64,000 nt of DNA from positions 310,001 to 374,000 of the forward strand of contig QAYY01000010.1 in NCBI GenBank assembly GCA_003054665.1. The letters are read 5' to 3'. Positions 1-64,000 of this stretch are shown one piece after another. Position numbers and translations under genes: made by a program. This DNA is from Opitutaceae bacterium EW11 (GTDB taxonomy: Bacteria; Verrucomicrobiota; Verrucomicrobiia; Opitutales; Opitutaceae). The notes beneath the pieces are model-generated. The model saw only the letters and a program-made list of their open reading frames with translations. It searched no databases and was not told where the DNA came from. Position 1 is the first letter of the stretch, and each line of letters begins with the position of its first letter.

Positions 1-203
1 GCATAGACGCCCATCTTCGCTTCCATGTCTTTCAGCCCGGCGTCCCACGCATTCCAGTCGGTGAACAGCGGAGTGAAGTCCCACCGATATTCCGCCGGGA
101 TTTCCGCACGGTTTCGGGTTTGGGGTTTGGCGGAGCCGGTGGTGAGGATCATTGAGGTGCCTGCAAGGAGTGTTCCGGTAACTTTCCAGACTGCTGTATG
201 CAT
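1..203 (-). CDS. Oligoendopeptidase F-like M3 metallopeptidase, N-terminal fragment
   Basis: Reading leftwards from an ATG at 203, 67 codons run off the window edge without a stop. The first ~25 residues are hydrophobic and look like a signal peptide, ending around GSAKPQ. The mature part begins with EIPAEYRWDFTPLF and WDAGLKDMEAKMG, which resembles the N-terminus of M3B oligoendopeptidases (a zinc HExxH peptidase that cuts short peptides). The zinc site itself lies outside the window, so the family call rests on this N-terminal signature only. The gene is divergent from the M28 peptidase gene, with only 62 bp between the two start codons. A secreted form would be less usual than the cytoplasmic PepF of Gram-positives. 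Confidence 0.6.
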   Translation of the reverse strand, partial: MHTAVWKVTGTLLAGTSMILTTGSAKPQTRNRAEIPAEYRWDFTPLFTDWNAWDAGLKDMEAKMGVY

Positions 204-265
204 GGGGCGGCACCCTAACGAATTGGTCTCTTGCGTCGAGCGAGCAGCGCTGCGACGCATCGAGT

Positions 266-1648
266 ATGCGCGTCCAAACCTTGCTGATCGCCGCTAGTCT
301 GACCGTCGTATCCGCCGTTTCACGCGGCACCGAAACCGCTCCGGAGCCTCTCCAGCGGTTCTACGAGGAGGCGCTGGCGCATTCGCCGTCCTATGAACAG
401 CTGGTCGATTTGGTGAACCGCTATCCGGGACGTCTCGCCGGATCTCAGGCGATGGACGGCGCCATGAAGTGGGCGGAAGAAACGCTTCGCAAGACCGGAT
501 GCAACGACGTCCGCGTGCAGCCCGTCGCCGTGCCCTCTTGGGAGCGCGGCGGCCCGGAGAGCGTCGGTCTTGTTGGCGTCGGAGGCGCGCCTTTCGAGCC
601 GCTGGCCGCGGTGGGCTTGGGGTGGTCGGTGGCCACGCCGGAAACCGGACTCCAGGCCGAGGTCGTCGAAGTCCAGTCACTGCAGGAGTTGGAGAAACTC
701 GGTCGGGCCGCCGTGGAGGGGAAGATCGTCTTCTTCAACCGCCCGATGCCCAGAACCATCGTCGACCCGAGCGCCGCGTACCGCCGCACGTCCGACCAGC
801 GTAACCGCGGCCCGGCGGCGGCGGCCCGGCTGGGCGCCGTGGGAGCGCTGACGCGCTCGCTGACCCAGAGCACCGACGATGTTCCGCACGCCGGATACAC
901 CGGATTCCCGGCCGGCGGTCCGAAGATTCCCGCCGCCGCCCTGAGCGTGATCGCCGCCGACCATTTGAGCGCGGCGCTCAGGCAGGACCCGCACCGTCCG
1001 GTCCGCATGACGCTTCATGGCCGCTGGGTCGGCGATCGGCCTTCAGGCAACGTCATTGCCGAGATTCGCGGATCCGAGTTTCCCGACGAGGTCATCGTCG
1101 TCGGCGCGCACCTCGACTGCTGGGACACCAGCCCCGGGGCGCACGACAACGGCGCCGGGGTGGTTCAGGCCATCGAGGTCATGCGCCTTTTCCGCGCCCT
1201 CGGTATCCGTCCGCGCCATACGCTTCGCTGCGTTCTGTTCGTCGCCGAGGAGAACAGCCTGGCCGGCGGGAACGAATACGCGCGGGTCGCAAAGGAAAAG
1301 AAGGAGAAACACGTCTTCGCCATCGAATCGGACTCGGGCGGTTTCGGTTGCCGCGCTTTCGCTCTTTCGAACAAGAGTTTCCCTGCCCACGAACGCGCCG
1401 CGCGCTGGAGCAGCCGTTTCGCTCCGTTTGGCGTCGTTTCGTTCACCAATGTCGGCGCCGGCGGGGACATCGAACCGCTGGAAGAGCTGGGCGTGACGAT
1501 CGCCGAGATCCGGCCGGAATCGGCGCGCTATTTCGATTATCACCACACGCCGATCGATACCGCGGACAAAGTGAATCCCCGGGAACTCGAACTGGGCGCC
1601 GCCGCGATGGCGTCCCTGGTCTGGCTCGTGGACTCCGAGGGACTTTGA
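266..1648 (+). CDS. Secreted M28-family zinc aminopeptidase/carboxypeptidase
   Basis: 460 residues. An N-terminal hydrophobic stretch (residues 4-20) indicates export. Residues ~100-250 form a protease-associated (PA)-like insert, followed by the M28 catalytic core. The co-catalytic zinc ligands and catalytic acid are visible: His282 (GAHLDCWD), Asp294 (AHDNGAG), Glu328/Glu329 (VAEENS), Asp356 (ESDSGG) and His427 (FDYHHTPIDT). The length and PA+M28 layout fit the plasma glutamate carboxypeptidase/aminopeptidase Q group of peptidases. Substrate is not deducible. It is divergent from the M3 peptidase gene, so the two may share a control region and act together in extracytoplasmic peptide breakdown. 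Confidence 0.9.
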   Translation: MRVQTLLIAASLTVVSAVSRGTETAPEPLQRFYEEALAHSPSYEQLVDLVNRYPGRLAGSQAMDGAMKWAEETLRKTGCNDVRVQPVAVPSWERGGPESVGLVGVGGAPFEPLAAVGLGWSVATPETGLQAEVVEVQSLQELEKLGRAAVEGKIVFFNRPMPRTIVDPSAAYRRTSDQRNRGPAAAARLGAVGALTRSLTQSTDDVPHAGYTGFPAGGPKIPAAALSVIAADHLSAALRQDPHRPVRMTLHGRWVGDRPSGNVIAEIRGSEFPDEVIVVGAHLDCWDTSPGAHDNGAGVVQAIEVMRLFRALGIRPRHTLRCVLFVAEENSLAGGNEYARVAKEKKEKHVFAIESDSGGFGCRAFALSNKSFPAHERAARWSSRFAPFGVVSFTNVGAGGDIEPLEELGVTIAEIRPESARYFDYHHTPIDTADKVNPRELELGAAAMASLVWLVDSEGL

Positions 1649-1789
1649 CCGACGCTTCGCACGGCAGCGCCCGACGAGGAGTTTCCCCTCGTCATCCCAC
1701 CTCGCGCATTTCCATGCTCACCGGATGCGAGATGACGATTCAACACGCGGCTTCCGTGCGGAAGAGCGTCCCAAGGTCGGCGGCAAACG

Positions 1790-2434
1790 ATGATTCGCGC
1801 GCTCGTTTTCGATTTTGACGGACTGATTCTGGATACCGAAACGCCGATCATCGAGGCGTGGATGGAACTGCACGAGGAGGCCCGGGTGCCCTACGAGAAA
1901 TCGTACGCCGCCAACATCGTCGGGCACGTCGACATCGATTTTGACCCGTGGATCGCGTTCGACGCCGCGGTGGACCGTGAGGCGCTCGAACGCGAGCACA
2001 AGAAGCGCACTCGCGCCATCATCGAGCGGCAGCCCGTGTTGCCCGGAGTGCAGGCATGCCTGGAGGAGGCCCGTCGGCTGGGATTGCGCACCGCCATCGC
2101 GTCGAATTCCTCGCACGCGTGGGTCGACAATCACGTCAAGCGCCTGGGGCTCGCCCGCCATTTCGACTTGATCAAGTGCCGTGAAGACGTCGCTCGAGGG
2201 AAGCCCGAACCGGACCTGTATCGGGCGGCCTTGGACGCGTTTTCGCTTCAGCCGCGCGAGGCGGTGGCGTTCGAGGATTCGCAGCCCGGAAGCGTCGCCG
2301 CGAAATCCGCGGGGCTCTGGTGTGTCGCCATTCCCAATCCGTCGACGCAGCACCACGATTTCAGCCACGTCGACGCCATCCTGTGCACGTTGGCGGACGA
2401 GCCGCTGCCCCAGCTGCTCCGACGCTGGATCTGA
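1790..2434 (+). CDS. HAD-superfamily phosphatase (beta-phosphoglucomutase/phosphatase-like)
   Basis: 214 residues, a typical subfamily IA HAD hydrolase. Motif I is FDFDGLILD with nucleophile Asp8 and acid/base Asp10. Motif II is Ser105 in TAIASNSS, motif III Lys138 in RGKPEPD, and motif IV Glu162-Asp163 in FEDSQPG. A helical cap domain lies at about residues 18-85. The usual reaction is hydrolysis or transfer of a phosphate from a sugar phosphate through an aspartyl-phosphate intermediate. The cap does not reveal the substrate. It lies 62 bp upstream of the glycosyltransferase gene and on the same strand, so co-transcription is likely. Confidence 0.85.
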   Translation: MIRALVFDFDGLILDTETPIIEAWMELHEEARVPYEKSYAANIVGHVDIDFDPWIAFDAAVDREALEREHKKRTRAIIERQPVLPGVQACLEEARRLGLRTAIASNSSHAWVDNHVKRLGLARHFDLIKCREDVARGKPEPDLYRAALDAFSLQPREAVAFEDSQPGSVAAKSAGLWCVAIPNPSTQHHDFSHVDAILCTLADEPLPQLLRRWI

Positions 2435-2496
2435 CGACTGCCGCGCCGGCACAATGGCGTTGCCGCGGCTCGCCCGCTCGGATCTGCTCAAGTGAA

Positions 2497-3294
2497 ATGC
2501 CGCCGGTGCCCCCAGGGAATCCGCCGCCCGCGCCGCCCCGCTTCAACGTCCTCGGCGTCGGAGTAAACGCCCTTACGCTTCCGCGCGCCACCCACCTCGT
2601 GGTCGAAGCCGGGCGGTCCCGAGCCGGCGGATACGTTTGTTTTTGCGACGTGAACAGCGCGTCTTGCGCCCGGCGCGATGCGCTACACCGCGGCTATCTC
2701 AACCGATCCCGACTCACGACGCCCGACGGAATGCCGATCGTGTGGCTGGCCCACCGCCAGGGGTTCCGGGATGTATCCCGCGTCTACGGACCCGACCTGC
2801 TGCTTGCCGTCTGCGAAGCGACGGCCGGAACCGGATTGAGCCACTATTTCCTCGGTGCCGCGCCCGGCACCGCGGCCGAACTGGCCGGAAGACTGAAGAG
2901 CCGCTTCCCCGGCTTGAGCGTCGCCGGAGTTCACGCGCCGCCGTATCGCGCGCTCAACGACACGGAACTCGATGATCTCTCGCGGGAGATGACCCAAAAA
3001 CGGCCGGCCTTCCTCTGGATCGGCCTCAGCACGCCGAAGCAGGAGCGGTTCATGGCCGAACACAGCTCCAGATGGGACGTGGGGCTTTCGCTCGGTGTCG
3101 GGGCCGCGTTCGACTTTCTCTCCGGCCGAGTCAGCCAGGCTCCGCGCTGGATCCAGCGCAGCGGCACGGAATGGGTCTGGCGCCTTTTTCATGAGCCCCG
3201 CCGGCTCGCGCCGCGCTACCTGCGGAACAACCCGGCATTCGTTATCCGCGCCGCGGCCCAGCTCTGCGGGCTGATAAAGTATCCGGTCGATTGA
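2497..3294 (+). CDS. WecG/TagA/CpsF-family glycosyltransferase
   Basis: 265 residues from the ATG at 2497. The longer open frame starting at 2320 would overlap the HAD gene and its extra residues look non-coding. The protein shows the GT26 pattern: VLGVGVNALTL near the N-terminus, TTPDGMPIVWL around residue 75, RVYGPDLL about 20 residues later, LGAAPGTA, PKQERFM, and LGVGAAFDFLSG followed by P-RW near the end. Family members transfer N-acetylmannosaminuronic acid or N-acetylmannosamine to lipid-linked sugars for teichoic acids, enterobacterial common antigen or exopolysaccharide. No polysaccharide cluster surrounds it here, so the product is unknown. Confidence 0.88.
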   Translation: MPPVPPGNPPPAPPRFNVLGVGVNALTLPRATHLVVEAGRSRAGGYVCFCDVNSASCARRDALHRGYLNRSRLTTPDGMPIVWLAHRQGFRDVSRVYGPDLLLAVCEATAGTGLSHYFLGAAPGTAAELAGRLKSRFPGLSVAGVHAPPYRALNDTELDDLSREMTQKRPAFLWIGLSTPKQERFMAEHSSRWDVGLSLGVGAAFDFLSGRVSQAPRWIQRSGTEWVWRLFHEPRRLAPRYLRNNPAFVIRAAAQLCGLIKYPVD

Positions 3295-3322
3295 GACGAG
3301 CGGAAGCTCGGCGCACCGGCGC

Positions 3323-3988
3323 CTAGAACAGCTCCCGCTGCTGGAGCGCGGCGCGTTTCTCCGGGTTGGCCGTGCTCGCCTGAAGCAGCCAGGGAATCGT
3401 CATGTCCCGGAACTCAGGGCGATTCCCCAGCGCAAGCAACAGAAGCGCTGCGGCGAGTGCGTCGTACAGGGCCGCGTGGAAACGCCTGCGGCCGGCGGGG
3501 CAGCAGTGCGCCGCCTGCTCGTCCAACAGGCCCGACAGACCGAAGGCCGCCACCAGATCCTCGAGTTTTCCCGTAGGCAGCGACGGAAACAGCTGGGTCA
3601 ACAGTCGGCCGGTATCGATCCACGGTCCCCAATCCGTCTGGGTCGCGCCGGGGCGAGCGAAATCCGGCGCGGTCCGCGGATACGGCCAGACGGATTTGAT
3701 CAACGTGTTTTCCGCATGGGCGTAGTGCGCCCCCAGCGGCCCGGTTTCCCGGTAGCGCGCGAAGCGGTCGAAGTCCGTGCTGAACGGCGCCAGGCCGTCC
3801 ACCTCGCGCGGCCCCAGGCCGTGAATCGCGGTATCCGAAGAGCGGATGCGCCCCATCGCTCCGCAGAGCCGAGTGTGAGCCTCGACGATCTCGCCACCCC
3901 GAAGCGTGATCACGCCGTACTCCAGGATGCCCGAGGTCAGGTTGCCCTCGAAGTCGATGAAGTGGATGGGCGTCTCGAGCCAGCGCAT
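3323..3988 (-). CDS. DnaQ-like 3'-5' exonuclease (DEDDh)
   Basis: 221 residues from ATG 3988, which places the catalytic motif directly at the N-terminus (HFIDFEG, Asp12 and Glu14). The frame stays open further upstream but there crosses the repeat element at 4001-4114 and the start of the facing gene. A second acidic motif lies in the middle of the protein, and FHAALYDALAAALLL near the C-terminus gives the His and Asp of the DEDDh set. Proteins of this type are stand-alone exonucleases or the epsilon proofreading subunit. This one lacks UvrC or helicase domains, so a general nucleic-acid repair or RNA-processing role is possible. It is divergent from the inositol-phosphatase-family gene. Confidence 0.75.
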   Translation of the reverse strand: MRWLETPIHFIDFEGNLTSGILEYGVITLRGGEIVEAHTRLCGAMGRIRSSDTAIHGLGPREVDGLAPFSTDFDRFARYRETGPLGAHYAHAENTLIKSVWPYPRTAPDFARPGATQTDWGPWIDTGRLLTQLFPSLPTGKLEDLVAAFGLSGLLDEQAAHCCPAGRRRFHAALYDALAAALLLLALGNRPEFRDMTIPWLLQASTANPEKRAALQQRELF

Positions 3989-4000
3989 GGGTGGGAGCAG

Positions 4001-4114
4001 CCACGAATGGACACGAATGTCCGCCGATTCCAAGGCCGGAGATCGCCGCGGGCGCCGTCGGAGTGCGCGGGCACGTCTTCCGTTTTCTTCGTGTTCATCC
4101 GCCGCCATTCGTGG
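4001..4114. repeat. Intergenic palindromic repeat element with CCACGAATGG ends
   Basis: The 114-bp stretch between two divergent genes begins with CCACGAATGG (4001-4010) and ends with its exact reverse complement CCATTCGTGG (4105-4114). Further partial pairing exists just inside: CACGAATG at 4012-4019 against a GTGTTCATCCG-type stretch near 4091. The element fills nearly all of the space between the exonuclease start (3988) and the phosphatase start (4127). From memory, similar CCACGAATGG/ACACGAATG sequences recur between genes in planctomycete and verrucomicrobial genomes. That recollection is not checked here. Confidence 0.6.
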
Positions 4115-4126
4115 TTCACCTTCGTC

Positions 4127-4894
4127 ATGAACCTCGAGCCCTATCGCACGTTCCTGGTCGAACTCGCCGAGCGCAGCGGCGACTTCATCCGCCCGTATTT
4201 CGCGGACCACGCCGTCGCAGTGGAGACCAAGTCCGATGCAAGTCCGGTGACGATCGCCGACCGCGGGGCCGAAGAGCTGATGCGGAAACTGATCGCGAAA
4301 CGTTTTCCGGATCACGGCGTGATCGGGGAAGAGTTCGGCGAGGACCGTCCCCAGGCCGAATGGGTTTGGGTGCTCGATCCGATCGACGGCACGAAGTCCT
4401 TCATGACGGCTTGCCCGCTTTTCGGCACGCTGATCGCCCTGCTCCACAACGGGCAGCCGGTGCTGGGAGCCATCCATCAACCCGTCCTGCGACAGCTGGC
4501 GATCGGAGATGGCGCGAGCGCCACGTTGAACGGAAAACCGATCCGCGCCCGCGCCACCTCGCAGTTGTCCGATGCCACGCTCCTCACGAGCGACGTTCTC
4601 AACCTCGCCAAATACCAGAACGGAGCCGCCTGCGATCGGCTCGCCTCGCAGGTGAAACTGTATCGAACCTGGGGCGACTGCTACGGCTACCTCCTGCTAG
4701 CGAGCGGCTGGGCCGACATCATGCTGGACCCGATCATGAACCCGTGGGACATCGCCGCGTTGATCCCGATCGTCCGCGGCGCCGGCGGCGTCATCACGGA
4801 TTGGCAGGGCGGCGATCCGATGGCCGGGAGTTCTATCGTGGCAGCCACCAAGCCGTTACACAGCCAGGTGCTGGATATTCTTCATCGCACCTAG
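4127..4894 (+). CDS. Inositol-monophosphatase-family enzyme, probably histidinol-phosphatase (HisN type)
   Basis: 255 residues from ATG 4127; the upstream open frame is repeat-element sequence. Metal-binding motifs of the FIG superfamily are present: GEEFGE (~residue 67), DPIDGTKSF (~residue 84) and, near the C-terminus, NPWDIAAL with GGVITDWQG. The sequence style (ERSGDFIRPYF near the N-terminus, TWGDCYGYLLLASG before the last motif) resembles the histidinol-phosphatase HisN branch more than classical inositol monophosphatases. The reaction would be histidinol phosphate to histidinol in histidine synthesis. 3'-nucleotidase (CysQ-like) or myo-inositol phosphatase activity cannot be excluded. 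No other his genes are in the window. Confidence 0.8.
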   Translation: MNLEPYRTFLVELAERSGDFIRPYFADHAVAVETKSDASPVTIADRGAEELMRKLIAKRFPDHGVIGEEFGEDRPQAEWVWVLDPIDGTKSFMTACPLFGTLIALLHNGQPVLGAIHQPVLRQLAIGDGASATLNGKPIRARATSQLSDATLLTSDVLNLAKYQNGAACDRLASQVKLYRTWGDCYGYLLLASGWADIMLDPIMNPWDIAALIPIVRGAGGVITDWQGGDPMAGSSIVAATKPLHSQVLDILHRT

Positions 4895-5015
4895 ATCGGA
4901 GAGGAAGCGCGCCCTGGCTGGCCCCTCCGCAACAAAGGCGGGTGGAATGGCCGCACACCCGGGAGACGCAGCTCCGCGGCCCTGCCCGCTTCGGTTTCCC
5001 GCTGAAAAACGGCGG

Positions 5016-5044
5016 TTGACAACGGTTTTCGGGCCCGATTGAAC
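5016..5044 (+). promoter_or_regulatory. Sigma-70-like promoter for rpsR
   Basis: A perfect -35 box TTGACA at 5016-5021 is followed, after a 17-bp spacer, by TTGAAC at 5039-5044 as a weak -10. The rpsR start codon is at 5061, so the leader would be very short. The spacing is ideal; the -10 match is poor, hence moderate confidence. Confidence 0.5.
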
Positions 5045-5060
5045 TCCCGTCCTTTTTCTC

Positions 5061-5255
5061 ATGAGCACGTCTGAACAACCGCAACGCAGCCTCACTCCGC
5101 CGGAGTATCCTTTCACGGCGCCGCAGATGATGAATCGCTACGTGACCGATACCGGCAAGATTCTGCCGCGTAAGTACACCGGGCTCTCGGCGAAGCACCA
5201 GCGCGCGGTAACGCGGACGATCAAGCACTCCCGCAACAACCTGCTGGCCCTCTAA
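5061..5255 (+). CDS. rpsR: 30S ribosomal protein S18
   Basis: 64 residues, short but complete. The C-terminal half carries the S18 signature TGKILPRKYTGLSAKHQR followed by a basic helix with RTIKHSRN. S18 binds the platform of the 30S subunit together with S6. In many bacteria rpsR sits in an rpsF-ssb-rpsR-rplI operon; here it stands alone with its own promoter and terminator and no rpsF or rplI beside it. The N-terminus is about 10 residues shorter than in E. coli and has no cysteine pair for zinc binding. No clear Shine-Dalgarno sequence precedes the ATG. Confidence 0.93.
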   Translation: MSTSEQPQRSLTPPEYPFTAPQMMNRYVTDTGKILPRKYTGLSAKHQRAVTRTIKHSRNNLLAL

Positions 5256-5275
5256 GCCGGGACTTTACCCGTTTC

Positions 5276-5310
5276 GAAAAAGGCCGGAAGCTCACCTTCC
5301 GGCCTTTTTT
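5276..5310 (+). terminator. Rho-independent terminator of rpsR
   Basis: Stem GGCCGGAAG (5282-5290) pairs with CTTCCGGCC (5296-5304) around a 5-nt loop. It is flanked by an A-run upstream and six T residues downstream (5305-5310). The T-run touches the ATG of the next gene at 5311. Confidence 0.9.
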
Positions 5311-6327
5311 ATGCCCAAATTGCGCGCCACAGTTCATCGCGGTACGCCGCGCGCCATCGCTCTCCTCGCCCGGGCGTTGCAGCGCGGCGAACTCGTGGCC
5401 GTGCCGACGGAGACGGTTTATGGGCTCGCTGCGGATGCGCTGAATCCGCGCGCCTGTCGTTCCATTTTCCGCGCAAAAGGCCGGCCGACGAACGATCCGC
5501 TGATCGTTCATGTCCACTCGCTCGCACAGCTGGACCAGCTGGCGATTCGAAACGAGGCCGCGGCCGCCGTCGCAAAGGCGTTCTGGCCAGGACCTCTGAC
5601 GCTCGTGCTGCCCAAACGATCGTGCGTGCCCGATATCGTGACGTCGGGCTTGGACAGCGTCGCCATCCGCATGCCGGCGCACCCGCTCCTCCGGAAGCTG
5701 CTGCGGGCTTGCGACCGACCGCTCGCAGCGCCTAGCGCGAACGCGTTTGGCTACATCAGCCCGACAACCGCAGAGCACGTGCTCGATGGTTTGGGAAACC
5801 GGATCCGCCACATCCTCGACGGCGGCCCCTGTCGCATCGGGCTGGAGTCGACAATTCTCGATCTGCGGGATCCAAAGCACCCCAAGATCCTGCGGCCGGG
5901 CGCGATCGAGCGCCCAGAGTTGGAACGCGTTCTCGGCCGGCGAGTGTCGCTTGTTTCGCGACACCTCACTTCGGCAAAAAAGGCAGCCATCGCTCCGGGG
6001 ATGCTAACGAAGCACTACAGCCCCCGAACGCCGCTGGAGCTGCACGCGAAACTCCGCGTGCCCAGGTCGACTGCGCCGCACGCGGACGAAGCCTTCGTTT
6101 TTCTCTGTCCGCCGTCAGCGCTTCGGAAAACCAAGGCGCCTGCGGCAAACGTGTTCGTGCTTTCGAAAACCGGCACGTTGGACGACGCCGCGCACTCGCT
6201 GTTCGCGACGCTGCGGCGCCTCGATCGCGGCAAGTGGACGCGGATCCACGCCGAACTTGCCCGGGGTCAGTCGGCGCTCGCCATCGCGATCAACGACCGG
6301 CTCACCCGCGCCGCCGCGAAACGCTGA
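5311..6327 (+). CDS. L-threonylcarbamoyladenylate synthase, Sua5 type
   Basis: 338 residues. The N-terminal YrdC/TsaC domain (about 1-200) has TETVYGLAADALN, the KGRPTNDPLIVHV motif and PSAN-FGYISPTTAEHV. It is followed by a Sua5-specific linker with PGMLTKHYSPRTP and a C-terminal Rossmann-like Sua5 domain, so this is the two-domain form rather than the short TsaC. It makes threonylcarbamoyl-AMP from threonine, bicarbonate and ATP for the t6A37 modification of ANN-decoding tRNAs. The ATG at 5311 directly abuts the T-run of the rpsR terminator, leaving no ribosome-binding site; expression may rely on read-through or on a later start. Confidence 0.92.
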   Translation: MPKLRATVHRGTPRAIALLARALQRGELVAVPTETVYGLAADALNPRACRSIFRAKGRPTNDPLIVHVHSLAQLDQLAIRNEAAAAVAKAFWPGPLTLVLPKRSCVPDIVTSGLDSVAIRMPAHPLLRKLLRACDRPLAAPSANAFGYISPTTAEHVLDGLGNRIRHILDGGPCRIGLESTILDLRDPKHPKILRPGAIERPELERVLGRRVSLVSRHLTSAKKAAIAPGMLTKHYSPRTPLELHAKLRVPRSTAPHADEAFVFLCPPSALRKTKAPAANVFVLSKTGTLDDAAHSLFATLRRLDRGKWTRIHAELARGQSALAIAINDRLTRAAAKR

Positions 6328-6367
6328 GCGCATTTCGGCGCCTTGTCTCCAGCGCGCCGAGGCCGGC

Positions 6368-7522
6368 TCAGTGACAATTCGGCGCAGTGGGTTTCCCGCC
6401 GACGAGCCGGTACACTTCACTGCCGGCCAGGAGAAAAGCTCCCACGCCATACACCTCCGTCAGCTCCGGATCGAACGTCTTGGGCGTGTCTCCGATTGGC
6501 TGGACGTGCGTGACTTTTCCATCGGCGTTCACGCAATCGCTCAATGCCTTCCACGCGCGCTGCACCGCGGGAAGATACTCCGCGCGATCAAGGTAGCCGC
6601 GATTGATTCCCCACGCCAGGGCGTAGCAGTAGAAGCCGGAACCGCTGGTCTCCTTCATCGGATAGGCTTCCGGGTCGAGCAGACTGGCGCGCCAAAGCCC
6701 ATCGGGCTGCTGCACCTGGATCACCTTCGCCGCCATCTCCTTGAATTGTTGCTCGAAGCGCGGGCGCGCCGGATGCGCGAGTGGGAGGTACTCGAGGACG
6801 CGCACCAAACCGCCCATCACCCAACCGTTGCCGCGGCTCCAGAAGATCTTTTTTCCGTTGGCCTCCCGCATCGGAATGTAACGGCTGTCCCGATAGAACA
6901 GATGCTCCTGCGGGTCGTAGAGCGCGTCCGAGGTTCTCCACCACTGTTCTACCATAAAATCCAGGTACGCCTGTTTGCCCGTGACGGCGGCCAATCGAGC
7001 CCAGGCCGGTGGCGCCATGAACAGCGCGTCGCACCAGCACCACATATCCCACGCGGCGGGATTCTTTTTCACGTCGAGATCGCCGGTTTTCGGACTCGCC
7101 AGGATCTCGTCGAAGCGGGCGCGCAGCGGCTCGATCATACGAGGGTCGCGTCGTTTGATAAACAGCTCCACGTACGTCTGACCGACGCAATGATCGTCGG
7201 CATGATACACCCGGGGGCCCGGCTTCCATTGATTGCCGTCGCCCATCCTGACCATTGCCTCCGCAAAACGCGGACTCTCGGAAACGTCGCTCAGGGCCAT
7301 CATGCCGGTGTACCAAGCCGCCTGCGTCCAGTCGTGTGGCTTGTGACTCGAGGGATGCGCCAGCTGCCAGTCGGCGGCTCGCTCCATCACGCCAAGCACG
7401 GCCGGCGCCGTCGGCAACGAAGCGGCGCCTGGCGCGGCGGATACAGGGGAGGAAACCCACACAGCGGCTGCGGCGGCGCACAACGTCCATCCGCGGCGAA
7501 GCAAAGAGAGGGGTGTTCGCAT
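6368..7522 (-). CDS. GH105 unsaturated rhamnogalacturonyl hydrolase, secreted
   Basis: 384 residues from ATG 7522. A GGGAAAACTCC stretch precedes it, and the 32 extra upstream codons look non-coding. Residues ~5-30 form a signal peptide (hydrophobic core AAAAAVWVSS, then SAAPG). The (alpha/alpha)6-barrel pattern of GH105/GH88 is clear: DWTQAAWYTGM, MGDGNQWKPG, YHADDHCVGQTYVEL, DMWCWCDALFMAPP, WSRGNGWVMGGL and SGSGFYCYALAWGIN. The Asp of AWDMWCWCDAL is the usual catalytic residue. The enzyme releases the unsaturated galacturonyl residue that lyases leave on rhamnogalacturonan oligosaccharides. It stands apart from the pectate lyase 25 kb away. Confidence 0.9.
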   Translation of the reverse strand: MRTPLSLLRRGWTLCAAAAAVWVSSPVSAAPGAASLPTAPAVLGVMERAADWQLAHPSSHKPHDWTQAAWYTGMMALSDVSESPRFAEAMVRMGDGNQWKPGPRVYHADDHCVGQTYVELFIKRRDPRMIEPLRARFDEILASPKTGDLDVKKNPAAWDMWCWCDALFMAPPAWARLAAVTGKQAYLDFMVEQWWRTSDALYDPQEHLFYRDSRYIPMREANGKKIFWSRGNGWVMGGLVRVLEYLPLAHPARPRFEQQFKEMAAKVIQVQQPDGLWRASLLDPEAYPMKETSGSGFYCYALAWGINRGYLDRAEYLPAVQRAWKALSDCVNADGKVTHVQPIGDTPKTFDPELTEVYGVGAFLLAGSEVYRLVGGKPTAPNCH

Positions 7523-7630
7523 GGAGTTTTCCCGTGCTCGCACGCCGACGCGGCGTACGCACGGTGGCTTCAGGGAAGCTCTGCGTATCGGAGAAGCAAC
7601 TCCCGTGTCGGCAAACACGATCCGCCAGTC

Positions 7631-7668
7631 AGGAAAAGAAAGACGCCGCGGCCGAAACCGCGGCGTCT
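7631..7668 (-). terminator. Rho-independent terminator on the minus strand
   Basis: Stem AGACGCCGCGG (7641-7651) pairs with CCGCGGCGTCT (7658-7668). Read on the minus strand, the hairpin is followed by a T-rich TTCTTTTCCT (7640-7631). It lies just downstream of the stress-protein gene ending at 7682. Confidence 0.85.
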
Positions 7669-7681
7669 CTCGTCCCGAGCG

Positions 7682-8284
7682 TCATGGGACATCGCCCGAT
7701 GGCGCGTCGTCCATGCGAAGCGCGCCTCCGTGGCGTCTCAATACTTCCACCGCATGGGCGGTATCCTGCGTGCGCACGGTGACAACGACTGCGCCTTCGC
7801 GAAAACCCTGCTCGTACCAGCGGGCATCTTCTTCCGGAATGCCCAGGCCGACCAGCGCTCCCGCGAGCCCTCCCGCCGTCGCGCCGACTCCAGCGCCCAC
7901 GGCAGCAGTGCTCCCAGCGACTCCCAGTGCGGTGGCCAGTGCACCTCCGGCCACCACCGGGCCCACGCCGGGAATGCCCAACGCCCCCACTCCGACCAGC
8001 CATCCTGCCAAGCCGCCAAGCACGCCGCCACCGAGGATGCCGAGTCCCGTCGCCGAAAGCGTGTGCGTTCCGGTTTCCTGGACAAGGCGGCCCTCGGCCG
8101 TGCGGTCGCGCATCGCAATGCCGATCGCACTGGCCTCATACCGCTCGGAGTCCTTCAACTCCCGGATCGCAGCAACGGCTTCTTTCTCATCCGAGAAGAC
8201 CGCCACCAGATGCCGCACGGGACGATCCGGAATCGGCTCTGGAATGGGAAGGTCCTCCGTGATCGGCTGGATCGGAGTCACCAT
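7682..8284 (-). CDS. YflT-like general stress protein with glycine-zipper membrane segment
   Basis: 200 residues from ATG 8284. Residues ~25-65 (HLVAVFSDEKEAVAAIRELK) are a ferredoxin-like domain of the general stress protein 17M/YflT type. The middle (~75-155) is an unusually Gly/Ala/Val-rich stretch with GGG-GG-G spacing, typical of glycine-zipper membrane inserts. The C-terminal ~40 residues (ARWYEQGFREGAVVVTV, then HAVEVLRRHG) form a second half of the soluble domain. GGAGG lies only 2 nt from this ATG, so the in-frame GTG one codon later (8281) may be the true start with better spacing. The role is unknown beyond a stress-linked, membrane-associated protein. Confidence 0.75.
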   Translation of the reverse strand: MVTPIQPITEDLPIPEPIPDRPVRHLVAVFSDEKEAVAAIRELKDSERYEASAIGIAMRDRTAEGRLVQETGTHTLSATGLGILGGGVLGGLAGWLVGVGALGIPGVGPVVAGGALATALGVAGSTAAVGAGVGATAGGLAGALVGLGIPEEDARWYEQGFREGAVVVTVRTQDTAHAVEVLRRHGGALRMDDAPSGDVP

Positions 8285-8688
8285 ATCCTCCGGTGTATTC
8301 ACGTGACTTGTACGCCTGGGCTCCATCGCTGGCGGGTATCGAGTTGGGCTGCGCCAAGCTTCTTGCATTGCCGATGCCAGTCCCACTCGTGCTCCAGAAA
8401 CCTTTCACTCCCAGGAGTTCAGAGGGAAGGCATTCCGCACTGCATGCCCTTGCGCGATGCAAAACGCCCCGCCGCGGCCGGGTGCGATTTGCAGCGTGCA
8501 TCGCTGCCGGAATCCAGGAGCCAGCGATCAGAAGCCAGAGGCCGGACGACAAAGGCCCGGCGTAGACAGCCGCGACACAAACGCGGCGCGGACCTGCCGT
8601 TCGAAACGGATGCCGCTCTGCCTCACGCGAACAACTCAGTCATCCGTTTCCCGGCACCGAGATCCGGCCTCTGACCTCCGTGTCCTCT
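8285..8688. other. 404-bp intergenic region, no gene seen
   Basis: The region lies between the starting end of the stress-protein gene and the stop of the nuclease gene, both on the minus strand. Short frames here have no recognisable protein features. It should contain the promoter of the stress gene near 8284; no strong -35/-10 pair was recognised by eye. Confidence 0.5.
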
Positions 8689-11088
8689 TTATTTCAGCGA
8701 GAAGCCCACCAGCACCGGGTCGTGGTCGGAATACCGATACGGCGTCCCGACGTTGAGCGTCTTCTGGGAATCGCTCTTGTTCTCCTCGTTGTAGTCGAGA
8801 TACGGAGGCTCGTCCGAGTTCAGATGCCAGGTCGCCGCACCTGTGACCTGTTTCGCCAGACCCGGTGAAGCGAGCGCGTGATCGAGATGGCCGTACTGCC
8901 CCTGAAAGGCGTACGAATAGCCGCCAACGCCCTCGGCACGCTCGGTCAGATTCACGTACCCTGCAGCCTCGAGCGCCGTGATCGGGTCCTCTCTGGCGTA
9001 TGCGTTGAGGTCCCCGATGATCAGCACGTCCGGATCGCCGCTGTGTGTTGGATCTGTCGCGAGCCATGCGGCGAGCGTCTGGGCTTCCTTGGTCCGGACA
9101 TAGTTGTTGTTCCCCTGGCCATCGCCCTGATCGAGATTCGGGTTTGGCACGCGCCCATCCGACGCTGCACCGGAGGCGGGGCTCCCTTTGGCGCGAAAAT
9201 GATTGATGCACACGGTGAGAACCTGGCCGCCACGCAGTTCACGAAACGTCTGAGCCAGAGGAGGCCGGGCCACGCCGTTGAAGTAGGCGTTGGACAACGC
9301 CGCCGGTTTTCCAACCGGTTCCACGCGGTCGGGTCGGTAGATCAGGGCGACGTGGATCACGTCCGTGCCATTGTCGACGGCCGAGGCATCGACAAACGCG
9401 TACGTTTCGCCGCTGGCTCCCACATTGAGCGCCTTCACCAGATCGGCGATCGCACTGGCCGGACCGAAGCCGTCGTTTTCCACCTCCGTCAGTCCCATGA
9501 TATCCGGCCGGAGGCCGAGGACGCCTGCGACGATTTTTGCGCGTTGCCGCTGATACTCTTCCACCGTGTTCGCTCCGCGCTTGGTGGGAAAGCCGCCTCC
9601 AAGATCGTCGCCGTTGAAGAAATTCAGCACGTTTCCGATCGCGATCCGCAGGTCTCCCCCGACGGCGGGGGGCTCGGCGGGACGGGGATTGGAGGGCTGC
9701 AACGCCACGCGAGCCGTAGGTTCGACGATGTAGTTGCCAAACGCGTACGTGAGCACGCCCACGACGCCGGTGACCGTGTCGCCAGCGCGAACGGTCGGGC
9801 CGCGTCCGTCGGCGTCGAAGAGATACGGCGTCGGGTTCGGATACGTGCGCGCCTGGCCGTCGTCCAAGGTGATCGCGTTTCGGGCGTTCGCCGTCGCCTG
9901 CGCCACCGCCGCCGGTCCGGGAGCGGCGATGTTGGTGGGCTGCGGAAGCCGTCCGTTCGAAAGCTTAAACTCGCCGTAACGCCCGAGGCCGTAGTTGTCG
10001 GTCACAGTCAGCGTCTGCGGGAACTCCACGCGCATGCCTTCATAGCGCTCGAGGCTGTCGGGATCGACGAGCGGCAGAGAAAGCCTCGCGGGAGCCGGCA
10101 GCGCAGCCCGGCCGCCTTTCGCGACGGACCGGATGTTGGTGAGCTCGGTCAGCGTCTTTGGCGCCGTCCCGAATTCCACCACGGTTCCCACCACGGTCAC
10201 GACATCGCCCGGCACCACGCTCACACTTGTGGGCGCGCCGTTGTCGTAGACGAACAGGCCTTCGGACGTGCTGGGATCGCTGTCCGCCTCCGCATCCGGC
10301 GCCTGGATGAAAAAGCCGCCCAGACCGGAGGCCGGGCTCTGGAAGCTGGCGGTCACGACTCCGCCGACGGTCACGGTTTTCCCCGCCAACGGGCTCGCGG
10401 CGCCCGGTCCCTGAATCTCGTGAATCGCCACGCTAGGTGGCGGGGGAGGAGGATGCCCGGTCGCTCCTCCCAGCGTCGCGACGAGATCGTCGATCCTCCA
10501 ATTCGCCGCTGCTCCCGTCGCCGCCCCCTGGCCCCCGTAACCATAGATCCGATACGTCACGGGCTTGCCGCGGGGAATGGTGAGCGATGTCAGAGTGACG
10601 GTTCTGGCCGACCATGTGCTGTCGTTCGCCAGTGTGCCCGTCGCAAGCGGCGCGGCGTAGCCGTCGACGCTCGAAAAAACGGCGAATTCACGCGGACCCG
10701 TGCCGGTGCTCCTCGCACCGAATCGAAGGGTGGTGATCGCAGGCGCTGAGCCGTCCGTGGGCGAAAGCGCAAACTCGAAATATGCCGAGCCGCCGGCGTC
10801 GCGGTTTAACGGGCCCGTCTTCGCCGCCGCGCCCGCGTTGAAATGCCCCGAGGCTCCGTCGTAACCGCGCGACGGCGACGTCGCGCTCAGCAGGGGCGCG
10901 GCCGCTCCGCTGTTCCCAGCGGTCAGCTTTCCGCCAGAGATCCCCTCGGGGAACCGGCTCGGCGCGTCGGCCGGCTTCGCGGTTCCGAAATCCCAGACCA
11001 GATCCGACTGCGCGCTGCCTGCTGAGGCCAGGACAGCCCACGCGACAAGCAGGGCCGGACAGAGACGGAAAACGAAGGAAACATGCAT
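8689..11088 (-). CDS. ExeM/NucH-family extracellular endonuclease
   Basis: 799 residues with a signal peptide (residues ~5-27, ending ASAGSAQ). About 28-210 is a beta-rich N-terminal module found ahead of such nucleases, followed by an OB-fold-like region (~215-350) and a second small beta domain. The C-terminal ~330 residues are an endonuclease/exonuclease/phosphatase (DNase I-like) domain: [21 protein letters not shown] with the catalytic Glu, [11 protein letters not shown]-like [30 protein letters not shown], and [13 protein letters not shown] with the final Asp-His pair. Family members are secreted or surface nucleases used for DNA scavenging or biofilm dispersal. There is no PEP-CTERM or LPXTG tail, so it is probably released. 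Confidence 0.9.
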
Positions 11089-11224
11089 CGGAAAATGCGC
11101 CGGTGGGTGCCGGCAAAAGCGATTGATGAGGACTCAGAACAATGCCCGCAGCCCGCTCACCGACCAGGGCAAAACGCACCGGTTTCCATTTGCTTCGGCA
11201 GAGGCGAAATCTACCGTGCGGCGC

Positions 11225-14143
<2,919 letters not shown>

Positions 14144-14155
14144 GCGTCTCTCTCT

Positions 14156-14197
14156 GACCGGCGGTTCGCGTCCTCAAACGCGGCCGCCGGTTTTTTA
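14156..14197 (+). terminator. Rho-independent terminator of gcvP
   Basis: ACCGGCGG (14157-14164) pairs with CCGCCGGT (14184-14191), with additional CGCG pairing inside, and a T-run follows (14190-14196). It lies 13 bp after the gcvP stop codon. Confidence 0.85.
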
Positions 14198-14739
14198 TTT
14201 CCACGCGCTCCGCTCCGCTGTGAGAGCTGCGGCGAGTTTTCCAGACAGGCTTCGACGAAGTCGCTCCTGGGCGAGGCAATCGCAGTTCCACGGATCCAAC
14301 AGCATCCGTCCACGTCGGCCGACATTCGTCCACCTCGTGTAACCTATCCACGGATACGCTAATTCCCGCGATATACGGCCAAAGCCCCCATCGCCACAAA
14401 CTGTCATCAACCTCGCCACCTCCTCCGAAGCGCCACGAGATGGCAACACCGCCAATGCCAATCTTTTGAGCCTACGTGAGGCAAGAGGACTGCATCGCAA
14501 CGGAGCGTGGTAGTGATGAATCGGTTACGCGACCCGGTTGCTCGCCGGAAGATCTGCAATGCCGTGGCGAATACATGTGAGGGAAACCCTCACCGGACAA
14601 ACAGAGGTTTTTCCCCAACGATGCGCTTGCTGGAAAGAGAGGTGCCCATAATGGCTGTCCGAGCAGGTGACGTGTCGGTCAGCAACCAGCACTGCCCGGG
14701 AACTCCTCTGCGAATCGCAGTACTTGCACCACACTGAAA
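14198..14739. other. 542-bp intergenic region upstream of the PEP-CTERM gene
   Basis: No frame here has protein-like features. A perfect short palindrome GTGAGGG-AAA-CCCTCAC lies at 14576-14592, about 150 bp ahead of the PEP-CTERM start. The rest is unremarkable. Confidence 0.5.
14576..14592. promoter_or_regulatory. Perfect 7-bp-arm palindrome upstream of the PEP-CTERM gene
   Basis: GTGAGGGAAACCCTCAC is a perfect inverted repeat with a 3-nt centre, in the long leader of the PEP-CTERM gene. It could be an operator or a small RNA hairpin. It lacks a T-run, so it is not a terminator. Confidence 0.35.
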
Positions 14740-15570
14740 ATGACCATGACAACATCGGTTAAGTCCTCCCTCGCGGCCGGCATCGCCGCAACGCTGGTAA
14801 GCATCGCCAGCGCTCAAATGGTTCCGCCGTTTTCGGATGTACCAAGCGCCTTCACGACGCCTTCGTACGCCTCAAACGTCGCTCTCTACCAGGCACAGCT
14901 GGGCGATCTCTACTTTGACTCGGACGCCAATGTCCCGAGTTCGGTCCAGACCTGGAATCACGGACCTGTCGACGTCGCTGCAGCGCTTGGCGGAAGCCCC
15001 TGGAAAGCCGAAGGTGGTTCCGTGAAGGCCATCTTCCTCGGCGAGACCGCTGGCTGGGCGAATGATTTCGGCTACACGCCGAGCAGCGCGCCCGACACCT
15101 ACGTTCCGCTTGCGACAAACATCGAAAACGCTCTCGACGGCACCGGCACGATCCAGAGCGGCTTCGAGACGACCGTAAACTATGCGGCCGGAACCACCGT
15201 GGACTTCTGGCTGAATAGCGGCGGCCCGATCGGCATGGGCGGGCTGTTCTACGCCTTCGACGGCAATCGCTTCTCCGGCAGTGATTCCTCCGTCCACACC
15301 CGCTGGCAGGTGCGCGATGTGACGACAACGTACTTCAACGGCGTCACCACCGTCACCGAAGCCGTCCCGACCCTTCTCGTCGGCTTCGAGGACACGCGCC
15401 TCGGCGTTTCCTTCTACGATGGCGATTTCAACGATTTCGTCTTCGGGTTCCAGTTCCTCCCGACGCAGTCCAACACGCCCGTGCCAGAGCCGTCGACCTA
15501 CGGTCTCCTCGGCGGTGTGGCGCTCATGGGTCTCGTCGCGCTTCGTCGCTTCAAGCGCAAGGCTGCCTAA
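14740..15570 (+). CDS. PEP-CTERM sorting-domain exported protein
   Basis: 276 residues. The signal peptide spans residues ~5-25 (SLAAGIAATLVSIASA-Q). The C-terminus is a textbook PEP-CTERM tripartite signal: VPEPSTYGLLGG, a hydrophobic helix, then RRFKRK. The mature domain contains a motif resembling DUF4114 near its end (VGFEDTR followed by YDGDFNDFVFGF). Such proteins are exported, processed by an exosortase and placed at the cell surface or in extracellular matrix, often with exopolysaccharide. No exosortase or EPS cluster is in the window. An alternative ATG lies two codons downstream at 14746. There is a strong terminator after the gene. Confidence 0.9.
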   Translation: MTMTTSVKSSLAAGIAATLVSIASAQMVPPFSDVPSAFTTPSYASNVALYQAQLGDLYFDSDANVPSSVQTWNHGPVDVAAALGGSPWKAEGGSVKAIFLGETAGWANDFGYTPSSAPDTYVPLATNIENALDGTGTIQSGFETTVNYAAGTTVDFWLNSGGPIGMGGLFYAFDGNRFSGSDSSVHTRWQVRDVTTTYFNGVTTVTEAVPTLLVGFEDTRLGVSFYDGDFNDFVFGFQFLPTQSNTPVPEPSTYGLLGGVALMGLVALRRFKRKAA

Positions 15571-15601
15571 AGTCGCAGCCGAAAAGCGGCTCAACGCATG
15601 C

Positions 15602-15635
15602 AGGCCTCCGCCGTCCGGCGGGGGCCTTTTTTTTT
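15602..15635 (+). terminator. Rho-independent terminator of the PEP-CTERM gene
   Basis: AGGCCTCCGCCG (15602-15613) can pair with CGGCGGGGGCCT (15616-15627), followed by a run of nine T residues to 15635. The T-run overlaps the stop codon of the convergent panE gene. Confidence 0.88.
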
Positions 15636-16560
15636 AGCAGCGAGCCGTAGAGGTCAGGCTGCGAAGGAGCGCGTACAGCATCCTCAGCCGCGGCATCGAA
15701 GCGCCTGCGGCTTCAGCCCGGCGCAATGGTTCGCCCCAGATCGCTTCGACCTCCACTTCTTTGCGGGCGAGGAAGTCGATCAGGCTGGACGGTTTGTATG
15801 GGCCCATGGGCCGCGTGGCATCGATCTGCCTGTCAATAAAGCTCAGCGGTATTGCGTGCCCGAGCTTCGCCGCAGCGTCGATGATCTCGCGCATCAGTGC
15901 CCGAACTTCACCCTCCAGATCCGACTGAGCGAGGATGCGGTCCGTCGTGATCCCGCCTGCCGCGATCGAAAGACCGTTGAAGGGCACATTCCAGACGAGT
16001 TTCTTCCAGCGCACGTCGGCGAGATCATCGCTGACAGAGCATTTTACTCCTGCACGGGTGAACATGGCGGCGAGTTCCTTGAGACGATCCCCCACCGGCC
16101 GTCCAAACTCGGCCAGCGAAAGCGAGCCGGGCTGCATGCACCAGATCGCGCCCGGAGCGGTGCGATTCACGCAGATGAAGCAGAGCCCGCCGATCACGCG
16201 TTCGGCCCCAAACCTATCCGCGAGAAACTCGTCGCTCCCCAATCCGTTCTCGAGGGTGAGCAACGCCGTGCGTTCGTGCAGCAAGGGCGGCAGAATCCGG
16301 TTCAGCGCATCGTTTCCCGTAGCTTTCAGGGCGATCACCACCAAATCACAGGGCCCCATTTCTTCCGCTGTTGCGTGGGCGCGCACTGGATACAACCGAA
16401 ACTCGTCGTTGGGTCGCTTCACGGAGAGTCCATGCTCGCGGACGGCTGCCAGGTCCGAGCGGACGAGGAAGTGAACATCGTATCCTGCACGAGCGAGCAA
16501 GGCCCCGTAGTAGCCGCCGATCGCTCCAGCGCCGACGATTCCGATTTTCGAAAAAGCCAT
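15634..16560 (-). CDS. panE: 2-dehydropantoate 2-reductase (ketopantoate reductase)
   Basis: 308 residues from ATG 16560; the frame extends four codons further to a TTG. The N-terminal NADPH-binding Rossmann fold begins IGIVGAGAIGGYYGALLARAG. Other landmarks are VIALKATGNDA, LTLENGLGSDE, VIGGLCFICVNRTAPG, the catalytic lysine in DVRWKKLVWNVPFNGLS and the C-terminal substrate-binding helix with the conserved SSLIDFLARKEVEVEAIWGEPLRRA. It reduces 2-dehydropantoate to pantoate, the branch that panC (three genes away) then joins to beta-alanine. The stop codon lies inside the T-run of the facing terminator. Confidence 0.93.
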   Translation of the reverse strand: MAFSKIGIVGAGAIGGYYGALLARAGYDVHFLVRSDLAAVREHGLSVKRPNDEFRLYPVRAHATAEEMGPCDLVVIALKATGNDALNRILPPLLHERTALLTLENGLGSDEFLADRFGAERVIGGLCFICVNRTAPGAIWCMQPGSLSLAEFGRPVGDRLKELAAMFTRAGVKCSVSDDLADVRWKKLVWNVPFNGLSIAAGGITTDRILAQSDLEGEVRALMREIIDAAAKLGHAIPLSFIDRQIDATRPMGPYKPSSLIDFLARKEVEVEAIWGEPLRRAEAAGASMPRLRMLYALLRSLTSTARC

Positions 16561-17076
16561 CGAAGCACTCAAACGACGGGGTTCCCCGAGACAACTCCGC
16601 GTGCGGCTCGAACGGAGTGGCGCACCGACAGCGAGATGCCCTTCGTTTCCGGGTTGCGCTGCCCGGGCCTACGGCAAACAAGCCCGAGATCCCTCTGGGC
16701 ACACCATCGGGGATTCTTCGGCAGCGGTAACGGAACTAGCTTTCATTCCGTACCTTCCGCGGAGGATGCTCACACCGCATTCCGCTGCACTGTCACCCAT
16801 TTGTCACGTGAGGCCTGTAAAAACAGTCTCCCTACTGCTTGAATAATCGTTGGTTGTGCAGGAAGCCGTGAACACGACTGATTTCGAACCCGTTTGCAAC
16901 CCCGGGTAACTCACAGGTTATTCACAGCGACCTCGGAAACGCGGCTCCGACGTTCTGCGGCGACGAACAAACGCGCGGCAATTGCCAGAGTTCGCAGGGT
17001 TCGTCCCGAAAAATGCCGTGCAAACGCTTTCAACGATTTCGCAAACGAGGGTTCGCAAAACCACCGTGCGGGGGGA
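16561..17076. other. 516-bp intergenic region between nadB and panE
   Basis: No coding frame with protein features. One exact match to the DnaA-box consensus (TTATTCACA, 16918-16926) occurs, and there are two short direct repeats of TTCGCAAA near 17037 and 17053. The panE promoter should lie near 16570-16640. Nothing else is evident. Confidence 0.45.
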
Positions 17077-18669
17077 TCAAGACCGGCGAACCCGAGAATC
17101 GCGGGCGACCTTGAGTTTTCGCGGATAGTCGGCGATCGCGTGCAGGCCACGGCTCTCGTGGCGCTGGAGCGCACACGTGACGACGAGTTCGGCGACTTCG
17201 ATCAGATTGCGCAACTCGAGCAAGCGTGGGTCGACGGAGAAGTTCCAATAGTAGTCGTGGATCTCCTTCGCGAGATTCCCGATCCGCGTGCGAGCACGCT
17301 CCAGACGTTTCGTCGTGCGCACGATGCTGACGTAATCCCACATCGTCCGCCGGAGTTCATCCCAGTTGTGCGAAATCACCACGCGCTCGTCGACGTCCCC
17401 GCCTCCGAGATCGACCCAATCCGGAATAGACGGCATCGGCGACTTTTTCGCGGAAGCGACGTAACGCCGCACCGACTCTGCGCCGCGATGGGCCATCACC
17501 ACGGCCTCGAGGAGCGAGTTGCTCGCCAGGCGGTTGGCGCCATGTAGCCCGGTGCACGCCACCTCGCCGCACGCGTAGAGCCCATCGAGCTCAGTCTCCG
17601 CCGAGAGATTCGTCGCCACGCCGCCGCAGGTGTAGTGCGCCGCGGGCACCACCGGAATCATGTCTTTGGCAATGTTGATCCCGAGCTTGCGGCAAGTCTG
17701 GTAGATCTGCGGGAAGCGCTCGCGGAGGAACGCTTCGTTGCGGTGCGTGATGTCGAGCCAGACGTGAGGCGAACCCGACTTTTTCATCTCACTGTCGATG
17801 GCCCGCGCGACGATGTCGCGTGGCGCGAGGTCGGCCATTTCGTGGTAGCCGCGCATGAACGCCTCGCCGGCGGCGTTGCGCAGAATCGCGCCCTCCCCGC
17901 GCACCGCCTCGCTGATGAGGAAACGCGCTCCACTGAGTGAATACAGCGCGGTGGGATGAAACTGGATGAACTCCATGTTCCGCACCTCGACGCCGGCCCG
18001 ATACGCCATCGCGATTCCGTCGCCGGTCGCGATGTCCGGATTCGTCGTGTACAGGTAGACCTGTCCCGCACCGCCGGTCGAAAGCACCACGGCGGGAGCG
18101 CAGAACGTGTCGACGCGCTCGTCGCGCACGTCGAGCGCATACAGCCCCACCACCCGGTTCGGCCCGCGCCCCTTGCGAAGTTTCGCGGTCGTGAGCACGT
18201 CGATGGCGAAAAAGTGTTCGAAAAGAGAGATGTTCGGCTCCTGCCCCACGGCGTGGAGCAACGCCTCCTCGATCGCCTTCCCCGTCATGTCCTTCACGTG
18301 GAGGATGCGGCGTTTTGTGTGGCCGCCTTCGCGACCGAGATCGTACGCCCCGGAGGGTCCGCGAGAGAAACTGAGCCCAAGGTCCACGAGCTCTTTCACC
18401 CGCTGCGGTCCGTCGCTCACGATTTCGCGGACGACCTTCTCGTTGCAGAGCCCGTCGCCCGCCACGAGCGTGTCGCGGACGTGGGAGTCGAAGTCGTCGG
18501 TCTTCGAGGTCACCACGGCGATGCCGCCCTGTGCGTAGTTGGTGTTGGATTCCGCCCGAGTTTTCTTCGTCAGAATCGCCACCGAATGCCCCGTCTGGGC
18601 CAGCTTGAGCGCGAAGCTCAGCCCGGCGATGCCGCTGCCCACGACAATCACATCAAAACTGCGGGTCAT
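17077..18669 (-). CDS. nadB: L-aspartate oxidase
   Basis: 530 residues. The FAD-binding N-terminus is IVVGSGIAGLSFALKLA. The fumarate-reductase-like body includes NTNYAQGGIAVV, GREGGHTKRRILH, STGGAGQVYLYTTNP, EFIQFHPTALY, RGEGAILRN, LAPRDIVARAID and AHYTCGGVATN followed by GLYACGEVACTGLHGANRLASNSLLEA. The C-terminal helical domain (from ~430) is of normal length. It oxidises aspartate to iminoaspartate, the first step of de novo NAD synthesis. nadA and nadC are not beside it. It is followed by a 99-bp gap to panC on the same strand. Confidence 0.97.
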   Translation of the reverse strand: MTRSFDVIVVGSGIAGLSFALKLAQTGHSVAILTKKTRAESNTNYAQGGIAVVTSKTDDFDSHVRDTLVAGDGLCNEKVVREIVSDGPQRVKELVDLGLSFSRGPSGAYDLGREGGHTKRRILHVKDMTGKAIEEALLHAVGQEPNISLFEHFFAIDVLTTAKLRKGRGPNRVVGLYALDVRDERVDTFCAPAVVLSTGGAGQVYLYTTNPDIATGDGIAMAYRAGVEVRNMEFIQFHPTALYSLSGARFLISEAVRGEGAILRNAAGEAFMRGYHEMADLAPRDIVARAIDSEMKKSGSPHVWLDITHRNEAFLRERFPQIYQTCRKLGINIAKDMIPVVPAAHYTCGGVATNLSAETELDGLYACGEVACTGLHGANRLASNSLLEAVVMAHRGAESVRRYVASAKKSPMPSIPDWVDLGGGDVDERVVISHNWDELRRTMWDYVSIVRTTKRLERARTRIGNLAKEIHDYYWNFSVDPRLLELRNLIEVAELVVTCALQRHESRGLHAIADYPRKLKVARDSRVRRS

Positions 18670-18768
18670 GGCGGTAGTAGCGGCAACCGGGCATGCCGTA
18701 GCGAGGAGAAAAGTCGCCCGGCCGCTTCCCGAAGCGATTGCCGACCCGCCGGTCGCGATCGTGCCGGT

Positions 18769-19611
18769 TCAGAAAACGACGTTGTCGATCAGCCGCACTT
18801 CATCGACCCACGCGGCGATCGCCATCATGCTCACACCGGGATGCACCTCACGGACCGACTCCATCGTGTTCCGGTCAACGACCGCGACGTAGATGACCCG
18901 GATCCGGCGTTTCTGGCTCAGGATGTGAGTCGCCTCCGCAATCAGCCGGTCCGCGCGAAGCTCGCCGTGCTCGACCATGGATTGCGCCATTTTCAGAGCC
19001 TCGGATATCGCGAGCGCTTCCAGTCGCTGCCCCGACGAAAGGTACCGATTGCGGGAGCTCATCGCCAAACCCTCCTGCTCGCGCAGCGTCGGGGCGACGA
19101 CGACGTCCACCGTGAAGTTCAGGTCGGCCACCATCTTTTTGATCACGGCGACCTGCTGGGCGTCCTTCTGCCCAAAGACGGCGAGATCCGGGCGAACAAT
19201 ATTGAACAGCTTCGCGACGATCGTGGTGACGCCGCGAAAATGATTCGGACGGGAAACCCCCTCGAGAGGTTTTCCAACGAACTCTTCGGTCACGAACGTG
19301 GAGTACCCTTTTGGATACATGCCTTCCACCGTCGGCGCGAACACGACGTCCGCCCCGGCCTGTTCGCAAAGCTGGAGATCGCGCTCCAGGTCGCGCGGGT
19401 ACTTCGCGAAATCTTCGTTCGGTCCGAACTGCGTCGGGTTGACGAAGATCGAAACCACCACGGTGTCTGCCTGCTCGCTCGCCAGCTTGATCAAGCTGAG
19501 ATGGCCATCATGCAGAGCGCCCATCGTTGGAACGAGAGCGATGATCTGACCTTTTGACCGCAGATCCTCCGCCAGGGTCTGCATTTCCGTAACAGCCGTA
19601 ATCTTTTGCAT
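18769..19611 (-). CDS. panC: Pantothenate synthetase
   Basis: 280 residues from ATG 19611; the longer frame uses a TTG three codons upstream. ATP-binding motifs of the nucleotidyltransferase superfamily are present: VPTMGALHDGHLSLI (HxGH), FVNPTQFGPNEDF, FGQKDAQQVAVIKKMV and GLAMSSRNRYLS (KMSKS-like). It condenses pantoate with beta-alanine using ATP to give pantothenate. It is divergent from dapL with 82 bp between start codons, and sits upstream of nadB on the same strand, which groups NAD and CoA precursor synthesis. panB and panD are absent from the window. Confidence 0.97.
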   Translation of the reverse strand: MQKITAVTEMQTLAEDLRSKGQIIALVPTMGALHDGHLSLIKLASEQADTVVVSIFVNPTQFGPNEDFAKYPRDLERDLQLCEQAGADVVFAPTVEGMYPKGYSTFVTEEFVGKPLEGVSRPNHFRGVTTIVAKLFNIVRPDLAVFGQKDAQQVAVIKKMVADLNFTVDVVVAPTLREQEGLAMSSRNRYLSSGQRLEALAISEALKMAQSMVEHGELRADRLIAEATHILSQKRRIRVIYVAVVDRNTMESVREVHPGVSMMAIAAWVDEVRLIDNVVF

Positions 19612-19693
19612 GACGTACAAGGTTCGCGGGGAAAGCGAGGCTTGAACTAACGGGAGTGCCGCCGCTTATTCAAGTTTTTGCCCACGCCCGACC

Positions 19694-20917
19694 ATGATCC
19701 GTATCAACGAAAACTACACGAAGCTCAAGGCCTCCTACCTGTTTTCCGACATCGCGAAGCGCGTCTCCGCGTACCAGCAGGCAAACCCCGGCAAGCCCGT
19801 GATCCGGCTGGGCATCGGCGACGTGACCGAACCCCTACCCCCGGTTTGTGTGGAGGCGCTTCACGCCGCCACTGCGGAAATGGGGCGCCGTGAGACCTTC
19901 AAAGGCTACGGCCCGGAACAGGGTTACGCGTTCTTGCGTGAGGCCATTGCCCAGAACGACTTCCAGGCCCGCGGGGCCAGGATCGAGCCCGACGAGATCT
20001 TCGTCAGCGACGGGTCCAAGTGCGACTGCGGCAACATCCAGGAGATCTTCTCCAACGACCTACGCCTCGCCATACCCGATCCGGTGTATCCGGTCTACGT
20101 CGACACGAACGTGATGGCGGGCCGCACGGGCGCGAACGTCGACGGCCGTTACGAAGGCATTACCTATCTCGATTGCACGCCAGCCAACGGCTATGTGCCC
20201 CAGGTGCCGTCCGTGGCCGCCGATCTGATTTACCTTTGTTTTCCCAACAACCCGACCGGCGCCGTCGCCACGCGCGCGCAACTCGCAGCCTGGGTCGAGT
20301 ACGCGAAAAAGAACAAGGCCGTCATCCTCTATGATGCGGCGTACGAAGCGTTCATCCGCAATCCCGAGATTCCGCACAGCATCTATGAGATCGACGGCGC
20401 GCGGGACGTCGCGATCGAGTTCCGCAGTTTCTCCAAGACTGCCGGCTTCACCGGCACGCGGTGCGCGTTCACCGTGATACCGAAGACGTTGGTCGCCTAT
20501 GACGCCGCCGGGCGCGCCCAGCCGCTGCACCCGCTCTGGAATCGCCGTCACACCACCAAGTTCAATGGAGTCTCGTACCCCATTCAGAAGGCCGCCGCCG
20601 CGATCTACACCGACGAGGGGAAAAAGCAGACCAAGGCGCTGACGGATTTCTACCTCGGGAACGCCGCGCTGATCCGCCAAGCCGTCTCCAAACTCGGCTT
20701 CACCTGCGTCGGCGGCGAGAACGCGCCGTACATCTGGATCAACACGGGGCGCGACTCGTGGGAGTTTTTCGACCTGCTGCTCAACAAAGCCCAGGTCGTC
20801 TGCACACCCGGCGCAGGCTTTGGCAAATGCGGCGAAGGGCACGTTCGGATCAGCGCGTTCAACAGTCGCGAGAACGTCGTCGCCGCGCTCGAGCGCATTG
20901 CCCAGGCGCTGAAATAG
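19694..20917 (+). CDS. dapL: LL-diaminopimelate aminotransferase
   Basis: 407 residues, a fold-type I aminotransferase. The beginning [20 protein letters not shown] and [14 protein letters not shown] are characteristic of DapL, as are [38 protein letters not shown] and the pyridoxal-phosphate lysine Lys248 in [12 protein letters not shown]. It converts tetrahydrodipicolinate directly to LL-diaminopimelate using glutamate, bypassing the succinylase or acetylase steps of lysine and peptidoglycan precursor synthesis. The route is found in plants, Chlamydiae, Verrucomicrobia and scattered others, which supports a PVC-group origin. Confidence 0.96.
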
Positions 20918-20995
20918 GACGGGGGCTCGGCGCTCGTTGCCCTGCACGAATCGCCGCCGGCCGGGCCGAGTTCGTCGTGGAAACCGCCCGGCTTG

Positions 20996-21712
20996 CTACG
21001 CCCTGAGCAGCTCCCCGAGTGTCTGGTCTTTCGTCAGGGCAAACGCCTCCCGCACCGCGAGGAAGCTTTTCCACAGCTCTGAAGGCGAGCCGGCGCGGGG
21101 GAAAACTACGGCCAGATCGTGACCGTCGAAGCGAACTTCCGCGTCGACGCCCGGGAGGGTCAGCGTGCAGTTCCGGCAATCGGACGGATAATCGACCTGC
21201 AGCTCGGAGACCGTGGGATCAAGTCCCTCGATCGCGTCGATCACCTTTTCGACCGGAGCTCCGCGGGTCAGCGCGAACACAACTTCCGTGAACAACCCGC
21301 CGAGGAGCCGATCGCACTCCGGCATCTGGAGAAAGTCCGCGCGGCGGATGCCGTGCAGCGTGCGCGTTACCACATAGTCGCCAGGGTTTGTCTCGGAGAG
21401 GGCGAACGCGATTTCTAGGACAAAATCTTTCGCCGACAGCACAGCCGCGCCCGGACTGAGGTCGAGCGTGAGGTCCTTGCGCTTGTACGCCAGGAGCGTG
21501 CGAGCCTGCTGGAAAAGGCGTTCGCCTTCCTCCGCAAGTTCCGGTGCCGCCAGTTTGGCAAGAAAACCCGAGGTCGCGGAATTCACTGCGTCGGGCACCG
21601 AATGATGGCTCTTCTTGAAACCGGGGAGGGCTTTGACTTGCCCATCGGTGCGTCCCACGAAACGGATCGCCTCAAGGATGCGGGCGGCGGAATCGTTTGA
21701 GGGGCCAGGCAT
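20996..21712 (-). CDS. Conserved-looking hypothetical protein
   Basis: 238 residues, not recognised. It has no signal peptide or membrane segment. The N-terminus has lysine-rich KALPGFKKSHHS, the middle is helical, and the C-terminal third contains a C-x-x-C pair (SDCRNCTLTLPG) within a beta-rich segment, followed by DGHDLAVVFPRAGSP and a final helix. Composition and length look genuinely coding. It converges on dapL (78 bp between stops). The CxxC could be a metal or redox site, but a single pair is weak evidence. Confidence 0.65.
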   Translation of the reverse strand: MPGPSNDSAARILEAIRFVGRTDGQVKALPGFKKSHHSVPDAVNSATSGFLAKLAAPELAEEGERLFQQARTLLAYKRKDLTLDLSPGAAVLSAKDFVLEIAFALSETNPGDYVVTRTLHGIRRADFLQMPECDRLLGGLFTEVVFALTRGAPVEKVIDAIEGLDPTVSELQVDYPSDCRNCTLTLPGVDAEVRFDGHDLAVVFPRAGSPSELWKSFLAVREAFALTKDQTLGELLRA

Positions 21713-21795
21713 TCCCGGCGATCACATGCATCCGCCGCTCTCCCGCGAGGAGAAAAGCGCCCGGCTCTCCGCGCCGCGGCGCTGCGAGGACGAAA

Positions 21796-22086
21796 TCAGG
21801 CCGTCGCACGACCGCTCCGGCGGCACAGGCTGATGATCCCCAGGATCAGCAGCAGCGGAACCCAGATCGGCGCCAGCGCCGTAGCGATCGCAATGACGAC
21901 CGCGAGGATTGGCACGGCGATGGCCGCGATCAGCCCGACGCCGAGGACAACGACGCCCGCCAGCACGCTACCGAACACGAGGACCGCCAGCGCAGCCAAG
22001 GCGATCGGCAGGAGGGCTATCGGCCAAAAATGGGCGATCAACAGCACCGCCGCGGCGACCAACAGAACCTTCAAGAAAGTCTTCAT
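21796..22086 (-). CDS. Small, very hydrophobic membrane protein
   Basis: 96 residues from ATG 22086; the upstream frame is not protein-like. Nearly the whole chain is hydrophobic (three or four membrane segments between residues 3 and 85), starting MKTFLKVLLVAAAVLLI and ending in a short basic tail CRRSGRATA. It has no polar active-site residues. Similar small envelope proteins in other bacteria are linked to phage-shock or stress responses, but no homology is claimed. It lies 83 bp from the preceding hypothetical gene on the same strand. Confidence 0.6.
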   Translation of the reverse strand: MKTFLKVLLVAAAVLLIAHFWPIALLPIALAALAVLVFGSVLAGVVVLGVGLIAAIAVPILAVVIAIATALAPIWVPLLLILGIISLCRRSGRATA

Positions 22087-22413
22087 GCCCAGAGAACCCG
22101 AGAGACTCCGGAAAGTTGCAGCCGGCCGGCGGCGCTCATCCAGCCCCTCCTTGGTCCGTGCGACTCGGCCACCGCACCCCGGCAGAAAAGACAAAACGGC
22201 ACGCGGTGCGAGACACCTACATCGGCAGCCATCCGGAGCTCACGAAAAACATCTCACCAACGATGGTTCCGCCGCTTGTGTTTCGGCCAGCTTCTGGCAC
22301 CTTGGATGAGTTCTTTGAGTAGGCTGCGTCAGGACGTCGATCCCTTGCAGGTGCGGTTCACACGACTCGCGATGCGAGGAGCGGCTTCCGTCGTTCCACT
22401 CTCCCACATTTTT
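22087..22413. other. 327-bp intergenic region upstream of ssrA
   Basis: No protein-like frame is present. The ssrA promoter must lie just ahead of 22414, but no convincing -35/-10 pair was recognised. Confidence 0.45.
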
Positions 22414-22769
22414 GGGGGTGTTCTGGATTCGACCCTTGGTTGGAGCGCGCCGTTGCCGTTCGAGGATGAAGGTTGGCCTCGTTAATCGTCCTTCAAAAAA
22501 ATAACAGGCACATACGAAGAAATGCCCTTGGCTGCTTAAATTAGTAGCCTCGTTTGCCCAGCGACACCTGCTAGCTGGAGCGAACGTCGACAGCAGGCAT
22601 AGTGTGCGGAGCGACTCGCGGTTTGCACACCGTACCTTCACCCGGGAGTTGGCCCGAAACTAAGCGCGTGGGATCGCGTGGTTCGGGCGAGACTAAAATC
22701 TCACTACAACGGTAGACGCGGCGAGTGAAGGTCAGGGGCACGCGGGTTCAACTCCCGCCACCTCCACCA
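22414..22769 (+). ncRNA. ssrA: Transfer-messenger RNA (tmRNA)
   Basis: 356 nt. The 5' end GGGGGTGTTCTGGATTCGAC and the 3' end with T-arm GCGGGTTCAACTCCCGC and acceptor CACCTCC-ACCA are diagnostic. The acceptor arms GGGGGTG (22414-22420) and CACCTCC (22759-22765) pair fully with a G-U at position 3, the alanine identity element; CCA is encoded. The tag frame ends GCT GCT TAA at 22531-22539. By analogy with other tmRNAs (ATAAC followed by GGC), the resume codon is probably GGC at 22507, giving the tag GTYEEMPLAA. tmRNA with SmpB rescues stalled ribosomes and marks the product for proteolysis. The 3' end is tandemly duplicated downstream. Confidence 0.95.
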
Positions 22770-23276
22770 TTTCGAAAGCCCTTCGCTGCTCACGCGGCGA
22801 AGGGCTTTTTCGTGCCCCTTCCCGGCGCGAGTTGACCCCGCTCTCACGGTCCGCTTCGCGGCCCTACGCGGGTGTCGGGCGAGCCTTTCGCTTCGCTCCA
22901 GGCTGAACAACTCCCGCCACCTCCACCATTTCGAAAGCCCTTCGTTGCTCACGCGGCGAAGGGCTTTTTCGTGCCCCTTCCCGGCGCGAGTTGACCCGCT
23001 CTCACGGTCCGCTTCGCGGCCCTACGTGGGTGTCGGGCGAGCCTTTCGCTTCGCTCCAGGCTGAACAACTCCCGCCACCTCCACCATTTCGAAAGCCCTT
23101 CGTTGCTCACGCGGCGAAGGGCTTTTTCGTGCCCCTTCCCGGCGCGAGTTGACCCCGCTCTCACGGTCCGCTTCGCGGCCCTACGCGGGTGTCGGGCGAG
23201 CCTTTCGCTTCGCTCCAGGCTGAACAACTCCCGCCACCTCCACCATTTCGAAAGCCCTTCGTTGCTCACGCGGCGA
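22749..23276 (+). repeat. Tandem array of the tmRNA 3' end plus terminator (159-bp unit, ~3.3 copies)
   Basis: Copies begin at CAACTCCCGCC: 22749 (inside ssrA), 22908, 23066 and 23225; the last is cut at 23276. Unit length is 159, 158 and 159 bp, with only a few substitutions (for example TTCGCTG against TTCGTTG) and one missing C. Each unit carries the last 21 nt of ssrA including encoded CCA, the terminator hairpin, and ~100 bp of spacer rich in GCTTCGC. There is no integrase or other protein gene inside it. Apparent open frames across the array are artefacts of the repeat. Confidence 0.95.
22776..22810 (+). terminator. ssrA terminator, repeated in the downstream array
   Basis: AAGCCCTTCGC (22776-22786) pairs with GCGAAGGGCTT (22797-22807), followed by a T-run to 22810. 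Near-identical intact copies recur about 159 and 317 bp downstream, within array copies 2 and 3. In copy 4 the hairpin is truncated at 23276. Confidence 0.9.
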
Positions 23277-23308
23277 CGGTTCCCGCGACTTCTGAAACAC
23301 GCCCTACG

Positions 23309-24730
23309 CTACAGCACAAATCCCGCCGGGAGTTGGGCCTTCACGACAGAGGGAAGGATCTGTTTCCAATCACTCAGCGTGAGCGTCTTCGTTGTCGATT
23401 GGCCGCCACCGGTGCGTATGTCGTAGAACACATCCACGCCGTTCGTCAGATCGATGTCTGCGCCGATGGCGGAACCCCGGAACACTCCATTCGAACCTTC
23501 GCCGTGAATACGCACGGTCGAATTTGGAGCGTTGATGATGCCGCTGAAGCTCTTCCCGTTGCCGACATGAGTGACCACCTCGCCGGCCTTCGCGATGTTG
23601 ATCACCAGGCTGCTGGGTGCCCAGCTCCCGGCTACCATATCGAGATGGACTTTGTCGTTGGAGTAGATCTGCAGAGTGGATCCGGCCGGGATATCGACCG
23701 ATCCCTGAATATTCAGCTGCTGATCGATAATGATAATGACGTTTCCCAGCACTTTCAGTCCACCGTTCGCCGTGGCCGTGGTGTTCTTGTAATAGTAATA
23801 GGTGGTCGTCCCAGCCCTCCCGATCGTCGTATTCGAAAGGTTCCGACGCGCATTGTCGTTCTGCCCGACATAATAGATTGGGTCGCCCGCACTGGTTGAG
23901 CCGGTGGCGGTCATATTCTGGTCTCCGCCGGTCGGCCGTGCCGGCAGCGGGGGCGTGACCGGATCGGGAAAGGCGTAATCGAAATCCGTGCCCACGAGCT
24001 TGGTATCGAACTGCACACCGGTATCCGTGTTGGGTCCGTTCAAAGTCGGGCTGCGCCAGGAATTGGAAGTGTCGGGTACGCTGTTGGCGACGGACCCGCC
24101 CCCCGTCTTGATCACGCCGTCGATAATCGCGTTGTTCAGCTGGATCGCGTTGTTGTTTGCGCTTCCGACTCCGACTCCGGCGTCAAACCCGCGGTTGAAC
24201 GCCCAATCCGGCAAACCATTGCTGCTATCGTAGCTCGCCACTCGGATATGGGTCGTGGGATCGGAATTTCCCGACTCGTTGAAACTGATGCTATTCTTCG
24301 CCGCCAGCGCGAATCCCGGGGAAGCGCCGCTGCCGGGGCTCTTGGAGAAGATCACCTCCACGGCTTGCTCCACCTCGAGGCCGTTCGAATGCCGAACGCG
24401 TCCCAGCGACCTGACGGTGTACCGCCCCGCGGTCGGGTTGTCCGGCGTCACCACGGCCACAAAGCTGCCGGTGACGTTGCCGAGCGGAATCCCGGTTTGC
24501 TTCTGGGTATTGTCCGTGAGTTCGCCGAGCTTGTCCCGATCGATCGCGCGAGCCAGAGAATCGACCCCGGCCTCAGCCAGGTGGAAAGCTTCCGTTTTCA
24601 TCTGCCCGCGCACGGAGCTTCTGTATTCGTTGTTCACCGTCGTCAGCAGCGCGGCCAACGTGAGCAGGATCACCGTGCCGAAGACGATGGCGGTGATAAG
24701 GGCGGAGCCTCTGCGGGCACGCAGTTTCAT
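23309..24730 (-). CDS. PilX-like type IV pilus-associated protein
   Basis: 473 residues. The N-terminus RRGSALITAIVFGTVILLTLAALLTT, followed by YRSSVRGQMKTEAFHLAEAGVDSLARA, is the PilX_N pattern (a basic residue, then a membrane helix, then AEAG), but without a canonical G/FTLxE cleavage site. The long remainder is a Gly/Asn/Thr-rich beta-type domain with no catalytic motif (repeats such as NTTIGRAGTTTYYYYKNTTAT). Its start codon overlaps the stop of the upstream gene (ATGA, 24727-24730), indicating translational coupling. It is probably a minor pilin or pseudopilus tip component. It is much longer than PilX of Pseudomonas or Neisseria. Confidence 0.7.
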   Translation of the reverse strand: MKLRARRGSALITAIVFGTVILLTLAALLTTVNNEYRSSVRGQMKTEAFHLAEAGVDSLARAIDRDKLGELTDNTQKQTGIPLGNVTGSFVAVVTPDNPTAGRYTVRSLGRVRHSNGLEVEQAVEVIFSKSPGSGASPGFALAAKNSISFNESGNSDPTTHIRVASYDSSNGLPDWAFNRGFDAGVGVGSANNNAIQLNNAIIDGVIKTGGGSVANSVPDTSNSWRSPTLNGPNTDTGVQFDTKLVGTDFDYAFPDPVTPPLPARPTGGDQNMTATGSTSAGDPIYYVGQNDNARRNLSNTTIGRAGTTTYYYYKNTTATANGGLKVLGNVIIIIDQQLNIQGSVDIPAGSTLQIYSNDKVHLDMVAGSWAPSSLVINIAKAGEVVTHVGNGKSFSGIINAPNSTVRIHGEGSNGVFRGSAIGADIDLTNGVDVFYDIRTGGGQSTTKTLTLSDWKQILPSVVKAQLPAGFVL

Positions 24731-25284
24731 GGAAATGAGATTCGACGCAGTTGAAAGGTGGCTAGCGTGTACTGGCGATTGTCGGGGCTTCCTGAATACG
24801 CTCTCGGTAGAGAGGGCGTGACGAGCACACTGATCGCGTTCACCGCTGAGGGGGCCAAAGTCTCGATCGAACTTCCCGCCATCTTTCTTTGGTAGTACTT
24901 GAACGTCGCCCCTTCGATACCGCGAACAATCGGCCGGCGATTCCCGTCCTCCGTGCGGACTATCGCATGCGCCGAGGAATCATATTCGTAGCTGACCTCG
25001 CGCGTCGTGCTGGCGTCGTCGTTGTAATAGCGAACTTTGATCCTAAAAAGCGTCGGCGTGCTCGTGATCACATTCTGCGTATTGCGGAGATCTAAAGCCA
25101 GTTGCTGCTCCGCCAACTCGAGCCGGGACTTGGTCGCCATCACGTCGCTCGTGGCATAGGTGCCCCGTTGTAGCCCGATGAACACGCTGAACACGCCGGC
25201 AAGAACCAGGCTGGACACGAACATCGAGACCAGAAGCTCCGCGAGCGTGAATCCGCCCCGGGAACAGCGCAGACAAGAAGACAT
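24727..25284 (-). CDS. PilW-like prepilin with N-methylation motif
   Basis: 185 residues from ATG 25284. The prepilin peptidase/N-methylation site is GGFTLAELLVSMFVSSLVLA (cleavage after the glycine, Glu at +5). The soluble domain (YYNDDASTTREVSYEYD, then EGATFKYYQR) is of the PilW/GspJ type. A GTG at 25293 overlaps the stop of the preceding gene (GTGA) and may be the real, coupled start. The order PilV-like, PilW-like, PilX-like, with overlapping stops and starts, matches minor-pilin operons. Confidence 0.85.
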   Translation of the reverse strand: MSSCLRCSRGGFTLAELLVSMFVSSLVLAGVFSVFIGLQRGTYATSDVMATKSRLELAEQQLALDLRNTQNVITSTPTLFRIKVRYYNDDASTTREVSYEYDSSAHAIVRTEDGNRRPIVRGIEGATFKYYQRKMAGSSIETLAPSAVNAISVLVTPSLPRAYSGSPDNRQYTLATFQLRRISFP

Positions 25285-25289
25285 GTTCT

Positions 25290-25739
25290 TCACGAGGAGA
25301 TTCCCTTGCTGGCGAGCCCATTTCGATAGAAGTGCGACCAGCACCGGACGGAATGCGCGTGAGCGCCCTCGGTCCAGGAAACCGTTACGGTCACTTGGAT
25401 GAAGTCCGCATCCGTCTCGGATTTCTCCGCCTCCCAGGTGAACGTCTGCGAACCGGAAACGCTGGTGTCGGTTATCGTTCCTCGGTTGGTGGCACTGTTG
25501 TTCAACTGCCCAACAAGGGTGTCGAACGAGAGCGCCCGCAAAGCCTCCATTCGTGTATTCATCAGGCTCGTGGCCCTAAAGGTCGCCTTTGCGGTATGCG
25601 CCGTGCGGAAGGCGAAGAGATAGCACGAGATCGCGCCCGCGAAGAGGATCGCAAACACGAGCATGGCGATCATCACCTCGACCAACGTGAGGCCACGTCG
25701 GGCTCGTCGACACGCGGAAAGCTTGGATAGCGGAGACAT
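25290..25739 (-). CDS. PilV-like prepilin with N-methylation motif
   Basis: 149 residues. RRGLTLVEVMIAMLVFAILFAGA is a class III/IV prepilin signal (cleavage before the Leu, Glu at +5) with the usual hydrophobic assembly helix. The remaining globular domain is small and has TFTWEAEKSETDADFIQVTVTVSW near its end, as in PilV/GspI-like minor pilins. It is the first gene of the three-gene minor-pilin set; its stop TGA (25290-25292) overlaps the possible GTG start of the next gene. No ATPase, platform protein or prepilin peptidase is in the window, so the assembly machinery must be elsewhere. Confidence 0.85.
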   Translation of the reverse strand: MSPLSKLSACRRARRGLTLVEVMIAMLVFAILFAGAISCYLFAFRTAHTAKATFRATSLMNTRMEALRALSFDTLVGQLNNSATNRGTITDTSVSGSQTFTWEAEKSETDADFIQVTVTVSWTEGAHAHSVRCWSHFYRNGLASKGISS

Positions 25740-26382
25740 TCTCAGGTTTCAGTTGTGGGGAAGGCAGGTGACCTGCGCCGCCATTTAGCGGCAACAACAC
25801 AGCCGCACGCCTTAGCAACGGCAATGTCTTTTCATGCCTCCGACGGTAAAGGGGCTGTCATTTTTCTCCTCGCCTACAGAGGAGAGGCACGCATCCACAA
25901 TGTATCCACTTTCCGCGCCATCGGCGCCCTCCTCTGACATCGCGGCGGAGGCTCCTCGTTTATCGACACTCTGTCAACTATCGGGTTTTGAGGACGTCCG
26001 GCTGCTTCGCCGCCAGATCCTCTACAAGACACCATTCGCGGGCAGAGAAACCAGCCTTCCGCGCCGGTGGTAAGTGCGTCGATTCGGACTCGTCGTAACG
26101 GCGACAGGAAATATTCGACGGCTTATCTGCCCCATGCACTTTCAGGAATAGTCTACGCGCTACAGCGATCACCCCTTACGTTGTGTCTGAACGATAGTTT
26201 CCTGAGCTGATGCAGGGGCCCCTCACGTACACTGTCGCTATCCATTCCGCGTTTACGAAGAACGGAGAAGCAAGTCATCGCCGTCCCCTGCTCTCGGCTA
26301 CGCTGCGCGGCGAGAGGAAATGAAATAGGAACCGCAGCCCCAGACGATTACACCAATAGATAGAATGTCCGCAGTAAGAAGT
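25740..26382. other. 643-bp intergenic region upstream of the pilin genes
   Basis: No convincing gene: the short frames have no protein features. It is flanked by two minus-strand genes and should hold the pilin-operon promoter near 25740. No repeat or RNA structure was recognised. Confidence 0.5.
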
Positions 26383-26778
26383 TCATACAGTTCCGTGCGA
26401 GCATAGCTTTCCATTTCCGCTACAAGCAGGCAGACATTCCTGATCGGCAGGACTAACACTGACATCAACGATCCTTCGTATGAGCACTGAATCCCATACG
26501 TCTGTCGGGATCGAAGCTTCGACTTCCGAGGGCCCGGCTTTTCCGGCGATGTTTACCACCACGCGCCAGGAGGAACTCCCCCGTCCCGGATGCATCTCCG
26601 CGCGATGAACGACACCCGCTACGCGCGGCCAGCCAGCTGCGATTCGGTACCGATGAAATTCTTTCCACGAGAAGACGGTGAGAGGGAAGAGCACCAGAAC
26701 CATCGATAGCAGCACGATCACCATCAGGGCCCAAACCGAACCGTCGGGCAGCCCGGGATTCTCACGACGAAGATTCAT
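26383..26778 (-). CDS. DUF3592-like membrane protein
   Basis: 131 residues. One membrane segment at about 15-38 (VWALMVIVLLSMVLVLFPLTV) is followed by GWPRVAGVVHRAEMH, the pattern of DUF3592 proteins (W-P-x-x-x-G-x-V). The C-terminal part (SVSPADQECLPACSGNGK) lacks the second transmembrane helix usual in that family, so the gene may be short or degraded. No function is known. The ATG lacks a clear ribosome-binding site. Confidence 0.5.
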   Translation of the reverse strand: MNLRRENPGLPDGSVWALMVIVLLSMVLVLFPLTVFSWKEFHRYRIAAGWPRVAGVVHRAEMHPGRGSSSWRVVVNIAGKAGPSEVEASIPTDVWDSVLIRRIVDVSVSPADQECLPACSGNGKLCSHGTV

Positions 26779-26972
26779 GGATCAGTCGCTTTGTTGTAAC
26801 GTCAGCTGCATCGGATACCATCCAGAATCTGTCCATCGGATATTTGTTCTGAGGCAGAGCCTCTCCAGGATCACGCAAGAGAGAGGAACTCCACCCCGAA
26901 GCCGACCTCGGGAGACAGTGTGCGCCACCCAGCCAACCAATCCGCGACGGCAGTCCTCGCGGCTGGGATCGC

Positions 26973-28325
26973 TCACCTCACATCTTCTGAGGGCGGAGGG
27001 GCGGACGTTTCGACGGAGGCGCTCCAGCGGTCCAGTTCCTTCAGTTCGCGGCGCTGCTTGGGGAGGCACTCGGGATAGTTGCGGCGGATGAAGCCGATCG
27101 CCTTCTCGCGCAGTTCGCACTGCAGGTTGAACGAGGCTCCGGGGTCCGGCGCGCTGGCGAGCACGCGGACTTCCATGCTGCTCTGGTCGGCATTCGTCAC
27201 CTGCACGCCGAATACTTGTTTGTCCCAGAATGCCGACTTCGCGATCTCGCCTTGTAGATAATCGCGCAGCTCCGAAACCGGCAGCGAGAAGTCCACACGC
27301 AGGGTCATGGGCGAAAGCATATTCGTCGCAACGCGGGTCCAGTTCTGGAACGGCTTCTCTATAAAATAGCTGATCGGAAGCACGATCCGTCGGTTGTCCC
27401 ACACTCTCACCACGACGTACGTCAGAGTGATTTCTTCCACGTTGCCGACGTCCCCTTCGACGAGCACGAGGTCGCCGATGCGCACCGGCTGGGTCAGCGC
27501 GATCTGCATGCCGGCGAAGAGATTCCCCAGGCTCCGCTGGGCCGCAAAACCCGCGATGATGCCGGCAATGCCCGCCGACGCCAAAAGGCTCCGGCCCACG
27601 TCGCGCACTTCCTCGAAGGTCATCAGCACCGCCGAAACGGCGAAGACCATCACGAGCGCAAGCGCCACTTTGCGCAGGACCCGCACCCGGGTGAACAGCG
27701 CGCGTTCGGCCGGCGTGCTCGGCACACGCGGCCCGATCACCGCCGCATCCACCAACAGAATGGCCCGGCGCAGTATCCAGGTCAGTGCGACAATCAGTCC
27801 GATGCTCAGCACTTTGTTCAGAATGTCGCGGGCCTCCGACGCCACGGCGGAGGTGCGGGTGAACAAGAACAACGCCACGATCGGCACGGTCACGCGCAGC
27901 GCCGTCCCGATGAGCGGGAGCACGACGTCGTCCAAACGGCTTTTGCTTGCCGCCGCCACATGCTGAAGCCGCCGGTCGATCACCCGGGCGGCGCGGAAGA
28001 CGAACCAGAGGAGCGAAATAAACACGCCTGCCGAGGCGATTCGCCAGAGCACGGCGTCGATCCATTTCCAGTCCCCCGGAACCCAGTCGCTTGTCAGGGC
28101 CACGTGCGCCACCGCCCAGAGCCCGTAATACCAGACGAGGAGCGAGAGCGGGCCGATGCTCGTGTGCAGGATTTCCTGACGGAGACGCCGGTCCGCTTCG
28201 TCAGGCATCGGTCTCACGGAATGCGCGAAGCGCCGCATCACGCGCCGCACAAGCCAGACAAAGAGCGCGGTGACAAGAAGCAGCCCGGCAATCAGCTGCA
28301 CGCGTGGACTGTCGATCAGGTTCAC
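26973..28325 (-). CDS. MscS-family mechanosensitive channel
   Basis: 450 residues from GTG 28325, which has GAGAG six bases upstream; the 50 extra upstream codons look untranslated. There are five to six membrane helices before the conserved pore helix and beta-domain junction: SLLASAGIAGIIAGFAAQRS, LGNLFAGMQIALTQPVRIGD, then the beta domain with LVLVEGDVGNVEEITLTYV and VLPISYF. A cytoplasmic alpha/beta domain (~350-440) ends the protein. It would open under membrane tension and release solutes on hypo-osmotic shock. It is longer than E. coli MscS (286 residues) because of extra N-terminal helices. It follows the AI-2E/EmrAB genes on the same strand. Confidence 0.93.
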   Translation of the reverse strand: MNLIDSPRVQLIAGLLLVTALFVWLVRRVMRRFAHSVRPMPDEADRRLRQEILHTSIGPLSLLVWYYGLWAVAHVALTSDWVPGDWKWIDAVLWRIASAGVFISLLWFVFRAARVIDRRLQHVAAASKSRLDDVVLPLIGTALRVTVPIVALFLFTRTSAVASEARDILNKVLSIGLIVALTWILRRAILLVDAAVIGPRVPSTPAERALFTRVRVLRKVALALVMVFAVSAVLMTFEEVRDVGRSLLASAGIAGIIAGFAAQRSLGNLFAGMQIALTQPVRIGDLVLVEGDVGNVEEITLTYVVVRVWDNRRIVLPISYFIEKPFQNWTRVATNMLSPMTLRVDFSLPVSELRDYLQGEIAKSAFWDKQVFGVQVTNADQSSMEVRVLASAPDPGASFNLQCELREKAIGFIRRNYPECLPKQRRELKELDRWSASVETSAPPPSEDVR

Positions 28326-28493
28326 CGCATACTCTCGCGGCGGCGCAGCCGGTTGGAAATGGGACCTCCTCCCGACCGGTGAACCGGCGGATTCGCGCCG
28401 GGCAGGCCAGGGACAATCCCCGGTGCCGCTCCGAACGCGATCGCTACACGTCGCGGCAGCGTTCCGCGACTCCATCCACGCGGGATAGCCGGT

Positions 28494-29552
28494 TCACCCG
28501 CCCTCCCCTTTCGGCATGGCGACGCCGGGTCCTCCTGCCGCCGCGCCATTCTGCCCTTCGAGGGTGTCCTCCACGTAGAGGTGCTTCACCAACGCCATCA
28601 CCACCACGGCGAGCGGGGTGGCGAAAACCACACCCATCACTCCGAACAACACGCCGCCCACGACCACCGAGGTCAGCGTGATTCCGGGCGGTAGACGCAC
28701 CGCCCAACGCTGCAGGAGCGGGATGATGACATTGCTTTCGATCTGCTGGACGACGACGTAGGCGATGAGTGCATACAGCGCCAAGGCCGGTCCCTTGGCG
28801 AACGCGAGCAGGACGCCCGGAATCGTGAATGCCACCGCGCCGGCCACCGGGACAAACTCGAGCAGGCCCGCGATACAGCCGAGCAGCAGCGCGAGCGGCA
28901 CGCGCAGGAGCGCCATGGCGAGCCCGACCAAAACGCCGATGATCGCCATGGCGATCAACTGCGCCAGGAGCCAGCTGCGCAGCGCGGCGCCGGCGTCGAC
29001 GAGGGCCCGTTTCACTTGGGCCCGGCGAGGAGGCGGGAGCAGGCGGAGGCAGCCGTCGACGTATTCATCGGGATCGTACGCCAGATAGAGGGAAAGGAAC
29101 ACCAGCAGCAGGACGTCCAGCACCGCCGCCGCAAGCACGCCGGTGGCGATACCCACGTTGGCGAGCGTCTGGCTGCCGGTGCTCGACTGGCGAAGCGACT
29201 CCACGAGCGCGCGTCCGAGCTGCGACTCGTTGAGCGCGGCGAGCAGCTTGTTCCAGGCGTCCGGCACCGAACTGCGCAACTGCTCCGCCTGCCCGATCAT
29301 CTGGCCTCCGAAGAGCCAGACGGCCGCGGAAAACATCGCGACCAACGTCAGCAGCACCAGAGAAATCGCCCAACGGTCGGAGAGATGGAAAACACGGCTC
29401 AGCGGATCCGCCAGGGCTCGAATCGTCGCGGCTCCCACCACCGCGCCAAAGGTGACAATCACGACGTCGCTGATGCGCCAGGTGATCACGGCCAGCGCGA
29501 GCAGCGCGAGCGTGACGAGGATGATCCGAATGGGATTGTGAGTGTCGGGCAT
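28494..29552 (-). CDS. AI-2E-family transporter
   Basis: 352 residues with about seven to eight membrane helices and the AI-2E transporter family layout: two N-terminal helices, a soluble loop around residues 90-130, and the conserved GLLEFVPVAGAVAFTIPGVLL and ESNVIIPLLQRWAVRLPPGITL, then GVLFGVMGVVFATPLAVVV. Members include E. coli TqsA and various Na+/H+ or solute exporters, so autoinducer export should not be assumed. It lies 31 bp downstream of the EmrB-like gene, so it is probably in the same operon. Confidence 0.92.
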   Translation of the reverse strand: MPDTHNPIRIILVTLALLALAVITWRISDVVIVTFGAVVGAATIRALADPLSRVFHLSDRWAISLVLLTLVAMFSAAVWLFGGQMIGQAEQLRSSVPDAWNKLLAALNESQLGRALVESLRQSSTGSQTLANVGIATGVLAAAVLDVLLLVFLSLYLAYDPDEYVDGCLRLLPPPRRAQVKRALVDAGAALRSWLLAQLIAMAIIGVLVGLAMALLRVPLALLLGCIAGLLEFVPVAGAVAFTIPGVLLAFAKGPALALYALIAYVVVQQIESNVIIPLLQRWAVRLPPGITLTSVVVGGVLFGVMGVVFATPLAVVVMALVKHLYVEDTLEGQNGAAAGGPGVAMPKGEGG

Positions 29553-29583
29553 GGGAACCGAAGCGCGGCGCTCGCGTGCAGCG

Positions 29584-31191
29584 TCAATGTCCTGCCGCCG
29601 GTTGACCGGGTTTCACCTTCGCGAGAGTCAGGGCAAGAGGCACGGCAACGACGCAGCACGCCGCCAAGACGGCGAAAATCTCCACATAACTCAGCAGCTC
29701 GGCCTGCCGCTGCACGATCCCGGCCGCAACGCCGAGCGCTCCGGGAGCGATCGGCACCGGCGTGGGCGGAAGCGGGCCCGTGCCGCCGGCGATCCCTCCG
29801 GGTCCCGAAGCGATGTGTTCGAGATTCTGATACGCAGGCGACAGCTGGGTGATGCCTTCCGCCAGGCGGCTGTGGTGAAACTGCTCGCGCCGGGCGAGAA
29901 GCGTCGTTGTGACGGAGATGCCCCAGGAGCCTCCCAGGTTGCGCATGGTGTTGATCAGGGCTGAAGCGTGCGGCGTCCGCGCCGGCGGCACACCCTGGTA
30001 GGAAATGGTGGAAATCGGCACGAACAGAAACGGCAGCCCCATGCCCTGGAAGGCGCGCGCCACCGCTGCGTGCGCGAAACTGATTTCCCCGGTGAAGCCG
30101 CGGAGGTGATAGCAGGCCAGCGCCTCGACCGTCAGTCCGAACGCGATCAGGTATTTCGGCTGGATCTTCTGCGTGAGCACACCGGCCACCGGCATCATGA
30201 CGAGCGTTGCCGCGCCGCCCGCGGTGAGCGCCATGCCCGCCTTCATCGCCGTGTAGCCCATCATCGACTGCAGGTACTGCGGCAGCAGCTGCGTGGTGCT
30301 GATCAGCACGAATCCGGTGACGAACATCATTCCCATCGACGTCGCGAAACTGCGGTTCCGCATCAGGGGCAGATCGACAATCGGGTCCTCCTGTTCGAGT
30401 TCCCACACGACGAGGAAAACCAGCGACAGTGCCGAGATGATCGAAAACACCACGATCAGGTCCGAGGCGAACCAGTCGTCCTCCTGCCCTTTGTCGAGCA
30501 CCACCTGCATGCAGCCCAGCCCGAGCGAGACGAAAAGGATGCCGAGGAAATCCAGCCGACTCTTCGCGGCACGCGCGCTCCGGCGCTCTTCCTGAACCGC
30601 CGGAGGATCGACGAGCAAAGAGCCGGCGAGGGACAGCGAGAGCAGGCAAACGGGCACGTTGATGAGAAAAATCCAGCGCCAGGAATAGCTGTCGGTGATC
30701 CACCCGCCGAGCGTCGGGCCCACCGTCGGCGCCACCACCACCGCCACCCCGTACAACGCAAAGGCCTGGCCGCGCTTTTCGGGCGGGAAGGTGTCCGCGA
30801 GAATCGACTGTTCGCTGGGCGCGAGTCCTCCCCCGCCAAGCCCCTGGAGCACGCGGAAAAAAATCAGCCATCCGAGCGACGGGGCGATGCCGCACAGGAG
30901 CGAACTCGCTCCGAACAAGGCGACGCAGAGCATATAAAAACGCTTCCGCCCGACGATGCGGGAGAGCCAGCCGCTGATGGGGAGCACCACGGCGTTGCTC
31001 ACCAGATAACTCGTGAGCACCCACGTTCCCTCGTCGCGGCTGGCGGCCAGTCCGCCGGCGATATGCTGGAGCGAGACGTTGGCAATGCTCGTATCGAGCA
31101 CCTCCATCATGGTCGCCAGCGAAACCACGATCGCCACCAGCCAGATGTTATGTTCGCCGGCGGCGGAGCGGGTCTGGTTCACCGGGGCCAT
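29584..31191 (-). CDS. DHA2-family (EmrB-type) multidrug MFS transporter
   Basis: 535 residues with 14 predicted membrane helices. MEVLDTSIANVSLQHIAGGL near helix 1 is the DHA2/EmrB signature, followed by SYLVSNAVVLPISGWLS, RIVGRKRFYML (motif A) and FRVLQGLGGGGLAPSEQSIL (motif C region). It lies 9 bp downstream of the EmrA-like gene. Together these would form a proton-driven efflux pump with a periplasmic adaptor; a TolC-like outer-membrane channel is not in the window. The typical substrates are hydrophobic compounds. Confidence 0.95.
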   Translation of the reverse strand: MAPVNQTRSAAGEHNIWLVAIVVSLATMMEVLDTSIANVSLQHIAGGLAASRDEGTWVLTSYLVSNAVVLPISGWLSRIVGRKRFYMLCVALFGASSLLCGIAPSLGWLIFFRVLQGLGGGGLAPSEQSILADTFPPEKRGQAFALYGVAVVVAPTVGPTLGGWITDSYSWRWIFLINVPVCLLSLSLAGSLLVDPPAVQEERRSARAAKSRLDFLGILFVSLGLGCMQVVLDKGQEDDWFASDLIVVFSIISALSLVFLVVWELEQEDPIVDLPLMRNRSFATSMGMMFVTGFVLISTTQLLPQYLQSMMGYTAMKAGMALTAGGAATLVMMPVAGVLTQKIQPKYLIAFGLTVEALACYHLRGFTGEISFAHAAVARAFQGMGLPFLFVPISTISYQGVPPARTPHASALINTMRNLGGSWGISVTTTLLARREQFHHSRLAEGITQLSPAYQNLEHIASGPGGIAGGTGPLPPTPVPIAPGALGVAAGIVQRQAELLSYVEIFAVLAACCVVAVPLALTLAKVKPGQPAAGH

Positions 31192-31200
31192 CGGCTGTCG

Positions 31201-32355
31201 TCAACGGACGGATACTCGCACGCTCACCGACATTCCAGGGCCGAGGCGGCGGTACGGCTCCTCCGGCAGTTCATCGAGGGCGATCTTCACCGGGACCCGC
31301 TGCACGACCTTGACCCAGTTTCCGGTGGCATTCTGCGCCGGCAGTACGCTGAAGGCCTGCCCGGCGGCCGGCTGGATGCTGTCCACGCGGCCGTGCAGCT
31401 TGAGCTCCGGGTAGGCGTCAACGACGACGTCGACCGGTTGCCCGGGGTGCATCCGGTCGAGCTGCGTTTCCTTGAAGTTGGCGGTGACGTACACGGCACG
31501 CGGCACGATCGCCATCAGCTGCATCCCGGGCTCCACGTAGTTGCCTTCCGCGGCGCTGCGCCCCGCGACGCGGCCAGAGGTGCGAGCCTTCACGTCGGCA
31601 TACGAAAGATTCAGTTCGGCCTGTCGGAGCTGCGCGGTGGCACTTTTCACCCCGGCTTGCGCCGCCTCGATCTGGCTTTGCGCGAAGCCGACCTGCGCGG
31701 CGGCCGCCGCCACGGCGCGGGCCGCGGCATCCTCCTGCGCCGCCGTCGTGCGCGCGGCCGCCTCCGCCCGGTCCACCTGCTCGAGAGCAACCGCGCCGAG
31801 TCCCGATTCGTGGAGCTTCCGGTAGCGCTCCACATCCGCCTGCGCCTGGACGCGCGAGGCTTCGGCCGCGGTCCGACTCGCTTTCGCCTGCTCCAGTTGA
31901 GCCCGGCGAACGCTTTCGTCCGCTCTGGCCTGAGCCACCGCCGCTTCGGCCTGGGCCAGAGCAGAGGCCGCCTGATCGCGGCGGGCCTGATAGTCGGCCG
32001 GATCCAGCAGCACGACCGTCTGCCCTGCGACGACGTCCTGATTGTCGTTCACCAAAACCTTCGAGATGCGGCCGGGAATCCGGGCGCTCACGCGTTCCGC
32101 CACGACATCGACAAACGCATCGTCGGTCTTCTCGTAACCGCGCGAGTGTATCCAGTATAGCACGCCGGCAACGACCAACGCGATCAGGACCAGCGCGCCG
32201 AGCCCCACAAGCAGCGGCCGTTTTCTCCACCCGCTTTTGGCTCCGTCACTTCCCGTCCTGCCCGGCACATCCTCCTTCGGCGGCGGATTGCGCGGATGCT
32301 CGTGAGGTTCTCGGCGCTGCTCTTCTCGGGTCTGCTGGTCGGTTGGCGAACTCAT
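31201..32355 (-). CDS. HlyD/EmrA-type membrane-fusion protein
   Basis: 384 residues from ATG 32355. A hydrophilic, Pro/Glu-rich N-terminal tail is followed by one membrane helix (~48-70, LLVGLGALVLIALVVAGVLY), a barrel-sandwich half (ISKVLVNDNQDVVAGQTVVL), a long alpha-helical coiled coil rich in AQAEAAVAQARADE (~125-235), and the second half with GRVAGRSAAEGNYVEPGMQL. This is the EmrA layout. It is the first gene of the emrA-emrB-AI-2E run and connects the inner-membrane pump to an outer-membrane channel. Confidence 0.95.
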   Translation of the reverse strand: MSSPTDQQTREEQRREPHEHPRNPPPKEDVPGRTGSDGAKSGWRKRPLLVGLGALVLIALVVAGVLYWIHSRGYEKTDDAFVDVVAERVSARIPGRISKVLVNDNQDVVAGQTVVLLDPADYQARRDQAASALAQAEAAVAQARADESVRRAQLEQAKASRTAAEASRVQAQADVERYRKLHESGLGAVALEQVDRAEAAARTTAAQEDAAARAVAAAAAQVGFAQSQIEAAQAGVKSATAQLRQAELNLSYADVKARTSGRVAGRSAAEGNYVEPGMQLMAIVPRAVYVTANFKETQLDRMHPGQPVDVVVDAYPELKLHGRVDSIQPAAGQAFSVLPAQNATGNWVKVVQRVPVKIALDELPEEPYRRLGPGMSVSVRVSVR

Positions 32356-32552
32356 GGTCGTGGCGCACAGCGCCGGCCCACCATGTCCCAACTCGAACCG
32401 CTTCTCCATCGGGGCGGCAGCCGATTCGCCGCCCGGGCAATCTCGGCATCGCGCACCGAGCAGCTACCACGCGTCACGTGCTGCCGTCCACCACGCCCAG
32501 GCAACGCGCTCGCCCGCGCCCGACGGGGACGTCGGCCGGCCGCACCGGTCGC

Positions 32553-33872
32553 TCAGTCTTTGTTCGCAGCCCCGGCGGCGACGAGGCCGTTCAGGTACTC
32601 CTCGAGATTGGTGTACCCGTCTCCGTTTGCGTCGCCGTTGTGGTCCTGCGCCGTCGGATTGAGCCCGTGGGCGAGTTCCCAGGCGTCGGGCATGCCGTCA
32701 TGGTCGCTGTCGACCGGAGCGGGACCGCCCGCGACCGGACCGGGGCCGTCGATCGGCGCGTCATTTTCGTTTTTCGGAATCTGCCCAAGAGAACCGAGCG
32801 AGGTCACCTCGGCGATGTACCGGCGGTCCACTCGGTCGCGCACCTTCGAGGCGCCCGCCTGGGCAATCGCGTGCTCGTACGCTTCGGTCGGCGTCAGCAG
32901 CCTCGCCACGGTCGGATACGGATAGCGCTCTTTCTGGAAATCGACCGTCGTGTAACCGGAGGGCGGAATGACGGCGCCGTTCAGCACTCCGTCGCGATTC
33001 TCGTCGAAATAGTTCTCAGCGGCGTAGAGATGGAAATTCGCGTTGCCGCGGGTGAACGGAGCGACACGCGTGTCGGGTCCGGCGATGAAGTAATTGTTCA
33101 CCACGTTGACATGCGACTGGCCGCCGGAATCCCCGAGGATGTAAGCGCCGCCGCCGCCCCAATTGTAGACGATGCAGTTCACGAACTCGCTCACGCCTTT
33201 CACCTTCGGGTTTCGCGTGTAGTTGTCGACATACAGGCAGCGAATGATGCTCACGCCGCCGTCGGTCTGAATCAGCCCGCCGGCCGAGTGCGGCTGGAGC
33301 CCCATCTCGATCATGCAGTCCTGAAGCGTGATGCCCTTCGGCCCCACCGTCCGGTCGTTGGAGCTGACGGAAAACGTCTCGTCGCGTCCCCAGGAAACAG
33401 AGACGTGGTCGAAGATGATATCGTGACCGGAGGAGAGCGTGACCGCGTCGACGCCGTGATCGCCTCCCGCTCCCATCCGCACGCGGAGGTAGCGCGTGAT
33501 CGTGTTATCGGCTCCGGAAAACGAAAGGCCGTTTCCGTAAATGGTGATTCCTTCGCCGGGCGCAGTCTGCCCGGCGATGGTGAGGTTGTTCTTCACCGTG
33601 ATCCGGCTGGAGATCTTGATCATGCCGCCCACCGCGAAAACGACGTACCGATTGGGCTCGCTCACCGCGTCGCGAAACGACCCCGGCCCGGAGTCGTCGA
33701 GATTCGTCACCACGTAAACACTACCGCCTCGCCCTCCAGTCGCGTTGGCTCCGAAACCCTCCGCGCCGGGGAACGCGGGGATCGCGAAAAGGGTTCCGGC
33801 CGAGACGAGGACCGACAACGACCAACCGCGGATACCGCGGCGCAGGAGGGACGACAAAATACGCGAGCTCAT
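32553..33872 (-). CDS. Secreted pectate lyase-like protein with C-terminal calcium-type repeats
   Basis: 439 residues from ATG 33872. A signal peptide occupies residues ~8-28 (SLSVLVSAGTLFA). The catalytic part is a right-handed parallel beta helix of the polysaccharide lyase 1-like type: AFPGAEGFGANATGGRGG, YVVTNLDDSGPGSFRDAV, YVVFAVGGMI, and HDIIFDHVSVSWGRDETFS. The last ~45 residues, DSDHDGMPDAWELAHGLNP then DANGDGYTNLEEYLN, are thrombospondin-type-3/dockerin-like calcium loops. It would cleave pectate by beta-elimination outside the cell. It is divergent from a GH2 gene, with 263 bp between starts. Confidence 0.88.
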   Translation of the reverse strand: MSSRILSSLLRRGIRGWSLSVLVSAGTLFAIPAFPGAEGFGANATGGRGGSVYVVTNLDDSGPGSFRDAVSEPNRYVVFAVGGMIKISSRITVKNNLTIAGQTAPGEGITIYGNGLSFSGADNTITRYLRVRMGAGGDHGVDAVTLSSGHDIIFDHVSVSWGRDETFSVSSNDRTVGPKGITLQDCMIEMGLQPHSAGGLIQTDGGVSIIRCLYVDNYTRNPKVKGVSEFVNCIVYNWGGGGAYILGDSGGQSHVNVVNNYFIAGPDTRVAPFTRGNANFHLYAAENYFDENRDGVLNGAVIPPSGYTTVDFQKERYPYPTVARLLTPTEAYEHAIAQAGASKVRDRVDRRYIAEVTSLGSLGQIPKNENDAPIDGPGPVAGGPAPVDSDHDGMPDAWELAHGLNPTAQDHNGDANGDGYTNLEEYLNGLVAAGAANKD

Positions 33873-34135
33873 GGGGAAATGGCAGGCCCCGGGCGGAAGC
33901 ACCACGCGGGCTCAGGGAAACGGCACGCACGCTGCCCGCTCCAAAGGCCGGATACAAAACCGCGAAATTTCGTTCAGTGCGAAAGCACCTGCAGCCGGCG
34001 CGGCCGCAGACCGCGTTCGGTTCCTCTGCGATCTCCTCCAGAGCGCCCGGCCATATCGCCCCCGGCCGACGCTATCGATTGCGCTGCTCGGACCTTGCGC
34101 CAACTTCGGGCCCGTCGTCAGTCTCCGCCAACCCC

Positions 34136-37033
34136 ATGAAACGTTTTCGTTTCCCCGCATCCGTGCTCGCGCTGGCGCTCAGCCTGGCGCCGACGGTCGG
34201 CACCGGCCAAGCCGGACCTCCCCACTGGCCGCTGCAGCAGCAACCCGGGCCCACGGGCGATCCACGGCAGGATCCGTCGACGTTTCCCGGCCCCACGCCC
34301 GCCTGGACGCCCCGCCTGCGCGTGCGGCCCGCCGAACCGGCGCTCACGCCGGCGGGGTCGGGCGACTGGCTGCTTCGAGGCGCGTGGAAATTCGCCGCCG
34401 CGCCCGAGATTGCCGACACGATCCGGGAGATATCCACCCCCGGCTACACCGATGCCCGATGGCTCGTGGCGACGGTGCCGGGCACGTTGCTCGCGTCGTA
34501 CGTCGACGCCGGCGTGTATCCTGAACCCACCTACGGGTTGAACAACCTCGCGATCCCCGAGTCGCTCGCGCGCCAGGACTACTGGTACCGCACGGAGTTC
34601 GTCCCGCCCGAGACCGTTCGCGGAAAGACGGTCACCCTCACCTTCAACGGGATCAACTACGCCGCCGACGTGTGGCTCAACGGCGTGCGGCTCGGAACGA
34701 TCCAAGGGGCGTTTCGCCGCGGCGTTTTCGACGTCACCGCCCTGCTTCGGCACGGAGCGCCCAACGCGCTCGGTGTTCGCATCTCACCGCCACCCCACCC
34801 TGGAATTCCTCACGAGGAATCGCTCCGCTCCGGCGCCGGTCCCAACGGAGGCTCCCTGCTGTTCGACGGCCCCAATTTCTTCTGCACGGAGGGCTGGGAT
34901 TGGATCCCCGGCATCCGAGATCGCTGCACCGGCATCTGGCAGGATGTCGTTCTCCACGTCAGCGACGGCCCGGTGATCGGAGACGTGCAAGTCATCACCG
35001 ATCTGCCCCTTCCCGAGACGAATCGGGCCGACGTGACGATCGCGCTCGAAGTGGCAAATCGCAGCGAGACGGAAAGCCGGATCACCGTGCGCGGCGAATT
35101 CGAGGGAGTCTCGTTCGAACACGCCGTCACTCTCCCGGCAAAGCAGACGACCCAGATCCGTTTCGCCCCCGCGGAGTTCCCGCAGCTGCACGTCAAGCAG
35201 CCCCGACTATGGTGGCCCAACGGATACGGGGCGCCCGAACTCTACCACCTGAAATTGAGCCTGGTCGACAAAACCGGAACGACGACGGACATGAAGTCGC
35301 TCCGTTTTGGCATCCGCGAGATCAGCTACGAACTCAGCCTGCTCCGGCCCGGTTCGCTCGAGCTGGAGCGATTCGAGTTCTCTCCCACCGCCGCCGGAGA
35401 CCGAACCGTGATCGACAAGCGCCACGAGGCGATCCGAAAGATCGGAAGCATCTGGCACCCGACCCTCGTCCCCGGCGCCGAACGCGCGCCGGCGCTCCGC
35501 CCGATGACCGCCGACGGCACGGCTCCGTTCATCGTTTTTCGCGTCAACGGGCAGCGTATACTCGTCAAGGGCGGCAACTGGGGACTCGACGAAGCGTTGA
35601 AGCGCGTGCCGCGCGAACGTCTGAAACCCTACCTGCGCCTGGAACGCGACGCGCACCTCACGATGGTCCGGAACTGGTGCGGCCAGAACACCGAGGAGGC
35701 TTTCTACGATCTTTGCGACGAATACGGTCTTCTGGTCTGGAACGATTTCTGGGCCTCGACACAGGAGTGGAATCAACAGCCCGGCGATCCGTACCTGTGG
35801 CTCGACAACGCCGAAGACACGATCAAGCGGTACCGAAACCATCCCTCGATCGCGATCTGGTGCGGGCGAAACGAGGGCGTTCCTCCGCCCATCCTCAACG
35901 AGGGGCTGGACGAACGCGTCCGCAGGCTCGACGGCACCCGCTACTACCAGCCGTCGTCCCGCGAAATCAGCTCGGTGACCAGCGGACCGTGGGAATACGC
36001 ACCGCCGGCAAAGTTCTTCGACGGCTACACCCTCGGTTTCAACACGGAGATGGGCCTGCCGTCGGTGCCCACCGCCGACGCGATCCGGGCCGGCATGCCG
36101 CCCGAGGCGCAGTGGCCGATCAGCGACACGTGGGCTTACCACGACTGGCACACCCGCGACCACGGCGTGATGAAGGCGTTCGCCGACGCGCTCGTCGCCG
36201 AGTACGGCGCCGGGACCGATCTCGACGACTTCTGCCGAAAGGCGCAGATGATCAATTACGTGGGCCACCGGGCGATGTTCGAGGGCATGAACGCCCACCT
36301 CTGGCAGCCCTCCTCCGGCCGCCTGATCTGGATGAGCCATCCGGCGTGGCTGAGCATGGAGTGGCAGCTCTACAGCGCCGATTATGATACGCACGGCTCG
36401 TATTACGGCGCGAAAAAAGCCTGCGAACCGTTGCACGTGCAGTTCAACGCCGACGACCGTCGCGTCGTCGCGGTCAACACCACGCTCAGCGCGCTCACCG
36501 GCGCAACGGTCACGGCGCGGCTGTACGACCTGGAAGGTCGACAGCTCTCGGAGCGGTCGACCCCACTCGACGTCGCGGCGAACCAACTCACGCCGGCCTT
36601 CGCACTCGACGAAACACCCGCCGCGAAACTCCCGCTCTACTTTCTAAAGCTCACGCTGACGGACCACTCCGGGCGGATCGTCTCGGACAACTTTTACTGG
36701 CAGACGAAAACCGAGGCGGATCACCAAGTTCTGAATACTCTACCGCGGGTCGCCCTGGAAGCCAGAGCCCGGGCGGAAGCGCGGGCCGGAGCCGCTCGCA
36801 TTTCGGTCGAGGTGCACAACCCTTCAACGAGCGTCGTGCTCCTGCTCAAACCCACGCTGCGCGACGACGCTGGAAACCGGATCCTGCCGACGTTCGCGAG
36901 CGACGGCTGTTTCTCGCTCCTCCCTGGCGAGGCGCGTTCGTTCACGCTCGAGACGAGCGTTCCGGCGCCGCGGATGAACGTCACCTTCGAGGGTTGGAAC
37001 AACGCGTCGCAGGTTTATCCGGTGGCGTTCTGA
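34136..37033 (+). CDS. GH2-family exo-beta-glycosidase (glucosaminidase/mannosidase-like), secreted
   Basis: 965 residues from ATG 34136, which starts an evident signal peptide (ASVLALALSLAPTVGTGQA). The GH2 domain order is seen: jelly-roll sugar-binding domain (~80-270, LAIPESLARQDYWYRTEF and FNGINYAADVWLNG), immunoglobulin-like domain with LWWPNGYGAPELY, then the TIM barrel with KGGNWGLDEALKR. The acid/base is Glu580 (IWCGRNEG) and the probable nucleophile Glu638 (FNTEMG). The motif DWIPGIRDRCTGIWQ places it with exo-beta-glucosaminidase/beta-mannosidase-like GH2 rather than LacZ-type beta-galactosidases. It is divergent from the pectate lyase. Exact substrate is uncertain. Confidence 0.85.
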   Translation: MKRFRFPASVLALALSLAPTVGTGQAGPPHWPLQQQPGPTGDPRQDPSTFPGPTPAWTPRLRVRPAEPALTPAGSGDWLLRGAWKFAAAPEIADTIREISTPGYTDARWLVATVPGTLLASYVDAGVYPEPTYGLNNLAIPESLARQDYWYRTEFVPPETVRGKTVTLTFNGINYAADVWLNGVRLGTIQGAFRRGVFDVTALLRHGAPNALGVRISPPPHPGIPHEESLRSGAGPNGGSLLFDGPNFFCTEGWDWIPGIRDRCTGIWQDVVLHVSDGPVIGDVQVITDLPLPETNRADVTIALEVANRSETESRITVRGEFEGVSFEHAVTLPAKQTTQIRFAPAEFPQLHVKQPRLWWPNGYGAPELYHLKLSLVDKTGTTTDMKSLRFGIREISYELSLLRPGSLELERFEFSPTAAGDRTVIDKRHEAIRKIGSIWHPTLVPGAERAPALRPMTADGTAPFIVFRVNGQRILVKGGNWGLDEALKRVPRERLKPYLRLERDAHLTMVRNWCGQNTEEAFYDLCDEYGLLVWNDFWASTQEWNQQPGDPYLWLDNAEDTIKRYRNHPSIAIWCGRNEGVPPPILNEGLDERVRRLDGTRYYQPSSREISSVTSGPWEYAPPAKFFDGYTLGFNTEMGLPSVPTADAIRAGMPPEAQWPISDTWAYHDWHTRDHGVMKAFADALVAEYGAGTDLDDFCRKAQMINYVGHRAMFEGMNAHLWQPSSGRLIWMSHPAWLSMEWQLYSADYDTHGSYYGAKKACEPLHVQFNADDRRVVAVNTTLSALTGATVTARLYDLEGRQLSERSTPLDVAANQLTPAFALDETPAAKLPLYFLKLTLTDHSGRIVSDNFYWQTKTEADHQVLNTLPRVALEARARAEARAGAARISVEVHNPSTSVVLLLKPTLRDDAGNRILPTFASDGCFSLLPGEARSFTLETSVPAPRMNVTFEGWNNASQVYPVAF

Positions 37034-37091
37034 CAAGAACTCCGGGCTTTTCTGAATCGCCGCGAGATGCGGCTTCGGCTCAATCGAAACC

Positions 37092-38333
37092 ATGAAAATC
37101 GACACCGCGGATCTCCTCGATCGGTTCTGTCGCTACGTGCAGATCGACACGCGAAGCGACGCCCATGCCACCACCACGCCCAGCACGCCGACCCAATGGA
37201 ACCTGCTGCGGCTTCTGGAAAAGGAGCTGAAGGAACTCGGCGCGTCCGACGTCGCTGTTGCCGAGCATGGATACGTTTTCGCCACCCTTCCGGCCACCAC
37301 GCGCAAGGCGGGCGTGCCGACCGTCGCGTGGTTCGCCCATGTGGACACCGCGACCGAACTTCCGAGCGCGGCCAAGCCCATCGTGCACCGCGCTTACGAC
37401 GGCGGACCGATCGTGCTGCCCGACGACCCGACGCAGGTCATCACCGTCCAGTCGAGTCCGCACCTCCGCGAGGCGATCGGCTGCGACGTGATCACCGCCA
37501 GCGGCGGCACGCTCCTGGGCGCCGACGACAAAGCCGGCGTGGCGATCGTGATGAACACCGTGCGCCACCTCCTCCGGCACCCGGACATCCCGCACGGCAA
37601 GCTTCGCATCTGCTTTAATCCCGACGAAGAGATCGGCCTCGGCGTCGACAAGCTCGATCTCGCGCAGCTCGGAGCCGACGTCGGCTACACCCTCGACGGC
37701 GAAGCGCCCGGCGAGGTGAACTTCGAGACGTTTTCCGCCGACGCAGCCGTCGTGGAGATCCGCGGCATCGCAAGCCATCCCGGCTGGGCGAAAGACGTGA
37801 TGGTCAACGCGCTTCGCCTCGCGGGGAAGTATCTCGCCAGCCTGCCGATGGAATTTTCCCCGGAGCGCACAGCAGAACGCGCGGGTTTCGTCCATCCGAC
37901 CGAAGTCGCGGGCAACAGCGAACGCGCCACCGTGCGTTTGATCCTGCGCGATTTCGAACTCGATGGCCTCGCCGCAAAACGCGCCATCGTCGAAGAGGCC
38001 GCTGCGGCCCTGCGGCGCGCCGAACCGCGCTGCCGCGTCGACGTGACCTTCCGCGAACAGTATCGAAATATGCGCTACTGGCTGGAGAAGGACATGCGGC
38101 CGGTGGAATACGCTCTCGAAGCGGTGCGGCGCGCGGGGCTGAAACCTTTCACCACGGCGATTCGCGGCGGCACCGACGGTTCGAAGCTGACGGCGCGGGG
38201 TCTCCCGACACCGAACATATTCACCGGCATGCACGAGGTGCACAGCCAACGCGAGTGGGTCGCCCTTCAGGACATGGAGCGGGCGGTGCAGACCCTTCTG
38301 CACCTTGCGCAGCTTTGGGAAGAGAAGAGCTGA
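37092..38333 (+). CDS. pepT: Peptidase T (tripeptide aminopeptidase)
   Basis: 413 residues, M20B family. Metal-binding and catalytic motifs: VAWFAHVDTA (His and catalytic Asp), LGADDKAGVAI (bridging Asp), NPDEEIG (catalytic Glu and ligand), YTLDGEAPGE (Asp), and a final His in MHEVHSQ. The dimerisation domain lies at about residues 215-320. It removes N-terminal residues from tripeptides in the cytoplasm; no signal peptide is present. It lies 58 bp after the GH2 gene on the same strand, which is probably coincidental. Confidence 0.96.
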   Translation: MKIDTADLLDRFCRYVQIDTRSDAHATTTPSTPTQWNLLRLLEKELKELGASDVAVAEHGYVFATLPATTRKAGVPTVAWFAHVDTATELPSAAKPIVHRAYDGGPIVLPDDPTQVITVQSSPHLREAIGCDVITASGGTLLGADDKAGVAIVMNTVRHLLRHPDIPHGKLRICFNPDEEIGLGVDKLDLAQLGADVGYTLDGEAPGEVNFETFSADAAVVEIRGIASHPGWAKDVMVNALRLAGKYLASLPMEFSPERTAERAGFVHPTEVAGNSERATVRLILRDFELDGLAAKRAIVEEAAAALRRAEPRCRVDVTFREQYRNMRYWLEKDMRPVEYALEAVRRAGLKPFTTAIRGGTDGSKLTARGLPTPNIFTGMHEVHSQREWVALQDMERAVQTLLHLAQLWEEKS

Positions 38334-38399
38334 GCGAAGAGCGACGGCCGGCGAATTACCCGCGCCCCGGAGCGTACTTCACCGGCATCGGCTTCCGAT

Positions 38400-38677
38400 G
38401 CCTAGGGCGTGTTTGCAAAATGGGAAGCAGAGCGTGGAGGAAAGAATCGAGGGGGACCAGGCGGGCCGAAAAGAGGTGGGCCTGCGGCCCATGCTTTTCG
38501 GCACAACGCCGCCCGCCTCGATTCTTTTCCCACCCGAAGGGCTGGGGCGGAAGCGAGCACGGTGCGGCGTTGTGAACAAGGGGCAGGGCTGAAAGCCCAG
38601 CACCCTTGTTCCCGCCTTGCACCCTGCTCGCTCCGCTCCCAGCGCTCCGTTTCCCATTTTCCAAACACGCCCTAGGC
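38400..38677. repeat. 278-bp element with 27-bp terminal inverted repeats and internal hairpins
   Basis: The left end GCCTAGGGCGTGTTTGCAAA (38400-38419, arm to 38426) and the right end (38651-38677) are reverse complements at 26 of 27 positions. Imperfect pairing continues inward for about ten more bases (AGAGCGTGG against CCAGCGCTCC). Inside are two further imperfect hairpins: one centred on GGCC-TGC-GGCC near 38480, and one centred on GGGCTGAAAGCCC near 38595. No protein is encoded. The element fills most of the 425 bp between pepT and the small gene at 38759. Confidence 0.8.
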
Positions 38678-38758
38678 GCGGACAGCGCCGCGCCCTCCGA
38701 AGAAGCGATCGTCTCGATACAATTCCCCTGGCGGACCTCCCGGCCCGCCGAGGCTCTA

Positions 38759-38935
38759 CTACAGGTTCTCCTGTTTGGGTGAACGATCCCGGGGCGTGTC
38801 TGCGCTCAAGGGCTCACCCTTTTTCGCCTGTTCGGTCGCTTTTTGGGAAGAGGACACCTCCTCCGCTTTCGGCGGGCGTGGGTTGGTATTCTGCGTCGGG
38901 GTTTCGTTACTAGTCTTGGTCTGAGATGAGTTCAT
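38759..38935 (-). CDS. Small hydrophilic hypothetical protein
   Basis: 58 residues from ATG 38935. It is entirely hydrophilic, rich in Thr, Ser, Glu, Lys and Asn (SSQTKTSNETPTQNTNP, then EQAKKGEPLSADTPRDRS), with no hydrophobic segment. It resembles intrinsically disordered, stress-linked small proteins in composition only. There is no clear ribosome-binding site and no partner gene, so it may not be real. Confidence 0.35.
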   Translation of the reverse strand: MNSSQTKTSNETPTQNTNPRPPKAEEVSSSQKATEQAKKGEPLSADTPRDRSPKQENL

Positions 38936-39346
38936 GGCCGCGAACGGTAGCCCTCGGGTCGCGCGCCGTCTTGTGGTAGCAGTCCCCAAACGACCGTAGG
39001 GCGCGCGCCCTGAAAGCCCGCGAAAACGGCGAGCTGGCTAAAACCGCGCAGCCGGATTGGCACCTCAGCCGGCACTGAGCGAAAACGTCCGCTTCGAATA
39101 GGCGGCCACCGAATTGAACTACGATCGCAACGGATTCGCTTACTCTGACCCGCAACACGCTGGTGTCACGCAAGTAGCAACCGGATCCGCTCCCTGCCCG
39201 CGCCCAGGGTTCGGCGCGACCGAAGCCAATCACCCCGGCAGTCGTTCATTCACCACCGCCCGTGAATGAAAGTTATCGATATCAAAGGCGGACGCATGAT
39301 TTCCATGAATTGTTCGCATGGATTCTGCTGCGTACCGCCGCTTTCC
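38936..39346. other. 411-bp region upstream of the ammonium transporter gene
   Basis: No supported gene. The amt frame is open from 39266, so the true start could be earlier than 39347. No operator or nitrogen-type promoter was recognised. Confidence 0.4.
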
Positions 39347-40789
39347 ATGCGCCGGTTTCTCCCCTCCCTCTGTGCCCTGCTGGCATTCGTCCTCTTGTCT
39401 CCGCGTTCGCACGCGGCTGCTTCGGGTCCGCTCCCCGAACCGACGCTCGAACAGCGCGTCGGCGATCTGGAGTCGTACATGAACAACACTCCGCGGGTGA
39501 CCGATCATACGGCCCGCTCCAAAGTCTCCGGTCCCGGCCCGGGCCACAGCGCCTGGATCATGACCAGCGCAGCGCTGGTGCTCTTCATGACGCTCCCCGG
39601 CCTGGCCCTCTTCTACGGCGGCCTGGTGCGCCGCAAGAATGTCCTCTCGATCCTGGCGCAATGCCTTGGGCTCGCCGGCGTGGTGACGCTGCTGTGGTGG
39701 GGCTTCGGATACAGCCTCTCCTTCGCTCCGGGAAACCAGTGGCTGGGCGGGCTGGATTTCGCGCTCCTGAAAGGCGTGCTGGTCGCACCCAACACCGACT
39801 ACTCGCCCTGGATCTCGCACAGCCTGTTCATGGTTTATCAGCTGATGTTCGCAATCATCACGCCGGCCCTGACGGTCGGCGCGATCGCCGAGCGGATGAA
39901 GTTCAAATCGGTGATCATCTTCAGCGTCCTCTGGATGGTGGTCGTCTACTTCCCGATCGCGCACGCCGTCTGGGGCGTCGGCGGCTGGATGAACGGCTTG
40001 GCGAACCCCGACGCGAAGATCCACGCGATCGATTTCGCGGGCGGCATCGTTGTGCACATGACGTCCGGCTGGAGCGCGCTCGCGCTCTGCATCCTGCTCG
40101 GGACCCGTCGGGGCCACGGCCGCCAGCCGATGCCTCCGCACAACCTCGTGCTCTGCATGACAGGCACGGGCATGCTCTGGGCCGGCTGGTACGGATTTAA
40201 TGCCGGCAGCGCGCTCGCGGCGGACGGCGTCGCGGTAAATGCCTTCGTCACCACCACCCTCTCCGCCGCCGCCGGGTGTTTTATGTGGCCGGCTCTTGAA
40301 TACAAGGTTCGCGGCAAGCCCAGCGTCCTCGGGTTCTGTTCGGGCGCGGTCGCGGGCCTCGCCACGATCACCCCGGCGAGCGGCTTTGTGACTCCGGGCG
40401 ACGCGGTGCTGATCGGCCTGATCGCGGGCGCGGCAACGTTCTTCGCCTGCAACCACCTCAAGGCCAAATTCGGTTACGACGATTCGCTCGACACGTTCGG
40501 CGTTCACGCCGTGGGCGGTACGATCGGCACCGTGCTCACCGGCTTCCTCGCCAGTCCGCTCGCGAATCCGAATCTCTCCGGTGGCGCCATTTCCGGCTTT
40601 GTCGGACACGGACTCTGGCTCGAGCAGCTGAAGGCCGGCGTGCTGGTCCTGGGCTGGTCCGTATTCGCCACGCTGGTTTTGGCCAAAGTCGTGGGCTGGG
40701 CGACGAACGGCATCCGCGTCGACGGCGAAATGGAAGAAGCCGGCCTCGACGTGAGCGAACACGGCGAAGAGGGTTACTTCTTCGACTAA
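39347..40789 (+). CDS. amt: Ammonium transporter, Amt family
   Basis: 480 residues from ATG 39347, chosen because it starts a clean signal peptide (RRFLPSLCALLAFVLLSPRS). After the predicted cleavage there is a ~45-residue periplasmic stretch, LEQRVGDLESYMNN, with short coiled-coil character. Eleven membrane helices follow: LVLFMTLPGLALFYGGLVRRKN, ADVR-like FAGGIVVHMTSGWSALA with the first pore His, and TFGVHAVGGTIGTVLTG with the second. It conducts ammonium across the inner membrane. No glnK/glnB gene is adjacent, which is unusual because amt is commonly paired with glnK. The alternative start at 39266 would add 27 residues. Confidence 0.93.
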   Translation: MRRFLPSLCALLAFVLLSPRSHAAASGPLPEPTLEQRVGDLESYMNNTPRVTDHTARSKVSGPGPGHSAWIMTSAALVLFMTLPGLALFYGGLVRRKNVLSILAQCLGLAGVVTLLWWGFGYSLSFAPGNQWLGGLDFALLKGVLVAPNTDYSPWISHSLFMVYQLMFAIITPALTVGAIAERMKFKSVIIFSVLWMVVVYFPIAHAVWGVGGWMNGLANPDAKIHAIDFAGGIVVHMTSGWSALALCILLGTRRGHGRQPMPPHNLVLCMTGTGMLWAGWYGFNAGSALAADGVAVNAFVTTTLSAAAGCFMWPALEYKVRGKPSVLGFCSGAVAGLATITPASGFVTPGDAVLIGLIAGAATFFACNHLKAKFGYDDSLDTFGVHAVGGTIGTVLTGFLASPLANPNLSGGAISGFVGHGLWLEQLKAGVLVLGWSVFATLVLAKVVGWATNGIRVDGEMEEAGLDVSEHGEEGYFFD

Positions 40790-40876
40790 GGGAAGGCGAA
40801 GGGCTGAAAGAAAAGGTCCGGAGGGTCAGTCGTGCTCCGGCATCGCTCGAGCGCAGGAAACCTGCTAGCCGCCGTG

Positions 40877-40986
40877 CCCTTCAGCCCTTCAGCCCTTCAG
40901 CCCTTCAGCCCTTCAGCCCTTCAGCCCTTCAGCCCTTCAGCCCTTCAGCCCTTCAGCCCTTCAGCCCTTCAGCCCTTCAGCCCTTC
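40877..40986. repeat. Octanucleotide tandem repeat (CCCTTCAG, 13.75 copies)
   Basis: CCCTTCAG is repeated perfectly 13 times from 40877 to 40980, followed by a partial CCCTTC. The minus-strand YihY/BrkB gene terminates inside the array: its stop TGA (40977-40979) is supplied by the first repeat unit met on that strand. The repeat lies between two convergent genes. Confidence 0.95.
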
Positions 40987-41990
40987 CCGTCCTTCGACGG
41001 CCCCACCGTATCCGCCGCGTACGCACCGCGCGAACCGAGCGGTTGCGGCTCGCCCTCAGTCGTATCGCGTTTGGTCTGCCGCTCCATCTCGGAGTTCATC
41101 TCGGCCCCGAGCAGGACGACGTACGCCGTGAGGTACAGCCACATCATAAAAACGACCACGGCGCCGAGCGAACCGTACGTCTTGTCGTAGCTGCCGAACT
41201 TCGAGACGTAGAGGGAGAACAGAGCCGACCCGATCACCCAGAGGATCGCGGCGAGAATCGCTCCCGGACTGATCCATATCCATTTCGCGCCATCGCGCGA
41301 CGGAGCCCAACGGTAGAGACATGCGACTCCGACCACGAATAATCCGACGAGCAGCGGCCAACGCAGCCAGGTGATGTTCAGGCCCCAGCCCAGCGTGGCT
41401 CGCAACACGGCTGGAAGCACGGCCAGCAGCGCCACCGCGACCAGCACTCCGACGATCCCCGCCAGGGGCAGCGCAAGCGCTTCGGCGTTCAGTTTCAGGA
41501 AACCGCGTTTCTCCCGCTCATCGTAGGCGACATTCATGCCCGTGATGAGCGCCTTCGTCGCGTTGGCGCTGCTGTAGAGTGCGACCAGCACTCCGATCGC
41601 GGCGCTGACTCCCGCCGCGGTATTGTTGGACGCGATACGCTTCATCTGCTCCTCGAGCAGCGGCATCACTTCGCCCGGCACCACCCGGGCAAGCAGGTCA
41701 AGCTCGCGGCTCAAGTCGCCCGGGTTCGCGAAAAGCGCGTACACCGCGATGGCCACCGCAAGGGCCGGCACGACGGCGAGAAAGGAGTAAAACGCGCAGC
41801 CCGCGGCGATGAACGAGAGGTTGTCCTCGTTGAGCTGCTGTTTCGTGCGCCAAAGCACGTCCTTCCAGCCGCGCTTGAGCTCGCCCGGGTGCTCCGCCTC
41901 GCGCCCCCGGTCCGGCTCGTTGGCGGATCGAGGGGGAACGTCTTCCTTGGCGGGATGATCCGCCGGATTTTTCGCATCGGAATCGGCCAT
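40977..41990 (-). CDS. YihY/BrkB-family membrane protein
   Basis: 337 residues. A ~45-residue charged N-terminal tail (DAKNPADHPAKEDVPPRS) precedes WKDVLWRTKQQLNEDNLSFIAAGCAFYSFLAVVPALAVAIAVY, the conserved beginning of the YihY/BrkB family. Six membrane helices follow, with SANATKALITGMNVAYDERE and FGSYDKTYGSLGAVVVFMMWLYLTAYVVLLGAEMNSE near the C-terminus. The family function is poorly defined; annotations as ribonuclease BN or virulence factor are historical. It lies 108 bp downstream of the DUF3618 gene on the same strand, so it may belong to the same envelope-stress transcript. Its stop lies in the octanucleotide repeat. Confidence 0.9.
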   Translation of the reverse strand: MADSDAKNPADHPAKEDVPPRSANEPDRGREAEHPGELKRGWKDVLWRTKQQLNEDNLSFIAAGCAFYSFLAVVPALAVAIAVYALFANPGDLSRELDLLARVVPGEVMPLLEEQMKRIASNNTAAGVSAAIGVLVALYSSANATKALITGMNVAYDEREKRGFLKLNAEALALPLAGIVGVLVAVALLAVLPAVLRATLGWGLNITWLRWPLLVGLFVVGVACLYRWAPSRDGAKWIWISPGAILAAILWVIGSALFSLYVSKFGSYDKTYGSLGAVVVFMMWLYLTAYVVLLGAEMNSEMERQTKRDTTEGEPQPLGSRGAYAADTVGPSKDGKG

Positions 41991-42098
41991 GGCAGCGGAA
42001 AGGTCCGATCGAGGTCGGACCGATCCCGGGGGCGCGGCGCGCAGGCCAGCAACGCGGCCACATCCTGCGCCGCACTCCCGGGCCTTTTCTCTCCGTCC

Positions 42099-43148
42099 TC
42101 AGGCGCTGCTGCCCGAGGCGTTTCCTGGTTCTGCCTGTTCGGCTCCGGCGGGGGTCATTCTTTCCCCGCGCGCCGTGTCGGCGGCCACCTGCTTGGCGCG
42201 GTCGGCGACGGCTCCGGCCTTCTCGCGCAGTTCGTCCGGGGTGAGCCCCTGGGAGCGGGCTTCGTCGCGGGCAGCGTTGGCCGCGGCTTCCACAACATGC
42301 CGGCCTCGGCTGACCAAGTCTTGCCCGGCCTGGCGCGCGCGGCTTTTCAGCTGGTCCACCCGGGGACCGGCCAGCTTGTGGACTTTCCGCGGAGTGGGAA
42401 TCGCAAGACCCACGGCCACCCCCAACGCGAGCAGTCCCAACCCCACTTCGAGCGGATGTTCGCGAGTGGTGGAGACGACGCGCTGGCGGCTCCGGTCGTA
42501 CAACTCCCGCGTACGTTCCTGCACTCGGGAACCCAGTTCCCCGGCGCGTTCCCGCACGGCCTGCGCCCCTTGCTTGACCCGGTCGCCAACGTCGGACGCG
42601 GTCTGCTGCATCCGCTCCTTGGCCTGAGCGGCCTTGTCGCGGATTTTGCCGGTGACTTCCTGCACCTTGCCGGAGAGGCCCGGGGCGGCGCCTTCGTTTT
42701 CCTCCATCGTGGGTTCCTCGCCGCCGGCGGCCTCCGGCGTGTAGTCGCCGTCGTAATACTCGCGGTTCGAATACTCGTAGCCCGCATCGGAGGAAAGCTC
42801 CTCCTCGTACGGGTCTCCGACGTAGTCGTCCGACGCGGAGCGGCGTTTCTGGTAAATCATCCAGGCGATGCCGCCGCCGATGAGGAGGAGCGGCACGGGG
42901 TTCGCTTTGACGGTATCGGCCACGGCTCGCACGGCCGAGGTGGTGGATTCGACGATTTTTTCTTTCACGTTGTTGAGACCGTTTTCGCCGGTGTCGGCGC
43001 GAAAGAAGCCGATCACCTCGTCCACGAGATGACGCCCCTTCAGCCGGTCACCGAGCGCATCGATGGTCTGGTCCATGCGCTGGCGGGTTGTGTCGATGTC
43101 GGAGCGGATCGCGTCCGTCCGGTTGGAAGTGTCGGATCCTTGGTTCAT
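42099..43148 (-). CDS. DUF3618-domain membrane-anchored stress protein
   Basis: 349 residues from ATG 43148; the frame runs open upstream in the shadow of the neighbour. The N-terminus RSDIDTTRQRMDQTIDALGDRL is the DUF3618 signature. One membrane segment, VPLLLIGGGIAWMIY, lies at about residues 82-98. The middle has an acidic Tyr-rich patch (YEYSNREYYDGDY) and then amphipathic Lys/Gln/Ala helices resembling apolipoprotein or YtxH proteins (~155-235). A second hydrophobic stretch, VGLGLLALGVAVGLAIP, follows (~243-260). Its start overlaps the stop of the holin-like gene by 4 bp (43145-43148). Confidence 0.8.
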   Translation of the reverse strand: MNQGSDTSNRTDAIRSDIDTTRQRMDQTIDALGDRLKGRHLVDEVIGFFRADTGENGLNNVKEKIVESTTSAVRAVADTVKANPVPLLLIGGGIAWMIYQKRRSASDDYVGDPYEEELSSDAGYEYSNREYYDGDYTPEAAGGEEPTMEENEGAAPGLSGKVQEVTGKIRDKAAQAKERMQQTASDVGDRVKQGAQAVRERAGELGSRVQERTRELYDRSRQRVVSTTREHPLEVGLGLLALGVAVGLAIPTPRKVHKLAGPRVDQLKSRARQAGQDLVSRGRHVVEAAANAARDEARSQGLTPDELREKAGAVADRAKQVAADTARGERMTPAGAEQAEPGNASGSSA

Positions 43149-43570
43149 GGGGAGTGTTGAAGTTTGGCTTCGGCCCATTCCTTGTTCTCCTCCACCGATT
43201 GCAGGGTCTTCTCGGGAACCAGGTTTTCGGCGGAAATGGCTTTCTTCGCCTTCACGAACATCGCCCAGCCGACGAGGATCACGACGAGTCCGACCGCGGC
43301 TCGGGCGAGCCAGGTGGCCATGTCCGCGTCGACTCCGGCCCGCACGAAGAGCATCGCCAGGAGATCGGCGAGAGCGAAGAGGACGACGAGAGCTCCGACG
43401 TACGCGACAAAACCCGCGATCGCCAGCTTCACGGAGTTGCCGACGACCACGGAGACTTTCTCCGACAACTCCGTTTTTGCCAGAGTCACCTCCTGGCGAA
43501 GAAGGGTGGTCGTTTCGTCGCGAAGCGCCTTGAGCAGCGACGGAATGCTGTGCGGTGTGCCGTTGTTCAT
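43145..43570 (-). CDS. Holin-X/DUF1469-type membrane protein
   Basis: 141 residues. An N-terminal amphipathic helix (SLLKALRDETTTLLRQEVTLAKTEL) is followed by two long membrane segments (VKLAIAGFVAYVGALVVLFALADLLAM and TWLARAAVGLVVILVGWAMFV) and a charged tail. This is the phage_holin_3_6/Actinobacterial holin-X family, widespread as a chromosomal envelope protein and not evidence of phage. It is the middle gene of a tightly packed trio: 6 bp from the previous stop and a 4-bp overlap with the next start. Confidence 0.85.
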   Translation of the reverse strand: MNNGTPHSIPSLLKALRDETTTLLRQEVTLAKTELSEKVSVVVGNSVKLAIAGFVAYVGALVVLFALADLLAMLFVRAGVDADMATWLARAAVGLVVILVGWAMFVKAKKAISAENLVPEKTLQSVEENKEWAEAKLQHSP

Positions 43571-43576
43571 GGCGGG

Positions 43577-44176
43577 TCAGGTCATGGTTTCGGCCCGCGG
43601 ACCGGACGGCCACGGATCCTGTTCGGGTTGGTCCGCGCTCGGCACGTGCTCGGCGCGCGGATACGTATCGGAGCCGGCGTAATCCTCGGAATCAGAAACG
43701 GCGCTGGCCGTGGCTTTCATGAGGTTGCCGATGACGAGTCCCGCGGCAAAAAGGCCTCCGAAAAACGCGACGGGGTGACGCCGGGCGACGTCCTCCGCAT
43801 CGGCTCGGAGCTGGCTGAAATCGTGCTGGCGAAGGTAGTCTGCTGCCCGGGAAAGCCGGTCCGCGGCCTGATGCGTCAGCCACGCGATGTTAGGATCCTC
43901 CTGCTCCATCGACTCCGCGCTCTTGTGCACCGCGGAGCCAAACGAACCGAGGCGGTCCGCGACCCCGCTCTTTCGCTGGTCGGCCATATCGGCGGCCTCA
44001 TCCTTCACGCGGTTCACCGCATCCGAGGCGGCGGACTTGATCTGATCCACCGTTTCTCGCGCGGTGTCTTTGATCTTCTGCGCAGTTCCGGTCGGTCCGG
44101 CACCGGTCGGATTCCCCGCCTGGGCCGAGTTTTCGGCCGAAGACGACGACGACTGAGAGGGATTTGTTGGGTTCAT
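43577..44176 (-). CDS. Low-complexity stress protein with a single membrane segment
   Basis: 199 residues from ATG 44176, with AAGGAG three bases upstream. A Ser/Asn/Gly-rich N-terminus (NPSQSSSSSAENSAQAG) leads into Lys/Ala/Asp amphipathic repeats (KIKDTARETVDQIKSAAS), then DFSQLRADAEDVARRHPVAFFGGLFAAGLVIGNLM, with one membrane segment at ~140-160, and an acidic Pro-rich tail. This layout recurs with DUF3618 and holin-X genes in many Proteobacteria, as osmotic or general-stress envelope operons (established pattern, function not defined). It is the first gene of the operon. Confidence 0.8.
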   Translation of the reverse strand: MNPTNPSQSSSSSAENSAQAGNPTGAGPTGTAQKIKDTARETVDQIKSAASDAVNRVKDEAADMADQRKSGVADRLGSFGSAVHKSAESMEQEDPNIAWLTHQAADRLSRAADYLRQHDFSQLRADAEDVARRHPVAFFGGLFAAGLVIGNLMKATASAVSDSEDYAGSDTYPRAEHVPSADQPEQDPWPSGPRAETMT

Positions 44177-44604
44177 GGGCTCCTTCCACTTGGGTTGTTT
44201 CAGCTTGGGTGGGCTGCGTTGCTGCATCGCTCCAAGCACTGTGCGTACCCAGCGGGATTGTCTTCCCCTCGGCTCGCGCAACGCGCTGAGCCGCAGGCGC
44301 CAGGGAATCGAGCGAACCGAAGATCTTGCGGGAACGAACGGCTCCGGCGTTTGCAGGCTGCCATGTGCGAAGGGCAAACGCTGCAAAGTGCATGGCGCGC
44401 CGCGTCGCCGCCGGCGTATTGAATTCTCTCCGACAACTGGGGGCGGCGGCTGCGCGTGCGCGGCGGCGGCAATTCGCTTGCCGGCTTCCGACGATGCGGC
44501 AGGCTGCTCGGCGCGACGGGAGGCGTATCCAGCTTCTGGTTCGATCGAGGGAGTTCTTCGGCGGCCGAGGGCGGGCGCAGCTTCCGCCGTCAGCTTGCCA
44601 CACC
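44177..44604. other. 428-bp divergent intergenic region
   Basis: The space between the envelope-stress operon and the outer-membrane protein gene. No protein-like frame and no repeat seen. Both promoters should be here. Confidence 0.5.
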
Positions 44605-45216
44605 ATGATGAACCTTCGTCACCTCGCCGCGTCGGCAGCCCTGCTGCTGGCCTTCGTCTCCAATAGTCAGGCGCAGTGGTTCGCCCGCGCCAATGCCACG
44701 CACTTCGACCCGTCGTGGCAGGGTTATTCCGGAGCCACAGGCGTCGGAATCGCCGGCGGCCGCTTTTTCGGCGCAAAACAGGAGCACGAGGTGAGCCTCG
44801 ATATCAGCTCAGCCAAGTGGCACGCGGACGAAGTGGATTTCGGCGTGCAGCTCGAGGGCGACGAGACTCACACGCCCTTCCTGCTGAACTATCGGTATCA
44901 CGTCGAGGGAACGGAGGAGTTCCGCCGGATCGGTTTCTACATCGGACCGTGCGTCGGCTACACGCGTTCGCACGTTGATTTTGACCTCCGGGGCGTGAGT
45001 TCGCAGGGCTCGACTCAACTCAAGGACACGGCCTGGGAGTTCTCCTGGGGCGGCAACGTCGGGTTCATTGTTCGTCTCGAGCACAACCTCGAGTTGGATT
45101 TCGGCTATCGCTACCTGAAGATTTCCGACACGAGCTACGACTTCCGCGAGGGATCGATCGATGTCGAGGCGGCGCACTTCAACATATTCTACGGCGGCGT
45201 TTCCGTTCGCTTCTGA
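44605..45216 (+). CDS. Outer-membrane beta-barrel protein
   Basis: 203 residues. The signal peptide is residues ~5-23 (LAASAALLLAFVSNSQA-Q). The rest alternates polar and hydrophobic residues in about eight strands, with aromatic residues at the strand ends (FLLNYRYHVEG, RIGFYIGPCVGYTRSH, WEFSWGGNVGFIVRLEHN, ELDFGYRYLKIS), and ends in a beta strand YGGVSVRF with terminal Phe, the outer-membrane insertion signal. It resembles OmpW/OprG/OmpA-like small barrels. A hairpin terminator follows the gene. Confidence 0.85.
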   Translation: MMNLRHLAASAALLLAFVSNSQAQWFARANATHFDPSWQGYSGATGVGIAGGRFFGAKQEHEVSLDISSAKWHADEVDFGVQLEGDETHTPFLLNYRYHVEGTEEFRRIGFYIGPCVGYTRSHVDFDLRGVSSQGSTQLKDTAWEFSWGGNVGFIVRLEHNLELDFGYRYLKISDTSYDFREGSIDVEAAHFNIFYGGVSVRF

Positions 45217-45241
45217 TCGAATTCGAATCGGTGACCCAGTT

Positions 45242-45270
45242 GAGGCGGAGCCGGACGGCTCCGCCTCTTT
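45242..45270 (+). terminator. Rho-independent terminator of the barrel gene
   Basis: GAGGCGGAGCC (45242-45252) and GGCTCCGCCTC (45257-45267) form an 11-bp perfect stem with a 4-nt loop, followed by a short T-rich tail. Located 25 bp after the stop. Confidence 0.85.
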
Positions 45271-45386
45271 CGTTTCGGGACTCGACGCGCCGGAGTATCC
45301 GTGGGAACAATGCGGGCTCCCGCACGGCGCCGTCCGGCAGCATCTCCCCACGCTTGCCCTGCGCCACGGTTCCCCCAGGCCCACCC

Positions 45387-46871
45387 ATGAAGCACCCCCG
45401 CATTCTTTCGATTCTCGCTGGCCTAGTCCTCGCAGCCGCCGGCCGAGCCGACGTGTGGCTCTCGCCGATCTTTTCCGACGGCGCCGTCCTCCAGCACGGC
45501 AAGCCGGTTCCGATCTGGGGCAGCGGCATCCCGGGCGAAAAAGTCGAGATTGCCTTCGCGGGCCAGACGGTTTCGACGACCGTCGATGGGAATTGGAAAT
45601 GGATGGCGCTGCTCAAGCCGCTCGCGCCTTCCGACCAGCCGCGCGATCTCGTCGTCTCCGGCAAGAATCGGAATGTCGTTCACAACGTGCTCGTCGGCGA
45701 CGTCTGGTTCTGCGCCGGGCAGTCCAACATCGAGTGGCCGCTCCGCAATTCCGACGGAGCGAAGGAGGCGATGGCGGCGGGAAACCTTCCCACCCTGCGG
45801 CACCTCCGCATCCCTCGCGGTTCGGCCGGCTCGCCTCGCGACGAATTCCAGTCGAACTGGAAAACCGCCACGCCCGAAACGGTCGGCGACTTCACTGCGA
45901 TCGGCTTCTTCTTCGCCCGCGAAATCCAGCAGAAGGCCCACGTCCCGGTCGGTTTGATCAACTGCACCTACGGCGGCACGCCGATTGAATCCTGGCTGGC
46001 TCCGTGGGCCGTCGAGGCCGAACCCTCCGCCGCCGCCTACGCGAAGGAATGGGAAAAAGGCCGGGCGAACTGGGGCCCGCAAACCGCCGCCTTCATCGAG
46101 GATTTCCGCAAGGCTCTGCAATCGCCCGGCAGCCCTGTCTCCCGCCCGAACATCGCTCCCGACTACAACACGCCCTCCGGTGCGTATCTCGCCATGTTGT
46201 ACCCATGTTTCCCCTACGCCGTGCGCGGATTCGTCTGGTACCAGGGCGAGAGCAACGCGGGGCGCGCCACGGGTTATCGCACGCTATTTCCCACGTTCAT
46301 CCGATCGGTCCGCGATCTCTGGGGAGACCCCGAGCTGCCGTTCCTCTACGTCCAGCTGCCGAACTGGGATGATCCGAACGACAAGTCCCATCAGACCTGG
46401 GCCGAGCTTCGCGACGCGCAAAGCGCCGCTCTTTCGGTGCCGAAAACGGGCATGGCGGTCGCAATCGATGTCGGCAACGCGGAGAACCTGCACCCGACGA
46501 ACAAGGAACCGGTCGGACATCGCCTCGCCCTGATCGCCGAGCACCTGGTTTACGGGTTTCCTGGCGAATACAGCGGCCCCGAGGTTTCGATCGTGACCAC
46601 CGATGCCGGTGGGCTGCGCGTGACGTTCTCGCATGCCGACGGCGGTTTGGTCGCGAAGGGCGATCTAGTCGGCGCGTTTGAAATCGCGGGAGCCGATGCC
46701 GTCTTCCACCCCGCCGACGCCCGACTCGATGGCGCGTCTGTCGTCGTCCGCTCGAACGATGTGCCTCAGCCGGTGAAGGTCCGCTATGCGTGGGCCAACG
46801 CTCCGAAGACGCCTCTGTTCAACCGCGACGGTCTGCCCGCCTCTCCGTTCCAGGCCAGCCTGGCAAAATAG
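45387..46871 (+). CDS. Sialate O-acetylesterase-type carbohydrate esterase, secreted
   Basis: 494 residues from ATG 45387, starting a signal peptide (ILSILAGLVLAAAGRA). The first ~100 residues are a beta-sandwich module (LSPIFSDGAVLQHGKPVPIWG). The SGNH-like esterase domain has VWFCAGQSNIEWPL with nucleophile Ser113, INCTYGGTPIESWL, FVWYQGESNAG, and the D-x-x-H region DVGNAENLHPTNK. Members deacetylate sialic acids or acetylated plant polysaccharides. Near glucan-degrading enzymes a role in removing acetyl groups from hemicellulose is more likely. It precedes a second esterase by 167 bp on the same strand. Confidence 0.9.
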   Translation: MKHPRILSILAGLVLAAAGRADVWLSPIFSDGAVLQHGKPVPIWGSGIPGEKVEIAFAGQTVSTTVDGNWKWMALLKPLAPSDQPRDLVVSGKNRNVVHNVLVGDVWFCAGQSNIEWPLRNSDGAKEAMAAGNLPTLRHLRIPRGSAGSPRDEFQSNWKTATPETVGDFTAIGFFFAREIQQKAHVPVGLINCTYGGTPIESWLAPWAVEAEPSAAAYAKEWEKGRANWGPQTAAFIEDFRKALQSPGSPVSRPNIAPDYNTPSGAYLAMLYPCFPYAVRGFVWYQGESNAGRATGYRTLFPTFIRSVRDLWGDPELPFLYVQLPNWDDPNDKSHQTWAELRDAQSAALSVPKTGMAVAIDVGNAENLHPTNKEPVGHRLALIAEHLVYGFPGEYSGPEVSIVTTDAGGLRVTFSHADGGLVAKGDLVGAFEIAGADAVFHPADARLDGASVVVRSNDVPQPVKVRYAWANAPKTPLFNRDGLPASPFQASLAK

Positions 46872-47038
46872 CTTCTCTTCCTCCGGGCCGCCGGGGCCGT
46901 GCGTCCGCGCCGTGGAAGACCGACGACCATCGTTCTTTCACGGGCGCCCCCGCGCAGTTCGGTCCGCCCAAACGACTGAACGCACAGCCGGTTGTCGGTC
47001 TGCGGCTCCCGGCCCATTTCATCCCAGATCCCAAACCC

Positions 47039-48400
47039 ATGCGAACTCCCCTCGTTCTTGCTGCACTGCTCGCGACGTTGACGCCGGCCTTCCTGCCCGC
47101 CGCGACCGAAATCGGCCCGGTTCCCCCGCAGGCCGCCAAACGCGTCGCCACCGTTCAACTACGCGTCGCTCCCGACCATCGCGACTGGACCTACAAACTC
47201 GGGGAGCCGGCACGCTTCCGGATCAGCGTGACCGCCGACAACGAGCCGCTCGCCGACGTGCCCATCTCCTACAGCGTCGGCCCGGAAAACATGCCGGCCG
47301 AAACCAAGACGGCCACGGTTCCCCTCGACGGGCTGGTAATCGAGGGAGGCACGCTGCAGACGGGCGGATTTGTCCGGCTGCAGGCGTCGACAGAGGTCGC
47401 CGGACACACCTACAAAGGCGCCGGCACCGCCGCTTTCGCGCCGGAGACGATCCGGCCCACACAAACGGAGCCCGCGGACTTCGACGCCTTCTGGAAGACC
47501 GGCGTAGCCGAGCTCGCCAAGATTCCGATGGAGCCCCGCCTGACGCTTCTGCCCGATGCCTGCACGGGCACGGTGAACGTCTATCACGTCAGCCTTCGCA
47601 CGATCGGCCAGTCGTGGGAGGGTCCGGCGCACGTTTACGGAATCCTCTGCGTGCCTAAGTCGCCCGGCAAACATCCGGCGCTCCTCCGCGTCCCCGGCGC
47701 CGGAGTTCGTCCCTATTTCGGCGACACCACCCTGGCCGAAAAAGGCGTCATCACCTTCGAAATCGGCGTTCACGGAATCCCCGTGAACATGCCGAAGCAG
47801 GTGTACAACGATCTGCTCGCCGGCGCGCTGAACGAATACTGGTTCTTCAACATGGAGGACCGGGAGAAGTTCTATTACCACCGCGTGTACCTGAGCTGCC
47901 TTCGGGCGAACGATTTCCTCACCAGCCTGCCCGAGTGGGACGGGAAAAACCTGGTCGTAGCCGGATCGAGCCAGGGCGGCCAGCTCACGCTTGTCACGGC
48001 GGCGCTCGATGCGCGCGTGACCGGACTCTGCGCGACCCATCCGGCGTTCTGCGACGTGTCCGGCCCGCTCCACGGCCGCGCCGGCGGCTGGCCGCATCCG
48101 TTCCGCAAGGACTGGTATGGCGAAAAATACGCCACGCCGGACAGAATCACGACCGCGACCTACTACGACGCGGTGAACTTCGCGAAGCGCATCAAGGCTC
48201 CCGGCTACTATACCTGGGGTTACAACGACGACACCTGCCCGCCGACTTCGACGTATTCGGCCTACAACGTCATCACCGCGCCCAAGGAACTCGGTGTGAC
48301 CCTCGAACTCGCGCACAGCTACACGGCCGAACAGCAGGATGCGATCAACGGCTGGATCCTGAAACTCGTCGGACTGAAGGACACGCCGTCGACTCACTGA
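47039..48400 (+). CDS. CE7 acetylxylan-esterase/cephalosporin-C-deacetylase-type esterase, secreted
   Basis: 453 residues from ATG 47039, with a signal peptide (PLVLAALLATLTPAFLPAA). An N-terminal beta domain (~30-140) precedes the alpha/beta hydrolase of CE7 type: VYGILCVPKSPGKHPALLRVPGAG, RGQSW-like TIGQSWEGPAHVYG, nucleophile Ser311 in AGSSQGGQL, catalytic Asp397/398 in GYNDDTCPPTS, and His426 in LAHSYT. The D-T-C-PP motif is typical of CE7. It would remove acetyl groups from xylo-oligosaccharides or other hemicellulose fragments. The extra N-terminal module is longer than in classic Axe1. A terminator follows. Confidence 0.9.
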   Translation: MRTPLVLAALLATLTPAFLPAATEIGPVPPQAAKRVATVQLRVAPDHRDWTYKLGEPARFRISVTADNEPLADVPISYSVGPENMPAETKTATVPLDGLVIEGGTLQTGGFVRLQASTEVAGHTYKGAGTAAFAPETIRPTQTEPADFDAFWKTGVAELAKIPMEPRLTLLPDACTGTVNVYHVSLRTIGQSWEGPAHVYGILCVPKSPGKHPALLRVPGAGVRPYFGDTTLAEKGVITFEIGVHGIPVNMPKQVYNDLLAGALNEYWFFNMEDREKFYYHRVYLSCLRANDFLTSLPEWDGKNLVVAGSSQGGQLTLVTAALDARVTGLCATHPAFCDVSGPLHGRAGGWPHPFRKDWYGEKYATPDRITTATYYDAVNFAKRIKAPGYYTWGYNDDTCPPTSTYSAYNVITAPKELGVTLELAHSYTAEQQDAINGWILKLVGLKDTPSTH

Positions 48401-48436
48401 CGACGACGTCGCCGGACGCCGGCGCTAGCACATCCG

Positions 48437-48464
48437 AGCCGCTGCATCGTCAGCGGCTTTTTTT
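48437..48464 (+). terminator. Rho-independent terminator of the esterase pair
   Basis: AGCCGCT (48437-48443) pairs with AGCGGCT (48452-48458), followed by seven T residues. It lies 37 bp after the CE7 stop. Confidence 0.85.
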
Positions 48465-48608
48465 GTGGGAGCGCGCCGTCATCCGTTTTGTTGCGACGGT
48501 GGTCGGCGCGGTGAGCGAGGGCACCGCGCCCACATCGGAAGAAGAAGCGCCGGGGAATCCCCCGGCGAAACGGGTCGCGCCGTTTCGGAAGCCGCAATCC
48601 CGCACGCC

Positions 48609-50201
48609 TCAGACTTTGCCGCGGCGAGCTTCGAGCTGCAGCCGAATCTCGGCCATCTTCTCCTGGGTCAGCGGATATTTGGCCAGAGCGACCAGCGCGA
48701 GGCCGAGGCCGACGATGGGGATGATGGCCAGCAGGAGGCGGATCATGAAGAGCGTGTGGGCGCTCTGGTTGCCGCCCAGCTCCGGATTGTAGCCGACCCA
48801 ATCGAGAATGAAGAAGGAGAAGCCCGCGCCGAGCGCCATGCCGACCTTCGAAATCCACGACACGCAGGCCGAGAACGAACCTTCGCGGCGACGGCCCGTC
48901 TTGAGCTCGTCGTAGTCCACGACGTCGGCGAGCAGCGAGTAGAACAGCATCCAGAAGCCGCCGCCCGTGAAGGCGATGGAGCCGCAGGCCAGGAGCTGCA
49001 TCCACCGATGGTTCGGATCGTAGAGCCACCACGTGCTGACGAAGACCAGGATGGCGATGGAGAAGACGATGCCCATCGTCGGTTTTTTTCCGATACGGCG
49101 GGCGATGAAACCGAAGACCGGCACGCCGATGCCGCCCATGACCATGCCGGCAAGACCCATGAGAAAGTTCCAGCCGTTGCCTTCGGCGAGGCGGCCGCCG
49201 CACACGTAATACATTGTGGCCGCAAAACCGAGGGTGCCGACCATGCTGGTGCCGAGCGCGTAGGCGAGATTCATCACCACTTGAGCGCGGAACGGCTCGC
49301 ACTGCAGCGTCTGCCAGAGCGTTTCTTTGATCGAGATCTTCTCCTGCTTACCGGCAACGACGAGTTTGCTGTAATAACGCTCGCGCACTAGGGCGACGCA
49401 GGTGAGCCCCATGATGATGACACCCACGCCTGCGATGGCGCAGAACACCTGGCCGCCGATCAGGATGTTGGGCTTGCTGTCCGGAAGATTATTCCAGGCG
49501 CTGGGCGCGGTGAAAAGAAGCTGGTTCAACCGGGCGAGCACCGCCGCGGGCACTTTCGGCAGACGCTCCCAGAGGTTGCCGTAGGTCGCGTTGTCCCAGA
49601 GGGACAGCGTGAAGAACTGACCCGCGAAAAAGAGACCGACCTCGGGAATCTTCTGAACGACGTATTTGTAGGAAAACAGGCTGGTGCGCTCGTGGTAGTC
49701 GGGCGTCAGTTCGTTGCCCAGACTCACCCAGGGCATGTTGAAGCAGCTGACCACCGGCAGGTAGAGCGCGGAGGAGCCGATCATGAACCAGAAATAGTTG
49801 GAGATCTCCTTGCCGAAGAGATGGGTCGTGCCCCAGCCGCCGTTCACGCCGACAAGCAGCGGAAGCCCCAGACCGGCGACGATTGCGCCGACGAACATGA
49901 ACGGACGTCGACGGCCCCAGCGGGAGCGGGTGTTGTCGGAAAGCCAGCCGAAGAGCGGATCCGAAACCGCGTCGATCATGCGGTTCAGAATCAACGCGAC
50001 GCCGATCAGCCAGGACGCCACGCCGAGGTACATGCCGAAGACCTGGAAAGCGATGTTGGGGTAGAGCCAGTGGCCCCACATGTCGATGAACGTGCCCAGG
50101 CCGTAACCGACCTTCTGCGACACGGGAATGCGATCTTCGGGAGCTACTCTGGCATGGGCAGCCGCGGTGGGGGCGGCGGCAGTGGTATCGGTGGTGCTCA
50201 T
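48609..50201 (-). CDS. GPH-family sugar:cation symporter (MelB/YicJ-like)
   Basis: 530 residues, twelve membrane helices. VGYGLGTFIDMWGHW near the N-terminus and NRMIDAVSDPLFGWLSDNT followed by RSRWGRRRPFM are the hallmarks of glycoside-pentoside-hexuronide:cation symporters. Central loops are longer than in MelB. In E. coli the GPH protein YicJ is encoded beside the alpha-xylosidase YicI, and in lactobacilli XylP imports isoprimeverose; here a YicI-like enzyme is encoded 1.5 kb away. Import of xyloglucan-derived oligosaccharides is therefore the favoured inference. A 16-bp palindrome shared with the glycosidase genes lies 81-96 bp upstream of the start. Confidence 0.9.
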   Translation of the reverse strand: MSTTDTTAAAPTAAAHARVAPEDRIPVSQKVGYGLGTFIDMWGHWLYPNIAFQVFGMYLGVASWLIGVALILNRMIDAVSDPLFGWLSDNTRSRWGRRRPFMFVGAIVAGLGLPLLVGVNGGWGTTHLFGKEISNYFWFMIGSSALYLPVVSCFNMPWVSLGNELTPDYHERTSLFSYKYVVQKIPEVGLFFAGQFFTLSLWDNATYGNLWERLPKVPAAVLARLNQLLFTAPSAWNNLPDSKPNILIGGQVFCAIAGVGVIIMGLTCVALVRERYYSKLVVAGKQEKISIKETLWQTLQCEPFRAQVVMNLAYALGTSMVGTLGFAATMYYVCGGRLAEGNGWNFLMGLAGMVMGGIGVPVFGFIARRIGKKPTMGIVFSIAILVFVSTWWLYDPNHRWMQLLACGSIAFTGGGFWMLFYSLLADVVDYDELKTGRRREGSFSACVSWISKVGMALGAGFSFFILDWVGYNPELGGNQSAHTLFMIRLLLAIIPIVGLGLALVALAKYPLTQEKMAEIRLQLEARRGKV

Positions 50202-50281
50202 ACGGCGGGCGGGGAGGCGCCGGCTTGTTCGGCCGGGCGGGGGAGGCTGGGGCTGCTAGGGAAAGTCCGCCGAAGGGCGGT

Positions 50282-50297
50282 GATTTATGGCTAAATC
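50282..50297. promoter_or_regulatory. Predicted LacI-family operator, symporter site
   Basis: GATTTATGGCTAAATC has perfect 6-bp arms around a 4-nt centre. It shares the pattern RATTTA-N4-TAAATY with sites at 54090 and 57653. It lies between the symporter gene and the LacI gene, upstream of the former. Confidence 0.7.
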
Positions 50298-50375
50298 GTG
50301 GGTCGGCGGGGTGCCGGGGCAAGTGGATTCTGCCTTTCGCGTGCCTCCAGCAGCGCAACTGCTGGGGCCAACAGG

Positions 50376-51473
50376 CTAAATTTGTGGGACGACGATTTCC
50401 TGGCTCGGCGGCGGCGCGACGGTGCCGCGCAACACGAGCTCGGTGGAGAAAACGATGTTCTGCGCCGCGCGGTCGATCTTCCCTTCCCGGCTGGCCTCGA
50501 TCCGCTCGAGCAGGACTTCAACCGCCCGGTTGCCCATCTCGTGCAGCGGCTGCCGAACCGTCGTCAGCTGCGGCACGGTGGATCGGGCCGCGAGCGTGTC
50601 GTCGAAACCCGCGAGCGAGATGTCCGACGGGACACGGATGCCCACTTCGGCAAGCACTTCCATGCAGCCCGTGGCGACGCCATCGTTGGCGCAGAAAATC
50701 GCCTGCGGCATCTTCTGCCCGGACGAAGCCTTCATCCAGTCCCGCAGGGCGCGGTAGCCCTCGGGCGTGGTGAAGCCAGCCTCGACGATGATGGTGTTTT
50801 CCCGCCGCAGGCCCGCCTCGCTCATCGCACGCTTGAAACCGGTGACGCGGCGCTCGACGCCGAGGAGTCCACGCGGACCGGTCAGGTGCATGATCCGGCG
50901 ATGCCCAAGCTCGATCATGTATTTGACCATGTCATACGCGCCTCTCTCCTCGTCGCTCTCGAGGTTCACCCAGCGGGGGACGGCGAGGTTGGCGTGCACG
51001 CCGACGGAAGGCGTGTGCGTGGGAAGCGCGGCGACGCTTTCCTTCGTCAACCGCGGCGCGATCAGGACCAGGCCGTCGATCCGCCCGTCGCAAAATTTGT
51101 CCAGGCGGGCCGAATCCTTCTCCCAGTCGTGCAGGGTGAAGACCGTCGTCGTCTGGTCGTGCTGCGCCGCGGTTTCGAGGATGCCGTTGAAGACCTCGAG
51201 AAAATACTGGTTCAGCTGCGAGCGCTCGAAGACCGCCGCCACGCCGATCGTGTTCATGCGGCGCTCAGCCAGAGCGCGCGCGGCCGCATTGGGCCGATAG
51301 CGAAGTTTCTCCGCTGCCTCCAGGATACGGCGCCGCGTTTCGGGCGCGGTACGAGACGACGTACGCGCGCCGTTGAGGACGGCGGACACCGCCATGGCGG
51401 AAACCCCCGCTTCGCGACCGACGTCGGCCAAAGTCGCTGGACGGGAGCCTTTTCGTTTCGAAGGCACAGGCAT
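50376..51473 (-). CDS. LacI-family transcriptional regulator
   Basis: 365 residues. The helix-turn-helix is at residues ~14-33 (TLADVGREAGVSAMAVSAVL), followed by the hinge helix (YRPNAAARALAERR) and a periplasmic-binding-protein-like effector domain (~63-350): IGVAAVFERSQ, RIDGLVLIAPR, HRRIMHLTGP, AIFCANDGVATGCMEVL and SLAGFDDTLAARSTVPQLTTVRQP. It is encoded between the symporter and the GH31 gene, and three identical-pattern palindromes sit at neighbouring glycosidase promoters, so it is the likely local repressor with a sugar effector. Its stop region (50376-50386) contains one half-site-like GGCTAAATT. Confidence 0.93.
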   Translation of the reverse strand: MPVPSKRKGSRPATLADVGREAGVSAMAVSAVLNGARTSSRTAPETRRRILEAAEKLRYRPNAAARALAERRMNTIGVAAVFERSQLNQYFLEVFNGILETAAQHDQTTTVFTLHDWEKDSARLDKFCDGRIDGLVLIAPRLTKESVAALPTHTPSVGVHANLAVPRWVNLESDEERGAYDMVKYMIELGHRRIMHLTGPRGLLGVERRVTGFKRAMSEAGLRRENTIIVEAGFTTPEGYRALRDWMKASSGQKMPQAIFCANDGVATGCMEVLAEVGIRVPSDISLAGFDDTLAARSTVPQLTTVRQPLHEMGNRAVEVLLERIEASREGKIDRAAQNIVFSTELVLRGTVAPPPSQEIVVPQI

Positions 51474-51631
51474 GAACTACTCTCTCGGGCTACCGAGAAT
51501 CGGGAAAACTATCGTATCGGTGGAGTCTTCGGGGGCGGAAGACAGCGACGCCGGACACGCCGCCGGAATCCATCAACAGCAAAAAAGCGAGCGTTAGTAA
51601 AGGGGTAGAAAAATCGCTGGACAGGGGGCGA

Positions 51632-51683
51632 CGTATCCGCCGCGCCATGGCTGCGGCCGTTGCAGCCGAGCGCGGCGGATACG
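51632..51683. other. Long perfect-stem hairpin downstream of the GH31 gene
   Basis: CGTATCCGCCGCGC (51632-51645) is the exact reverse complement of GCGCGGCGGATACG (51670-51683), with an inner GGCTGC/GCAGCC stem. It lies 10 bp past the GH31 stop on the minus strand. There is no immediate T-run (a TTTTT occurs ~20 bp further), so it may be a weak terminator or an mRNA-stabilising hairpin. Confidence 0.6.
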
Positions 51684-51692
51684 TTGCGCGAA

Positions 51693-54023
51693 TCAACCCA
51701 GCGTCGCCGACAGGGCGGCGGCGCCGGAGGCGGGTGAAAGAACGGAGCCGCGGGTGTCCTCCTGGACGGACGCGCCCGCGCCGGGGCGAACGGCCTTCTG
51801 CCCGATCAGCTGCACTTTCCAGTCGCGAACCGCACCCGAGACCTTGACCTCGATCTGCTTGCCGCGACGGGTGGCGGTCACACTGCCGACGGTCTCGCCC
51901 TTCGCGTTCACGACCGGCGACGCGGCCGTTGCACCGTCGGCCAGTGCGTACACCGCGAACGTCAGGCCGGAATCGAAGGCGTAGTCCGGACGATCTTCGC
52001 GCGAGCCGAGCGCAAGGATGGAGTTGGGACGGACGTAGAGTGGCAGGCTGAGGAAATCGTGCTGCGAGCGATACCAGCGCCCTCCGGCCTTGGTCTCGCC
52101 CGTGAGCGCATGGGTCCACTCGCCTTCAGGCAGATAGAAGTCCGCCGTGCCGTCCTCGGTGAGCACGGGAGCGACGAGGAGCGACGGCCCGAGGAGGAAC
52201 TGACGATCCAGCGTGTCGCACGCCGGATCGCCGGGAAACTCCACCATCATCGGGCGCATCATCGGCACGCCCTCGCGGTGCGCCTCCGTCGCCGCCGCGT
52301 AGAGGTAAGGCATCATGCGCTGCTTCAGTTTGGTGAAGAAACGCAGGACGTCGCACGATTCCTCGTCGATGCTCCACGGCACGCGGTAGCTCGAGCTGCC
52401 GTGCAGCCGGCTGTGCGAGGAGAGCAGCCCGAAGGCCAGCCAGCGCTTGTAGACCGCCGGCGGAGGAGACCCCTCGAAACCGCCGATGTCGTGGCTCCAG
52501 TAGCCGAAGCCGCACAGGCTGAGCGACAAACCGCCGCGCAGGCTTTCGGCCATGGATTCGAAATTCGACCAGCAATCGCCGCCCCAGTGAATGGGGAAAC
52601 GTTGACCGCTCGCATAGCTCGAGCGTGCGAAGACAACCGCGTCGCCTTTTCCGCGCACCTCCTCCAGGAGCGAAAACACCGCCTGGTTGTAGAGCAGCGG
52701 GTAGACGTTGTGCATCCGCACCGGGTCCGAGCCGTCGTGGTAAACCACGCCCTCGCTCGGGATGCGTTCGCCGAAATCGGTTTTGAAGGCGTCCACGCCC
52801 ATGTCCATCAGCCGGCGCAGGTGGCCCTGGAACCACGCGACAGCGGCGGGGTTCGTGAAGTCGACGATCGCCATGCCCGGCTGCCAGAGATCGGTCTGCC
52901 AGACGTCGCCGTTGGTCTTCTTGATGAAATAGCCGCCGCGCTTGCCCTCCTCGAAGAGAGGCGACCGCTGCGCGATGTAGGAGTTGATCCACACGCAGAT
53001 CTTCAGGCCGCGCTCGCGCAGCCGCTGGAGCATGCCGCGCGGATCCGGGAACATGCGGGCGTCCCAGTTGAAGTCGGACCAGTTGAATTCCCGCATCCAG
53101 AAGCAGTCGAAGTGGAAAACGCTCAGCGGCAGGTCGCGCTTCTTCATCTCGTCGATGAAGCCGGTCGTCGTCTTCTCGTCGTAGTTGGTGGTGAACGACG
53201 TCGACAGCCAAAGTCCAAACGTCCACGGGGGCGGCAGCGCGGGCCGTCCGGTCAGCGCGGTGAGGCGGCGCAGGATGTCCTTCGGGGTCGGACCATAGAT
53301 GACAAAATACTCGAGGCTTTCGGCCTGGAGGCTGAACTGGACGCGGGCGACTTTTTCGGACGCGATTTCGAACGAGAGCGGGCCGGCTTCGTTGACGAGG
53401 ACGCCGTAGCCGCGGTTCGTCATGTAGAACGGCACCGACTTGTAAGCCTGTTCGCAGGCCGTGCCGCCGTCCTTGTTGGTGTTGTCCAACACCTGGCCGT
53501 TCTTCACGAACGCCGTGAAACGTTCGCCGAGGCCGTAGACACACTCGCCCACGCCGAGCGTCAGCTGCTCGTGCAGGAAGTTGCCGCGGCCCGCCCACTG
53601 GACGTAGCCGAGGCCGCGCCAGCCGCTTTTCGTCAGCACCCGGCCGCCCGCGCGGAAGGAAAGCTCCCAGCTGCCGGGACGGCGATCGATGCGCGCCGAG
53701 AGATCGCCCGAGCTCAGCTCGGCCTCCCCTTCCGACAGCTTGATCTTCACCGGAGCGTCGCCCTGCGTCTGAAGCGGAATATGCGGCCCCGGATCGGACG
53801 CGCCCGAGAAGTGCTCGGCCCGGACGCGGATCACGCCCGGCATCGACGAGCTCAGGCTCACCGTGAGCAACGGTCCCTGCAGCGTGTCGCCGCGATGGCG
53901 GATCGGGCGGGTCGGCGCCGAGACGACAAGACGGCTCGGCTCCTCAAATACATCATAGGCTTCGGCCGCGTAGTGGGCGACGACGCCTGGTTGGAGCATC
54001 CATTGACCGTCCGTGAATTTCAT
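51693..54023 (-). CDS. GH31 alpha-xylosidase, YicI-like, cytoplasmic
   Basis: 776 residues from ATG 54023; no signal peptide. The (beta/alpha)8 core is very close to E. coli YicI in its motifs: FHFDCFWMREFNW, FPDPRGMLQRLRERGLKICV, WINSYIAQRSPLF, DFTNPAAVAWF, nucleophile Asp416 in FKTDFGERIP (same number as YicI), acid/base Asp483 in HWGGDCWSNFESMAESLRGG, and FLLGPSLLVAPV. N-terminal beta-sandwich (~1-240) and C-terminal beta domains (~580-776) complete the family layout. YicI removes alpha-xylosyl side chains from isoprimeverose and xyloglucan oligosaccharides. The cytoplasmic location fits with import by the neighbouring symporter. An operator-like palindrome lies 67-82 bp upstream. Confidence 0.94.
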   Translation of the reverse strand: MKFTDGQWMLQPGVVAHYAAEAYDVFEEPSRLVVSAPTRPIRHRGDTLQGPLLTVSLSSSMPGVIRVRAEHFSGASDPGPHIPLQTQGDAPVKIKLSEGEAELSSGDLSARIDRRPGSWELSFRAGGRVLTKSGWRGLGYVQWAGRGNFLHEQLTLGVGECVYGLGERFTAFVKNGQVLDNTNKDGGTACEQAYKSVPFYMTNRGYGVLVNEAGPLSFEIASEKVARVQFSLQAESLEYFVIYGPTPKDILRRLTALTGRPALPPPWTFGLWLSTSFTTNYDEKTTTGFIDEMKKRDLPLSVFHFDCFWMREFNWSDFNWDARMFPDPRGMLQRLRERGLKICVWINSYIAQRSPLFEEGKRGGYFIKKTNGDVWQTDLWQPGMAIVDFTNPAAVAWFQGHLRRLMDMGVDAFKTDFGERIPSEGVVYHDGSDPVRMHNVYPLLYNQAVFSLLEEVRGKGDAVVFARSSYASGQRFPIHWGGDCWSNFESMAESLRGGLSLSLCGFGYWSHDIGGFEGSPPPAVYKRWLAFGLLSSHSRLHGSSSYRVPWSIDEESCDVLRFFTKLKQRMMPYLYAAATEAHREGVPMMRPMMVEFPGDPACDTLDRQFLLGPSLLVAPVLTEDGTADFYLPEGEWTHALTGETKAGGRWYRSQHDFLSLPLYVRPNSILALGSREDRPDYAFDSGLTFAVYALADGATAASPVVNAKGETVGSVTATRRGKQIEVKVSGAVRDWKVQLIGQKAVRPGAGASVQEDTRGSVLSPASGAAALSATLG

Positions 54024-54089
54024 GAATCCGAAGTGAAGTAGCGGGGGGCTGCTGACACGAGTGGGGGCAACGGCGTCCGCTCGGACGCG

Positions 54090-54105
54090 CATTTAAGGCT
54101 AAATC
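54090..54105. promoter_or_regulatory. Predicted LacI-family operator, GH31 site
   Basis: CATTTAAGGCTAAATC: the right half and centre (GGCTAAATC) are identical to the symporter site, and the arms ATTTA/TAAAT are perfect. Located 67 bp upstream of the GH31 start codon on the minus strand. Confidence 0.7.
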
Positions 54106-54303
54106 AGACATCCTGCCGCCCCTGCAAGCCAGATCTTGGTCGAACTTTGCCACGTATCTTCGGGACCTCGCGGCCCCGGACGCCGCCCGCAAGGACAGGC
54201 GCCCCTTCACGCGAGGCGCTCATCCCGATCTCCTTGCGGAGCGCGGGCATAGCACGGGGTCGCGCGCCGGGCCGGGCCGGCGCGTTTCCCGAACCGAAGG
54301 GCC

Positions 54304-57300
54304 CTACTCCCCGAGCACCCGCAATTCGCGGAGGCTCACCGCCGTGTTGCCGGGAGCCTCGGTGACGACGATGCGGACGTGTCGGATGCCTTTTCTCGGC
54401 TCCGGCAGAACGAGGAAATGGCGACCGGAATCGCGCCGGTTCTCACGCTCGTCCGACAGCGTCGTCCAGACCGAGCCGTCGGCGGATCCCTCGACCAGGT
54501 ACCGGTAGCCGGGCTCGTCTGTGTTCCACTCGAGTTCGATCGTATCGACTTTGTGGTTACCGCCGAGATCGACCGCCACCCAGGGACGGGTGTCGCCGTC
54601 CTTCGCCGTCCAGCGGGTGTTGATGTCGCCGTCGTCGACGCACTCCGGCTTCGGCACGGCACCCCAAGGGGGTTGATGGAAGGAGGAAGCGGTCGCGCCC
54701 CGTCCTTCCGCAAGCGACGGGCGCAGCCGTTGATCCCAGGTCGCCACCGGCACCTCCGCCGCAGGGTGAAAATCGGCGCCGCCGGCATAGCGGACGAGCC
54801 CGGCGAGGAGTTGCCGCGCCTCGGGCTTGGCCTGCAGCGCATAGAGATCGACCGCGCAGACAAGGAGCCGCCCCTTGCCGACCCGCGATTCGAAAACCAA
54901 CCCGAGCTTGTCGTTGCGCGCGAGGTTGTCGACGACCTGGACCTGCGGACGCAGCTCGGCGGGCGTCCCTGTCAGGACTACCGGAGAGCTGGCGAACGCG
55001 ATCGCCGACCACTGGCGTTCGCTGTAGGTGCGCGTCGGGAAGCCTGCGAGCGCAGGACTCTGCGCGTCGACCAGCAGTCCCATGGTGCCGGGACTGCCGG
55101 AGAACATCGGCCAGCACCAGAAGTCGGTCGCGTAAGCGCCGCCGACGGAGTATCCGAGTCGTTTTCCCTCGGGAATGAGCAGGACGGCGCGGCCTTCGAG
55201 AAGCAGAGGGCGGGCCGCGGTCCAGCTTCGCACAATCGAGACGCCCTGCGGCGCGCCGGTGTCCTGCGCCTTCGGATACACCCAGAGCGGCCAACGGTTC
55301 ACGTACCGCTGCGAGCCGGCCTCGGCCGTGACGAGCAGATCGAAACGCTCAGCCTGGGCCAGATCGGGCAGCACCGCCGAGACGTGACCGACGCTTCGCA
55401 GACCGCCCCGGGCCAGTGTCCCGGCCGGGAAGGCGCCCTTCGCCACGGCGACGCCGCAAGGCGAGACGATCGACCAGGCCACCAGCGCGTTGCGAAGATC
55501 GTCGCGGCCATAGTGCGCCACTTCCACGTCCGCCGCGTAGGTCTCGCCCGCGGTCCACGTGTAGCGATCGAAGCGCGCCAGCGGCACGATCGGACCGCAG
55601 AACTCCCGCCACGCGTCGACCGTGATCAAGCCCTTGGATTCCATGAAGGCGTTGAGCATGCCGACGAGCGCCGTGCCCTGCCCCGGGAAATCCTGGAGAT
55701 CCAGCAGCTGGAAGCCGCCGAAGCCGGGCGTCCGCAGCGCGAGTTCGATTTCCTCCTTGTAGAGCGAGGCCGAGAGCGCGCCCGAAGCGTGGAACCAGGC
55801 ATCCGCCTGACCGAGGAGCCCGTGCTTCTGCATCACGGATCGGAAATACTCGAGATTCCGGGCCGCCACGACGCCGGTGTAGCGCGGGATCTCGCTGTAG
55901 TCCGGATACACCGTCCACTGGCCGATCTCGTGGCCGATTACCGGCGCGGGAATGCCCTCGGTGGCGGCGCGCAAATCGCCGCGTGTCGAGCCGTCGCCCC
56001 ACTGAACCGCGCCGTCATAGCCGTCCCCCTGGTAATAACTGCCGCGGGCCGGAAGGGCCTTCTTCCCGCTGGCAGGCGTCTTGGCCTTCGCCGTCGGCCA
56101 GAAATCGTTCGTCTTCTGAAAATCCGGATCCCACAGCACGTTGTTCGACCCGTCGGCGTAGAGGTGCCGCGGATCGAGCGACCGCAGGTGTTCGACCAAG
56201 GCGTTCATCATCGCACGGTCGCCTCCCAGCTCGTTGCCCAAGGTCATCATCGCAAACGACGGATGGTTCCCGAACTCGCGGATCACCCGCTCACCTTCCG
56301 GCGTCAGCGCGTCGCGGATCTTCGCGTCAAACGTGCCCCAGAACGGGAGCTCGGGCTGAAGATAAATCCCGAGACGGTCCGCCGCGGCAAAAGCCGCTTC
56401 CGGCGGCACCCAGGTGTGACATCGCACGTGGTTGATGCCGTAGCTCTGAAGCTTGGAGAGGTATTCGACCCAGCCGTCCACGTCCGTGGGCGGATGACCG
56501 GTGATCGGAAACACGCAGGCATCGTGCTTGCCGCGGAGAAACGTGATCCGGCCGTTGACCGCGATCTGGGTCCCCTGAATGCGCAGTTCGCGAAGGCCGG
56601 TCTGGATCGTCTTTTCAACCGCACCGTCTTTCGTCTCCAACCTCACCTTCACGAGGTAAAGCGCAGGAGAAAACTCGTCCCAGGTCCTGGCCTCAGGTCC
56701 CAGCAGGTACGGAATCGACACGGCTCCCTGGCCGGAGGGAATCTCGACTTGCCGCAACACGGCGAGCGGCTCGTGAGCGGGACCGGCGTGATTCGCGCTC
56801 CGCGCCGACACCGTGATCGTGCCTGGAATCGCTTCGGCGCCGCGGCGGTCTGTCGCGATTTCCACGCGGAAGCTCGAATGCGCGAGGTCGGGATAAACCT
56901 GCACGTCCGCGAGGGAGGTTTCCGCAAGAGCCCGCACTTCGATGCGGCCGAGGATGCCGTTCCAGTTCGTCTGCGTGTTGTCGCTGTACTGATGCGCATC
57001 GGCCTCGTACGGCCGACGCGCGGCGCGGTTGTCGACGAGGATCACGAGTTCGTGGCGTCCCGGTTTCGCGGAAGCGCTCAACGCGTACCGCTGCGGACCC
57101 GTCGCCCAGCGCTGCTCTCCGCACGCCGCTCCATCCAGCCAAACCTGAGTGTAGCGCGTCCGCTCGAGGAGAAGCTCGAGACGGCGTCCCGCCCAGGCCG
57201 CAGGAACCTCGAAGCTGCGTCGATACCAGGCTGGACCGTCGTACTTGCGGACGCGGGTGAGCATGCCGCGTTCGGCGCCCGGATTCTCCGGGCCCTTGCC

Positions 57301-57564
57301 GCGAGTTTCCGTCGTGCCCGGGAGTTCGATCGTGTCGTTTGGCGAAAGCGCCGGCGCCGCCGCGGCCTGCGGGAAGACCGGTTCGGGGCCCCCGAGGAGA
57401 AATTCCCACGTGCCGCTCAGATCGAGCGGGGCCCCCGAGGGCTCCGCCGCCTTCACGTCCACCGCGGCGGCCAGCAGCCACGCCAGCGCCAGGAGGGGAA
57501 AAGCGTAGTGCCGCCGCACTACATCTGCGTTCGCTCTAAACAAAGAATGAATCCGGACTTTCAT
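54304..57564 (-). CDS. GH2-family beta-glycosidase with C-terminal F5/8 (discoidin) domain
   Basis: 1086 residues from ATG 57564. A signal peptide spans ~20-42 (YAFPLLALAWLLAAAVDVKA) behind a rather long basic N-region. The GH2 layout follows: jelly-roll (PGTTETRGKGPENPG, WYRRSFEVPAAWAGRRLELLLERT), Ig-like domain, and TIM barrel with acid/base Glu445 (TLGNELGG) and nucleophile Glu546 (IGHEIGQW). A large beta-rich insert follows, and the last ~140 residues form an F5/8 type C module (CVDDGDINTRWTAKDGD, WVAVDLGGNHKVDTIEL). beta-Galactosidase action on galactosylated xyloglucan side chains is plausible from context but not proven by sequence. It is divergent from GH9 and shares a palindrome with it. 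Confidence 0.88.
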   Translation of the reverse strand: MKVRIHSLFRANADVVRRHYAFPLLALAWLLAAAVDVKAAEPSGAPLDLSGTWEFLLGGPEPVFPQAAAAPALSPNDTIELPGTTETRGKGPENPGAERGMLTRVRKYDGPAWYRRSFEVPAAWAGRRLELLLERTRYTQVWLDGAACGEQRWATGPQRYALSASAKPGRHELVILVDNRAARRPYEADAHQYSDNTQTNWNGILGRIEVRALAETSLADVQVYPDLAHSSFRVEIATDRRGAEAIPGTITVSARSANHAGPAHEPLAVLRQVEIPSGQGAVSIPYLLGPEARTWDEFSPALYLVKVRLETKDGAVEKTIQTGLRELRIQGTQIAVNGRITFLRGKHDACVFPITGHPPTDVDGWVEYLSKLQSYGINHVRCHTWVPPEAAFAAADRLGIYLQPELPFWGTFDAKIRDALTPEGERVIREFGNHPSFAMMTLGNELGGDRAMMNALVEHLRSLDPRHLYADGSNNVLWDPDFQKTNDFWPTAKAKTPASGKKALPARGSYYQGDGYDGAVQWGDGSTRGDLRAATEGIPAPVIGHEIGQWTVYPDYSEIPRYTGVVAARNLEYFRSVMQKHGLLGQADAWFHASGALSASLYKEEIELALRTPGFGGFQLLDLQDFPGQGTALVGMLNAFMESKGLITVDAWREFCGPIVPLARFDRYTWTAGETYAADVEVAHYGRDDLRNALVAWSIVSPCGVAVAKGAFPAGTLARGGLRSVGHVSAVLPDLAQAERFDLLVTAEAGSQRYVNRWPLWVYPKAQDTGAPQGVSIVRSWTAARPLLLEGRAVLLIPEGKRLGYSVGGAYATDFWCWPMFSGSPGTMGLLVDAQSPALAGFPTRTYSERQWSAIAFASSPVVLTGTPAELRPQVQVVDNLARNDKLGLVFESRVGKGRLLVCAVDLYALQAKPEARQLLAGLVRYAGGADFHPAAEVPVATWDQRLRPSLAEGRGATASSFHQPPWGAVPKPECVDDGDINTRWTAKDGDTRPWVAVDLGGNHKVDTIELEWNTDEPGYRYLVEGSADGSVWTTLSDERENRRDSGRHFLVLPEPRKGIRHVRIVVTEAPGNTAVSLRELRVLGE

Positions 57565-57652
57565 CGTGGAGTATCGGGGTGAAGCCTGCGTGACCCGCAT
57601 GACGGGACGTTCACGAAGCGATTAGCGCGCACCATTCTTTCCAACAAGACCA

Positions 57653-57668
57653 GATTTATCCTTAAATT
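57653..57668. promoter_or_regulatory. Predicted LacI-family operator between divergent GH2 and GH9 genes
   Basis: GATTTATCCTTAAATT matches RATTTA-N4-TAAATY. It lies 89-104 bp upstream of the GH2 start and 30-45 bp upstream of the GH9 start, close enough to the GH9 start to block its promoter directly. Confidence 0.7.
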
Positions 57669-57697
57669 CCCACGCCTCCCCGCCTAGAGAGTCCCTC

Positions 57698-59335
57698 ATG
57701 ACACCCGACACCCCGCCCCCTCCTCCGCCGGCCCCCGCGGCTGCACTCGTCCAGGACAGCCGCGTCCGCATGAACACGATCGGGTTTCTTCCCGCCGCGC
57801 CGAAACAGGCGACGGTCGCCGCGCCCTGCGGCGACTTCCGGGTCGTGCGCGTGAGCGACGGCAAGGTCGTTTTCACAAGCTCCGCGGGCAAGCCGATGCA
57901 CACGCCGGCCACGGATACGGACGAAACCGTGCAGATCGTGGACTTCTCCGGCCTGACCGAGCCCGGCCGATACCGGGTCGAAATCGCGGGCGTCGGCGCA
58001 TCGGACACGTTTGTCATCGGCGATGATGTCTGGAACGTCCCGTTCGAAGTCGTTTCCCGGGCGATGTACCTTTGGCGCTGCGGCACCGCGGTGGAGACGA
58101 CCTGGAATGGCGTCACCTACCGCCAGGAGCCGTGCCACACCGAGGATGCCTGGCTCGATCACGTCGGAGGCGGACATCAACAGCGCCGGGCTACCGGCGG
58201 CTGGCATGACGCCGGCGACTACAACAAATACGTCGTCAACGCCGGCGTGAGCGTGGGCATGATGCTCAAGGCCTGGGAGCACTTCGGCACCGCACTCGAA
58301 AAAATCAGCGCCGGCATTCCCGAGAGCAACGACGGCGTGCCCGACATCCTCAACGAGATCCGCTGGGAGGCCGAATGGCTCCTGACGATGCAGATGGAGG
58401 ACGGCAGGGTGTATCACAAGGTCAGTTCGCTCGATTTCCGGTATTGGGGACCGCCGGCGAAGGACCACGACCCGCGCTACTTTTCTCCGTGGGGCACCGC
58501 GGCGACGGCCGATTTCACGGCCATGCTCGCCGGCACCGCCCGCGCGTGGCGCCCCTACGACGCGGCGTTCGCCGACCGCTGTCTGGCGGCGGCGCGCAAG
58601 AGCTGGGCTCTGCTGTTGAAGACGCCCGGGCAGGTGAAGCCGGACCTCTCCGCATTCAAGACCGGCGGCTATCAGGCCGACGACGGCTCGCACCGTCTCT
58701 GGGCCGCGGCGGAGCTGTGGGAAACGACGGGAGACGCCGCCTGCCTCGCCTATTTCGAAAAACACGCGAGCAGCTTCGCCGTCGCCTTCATGGGGCCCGG
58801 CTGGGGCACCGTCCAGGACCTCGGTTTCGCCACCTATCTCCGGGCAAGCCGTTCCGGGGAGCGCAATCCGAAGGTGGTCGCGAAGATCGCGGCGGACTGG
58901 CTTGGGGTGGCGGACAAGGCCGTGCAGGCGTGCCGTGAAAGCGGATACGCCCGCCCCTACGGCACCGACAAGACCTCGTGGTGGTGGGGCTGCAACGGCG
59001 CCGTCGCCAGCCAGACGCTGATTCTGCACGTGGCCGATCTGCTCAAGCCCGACCCCGCCTACGGCGAAACCGCCCAGCAGTCGCTGGCGTTCCTCTTCGG
59101 GCGAAACTTCAACGCACGCTCCTACGTGACAGGCCTCGGTGCGCGTCCGCCAATTCACCCGCACGACCGCCGCGGCGAACCCGCGTGGCCCGGCTATCTG
59201 GTCGGCGGCGGCTGGCCCGACGGGCGAAGCTGGGAGGACAAGCTGGCCAATTACCGCGTGAACGAGATCGCGATCAACTGGAACACCGCCCTGATCTACG
59301 CCCTGGCCGGCTTCGTCCACCCGACGCAGAAATAG
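57698..59335 (+). CDS. GH9 endoglucanase without a signal peptide
   Basis: 545 residues. A Pro-rich N-terminus (PDTPPPPPPAPAAALVQD) has no hydrophobic core. Residues ~20-110 are the Ig-like CelD_N domain (VRMNTIGFLPAAPKQATV and GRYRVEIAGVGASDTFVIG). The (alpha/alpha)6 barrel has catalytic base residues Asp171/Asp174 (GGWHDAGDYNKY), TSWWWGCNGAV, SYVTGLGARPPIHPHDR and proton donor Glu523 (RVNEIAINWN). GH9 enzymes cut beta-1,4-glucan chains, including xyloglucan. The lack of an export signal is odd; the upstream sequence is non-coding, so a cytoplasmic role on imported oligosaccharides is possible. Confidence 0.92.
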   Translation: MTPDTPPPPPPAPAAALVQDSRVRMNTIGFLPAAPKQATVAAPCGDFRVVRVSDGKVVFTSSAGKPMHTPATDTDETVQIVDFSGLTEPGRYRVEIAGVGASDTFVIGDDVWNVPFEVVSRAMYLWRCGTAVETTWNGVTYRQEPCHTEDAWLDHVGGGHQQRRATGGWHDAGDYNKYVVNAGVSVGMMLKAWEHFGTALEKISAGIPESNDGVPDILNEIRWEAEWLLTMQMEDGRVYHKVSSLDFRYWGPPAKDHDPRYFSPWGTAATADFTAMLAGTARAWRPYDAAFADRCLAAARKSWALLLKTPGQVKPDLSAFKTGGYQADDGSHRLWAAAELWETTGDAACLAYFEKHASSFAVAFMGPGWGTVQDLGFATYLRASRSGERNPKVVAKIAADWLGVADKAVQACRESGYARPYGTDKTSWWWGCNGAVASQTLILHVADLLKPDPAYGETAQQSLAFLFGRNFNARSYVTGLGARPPIHPHDRRGEPAWPGYLVGGGWPDGRSWEDKLANYRVNEIAINWNTALIYALAGFVHPTQK

Positions 59336-59539
59336 TCCACCGCGCCTCTCCCCCCTGCTCCGCGCCCGCCGGAGCGGGGCCCCTCCCGTGCATCGATCGG
59401 ACCGTCGAGCTGCGTAGTGCCGGCAGCATTACGGACGGAATCGCGAAACCGCGACCACAGGGTGAGCTCGAGGTGCGAAAGGCCTCCCGGAATCGGGCGC
59501 GCGCCACCTGCGGGAGATTCCTGCACCCGGGCTTAGGTA

Positions 59540-59555
59540 TCCCACATTAGTGGGA
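59540..59555. promoter_or_regulatory. Palindrome upstream of the GH3 gene
   Basis: TCCCACATTAGTGGGA has perfect 6-bp arms around ATTA, 53-68 bp before the GH3 start. It differs from the RATTTA-N4-TAAATY sites, so it may be an operator for another regulator or a chance hairpin. Confidence 0.4.
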
Positions 59556-59607
59556 GTTTGAGCCCCGCGTCTTGACGGAACCCACAGTCCTCTGCCCACT
59601 TTGCCGT

Positions 59608-61845
59608 ATGAAGTCCCGGATTACCCCTGTCTGCCTCCTTTTGCTCAGCGTCATCGCGGTTTTCGCGCAATCCACCCCCGAAGCCTGGACCGGCAACGCC
59701 CGGTGGGACGTGAGAATCAACGACCTCCTCGGGAAGATGACCCTCGAGGAAAAAGTGGGGCAGCTGGTGCAGCTTTCGTCCCAGGACTTCGTCACCGGCC
59801 CCGCAACGTCGTCCGATGTCATGGCCGAGATCCGGGCCAGCCACGCCGGCAGCATGCTCAACGTCACCGGCGCCGCCTACAGCCGGAAGCTTCAGACGGT
59901 CGCCGTGAAGGAGACGCGCCTCGGCGTCCCGATGATCTTCGGCTACGACGTGATTCACGGCTTCCGGACGGTTTTCCCGATTCCCCTGGGCCAAGCAGCC
60001 TCGTTCGACATGCAGGCGATCGAGGCTTCGGAACGCATCTCCGCGAACGAAGCGACCTCCGCGGGCATTCACTGGACGTTCTCGCCGATGGTCGACATCG
60101 CGCGCGACCCGCGCTGGGGGCGCATGGCGGAAGGCTCGGGTGAAGACACCTACCTGGGAATCCAGATCGCGAAGGCGCGCATTCACGGTTTCCAGGGCGA
60201 CGACCTGTCGAAGAACGACACGATGCTCGCCTGCGCGAAACATTTTGCCGCCTACGGCGCGGCGCAGGCCGGGCGCGATTATTTTACCACCGAAGTCTCC
60301 GAACGCACGATGCGCGAGGACTACCTTCCGCCCTTCCGCGCCTGCGTCGACGCAGGTGTCGGCTCCTTCATGGCCGCCTTTAACGACCTGAACGGACTCC
60401 CCGCCTCCGCCAATCCCTGGCTGCTCAAAACGATCCTGCGCCAGGAATGGGGCTTCCGCGGTTTTGTCGTCTCCGACTGGGGGTCGGTGAACGAACTCAA
60501 GTACCACGGCGTCGCCGCCACCGGGAAAGACGCGGCCCGCGTCGCCTTCAACGCCGGCGTCGAAATGGACATGGAGAGCAAGCTCTACTACCCTAACCTC
60601 GTCACGCTCGTGAAGGAGGGTCTGGTCAGCGAGGAGAGCATCCGCGTCGCGGTCGGCCGCGTGCTCGCCGCCAAAGCCAAGCTCGGCCTGCTGGACGACC
60701 CGTTCCGGTACACCGACGAAGCCCGCGAAAAGGCGACCATCTTGTCACCGGACAATCTCGAGGCCGCCCGCGACCTTGCGCGCCGCACCTTTGTCCTCCT
60801 CCAGAATCTGAACGGCACTCTGCCGGTGAAAAAAGACGCCAAGATCGCGCTCGTCGGACCGCTGGCGGACGCGGCCAAGGATCAGATCGGTTGCTGGCAT
60901 GGACGCGGTGATCCGAAAGATTCCGTCACCCTGCGCGCCGCTTTCGCCGCGACGTTCGGCGATCGCCTCGTATATGCGCGCGGCTGCGACGTTCGGTCCG
61001 ACGACACCTCGGGTTTCGCCGATGCGGTGGCTGCCGCGAAGAAAGCCGACGTCGTGGTCGCCGTTGTCGGAGAGAGCGAAGACATGAGCGGCGAAGGCCA
61101 TTCCCGCGCGGAACTCGGGTTGCCGGGCCGGCAGGCGCAGCTTCTGGCCGAGCTCCGCAAGACGGGCAAACCGATCGCCGCGCTCGTGATGTGCGGCCGT
61201 GCCCTGACCCTTGAATCCGTGCTCCCGCTCGCCGATTCCTGGCTCGTGCTCTGGCATCCGGGAACGATGGCCGGACCGGCGGTGGTGGACGTCGTGACCG
61301 GCGCCTACAGCCCTTCCGGGAAACTGCCGGTGACGTTCCCCCGGTCCGTCGGGCAGATTCCGATCTTCTACAATCACAAGAACACCGGCCGTCCTCAGCC
61401 TGCCGGCGAGCGTGTGCAATACCGCTCCAACTACATCGATTCGCCGAACTCGCCGCTCTTTCCGTTCGGCTTCGGCCTCAGCTATTCGAAGTTCACCTAC
61501 GACAACCTGCGCCTGAGCTCGAAAAAGCTCCGCGAGGGCGATGCCGAGATCAAGGTGACCGTCACGCTGAAGAACGCCGGCAACGTCGATGCCGACGAAG
61601 TCGCGCAATTCTACGTCCGGGATCTCGTCGGCTCCGTCACGCGACCCGTCCGCGAGCTCAAAGGTTTCCAGAAGCTTCACCTGAAGAAGGGAGAAAAACG
61701 CGACGTGACCTTCACGCTCACTCCGGCAGACCTGGCCTTCTGGCGCGCCGACATGACCTACGGCACCGAGCCGGGCCGGTTCGAGGTTTTTGTCGGCGGC
61801 GATTCGGACGCTACGCTCAGCGGCAGCTTCGAATTGCTGAAATAG
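59608..61845 (+). CDS. GH3 beta-glucosidase (BglX-like), exported
   Basis: 745 residues from ATG 59608, starting a signal peptide (ITPVCLLLLSVIAVFAQ). The N-terminal TIM barrel has MTLEEKVGQLVQL, RLGVPMIFGYDVIHGFRTVF, PMVDIARDPRWGRMAEGSGED, KHFAAYGAAQAGRDY and nucleophile Asp290 (VVSDWGS). A second alpha/beta sandwich domain (~380-600) and a C-terminal fibronectin-III-like domain (FPFGFGLSYSKFTYDN to the end) complete the BglX architecture. It releases glucose from beta-glucan or xyloglucan oligosaccharides. It is 272 bp downstream of GH9 on the same strand, with its own palindrome. Confidence 0.95.
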   Translation: MKSRITPVCLLLLSVIAVFAQSTPEAWTGNARWDVRINDLLGKMTLEEKVGQLVQLSSQDFVTGPATSSDVMAEIRASHAGSMLNVTGAAYSRKLQTVAVKETRLGVPMIFGYDVIHGFRTVFPIPLGQAASFDMQAIEASERISANEATSAGIHWTFSPMVDIARDPRWGRMAEGSGEDTYLGIQIAKARIHGFQGDDLSKNDTMLACAKHFAAYGAAQAGRDYFTTEVSERTMREDYLPPFRACVDAGVGSFMAAFNDLNGLPASANPWLLKTILRQEWGFRGFVVSDWGSVNELKYHGVAATGKDAARVAFNAGVEMDMESKLYYPNLVTLVKEGLVSEESIRVAVGRVLAAKAKLGLLDDPFRYTDEAREKATILSPDNLEAARDLARRTFVLLQNLNGTLPVKKDAKIALVGPLADAAKDQIGCWHGRGDPKDSVTLRAAFAATFGDRLVYARGCDVRSDDTSGFADAVAAAKKADVVVAVVGESEDMSGEGHSRAELGLPGRQAQLLAELRKTGKPIAALVMCGRALTLESVLPLADSWLVLWHPGTMAGPAVVDVVTGAYSPSGKLPVTFPRSVGQIPIFYNHKNTGRPQPAGERVQYRSNYIDSPNSPLFPFGFGLSYSKFTYDNLRLSSKKLREGDAEIKVTVTLKNAGNVDADEVAQFYVRDLVGSVTRPVRELKGFQKLHLKKGEKRDVTFTLTPADLAFWRADMTYGTEPGRFEVFVGGDSDATLSGSFELLK

Positions 61846-62006
61846 CGCGCCGCCTCCGGCGCGGTCCCGTCTCCAGAAAAGCATGACATCGCCTCCGGCG
61901 GGGCCGCAGGCGTAAGCTGCGGCCCCCCGCCTGCTCAAGGGGGGAAGAATCACCCTCGCCTCCTTGCGGAAACGGCCACGATGGCAAACGTGCGGCACAC
62001 TCACCT

Positions 62007-62489
62007 ATGTCTCACTCGCCCTCTCTTCGGACCCTTTTCGCCTTGCTCCTCGTCGCCGCAGCTCCGCTCGCCCATGCGGCCGAGGGGCACAACCACGCGA
62101 AACACTCTCCCAACGCCGAACACAGTTCGGATGCGGGGACGGAGCTGGGCGACCGCATGGACGAGATGGGCGACGCCTTCAAAGCGCTGCGGCGTCAGAT
62201 CGAGGACGCTTCGAAAAACCCGTCGTCCCTCGAGCAGGTTGCGATCCTCAAGAAGAACGCCACTGCTGCGCTCAATCTCGTGCCTGCAAAAGCCGCCGAC
62301 CTTCCCGAGGCAGATCGGCCGAAGTTTGTTTCCGGCTACAAGACCGAGATGAAAAAGCTGCTGGGTCACCTCGACGAACTCGAAGCAGCCTTGAAGGCGG
62401 GCGACAATGCCCAGGCCGCAAAGACGCTTCGAGCCATCGGCGCCGAGCAGAAAGACGCCCACCGGGAATACCGGAAACCGCAGGACTGA
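62007..62489 (+). CDS. Cytochrome b562-like periplasmic protein
   Basis: 160 residues. A signal peptide (SLRTLFALLLVAAAPLAHAA) is followed by a His-rich linker (EGHNHAKHSPNAEHSS), then a four-helix bundle resembling E. coli cytochrome b562. Helix 1, ELGDRMDEMGDAFKALR, carries the candidate Met ligand, and the last helix, AEQKDAHREYRK, carries the His in the position of His102. It would bind b-type heme non-covalently in the periplasm; the physiological role of this family is unknown. The extra His-rich linker could also bind metal. Confidence 0.75.
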   Translation: MSHSPSLRTLFALLLVAAAPLAHAAEGHNHAKHSPNAEHSSDAGTELGDRMDEMGDAFKALRRQIEDASKNPSSLEQVAILKKNATAALNLVPAKAADLPEADRPKFVSGYKTEMKKLLGHLDELEAALKAGDNAQAAKTLRAIGAEQKDAHREYRKPQD

Positions 62490-62534
62490 GAGAGCCGGCA
62501 GTCCATCTCGTCGCTGCCGGAATCCGCGGCTCGA

Positions 62535-63113
62535 CTACGCCAACGAGGACGTTTTCCGGAAGAAACAAACCGTCGGTTGCCGCGCGCCTTTGCCGAGGCG
62601 TTTCACGCTCGTCCAACCCTCCGGCGCGAGGGTGATCTCGCCGGGCATCTCGAAAACGATCACCGGGTTCAGCTTCGGCGCGAGCATCTCGCTCAGCCGC
62701 GCGAAGAGCTTCGGCGCGATTCCCTCGATCAGATCGTACGGCGGATCGACAAACACGAGGTCAGGCACCTCCGCGCCCGATGGCAGAGCCCAGTCGAGCA
62801 CGTCCGATTGCGCGACGGTCAGATTCACTTCCGCGCGGCGCAGGCTTTTGCAGACGGCCCCGATGTTCTGCTTCACGCACGCGGCGGTCCGGGCGTTTTT
62901 CTCGACGAACCAGCCGCCCGCGGCGCCTCGGCTGAGAGCCTCCAGCCCGTACGCGCCGCTGCCGGCAAAGAAATCGAGAAACCAAGCTCCCGGAACCCGC
63001 GCGGCGATGCTCGAAAAAACCGCCTGGCGCATCCCGTCCGTCGCAGGGCGGACCGCATCGCCTTTCGGCACAACCAAGGTGATGCCGCGCGCGTCGCCTC
63101 CACTTATGCGCAT
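62535..63113 (-). CDS. rsmD: 16S rRNA (guanine966-N2)-methyltransferase
   Basis: 192 residues from ATG 63113; the upstream 100 codons look non-coding. MRISGGDARG and RPATDGMRQAVFSSI are the family's conserved N-terminus. The SAM-binding motif is FLDFFAGSGAYGLEALSRGA, and the catalytic D/NPPY motif is FVDPPYD. The C-terminus (VKRLGKGARQPTVCFFRK) is the usual RsmD ending. It methylates G966 of 16S rRNA on assembling 30S particles. It is divergent from the metallo-hydrolase gene at the window end. Confidence 0.93.
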   Translation of the reverse strand: MRISGGDARGITLVVPKGDAVRPATDGMRQAVFSSIAARVPGAWFLDFFAGSGAYGLEALSRGAAGGWFVEKNARTAACVKQNIGAVCKSLRRAEVNLTVAQSDVLDWALPSGAEVPDLVFVDPPYDLIEGIAPKLFARLSEMLAPKLNPVIVFEMPGEITLAPEGWTSVKRLGKGARQPTVCFFRKTSSLA

Positions 63114-63415
63114 GGGAAAACGCCTCCCCGCGCCCAAGTGACTCCGTCCGTCCGGAACGCCGATGTCTCTCGCTGCGCAGAGACGGCGCTCGCTTCCGGA
63201 CCGAAGGCGGCGACCCGACGAGCTGCGGGAGCGTTCCAGCACGCGGATTCTACCGCGGGCAGCGGCACGTTCGGGAGCATTTCGGAAGCGCGGTTCACGT
63301 TTCTCAGCACGGTCCGAGAGCGAAATCTTGGCAAGCCCACGGATCGCCTTCGGTCTTGCACCGCAGATGGCTTTGGCGGATTCCAGCTTCGGCCAGACCT
63401 CCGAAATCCGCATCC

Positions 63416-64000
63416 ATGCCCGAAACCCATCGTCAGACGTATCCGCTTTCCGATCACTACGACGGACGCGTCTTCTTCAATCCGGGCGATTTCCAGCTTC
63501 CGCGGTTCAGCGACATTCTCCGCTGGCAATTGAATCGGCAGGCGGCCCGCTGGCCCCGAGAGGTTCCCTTCCGCCCGCAGCCCCTTCCTCCCGCGCCCGC
63601 AGGCGGGGCGATCTCGGCGACCTGGATCAATCACGCGTCGTTTCTGCTTCGCACGGAGCAGCACAATATCCTGATCGACCCGGTATTCAGCCTCTGCTGC
63701 GGACCGTTCGGGAGGTTTGGACCGCGGCGCGTGCATCCGCCTGGCATCGCTCTGGAATCGCTCCCGCCCATTCACGCAGTCTTCGTCAGTCACGATCACT
63801 ACGATCACTGCGACCTCCCGGCGCTGCGGCAGATCGTGCGGGCGCACCGGCCCCTCGCGGTGACTCCGCTCGGCAACGGCGCTCTCCTCCGCCGCGCGGG
63901 TTTCCGCTCGATCGTGGAACTCGATTGGTGGCAGCAGCGGGCGGTTTTCCCCGAACTCCTCGTGTCGGTGGTGCCGTCTCAACATTGGAGCAATCGGCTT
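63416..64000 (+). CDS. Metallo-beta-lactamase-fold hydrolase (NAPE-PLD/UlaG-like), N-terminal part
   Basis: 195 codons from ATG 63416 run off the right edge without a stop. The region TWINHASFLLRTEQHNILID followed by PVF, and the metal motif VFVSHDHYDHCDL (HxHxDH), identify the MBL fold, closest in style to N-acylphosphatidylethanolamine phospholipase D/outer-membrane-protein-expression-inhibitor (RomA) proteins: DGRVFFNPGDF near the N-terminus and VSVVPSQHWS at the edge. There is no signal peptide. Substrate unknown. Confidence 0.85.
   Translation, partial: MPETHRQTYPLSDHYDGRVFFNPGDFQLPRFSDILRWQLNRQAARWPREVPFRPQPLPPAPAGGAISATWINHASFLLRTEQHNILIDPVFSLCCGPFGRFGPRRVHPPGIALESLPPIHAVFVSHDHYDHCDLPALRQIVRAHRPLAVTPLGNGALLRRAGFRSIVELDWWQQRAVFPELLVSVVPSQHWSNRL

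Follow-up and report, generated by a model that had tools for sequence, protein, structure and literature searches.

The tandem array behind ssrA

The tmRNA gene ssrA of Opitutaceae bacterium EW11 is followed by a tandem array of short units, whose layout recurs behind tRNA and tmRNA genes and whose two copies of the gene 3' end, one direct (tail) and one inverted (anti-tail), match the gene that hosts them. The best explanation, in which we place about half of our confidence, is that these are tandem units of the tRNA-linked repeat (TLR) type on ssrA that may be maintained and amplified at the DNA level. All positions refer to the window, the whole 64,000-nt stretch of DNA analysed here, and the features of the array are on its plus strand.

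ssrA (22414-22769), encoding the tag GTYEEMPLAA, was identified by ARAGORN and by the Rfam tmRNA model (152 bits). Its last 21 nt, the tail from the T-loop to CCA (22749-22769), are repeated downstream in three identical copies, the host gene being a tmRNA, not a tRNA or rRNA. Unit 1 (22770-22928, 159 bp) is closed by the first tail copy (22908-22928), followed by unit 2 (22929-23086, 158 bp; tail copy 23066-23086) and unit 3 (23087-23245, 159 bp; tail copy 23225-23245), both with an intact terminator, and by unit 4 (23246-23276), consisting only of a 31-nt start with a broken terminator. The tandem duplication of the 21-nt gene end, terminator and spacer, as described in the initial annotation, is thus real, and the proposed 159-bp period with about 3.3 copies and few substitutions was borne out by the alignment of the units and by Tandem Repeats Finder (22749-23276; period 159, 3.3 copies, 98% matches). 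The units are not carbon copies, because a C/T difference in the terminator loop separates unit 1 from units 2-4, and unit 2 carries a 1-nt deletion and a C/T difference of its own. These unit-specific differences, together with analogous arrays elsewhere, argue against an assembly error as the source of the array. Identical units at many unrelated loci, which the initial annotation had named as a sign against its reading, are absent from the genome, in which the only other matches to the window unit at E <= 0.001 were two core copies behind tRNA-Arg(UCU). On the minus strand, two open frames that contain WWRWREL motifs, 82 and 106 aa long, span the array (22704-23269); they cross it because two of the three unit lengths are divisible by three, and are probably spurious.

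Organisation of the unit

Each unit has the order of terminator, anti-tail, palindromic core and copy of the host gene 3' tail. Besides the 21-nt tail and the terminator, the sequence repeated from unit to unit comprises a core of about 90 nt. The terminator hairpin of unit 1 was located at 22774-22809 by folding, and the hairpins of units 1-3 gave energies of -29.2, -26.7 and -26.7 kcal/mol, respectively, while the truncated fourth adopts another fold; a consensus terminator scan with a loop limit of 8 nt listed no terminator in the array. The stacking of terminators suggested earlier is right as a description, with intact hairpins in units 2 and 3 and a broken fourth. The anti-tail GGCGCGAGTTG (22824-22834), standing just before the core, is an inverted copy of the tail CAACTCCCGCC, with pairing at 10 of 11 positions, and precedes the core stem CCCGC...GCGGG with its inner hairpin (22837-22872), both as evidenced in the fold and in the alignment of class II, the core subtype of the window, whose stem end is GCGGGTGTC. 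The stem pair between columns 16 and 98 of this alignment varies with the host, being A-U in three, G-C in two and C-G in one of the six sequences. In the fold of the window unit, GGCG.GAGTTG pairs with CAACTC.CGCC to form a 10-bp closing stem, and such a stem was present in about 34 of 49 folded elements, a rough count given that some elements, such as HTCC_Val_u1 and L114, were anchored at the wrong motif.

Recurrence of the units in the same genome

Analogous units were found in the same genome at the tRNA genes for Arg(UCU), His and Met and at two tRNA-Glu genes, as well as with a tRNA-Ser tail; two arrays situated at contig ends were among those matched by a model. A survey of its 48 RNA genes (47 tRNAs and ssrA) for an exact copy of the 16-nt 3' end within 1.5 kb returned a downstream copy for five genes, ssrA, Arg(UCU), Glu(CUC), Glu(UUC) and Pro(GGG), and an upstream copy for none; five of 48 is a minimum, because eight genes sit within about 220 nt of a downstream contig end. 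The Arg(UCU) array has units of 118, 117 and 118 bp, the tail copies of Glu(CUC) and Glu(UUC) are located at distances of 180 and 176, and that of Pro(GGG), where the intervening sequence is a different one, at 692.

Two models were used for searching. R1, representing the commoner class and built from eight same-family and nine gammaproteobacterial units without any from E. coli, gave eight matches in this genome at E <= 0.01, of which two, carrying a tRNA-Ser tail, were at a contig end, one had a tRNA-Met tail, one was behind tRNA-Met, one behind tRNA-His and three behind two tRNA-Glu genes. R2, representing the class of the window and built from six sequences including the ssrA and Arg arrays, matched only these two arrays in the same genome (three and four matches, respectively; E <= 0.001), and had matches in two of 61 same-family genomes, this one and one more. 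The R2 search applied strict filters and scored at most 67 candidates per genome (67 of 4795 first-look candidates in this genome), and at that sensitivity the few matches suggest that the class of the window is rare and is not a dispersed palindrome.

Other sequences were observed at tRNA 3' ends. What appears by eye to be a decayed unit, similar to those of the tRNA-Arg array and carrying an Arg-like tail, is located 3' of tRNA-Asp(GUC) (L047). A dispersed sequence starting GGATCTACACCAAAGTTTGGGGACAG is present 3' of eleven tRNA genes of the same genome and at eight contig ends just behind tRNA genes (sites include the G000 contig ends, L043, L056, L058, L061, L068, L074 and L086), and in the tRNA-His unit it stands between two copies of the unit start; it may be a transposon end targeting tRNA trailers. 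Taking the eight contig ends behind tRNAs as unresolved tail arrays proved to be wrong, as the ends enter another dispersed sequence.

Surveys in other genomes

Among relatives, a tail copy was found downstream of three of 37 genes and upstream of none (16-nt tail, up to one mismatch, 1.5 kb), and in strain HTCC2080 within 400 nt downstream of three of 32 genes and again upstream of none (13-nt tail, up to one mismatch). The surveyed unit lengths were 117-189 nt with a single exception of 692. Scanning one genome per species for two tmRNA tails 117-177 nt apart, a spacing at which longer units are invisible, provided 79 ssrA stretches with units of 120-174 nt. ARAGORN placed the tmRNA end at the first tail in 59 of them, and roughly half of the remaining 20 stretches are too short on the upstream side. 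According to the record titles, many of the 79 belong to gamma- and betaproteobacteria, with Acidobacteria, Verrucomicrobia, Omnitrophota, Planctomycetota, Actinobacteria and others also represented; single odd placements may be contamination because most of the stretches are from metagenome bins. The identity run up to CCA was 16-25 nt in 76 of the 79, most of the last 16 nt having been fixed by the scan pattern, and a simple scan found a terminator-like hairpin on both sides of the core in only 36 of 79. The closest class II units are L107, L109 and L128.

A blind search, made without reference to tRNAs, was also run for GATGAGAACC-loop-GGTTCGA, the core motif of the commoner class. This motif was present in 16 of 61 same-family and 11 of 114 gammaproteobacterial genomes, and a reversed-pattern control gave no match in either set. 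Examination of 30 of the 33 listed same-family matches and all 18 gammaproteobacterial ones yielded 46 distinct occurrences, 37 of which are located within 700 nt 3' of a tRNA on the same strand (26 of them within 100 nt), whereas no occurrence is found at up to 700 nt on the 5' side of a same-strand tRNA. An exact 16-nt tail copy of that tRNA follows within 260 nt in 22 of the 37 tRNA-linked occurrences, and the tRNAs concerned include those for Ser, Met, Gln, Glu, His, Pro and Tyr; some of the nine other occurrences end in a tRNA-like tail and some are seemingly due to chance. The motif was rare in viral contigs, with one of 27 matches behind a tRNA, and plasmids gave no match to the window array.

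The anti-tail is matched to the host gene

Over 30 distinct tail/anti-tail pairs, the anti-tail paired with the tail of its own host at a mean of 6.3 of 10 positions (tRNA positions 63-72), compared to 4.6 with shuffled hosts, and none of 20,000 permutations was as good, a result that is not a strict probability because many of the pairs have a common host type. Pairing was good at tRNA positions 61-68 and weaker beyond. An alignment of 17 sequences pointed in the same direction, the tail/anti-tail stem being 86.9% paired compared to 71.9% after shuffling (0 of 500 shuffles) and having a covariation score of 0.410 compared to 0.162 (0 of 500), and slid versions of the stem were lower in both. 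Two of the five covariation measures did not rise above the shuffles, namely the pairs changed on both sides (5 vs 4.8, reached in 405 of 500 shuffles; one slid version also gave 5) and the further pair types in the stem (14 vs 12.4, reached in 115 of 500). A shuffle test of the anti-tail on the 79 ssrA stretches gave a weak signal, with eight at p<0.05.

This match bears on whether the array could have arisen neutrally, through slippage or unequal exchange that duplicated a local stretch in tandem, with no special element involved. The 98% likeness of the units and the partial last copy are what slippage could leave, but the same layout recurs in other genomes behind genes for tRNA and tmRNA, in 79 other stretches and at several tRNA genes, with an inverted tail matched to the host. 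Slippage alone, which the initial annotation had put forward as an alternative, is thus improbable, although copy number has likely changed later through recombination between units.

Comparison with attachment sites

The other origin proposed in the initial annotation, that the copies are remnant att sites of integrative elements which inserted at ssrA and were then lost, was also considered. As at the att sites of tyrosine integrases in tRNA and tmRNA genes, the 3' end of the gene is duplicated, and the duplicates span T-loop to CCA, a boundary like that of integrase att cores. ssrA is moreover an island site in a genome of the same family (G019), where a Pfam-confirmed integrase adjoins ssrA (L031:3211-4599) and another ssrA tail is located about 5 kb away. 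However, the old flank is expected after the distal att site of an island, whereas each tail copy in the array leads into the same terminator and core, repeated in every full unit of about 159 bp, and unit length in the surveys stays within 117-189 nt apart from the one exception. The rarity of the commoner core motif in viral contigs and the absence of plasmid matches likewise speak against mobile elements of this kind. The genome has ten matches to the tyrosine integrase family PF00589, none of them on the contig of the window (C2), confirming for this integrase type the absence noted earlier. Att remnants were rejected as the main reading, since no PF00589 match is on the contig and a true ssrA island looks different, and we consider them very improbable; a more distant att-like origin of the units is possible. 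For annotation, a copy of the tail found 120-190 nt behind a tRNA gene should not be taken as an att site where no integrase is present. In another genome (G018, L029), two ssrA tail copies were observed on a 5.1-kb contig at a distance of about 3.3 kb from each other, with a 726-aa open frame between them that is outer-membrane-receptor-like by eye.

Relationship to known repeats

The array looks like a divergent variant of the tRNA-linked repeats. This class was named in E. coli, with 22 TLRs at ten loci that each end in 18-19 bp identical to the upstream gene, as given in excerpts of PMC8144298. With three full units and a truncated one, on the same strand and directly downstream of the gene, the array falls within the one to five units per locus that characterise TLRs. 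Like the E. coli TLRs (which include the 178-bp tyrT/tyrV repeat, rtT/RttR), it is a tandem run of units that follows a stable RNA gene directly, and each unit is closed by an exact copy of the gene 3' end and contains an anti-tail, a core stem and side hairpins. Unlike them, it has a tmRNA host, a terminator inside each unit and a class II core, and it belongs to a different bacterial family. In E. coli, R1 detected the four tyrT/tyrV repeats, with E between 8e-15 and 3e-13, and a portion of the rrnB repeat (E 9e-4), but it missed the window array, where its best match (E 0.61) was on the ssrA tail itself. Homology of the array to the E. coli TLRs therefore rests on layout, and we call it divergent TLR-type, not a proven TLR, because layout and tail are common to both while the sequence-structure test failed. 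In Rfam, only tmRNA reached its gathering score at 22000-23600, and the rtT family (which we take to be RF00391) did not; over the downstream unit of 12 other loci, no family reached its score. Scores for P6 and the permuted tmRNA were below the gathering cut-offs and were ascribed to tail similarity, and TwoAYGGAY, tried for GGA loops, was dropped as it had no match.

The RrA, RrB and RrF TLRs of the E. coli rrn operons likewise follow a stable RNA gene, with a terminator on either side, but have a 5S rRNA host and one TLR per operon, and are reported in the same excerpts to be expressed and to bind Hfq and CsrA (PMC8144298). They are conserved within Enterobacteriales, TLRs as a class are described there as having no known function, and the phenotype originally attributed to a tyrT repeat has been withdrawn (PMC8144298). 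An excerpt of PMC5968721 mentions an rtT sRNA inserted in E. coli J53, apparently relative to MG1655, which fits a change in copy number. REP, BIME and REPIN sequences are also short palindromic non-coding DNA, and part of PMC2965389 describes some BIME-borne attenuators as similar to rtT; TLR-type units differ in being tied to RNA-gene 3' ends and in having host-matched ends, and the many dispersed intergenic copies typical of REP and BIME were not found in this genome at E <= 0.001. The host-matched stem of tail and anti-tail is a feature from the present analysis, outside the TLR definition in the published excerpts. As far as open-licence papers were searched, the spread beyond Enterobacteriales, the tmRNA host and the host-covarying inverted tail are new.

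DNA-level element or small RNA

As the gene 3' end is copied at the close of each unit, recombination from tail to tail could gain or lose whole units and leave the gene intact. The direct repeats would homogenise the tail, and fold-back copying at the palindrome may homogenise the anti-tail, for which quasipalindrome repair is the model; with both homogenised, a unit would become adapted to its host. Each unit would, as a by-product, put an extra terminator behind ssrA, and read-through past the first terminator might give structured RNA pieces with a tail like that of tmRNA, in the manner reported for RrA, RrB and RrF of E. coli.

Whether the hairpins are under selection as RNA was addressed with mispairs, counting G-T against A-C in stems found by a strand-neutral rule. 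TLR cores gave 10:16 (3:3 behind tRNAs and 7:13 behind ssrA), compared to 42:2 in T1 terminators from these loci (Fisher p 2e-7), 32:9 in the T2 terminators and 36:33 in background stretches; the G-T excess of T1 and T2 is as expected from selected RNA. With stems of at least 7 pairs, the TLRs gave 6:4 and T1 still 42:2. The tmRNA body, a true RNA, gave only 44:33 (13:16 with longer stems), so that the test is clear for terminators and weak for other RNA folds, and the TLR result comprises only 26 informative mispairs. The missing G-U excess in TLR hairpins thus leans, not decisively, towards a DNA-level element. Folding energies did not differ between strands in tRNA units (24 units, p 0.56), while ssrA units folded better on the untranscribed strand (66 units, p 9e-6) and the 80 nt after tail copies on the transcribed one (74, p 0.008), speaking against strong selection on an RNA fold.

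The units may instead act as small RNAs like E. coli RrA, RrB and RrF, perhaps as sponges of CsrA-like proteins in proteobacteria. This is consistent with the E. coli precedent of expressed, Hfq- and CsrA-binding RNAs between dual terminators, with the mean folding z of -2.5 over 49 elements and with GGA loops occurring more often on the transcribed strand (12 of 94 vs 2 of 90; 37 of 176 vs 15 of 180). Covariation has been published for the RNA of the tyrT repeat, where an added helix frames a tandem GA, although one proposed helix is without support in the excerpted text (PMC8250186). Against this stand the mispair and strand results, with the reservations given above, and the excerpts of PMC8144298, in which 19 TLRs of tRNA operons have scores below 0.01 for CsrA binding and TLR deletions had modest effects, the function being not known. 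Such a role is possible but rather unlikely on this analogy, while we hold a DNA-level element, with terminator stacking as its by-product, at evenly balanced confidence.

More broadly, TLRs could be cross-phylum tiny DNA elements on the 3' ends of stable RNAs, with direct and inverted copies of the host tail that are continually re-matched, spreading without harm to the gene, a generalisation that we offer tentatively and consider doubtful at present. Such repeats have been known in E. coli since 1978, and the question of the function of tyrT-type repeats dates from that year; the tmRNA and tRNA units in the same family and in non-enteric gammaproteobacteria, with their host-covarying inverted tail, provide a large comparative data set and clear tests of DNA-level versus RNA-level function. 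Elsewhere in the window, at 40876-40986, a perfect 8-bp tandem repeat, GCCCTTCA, was observed in 13.9 copies.
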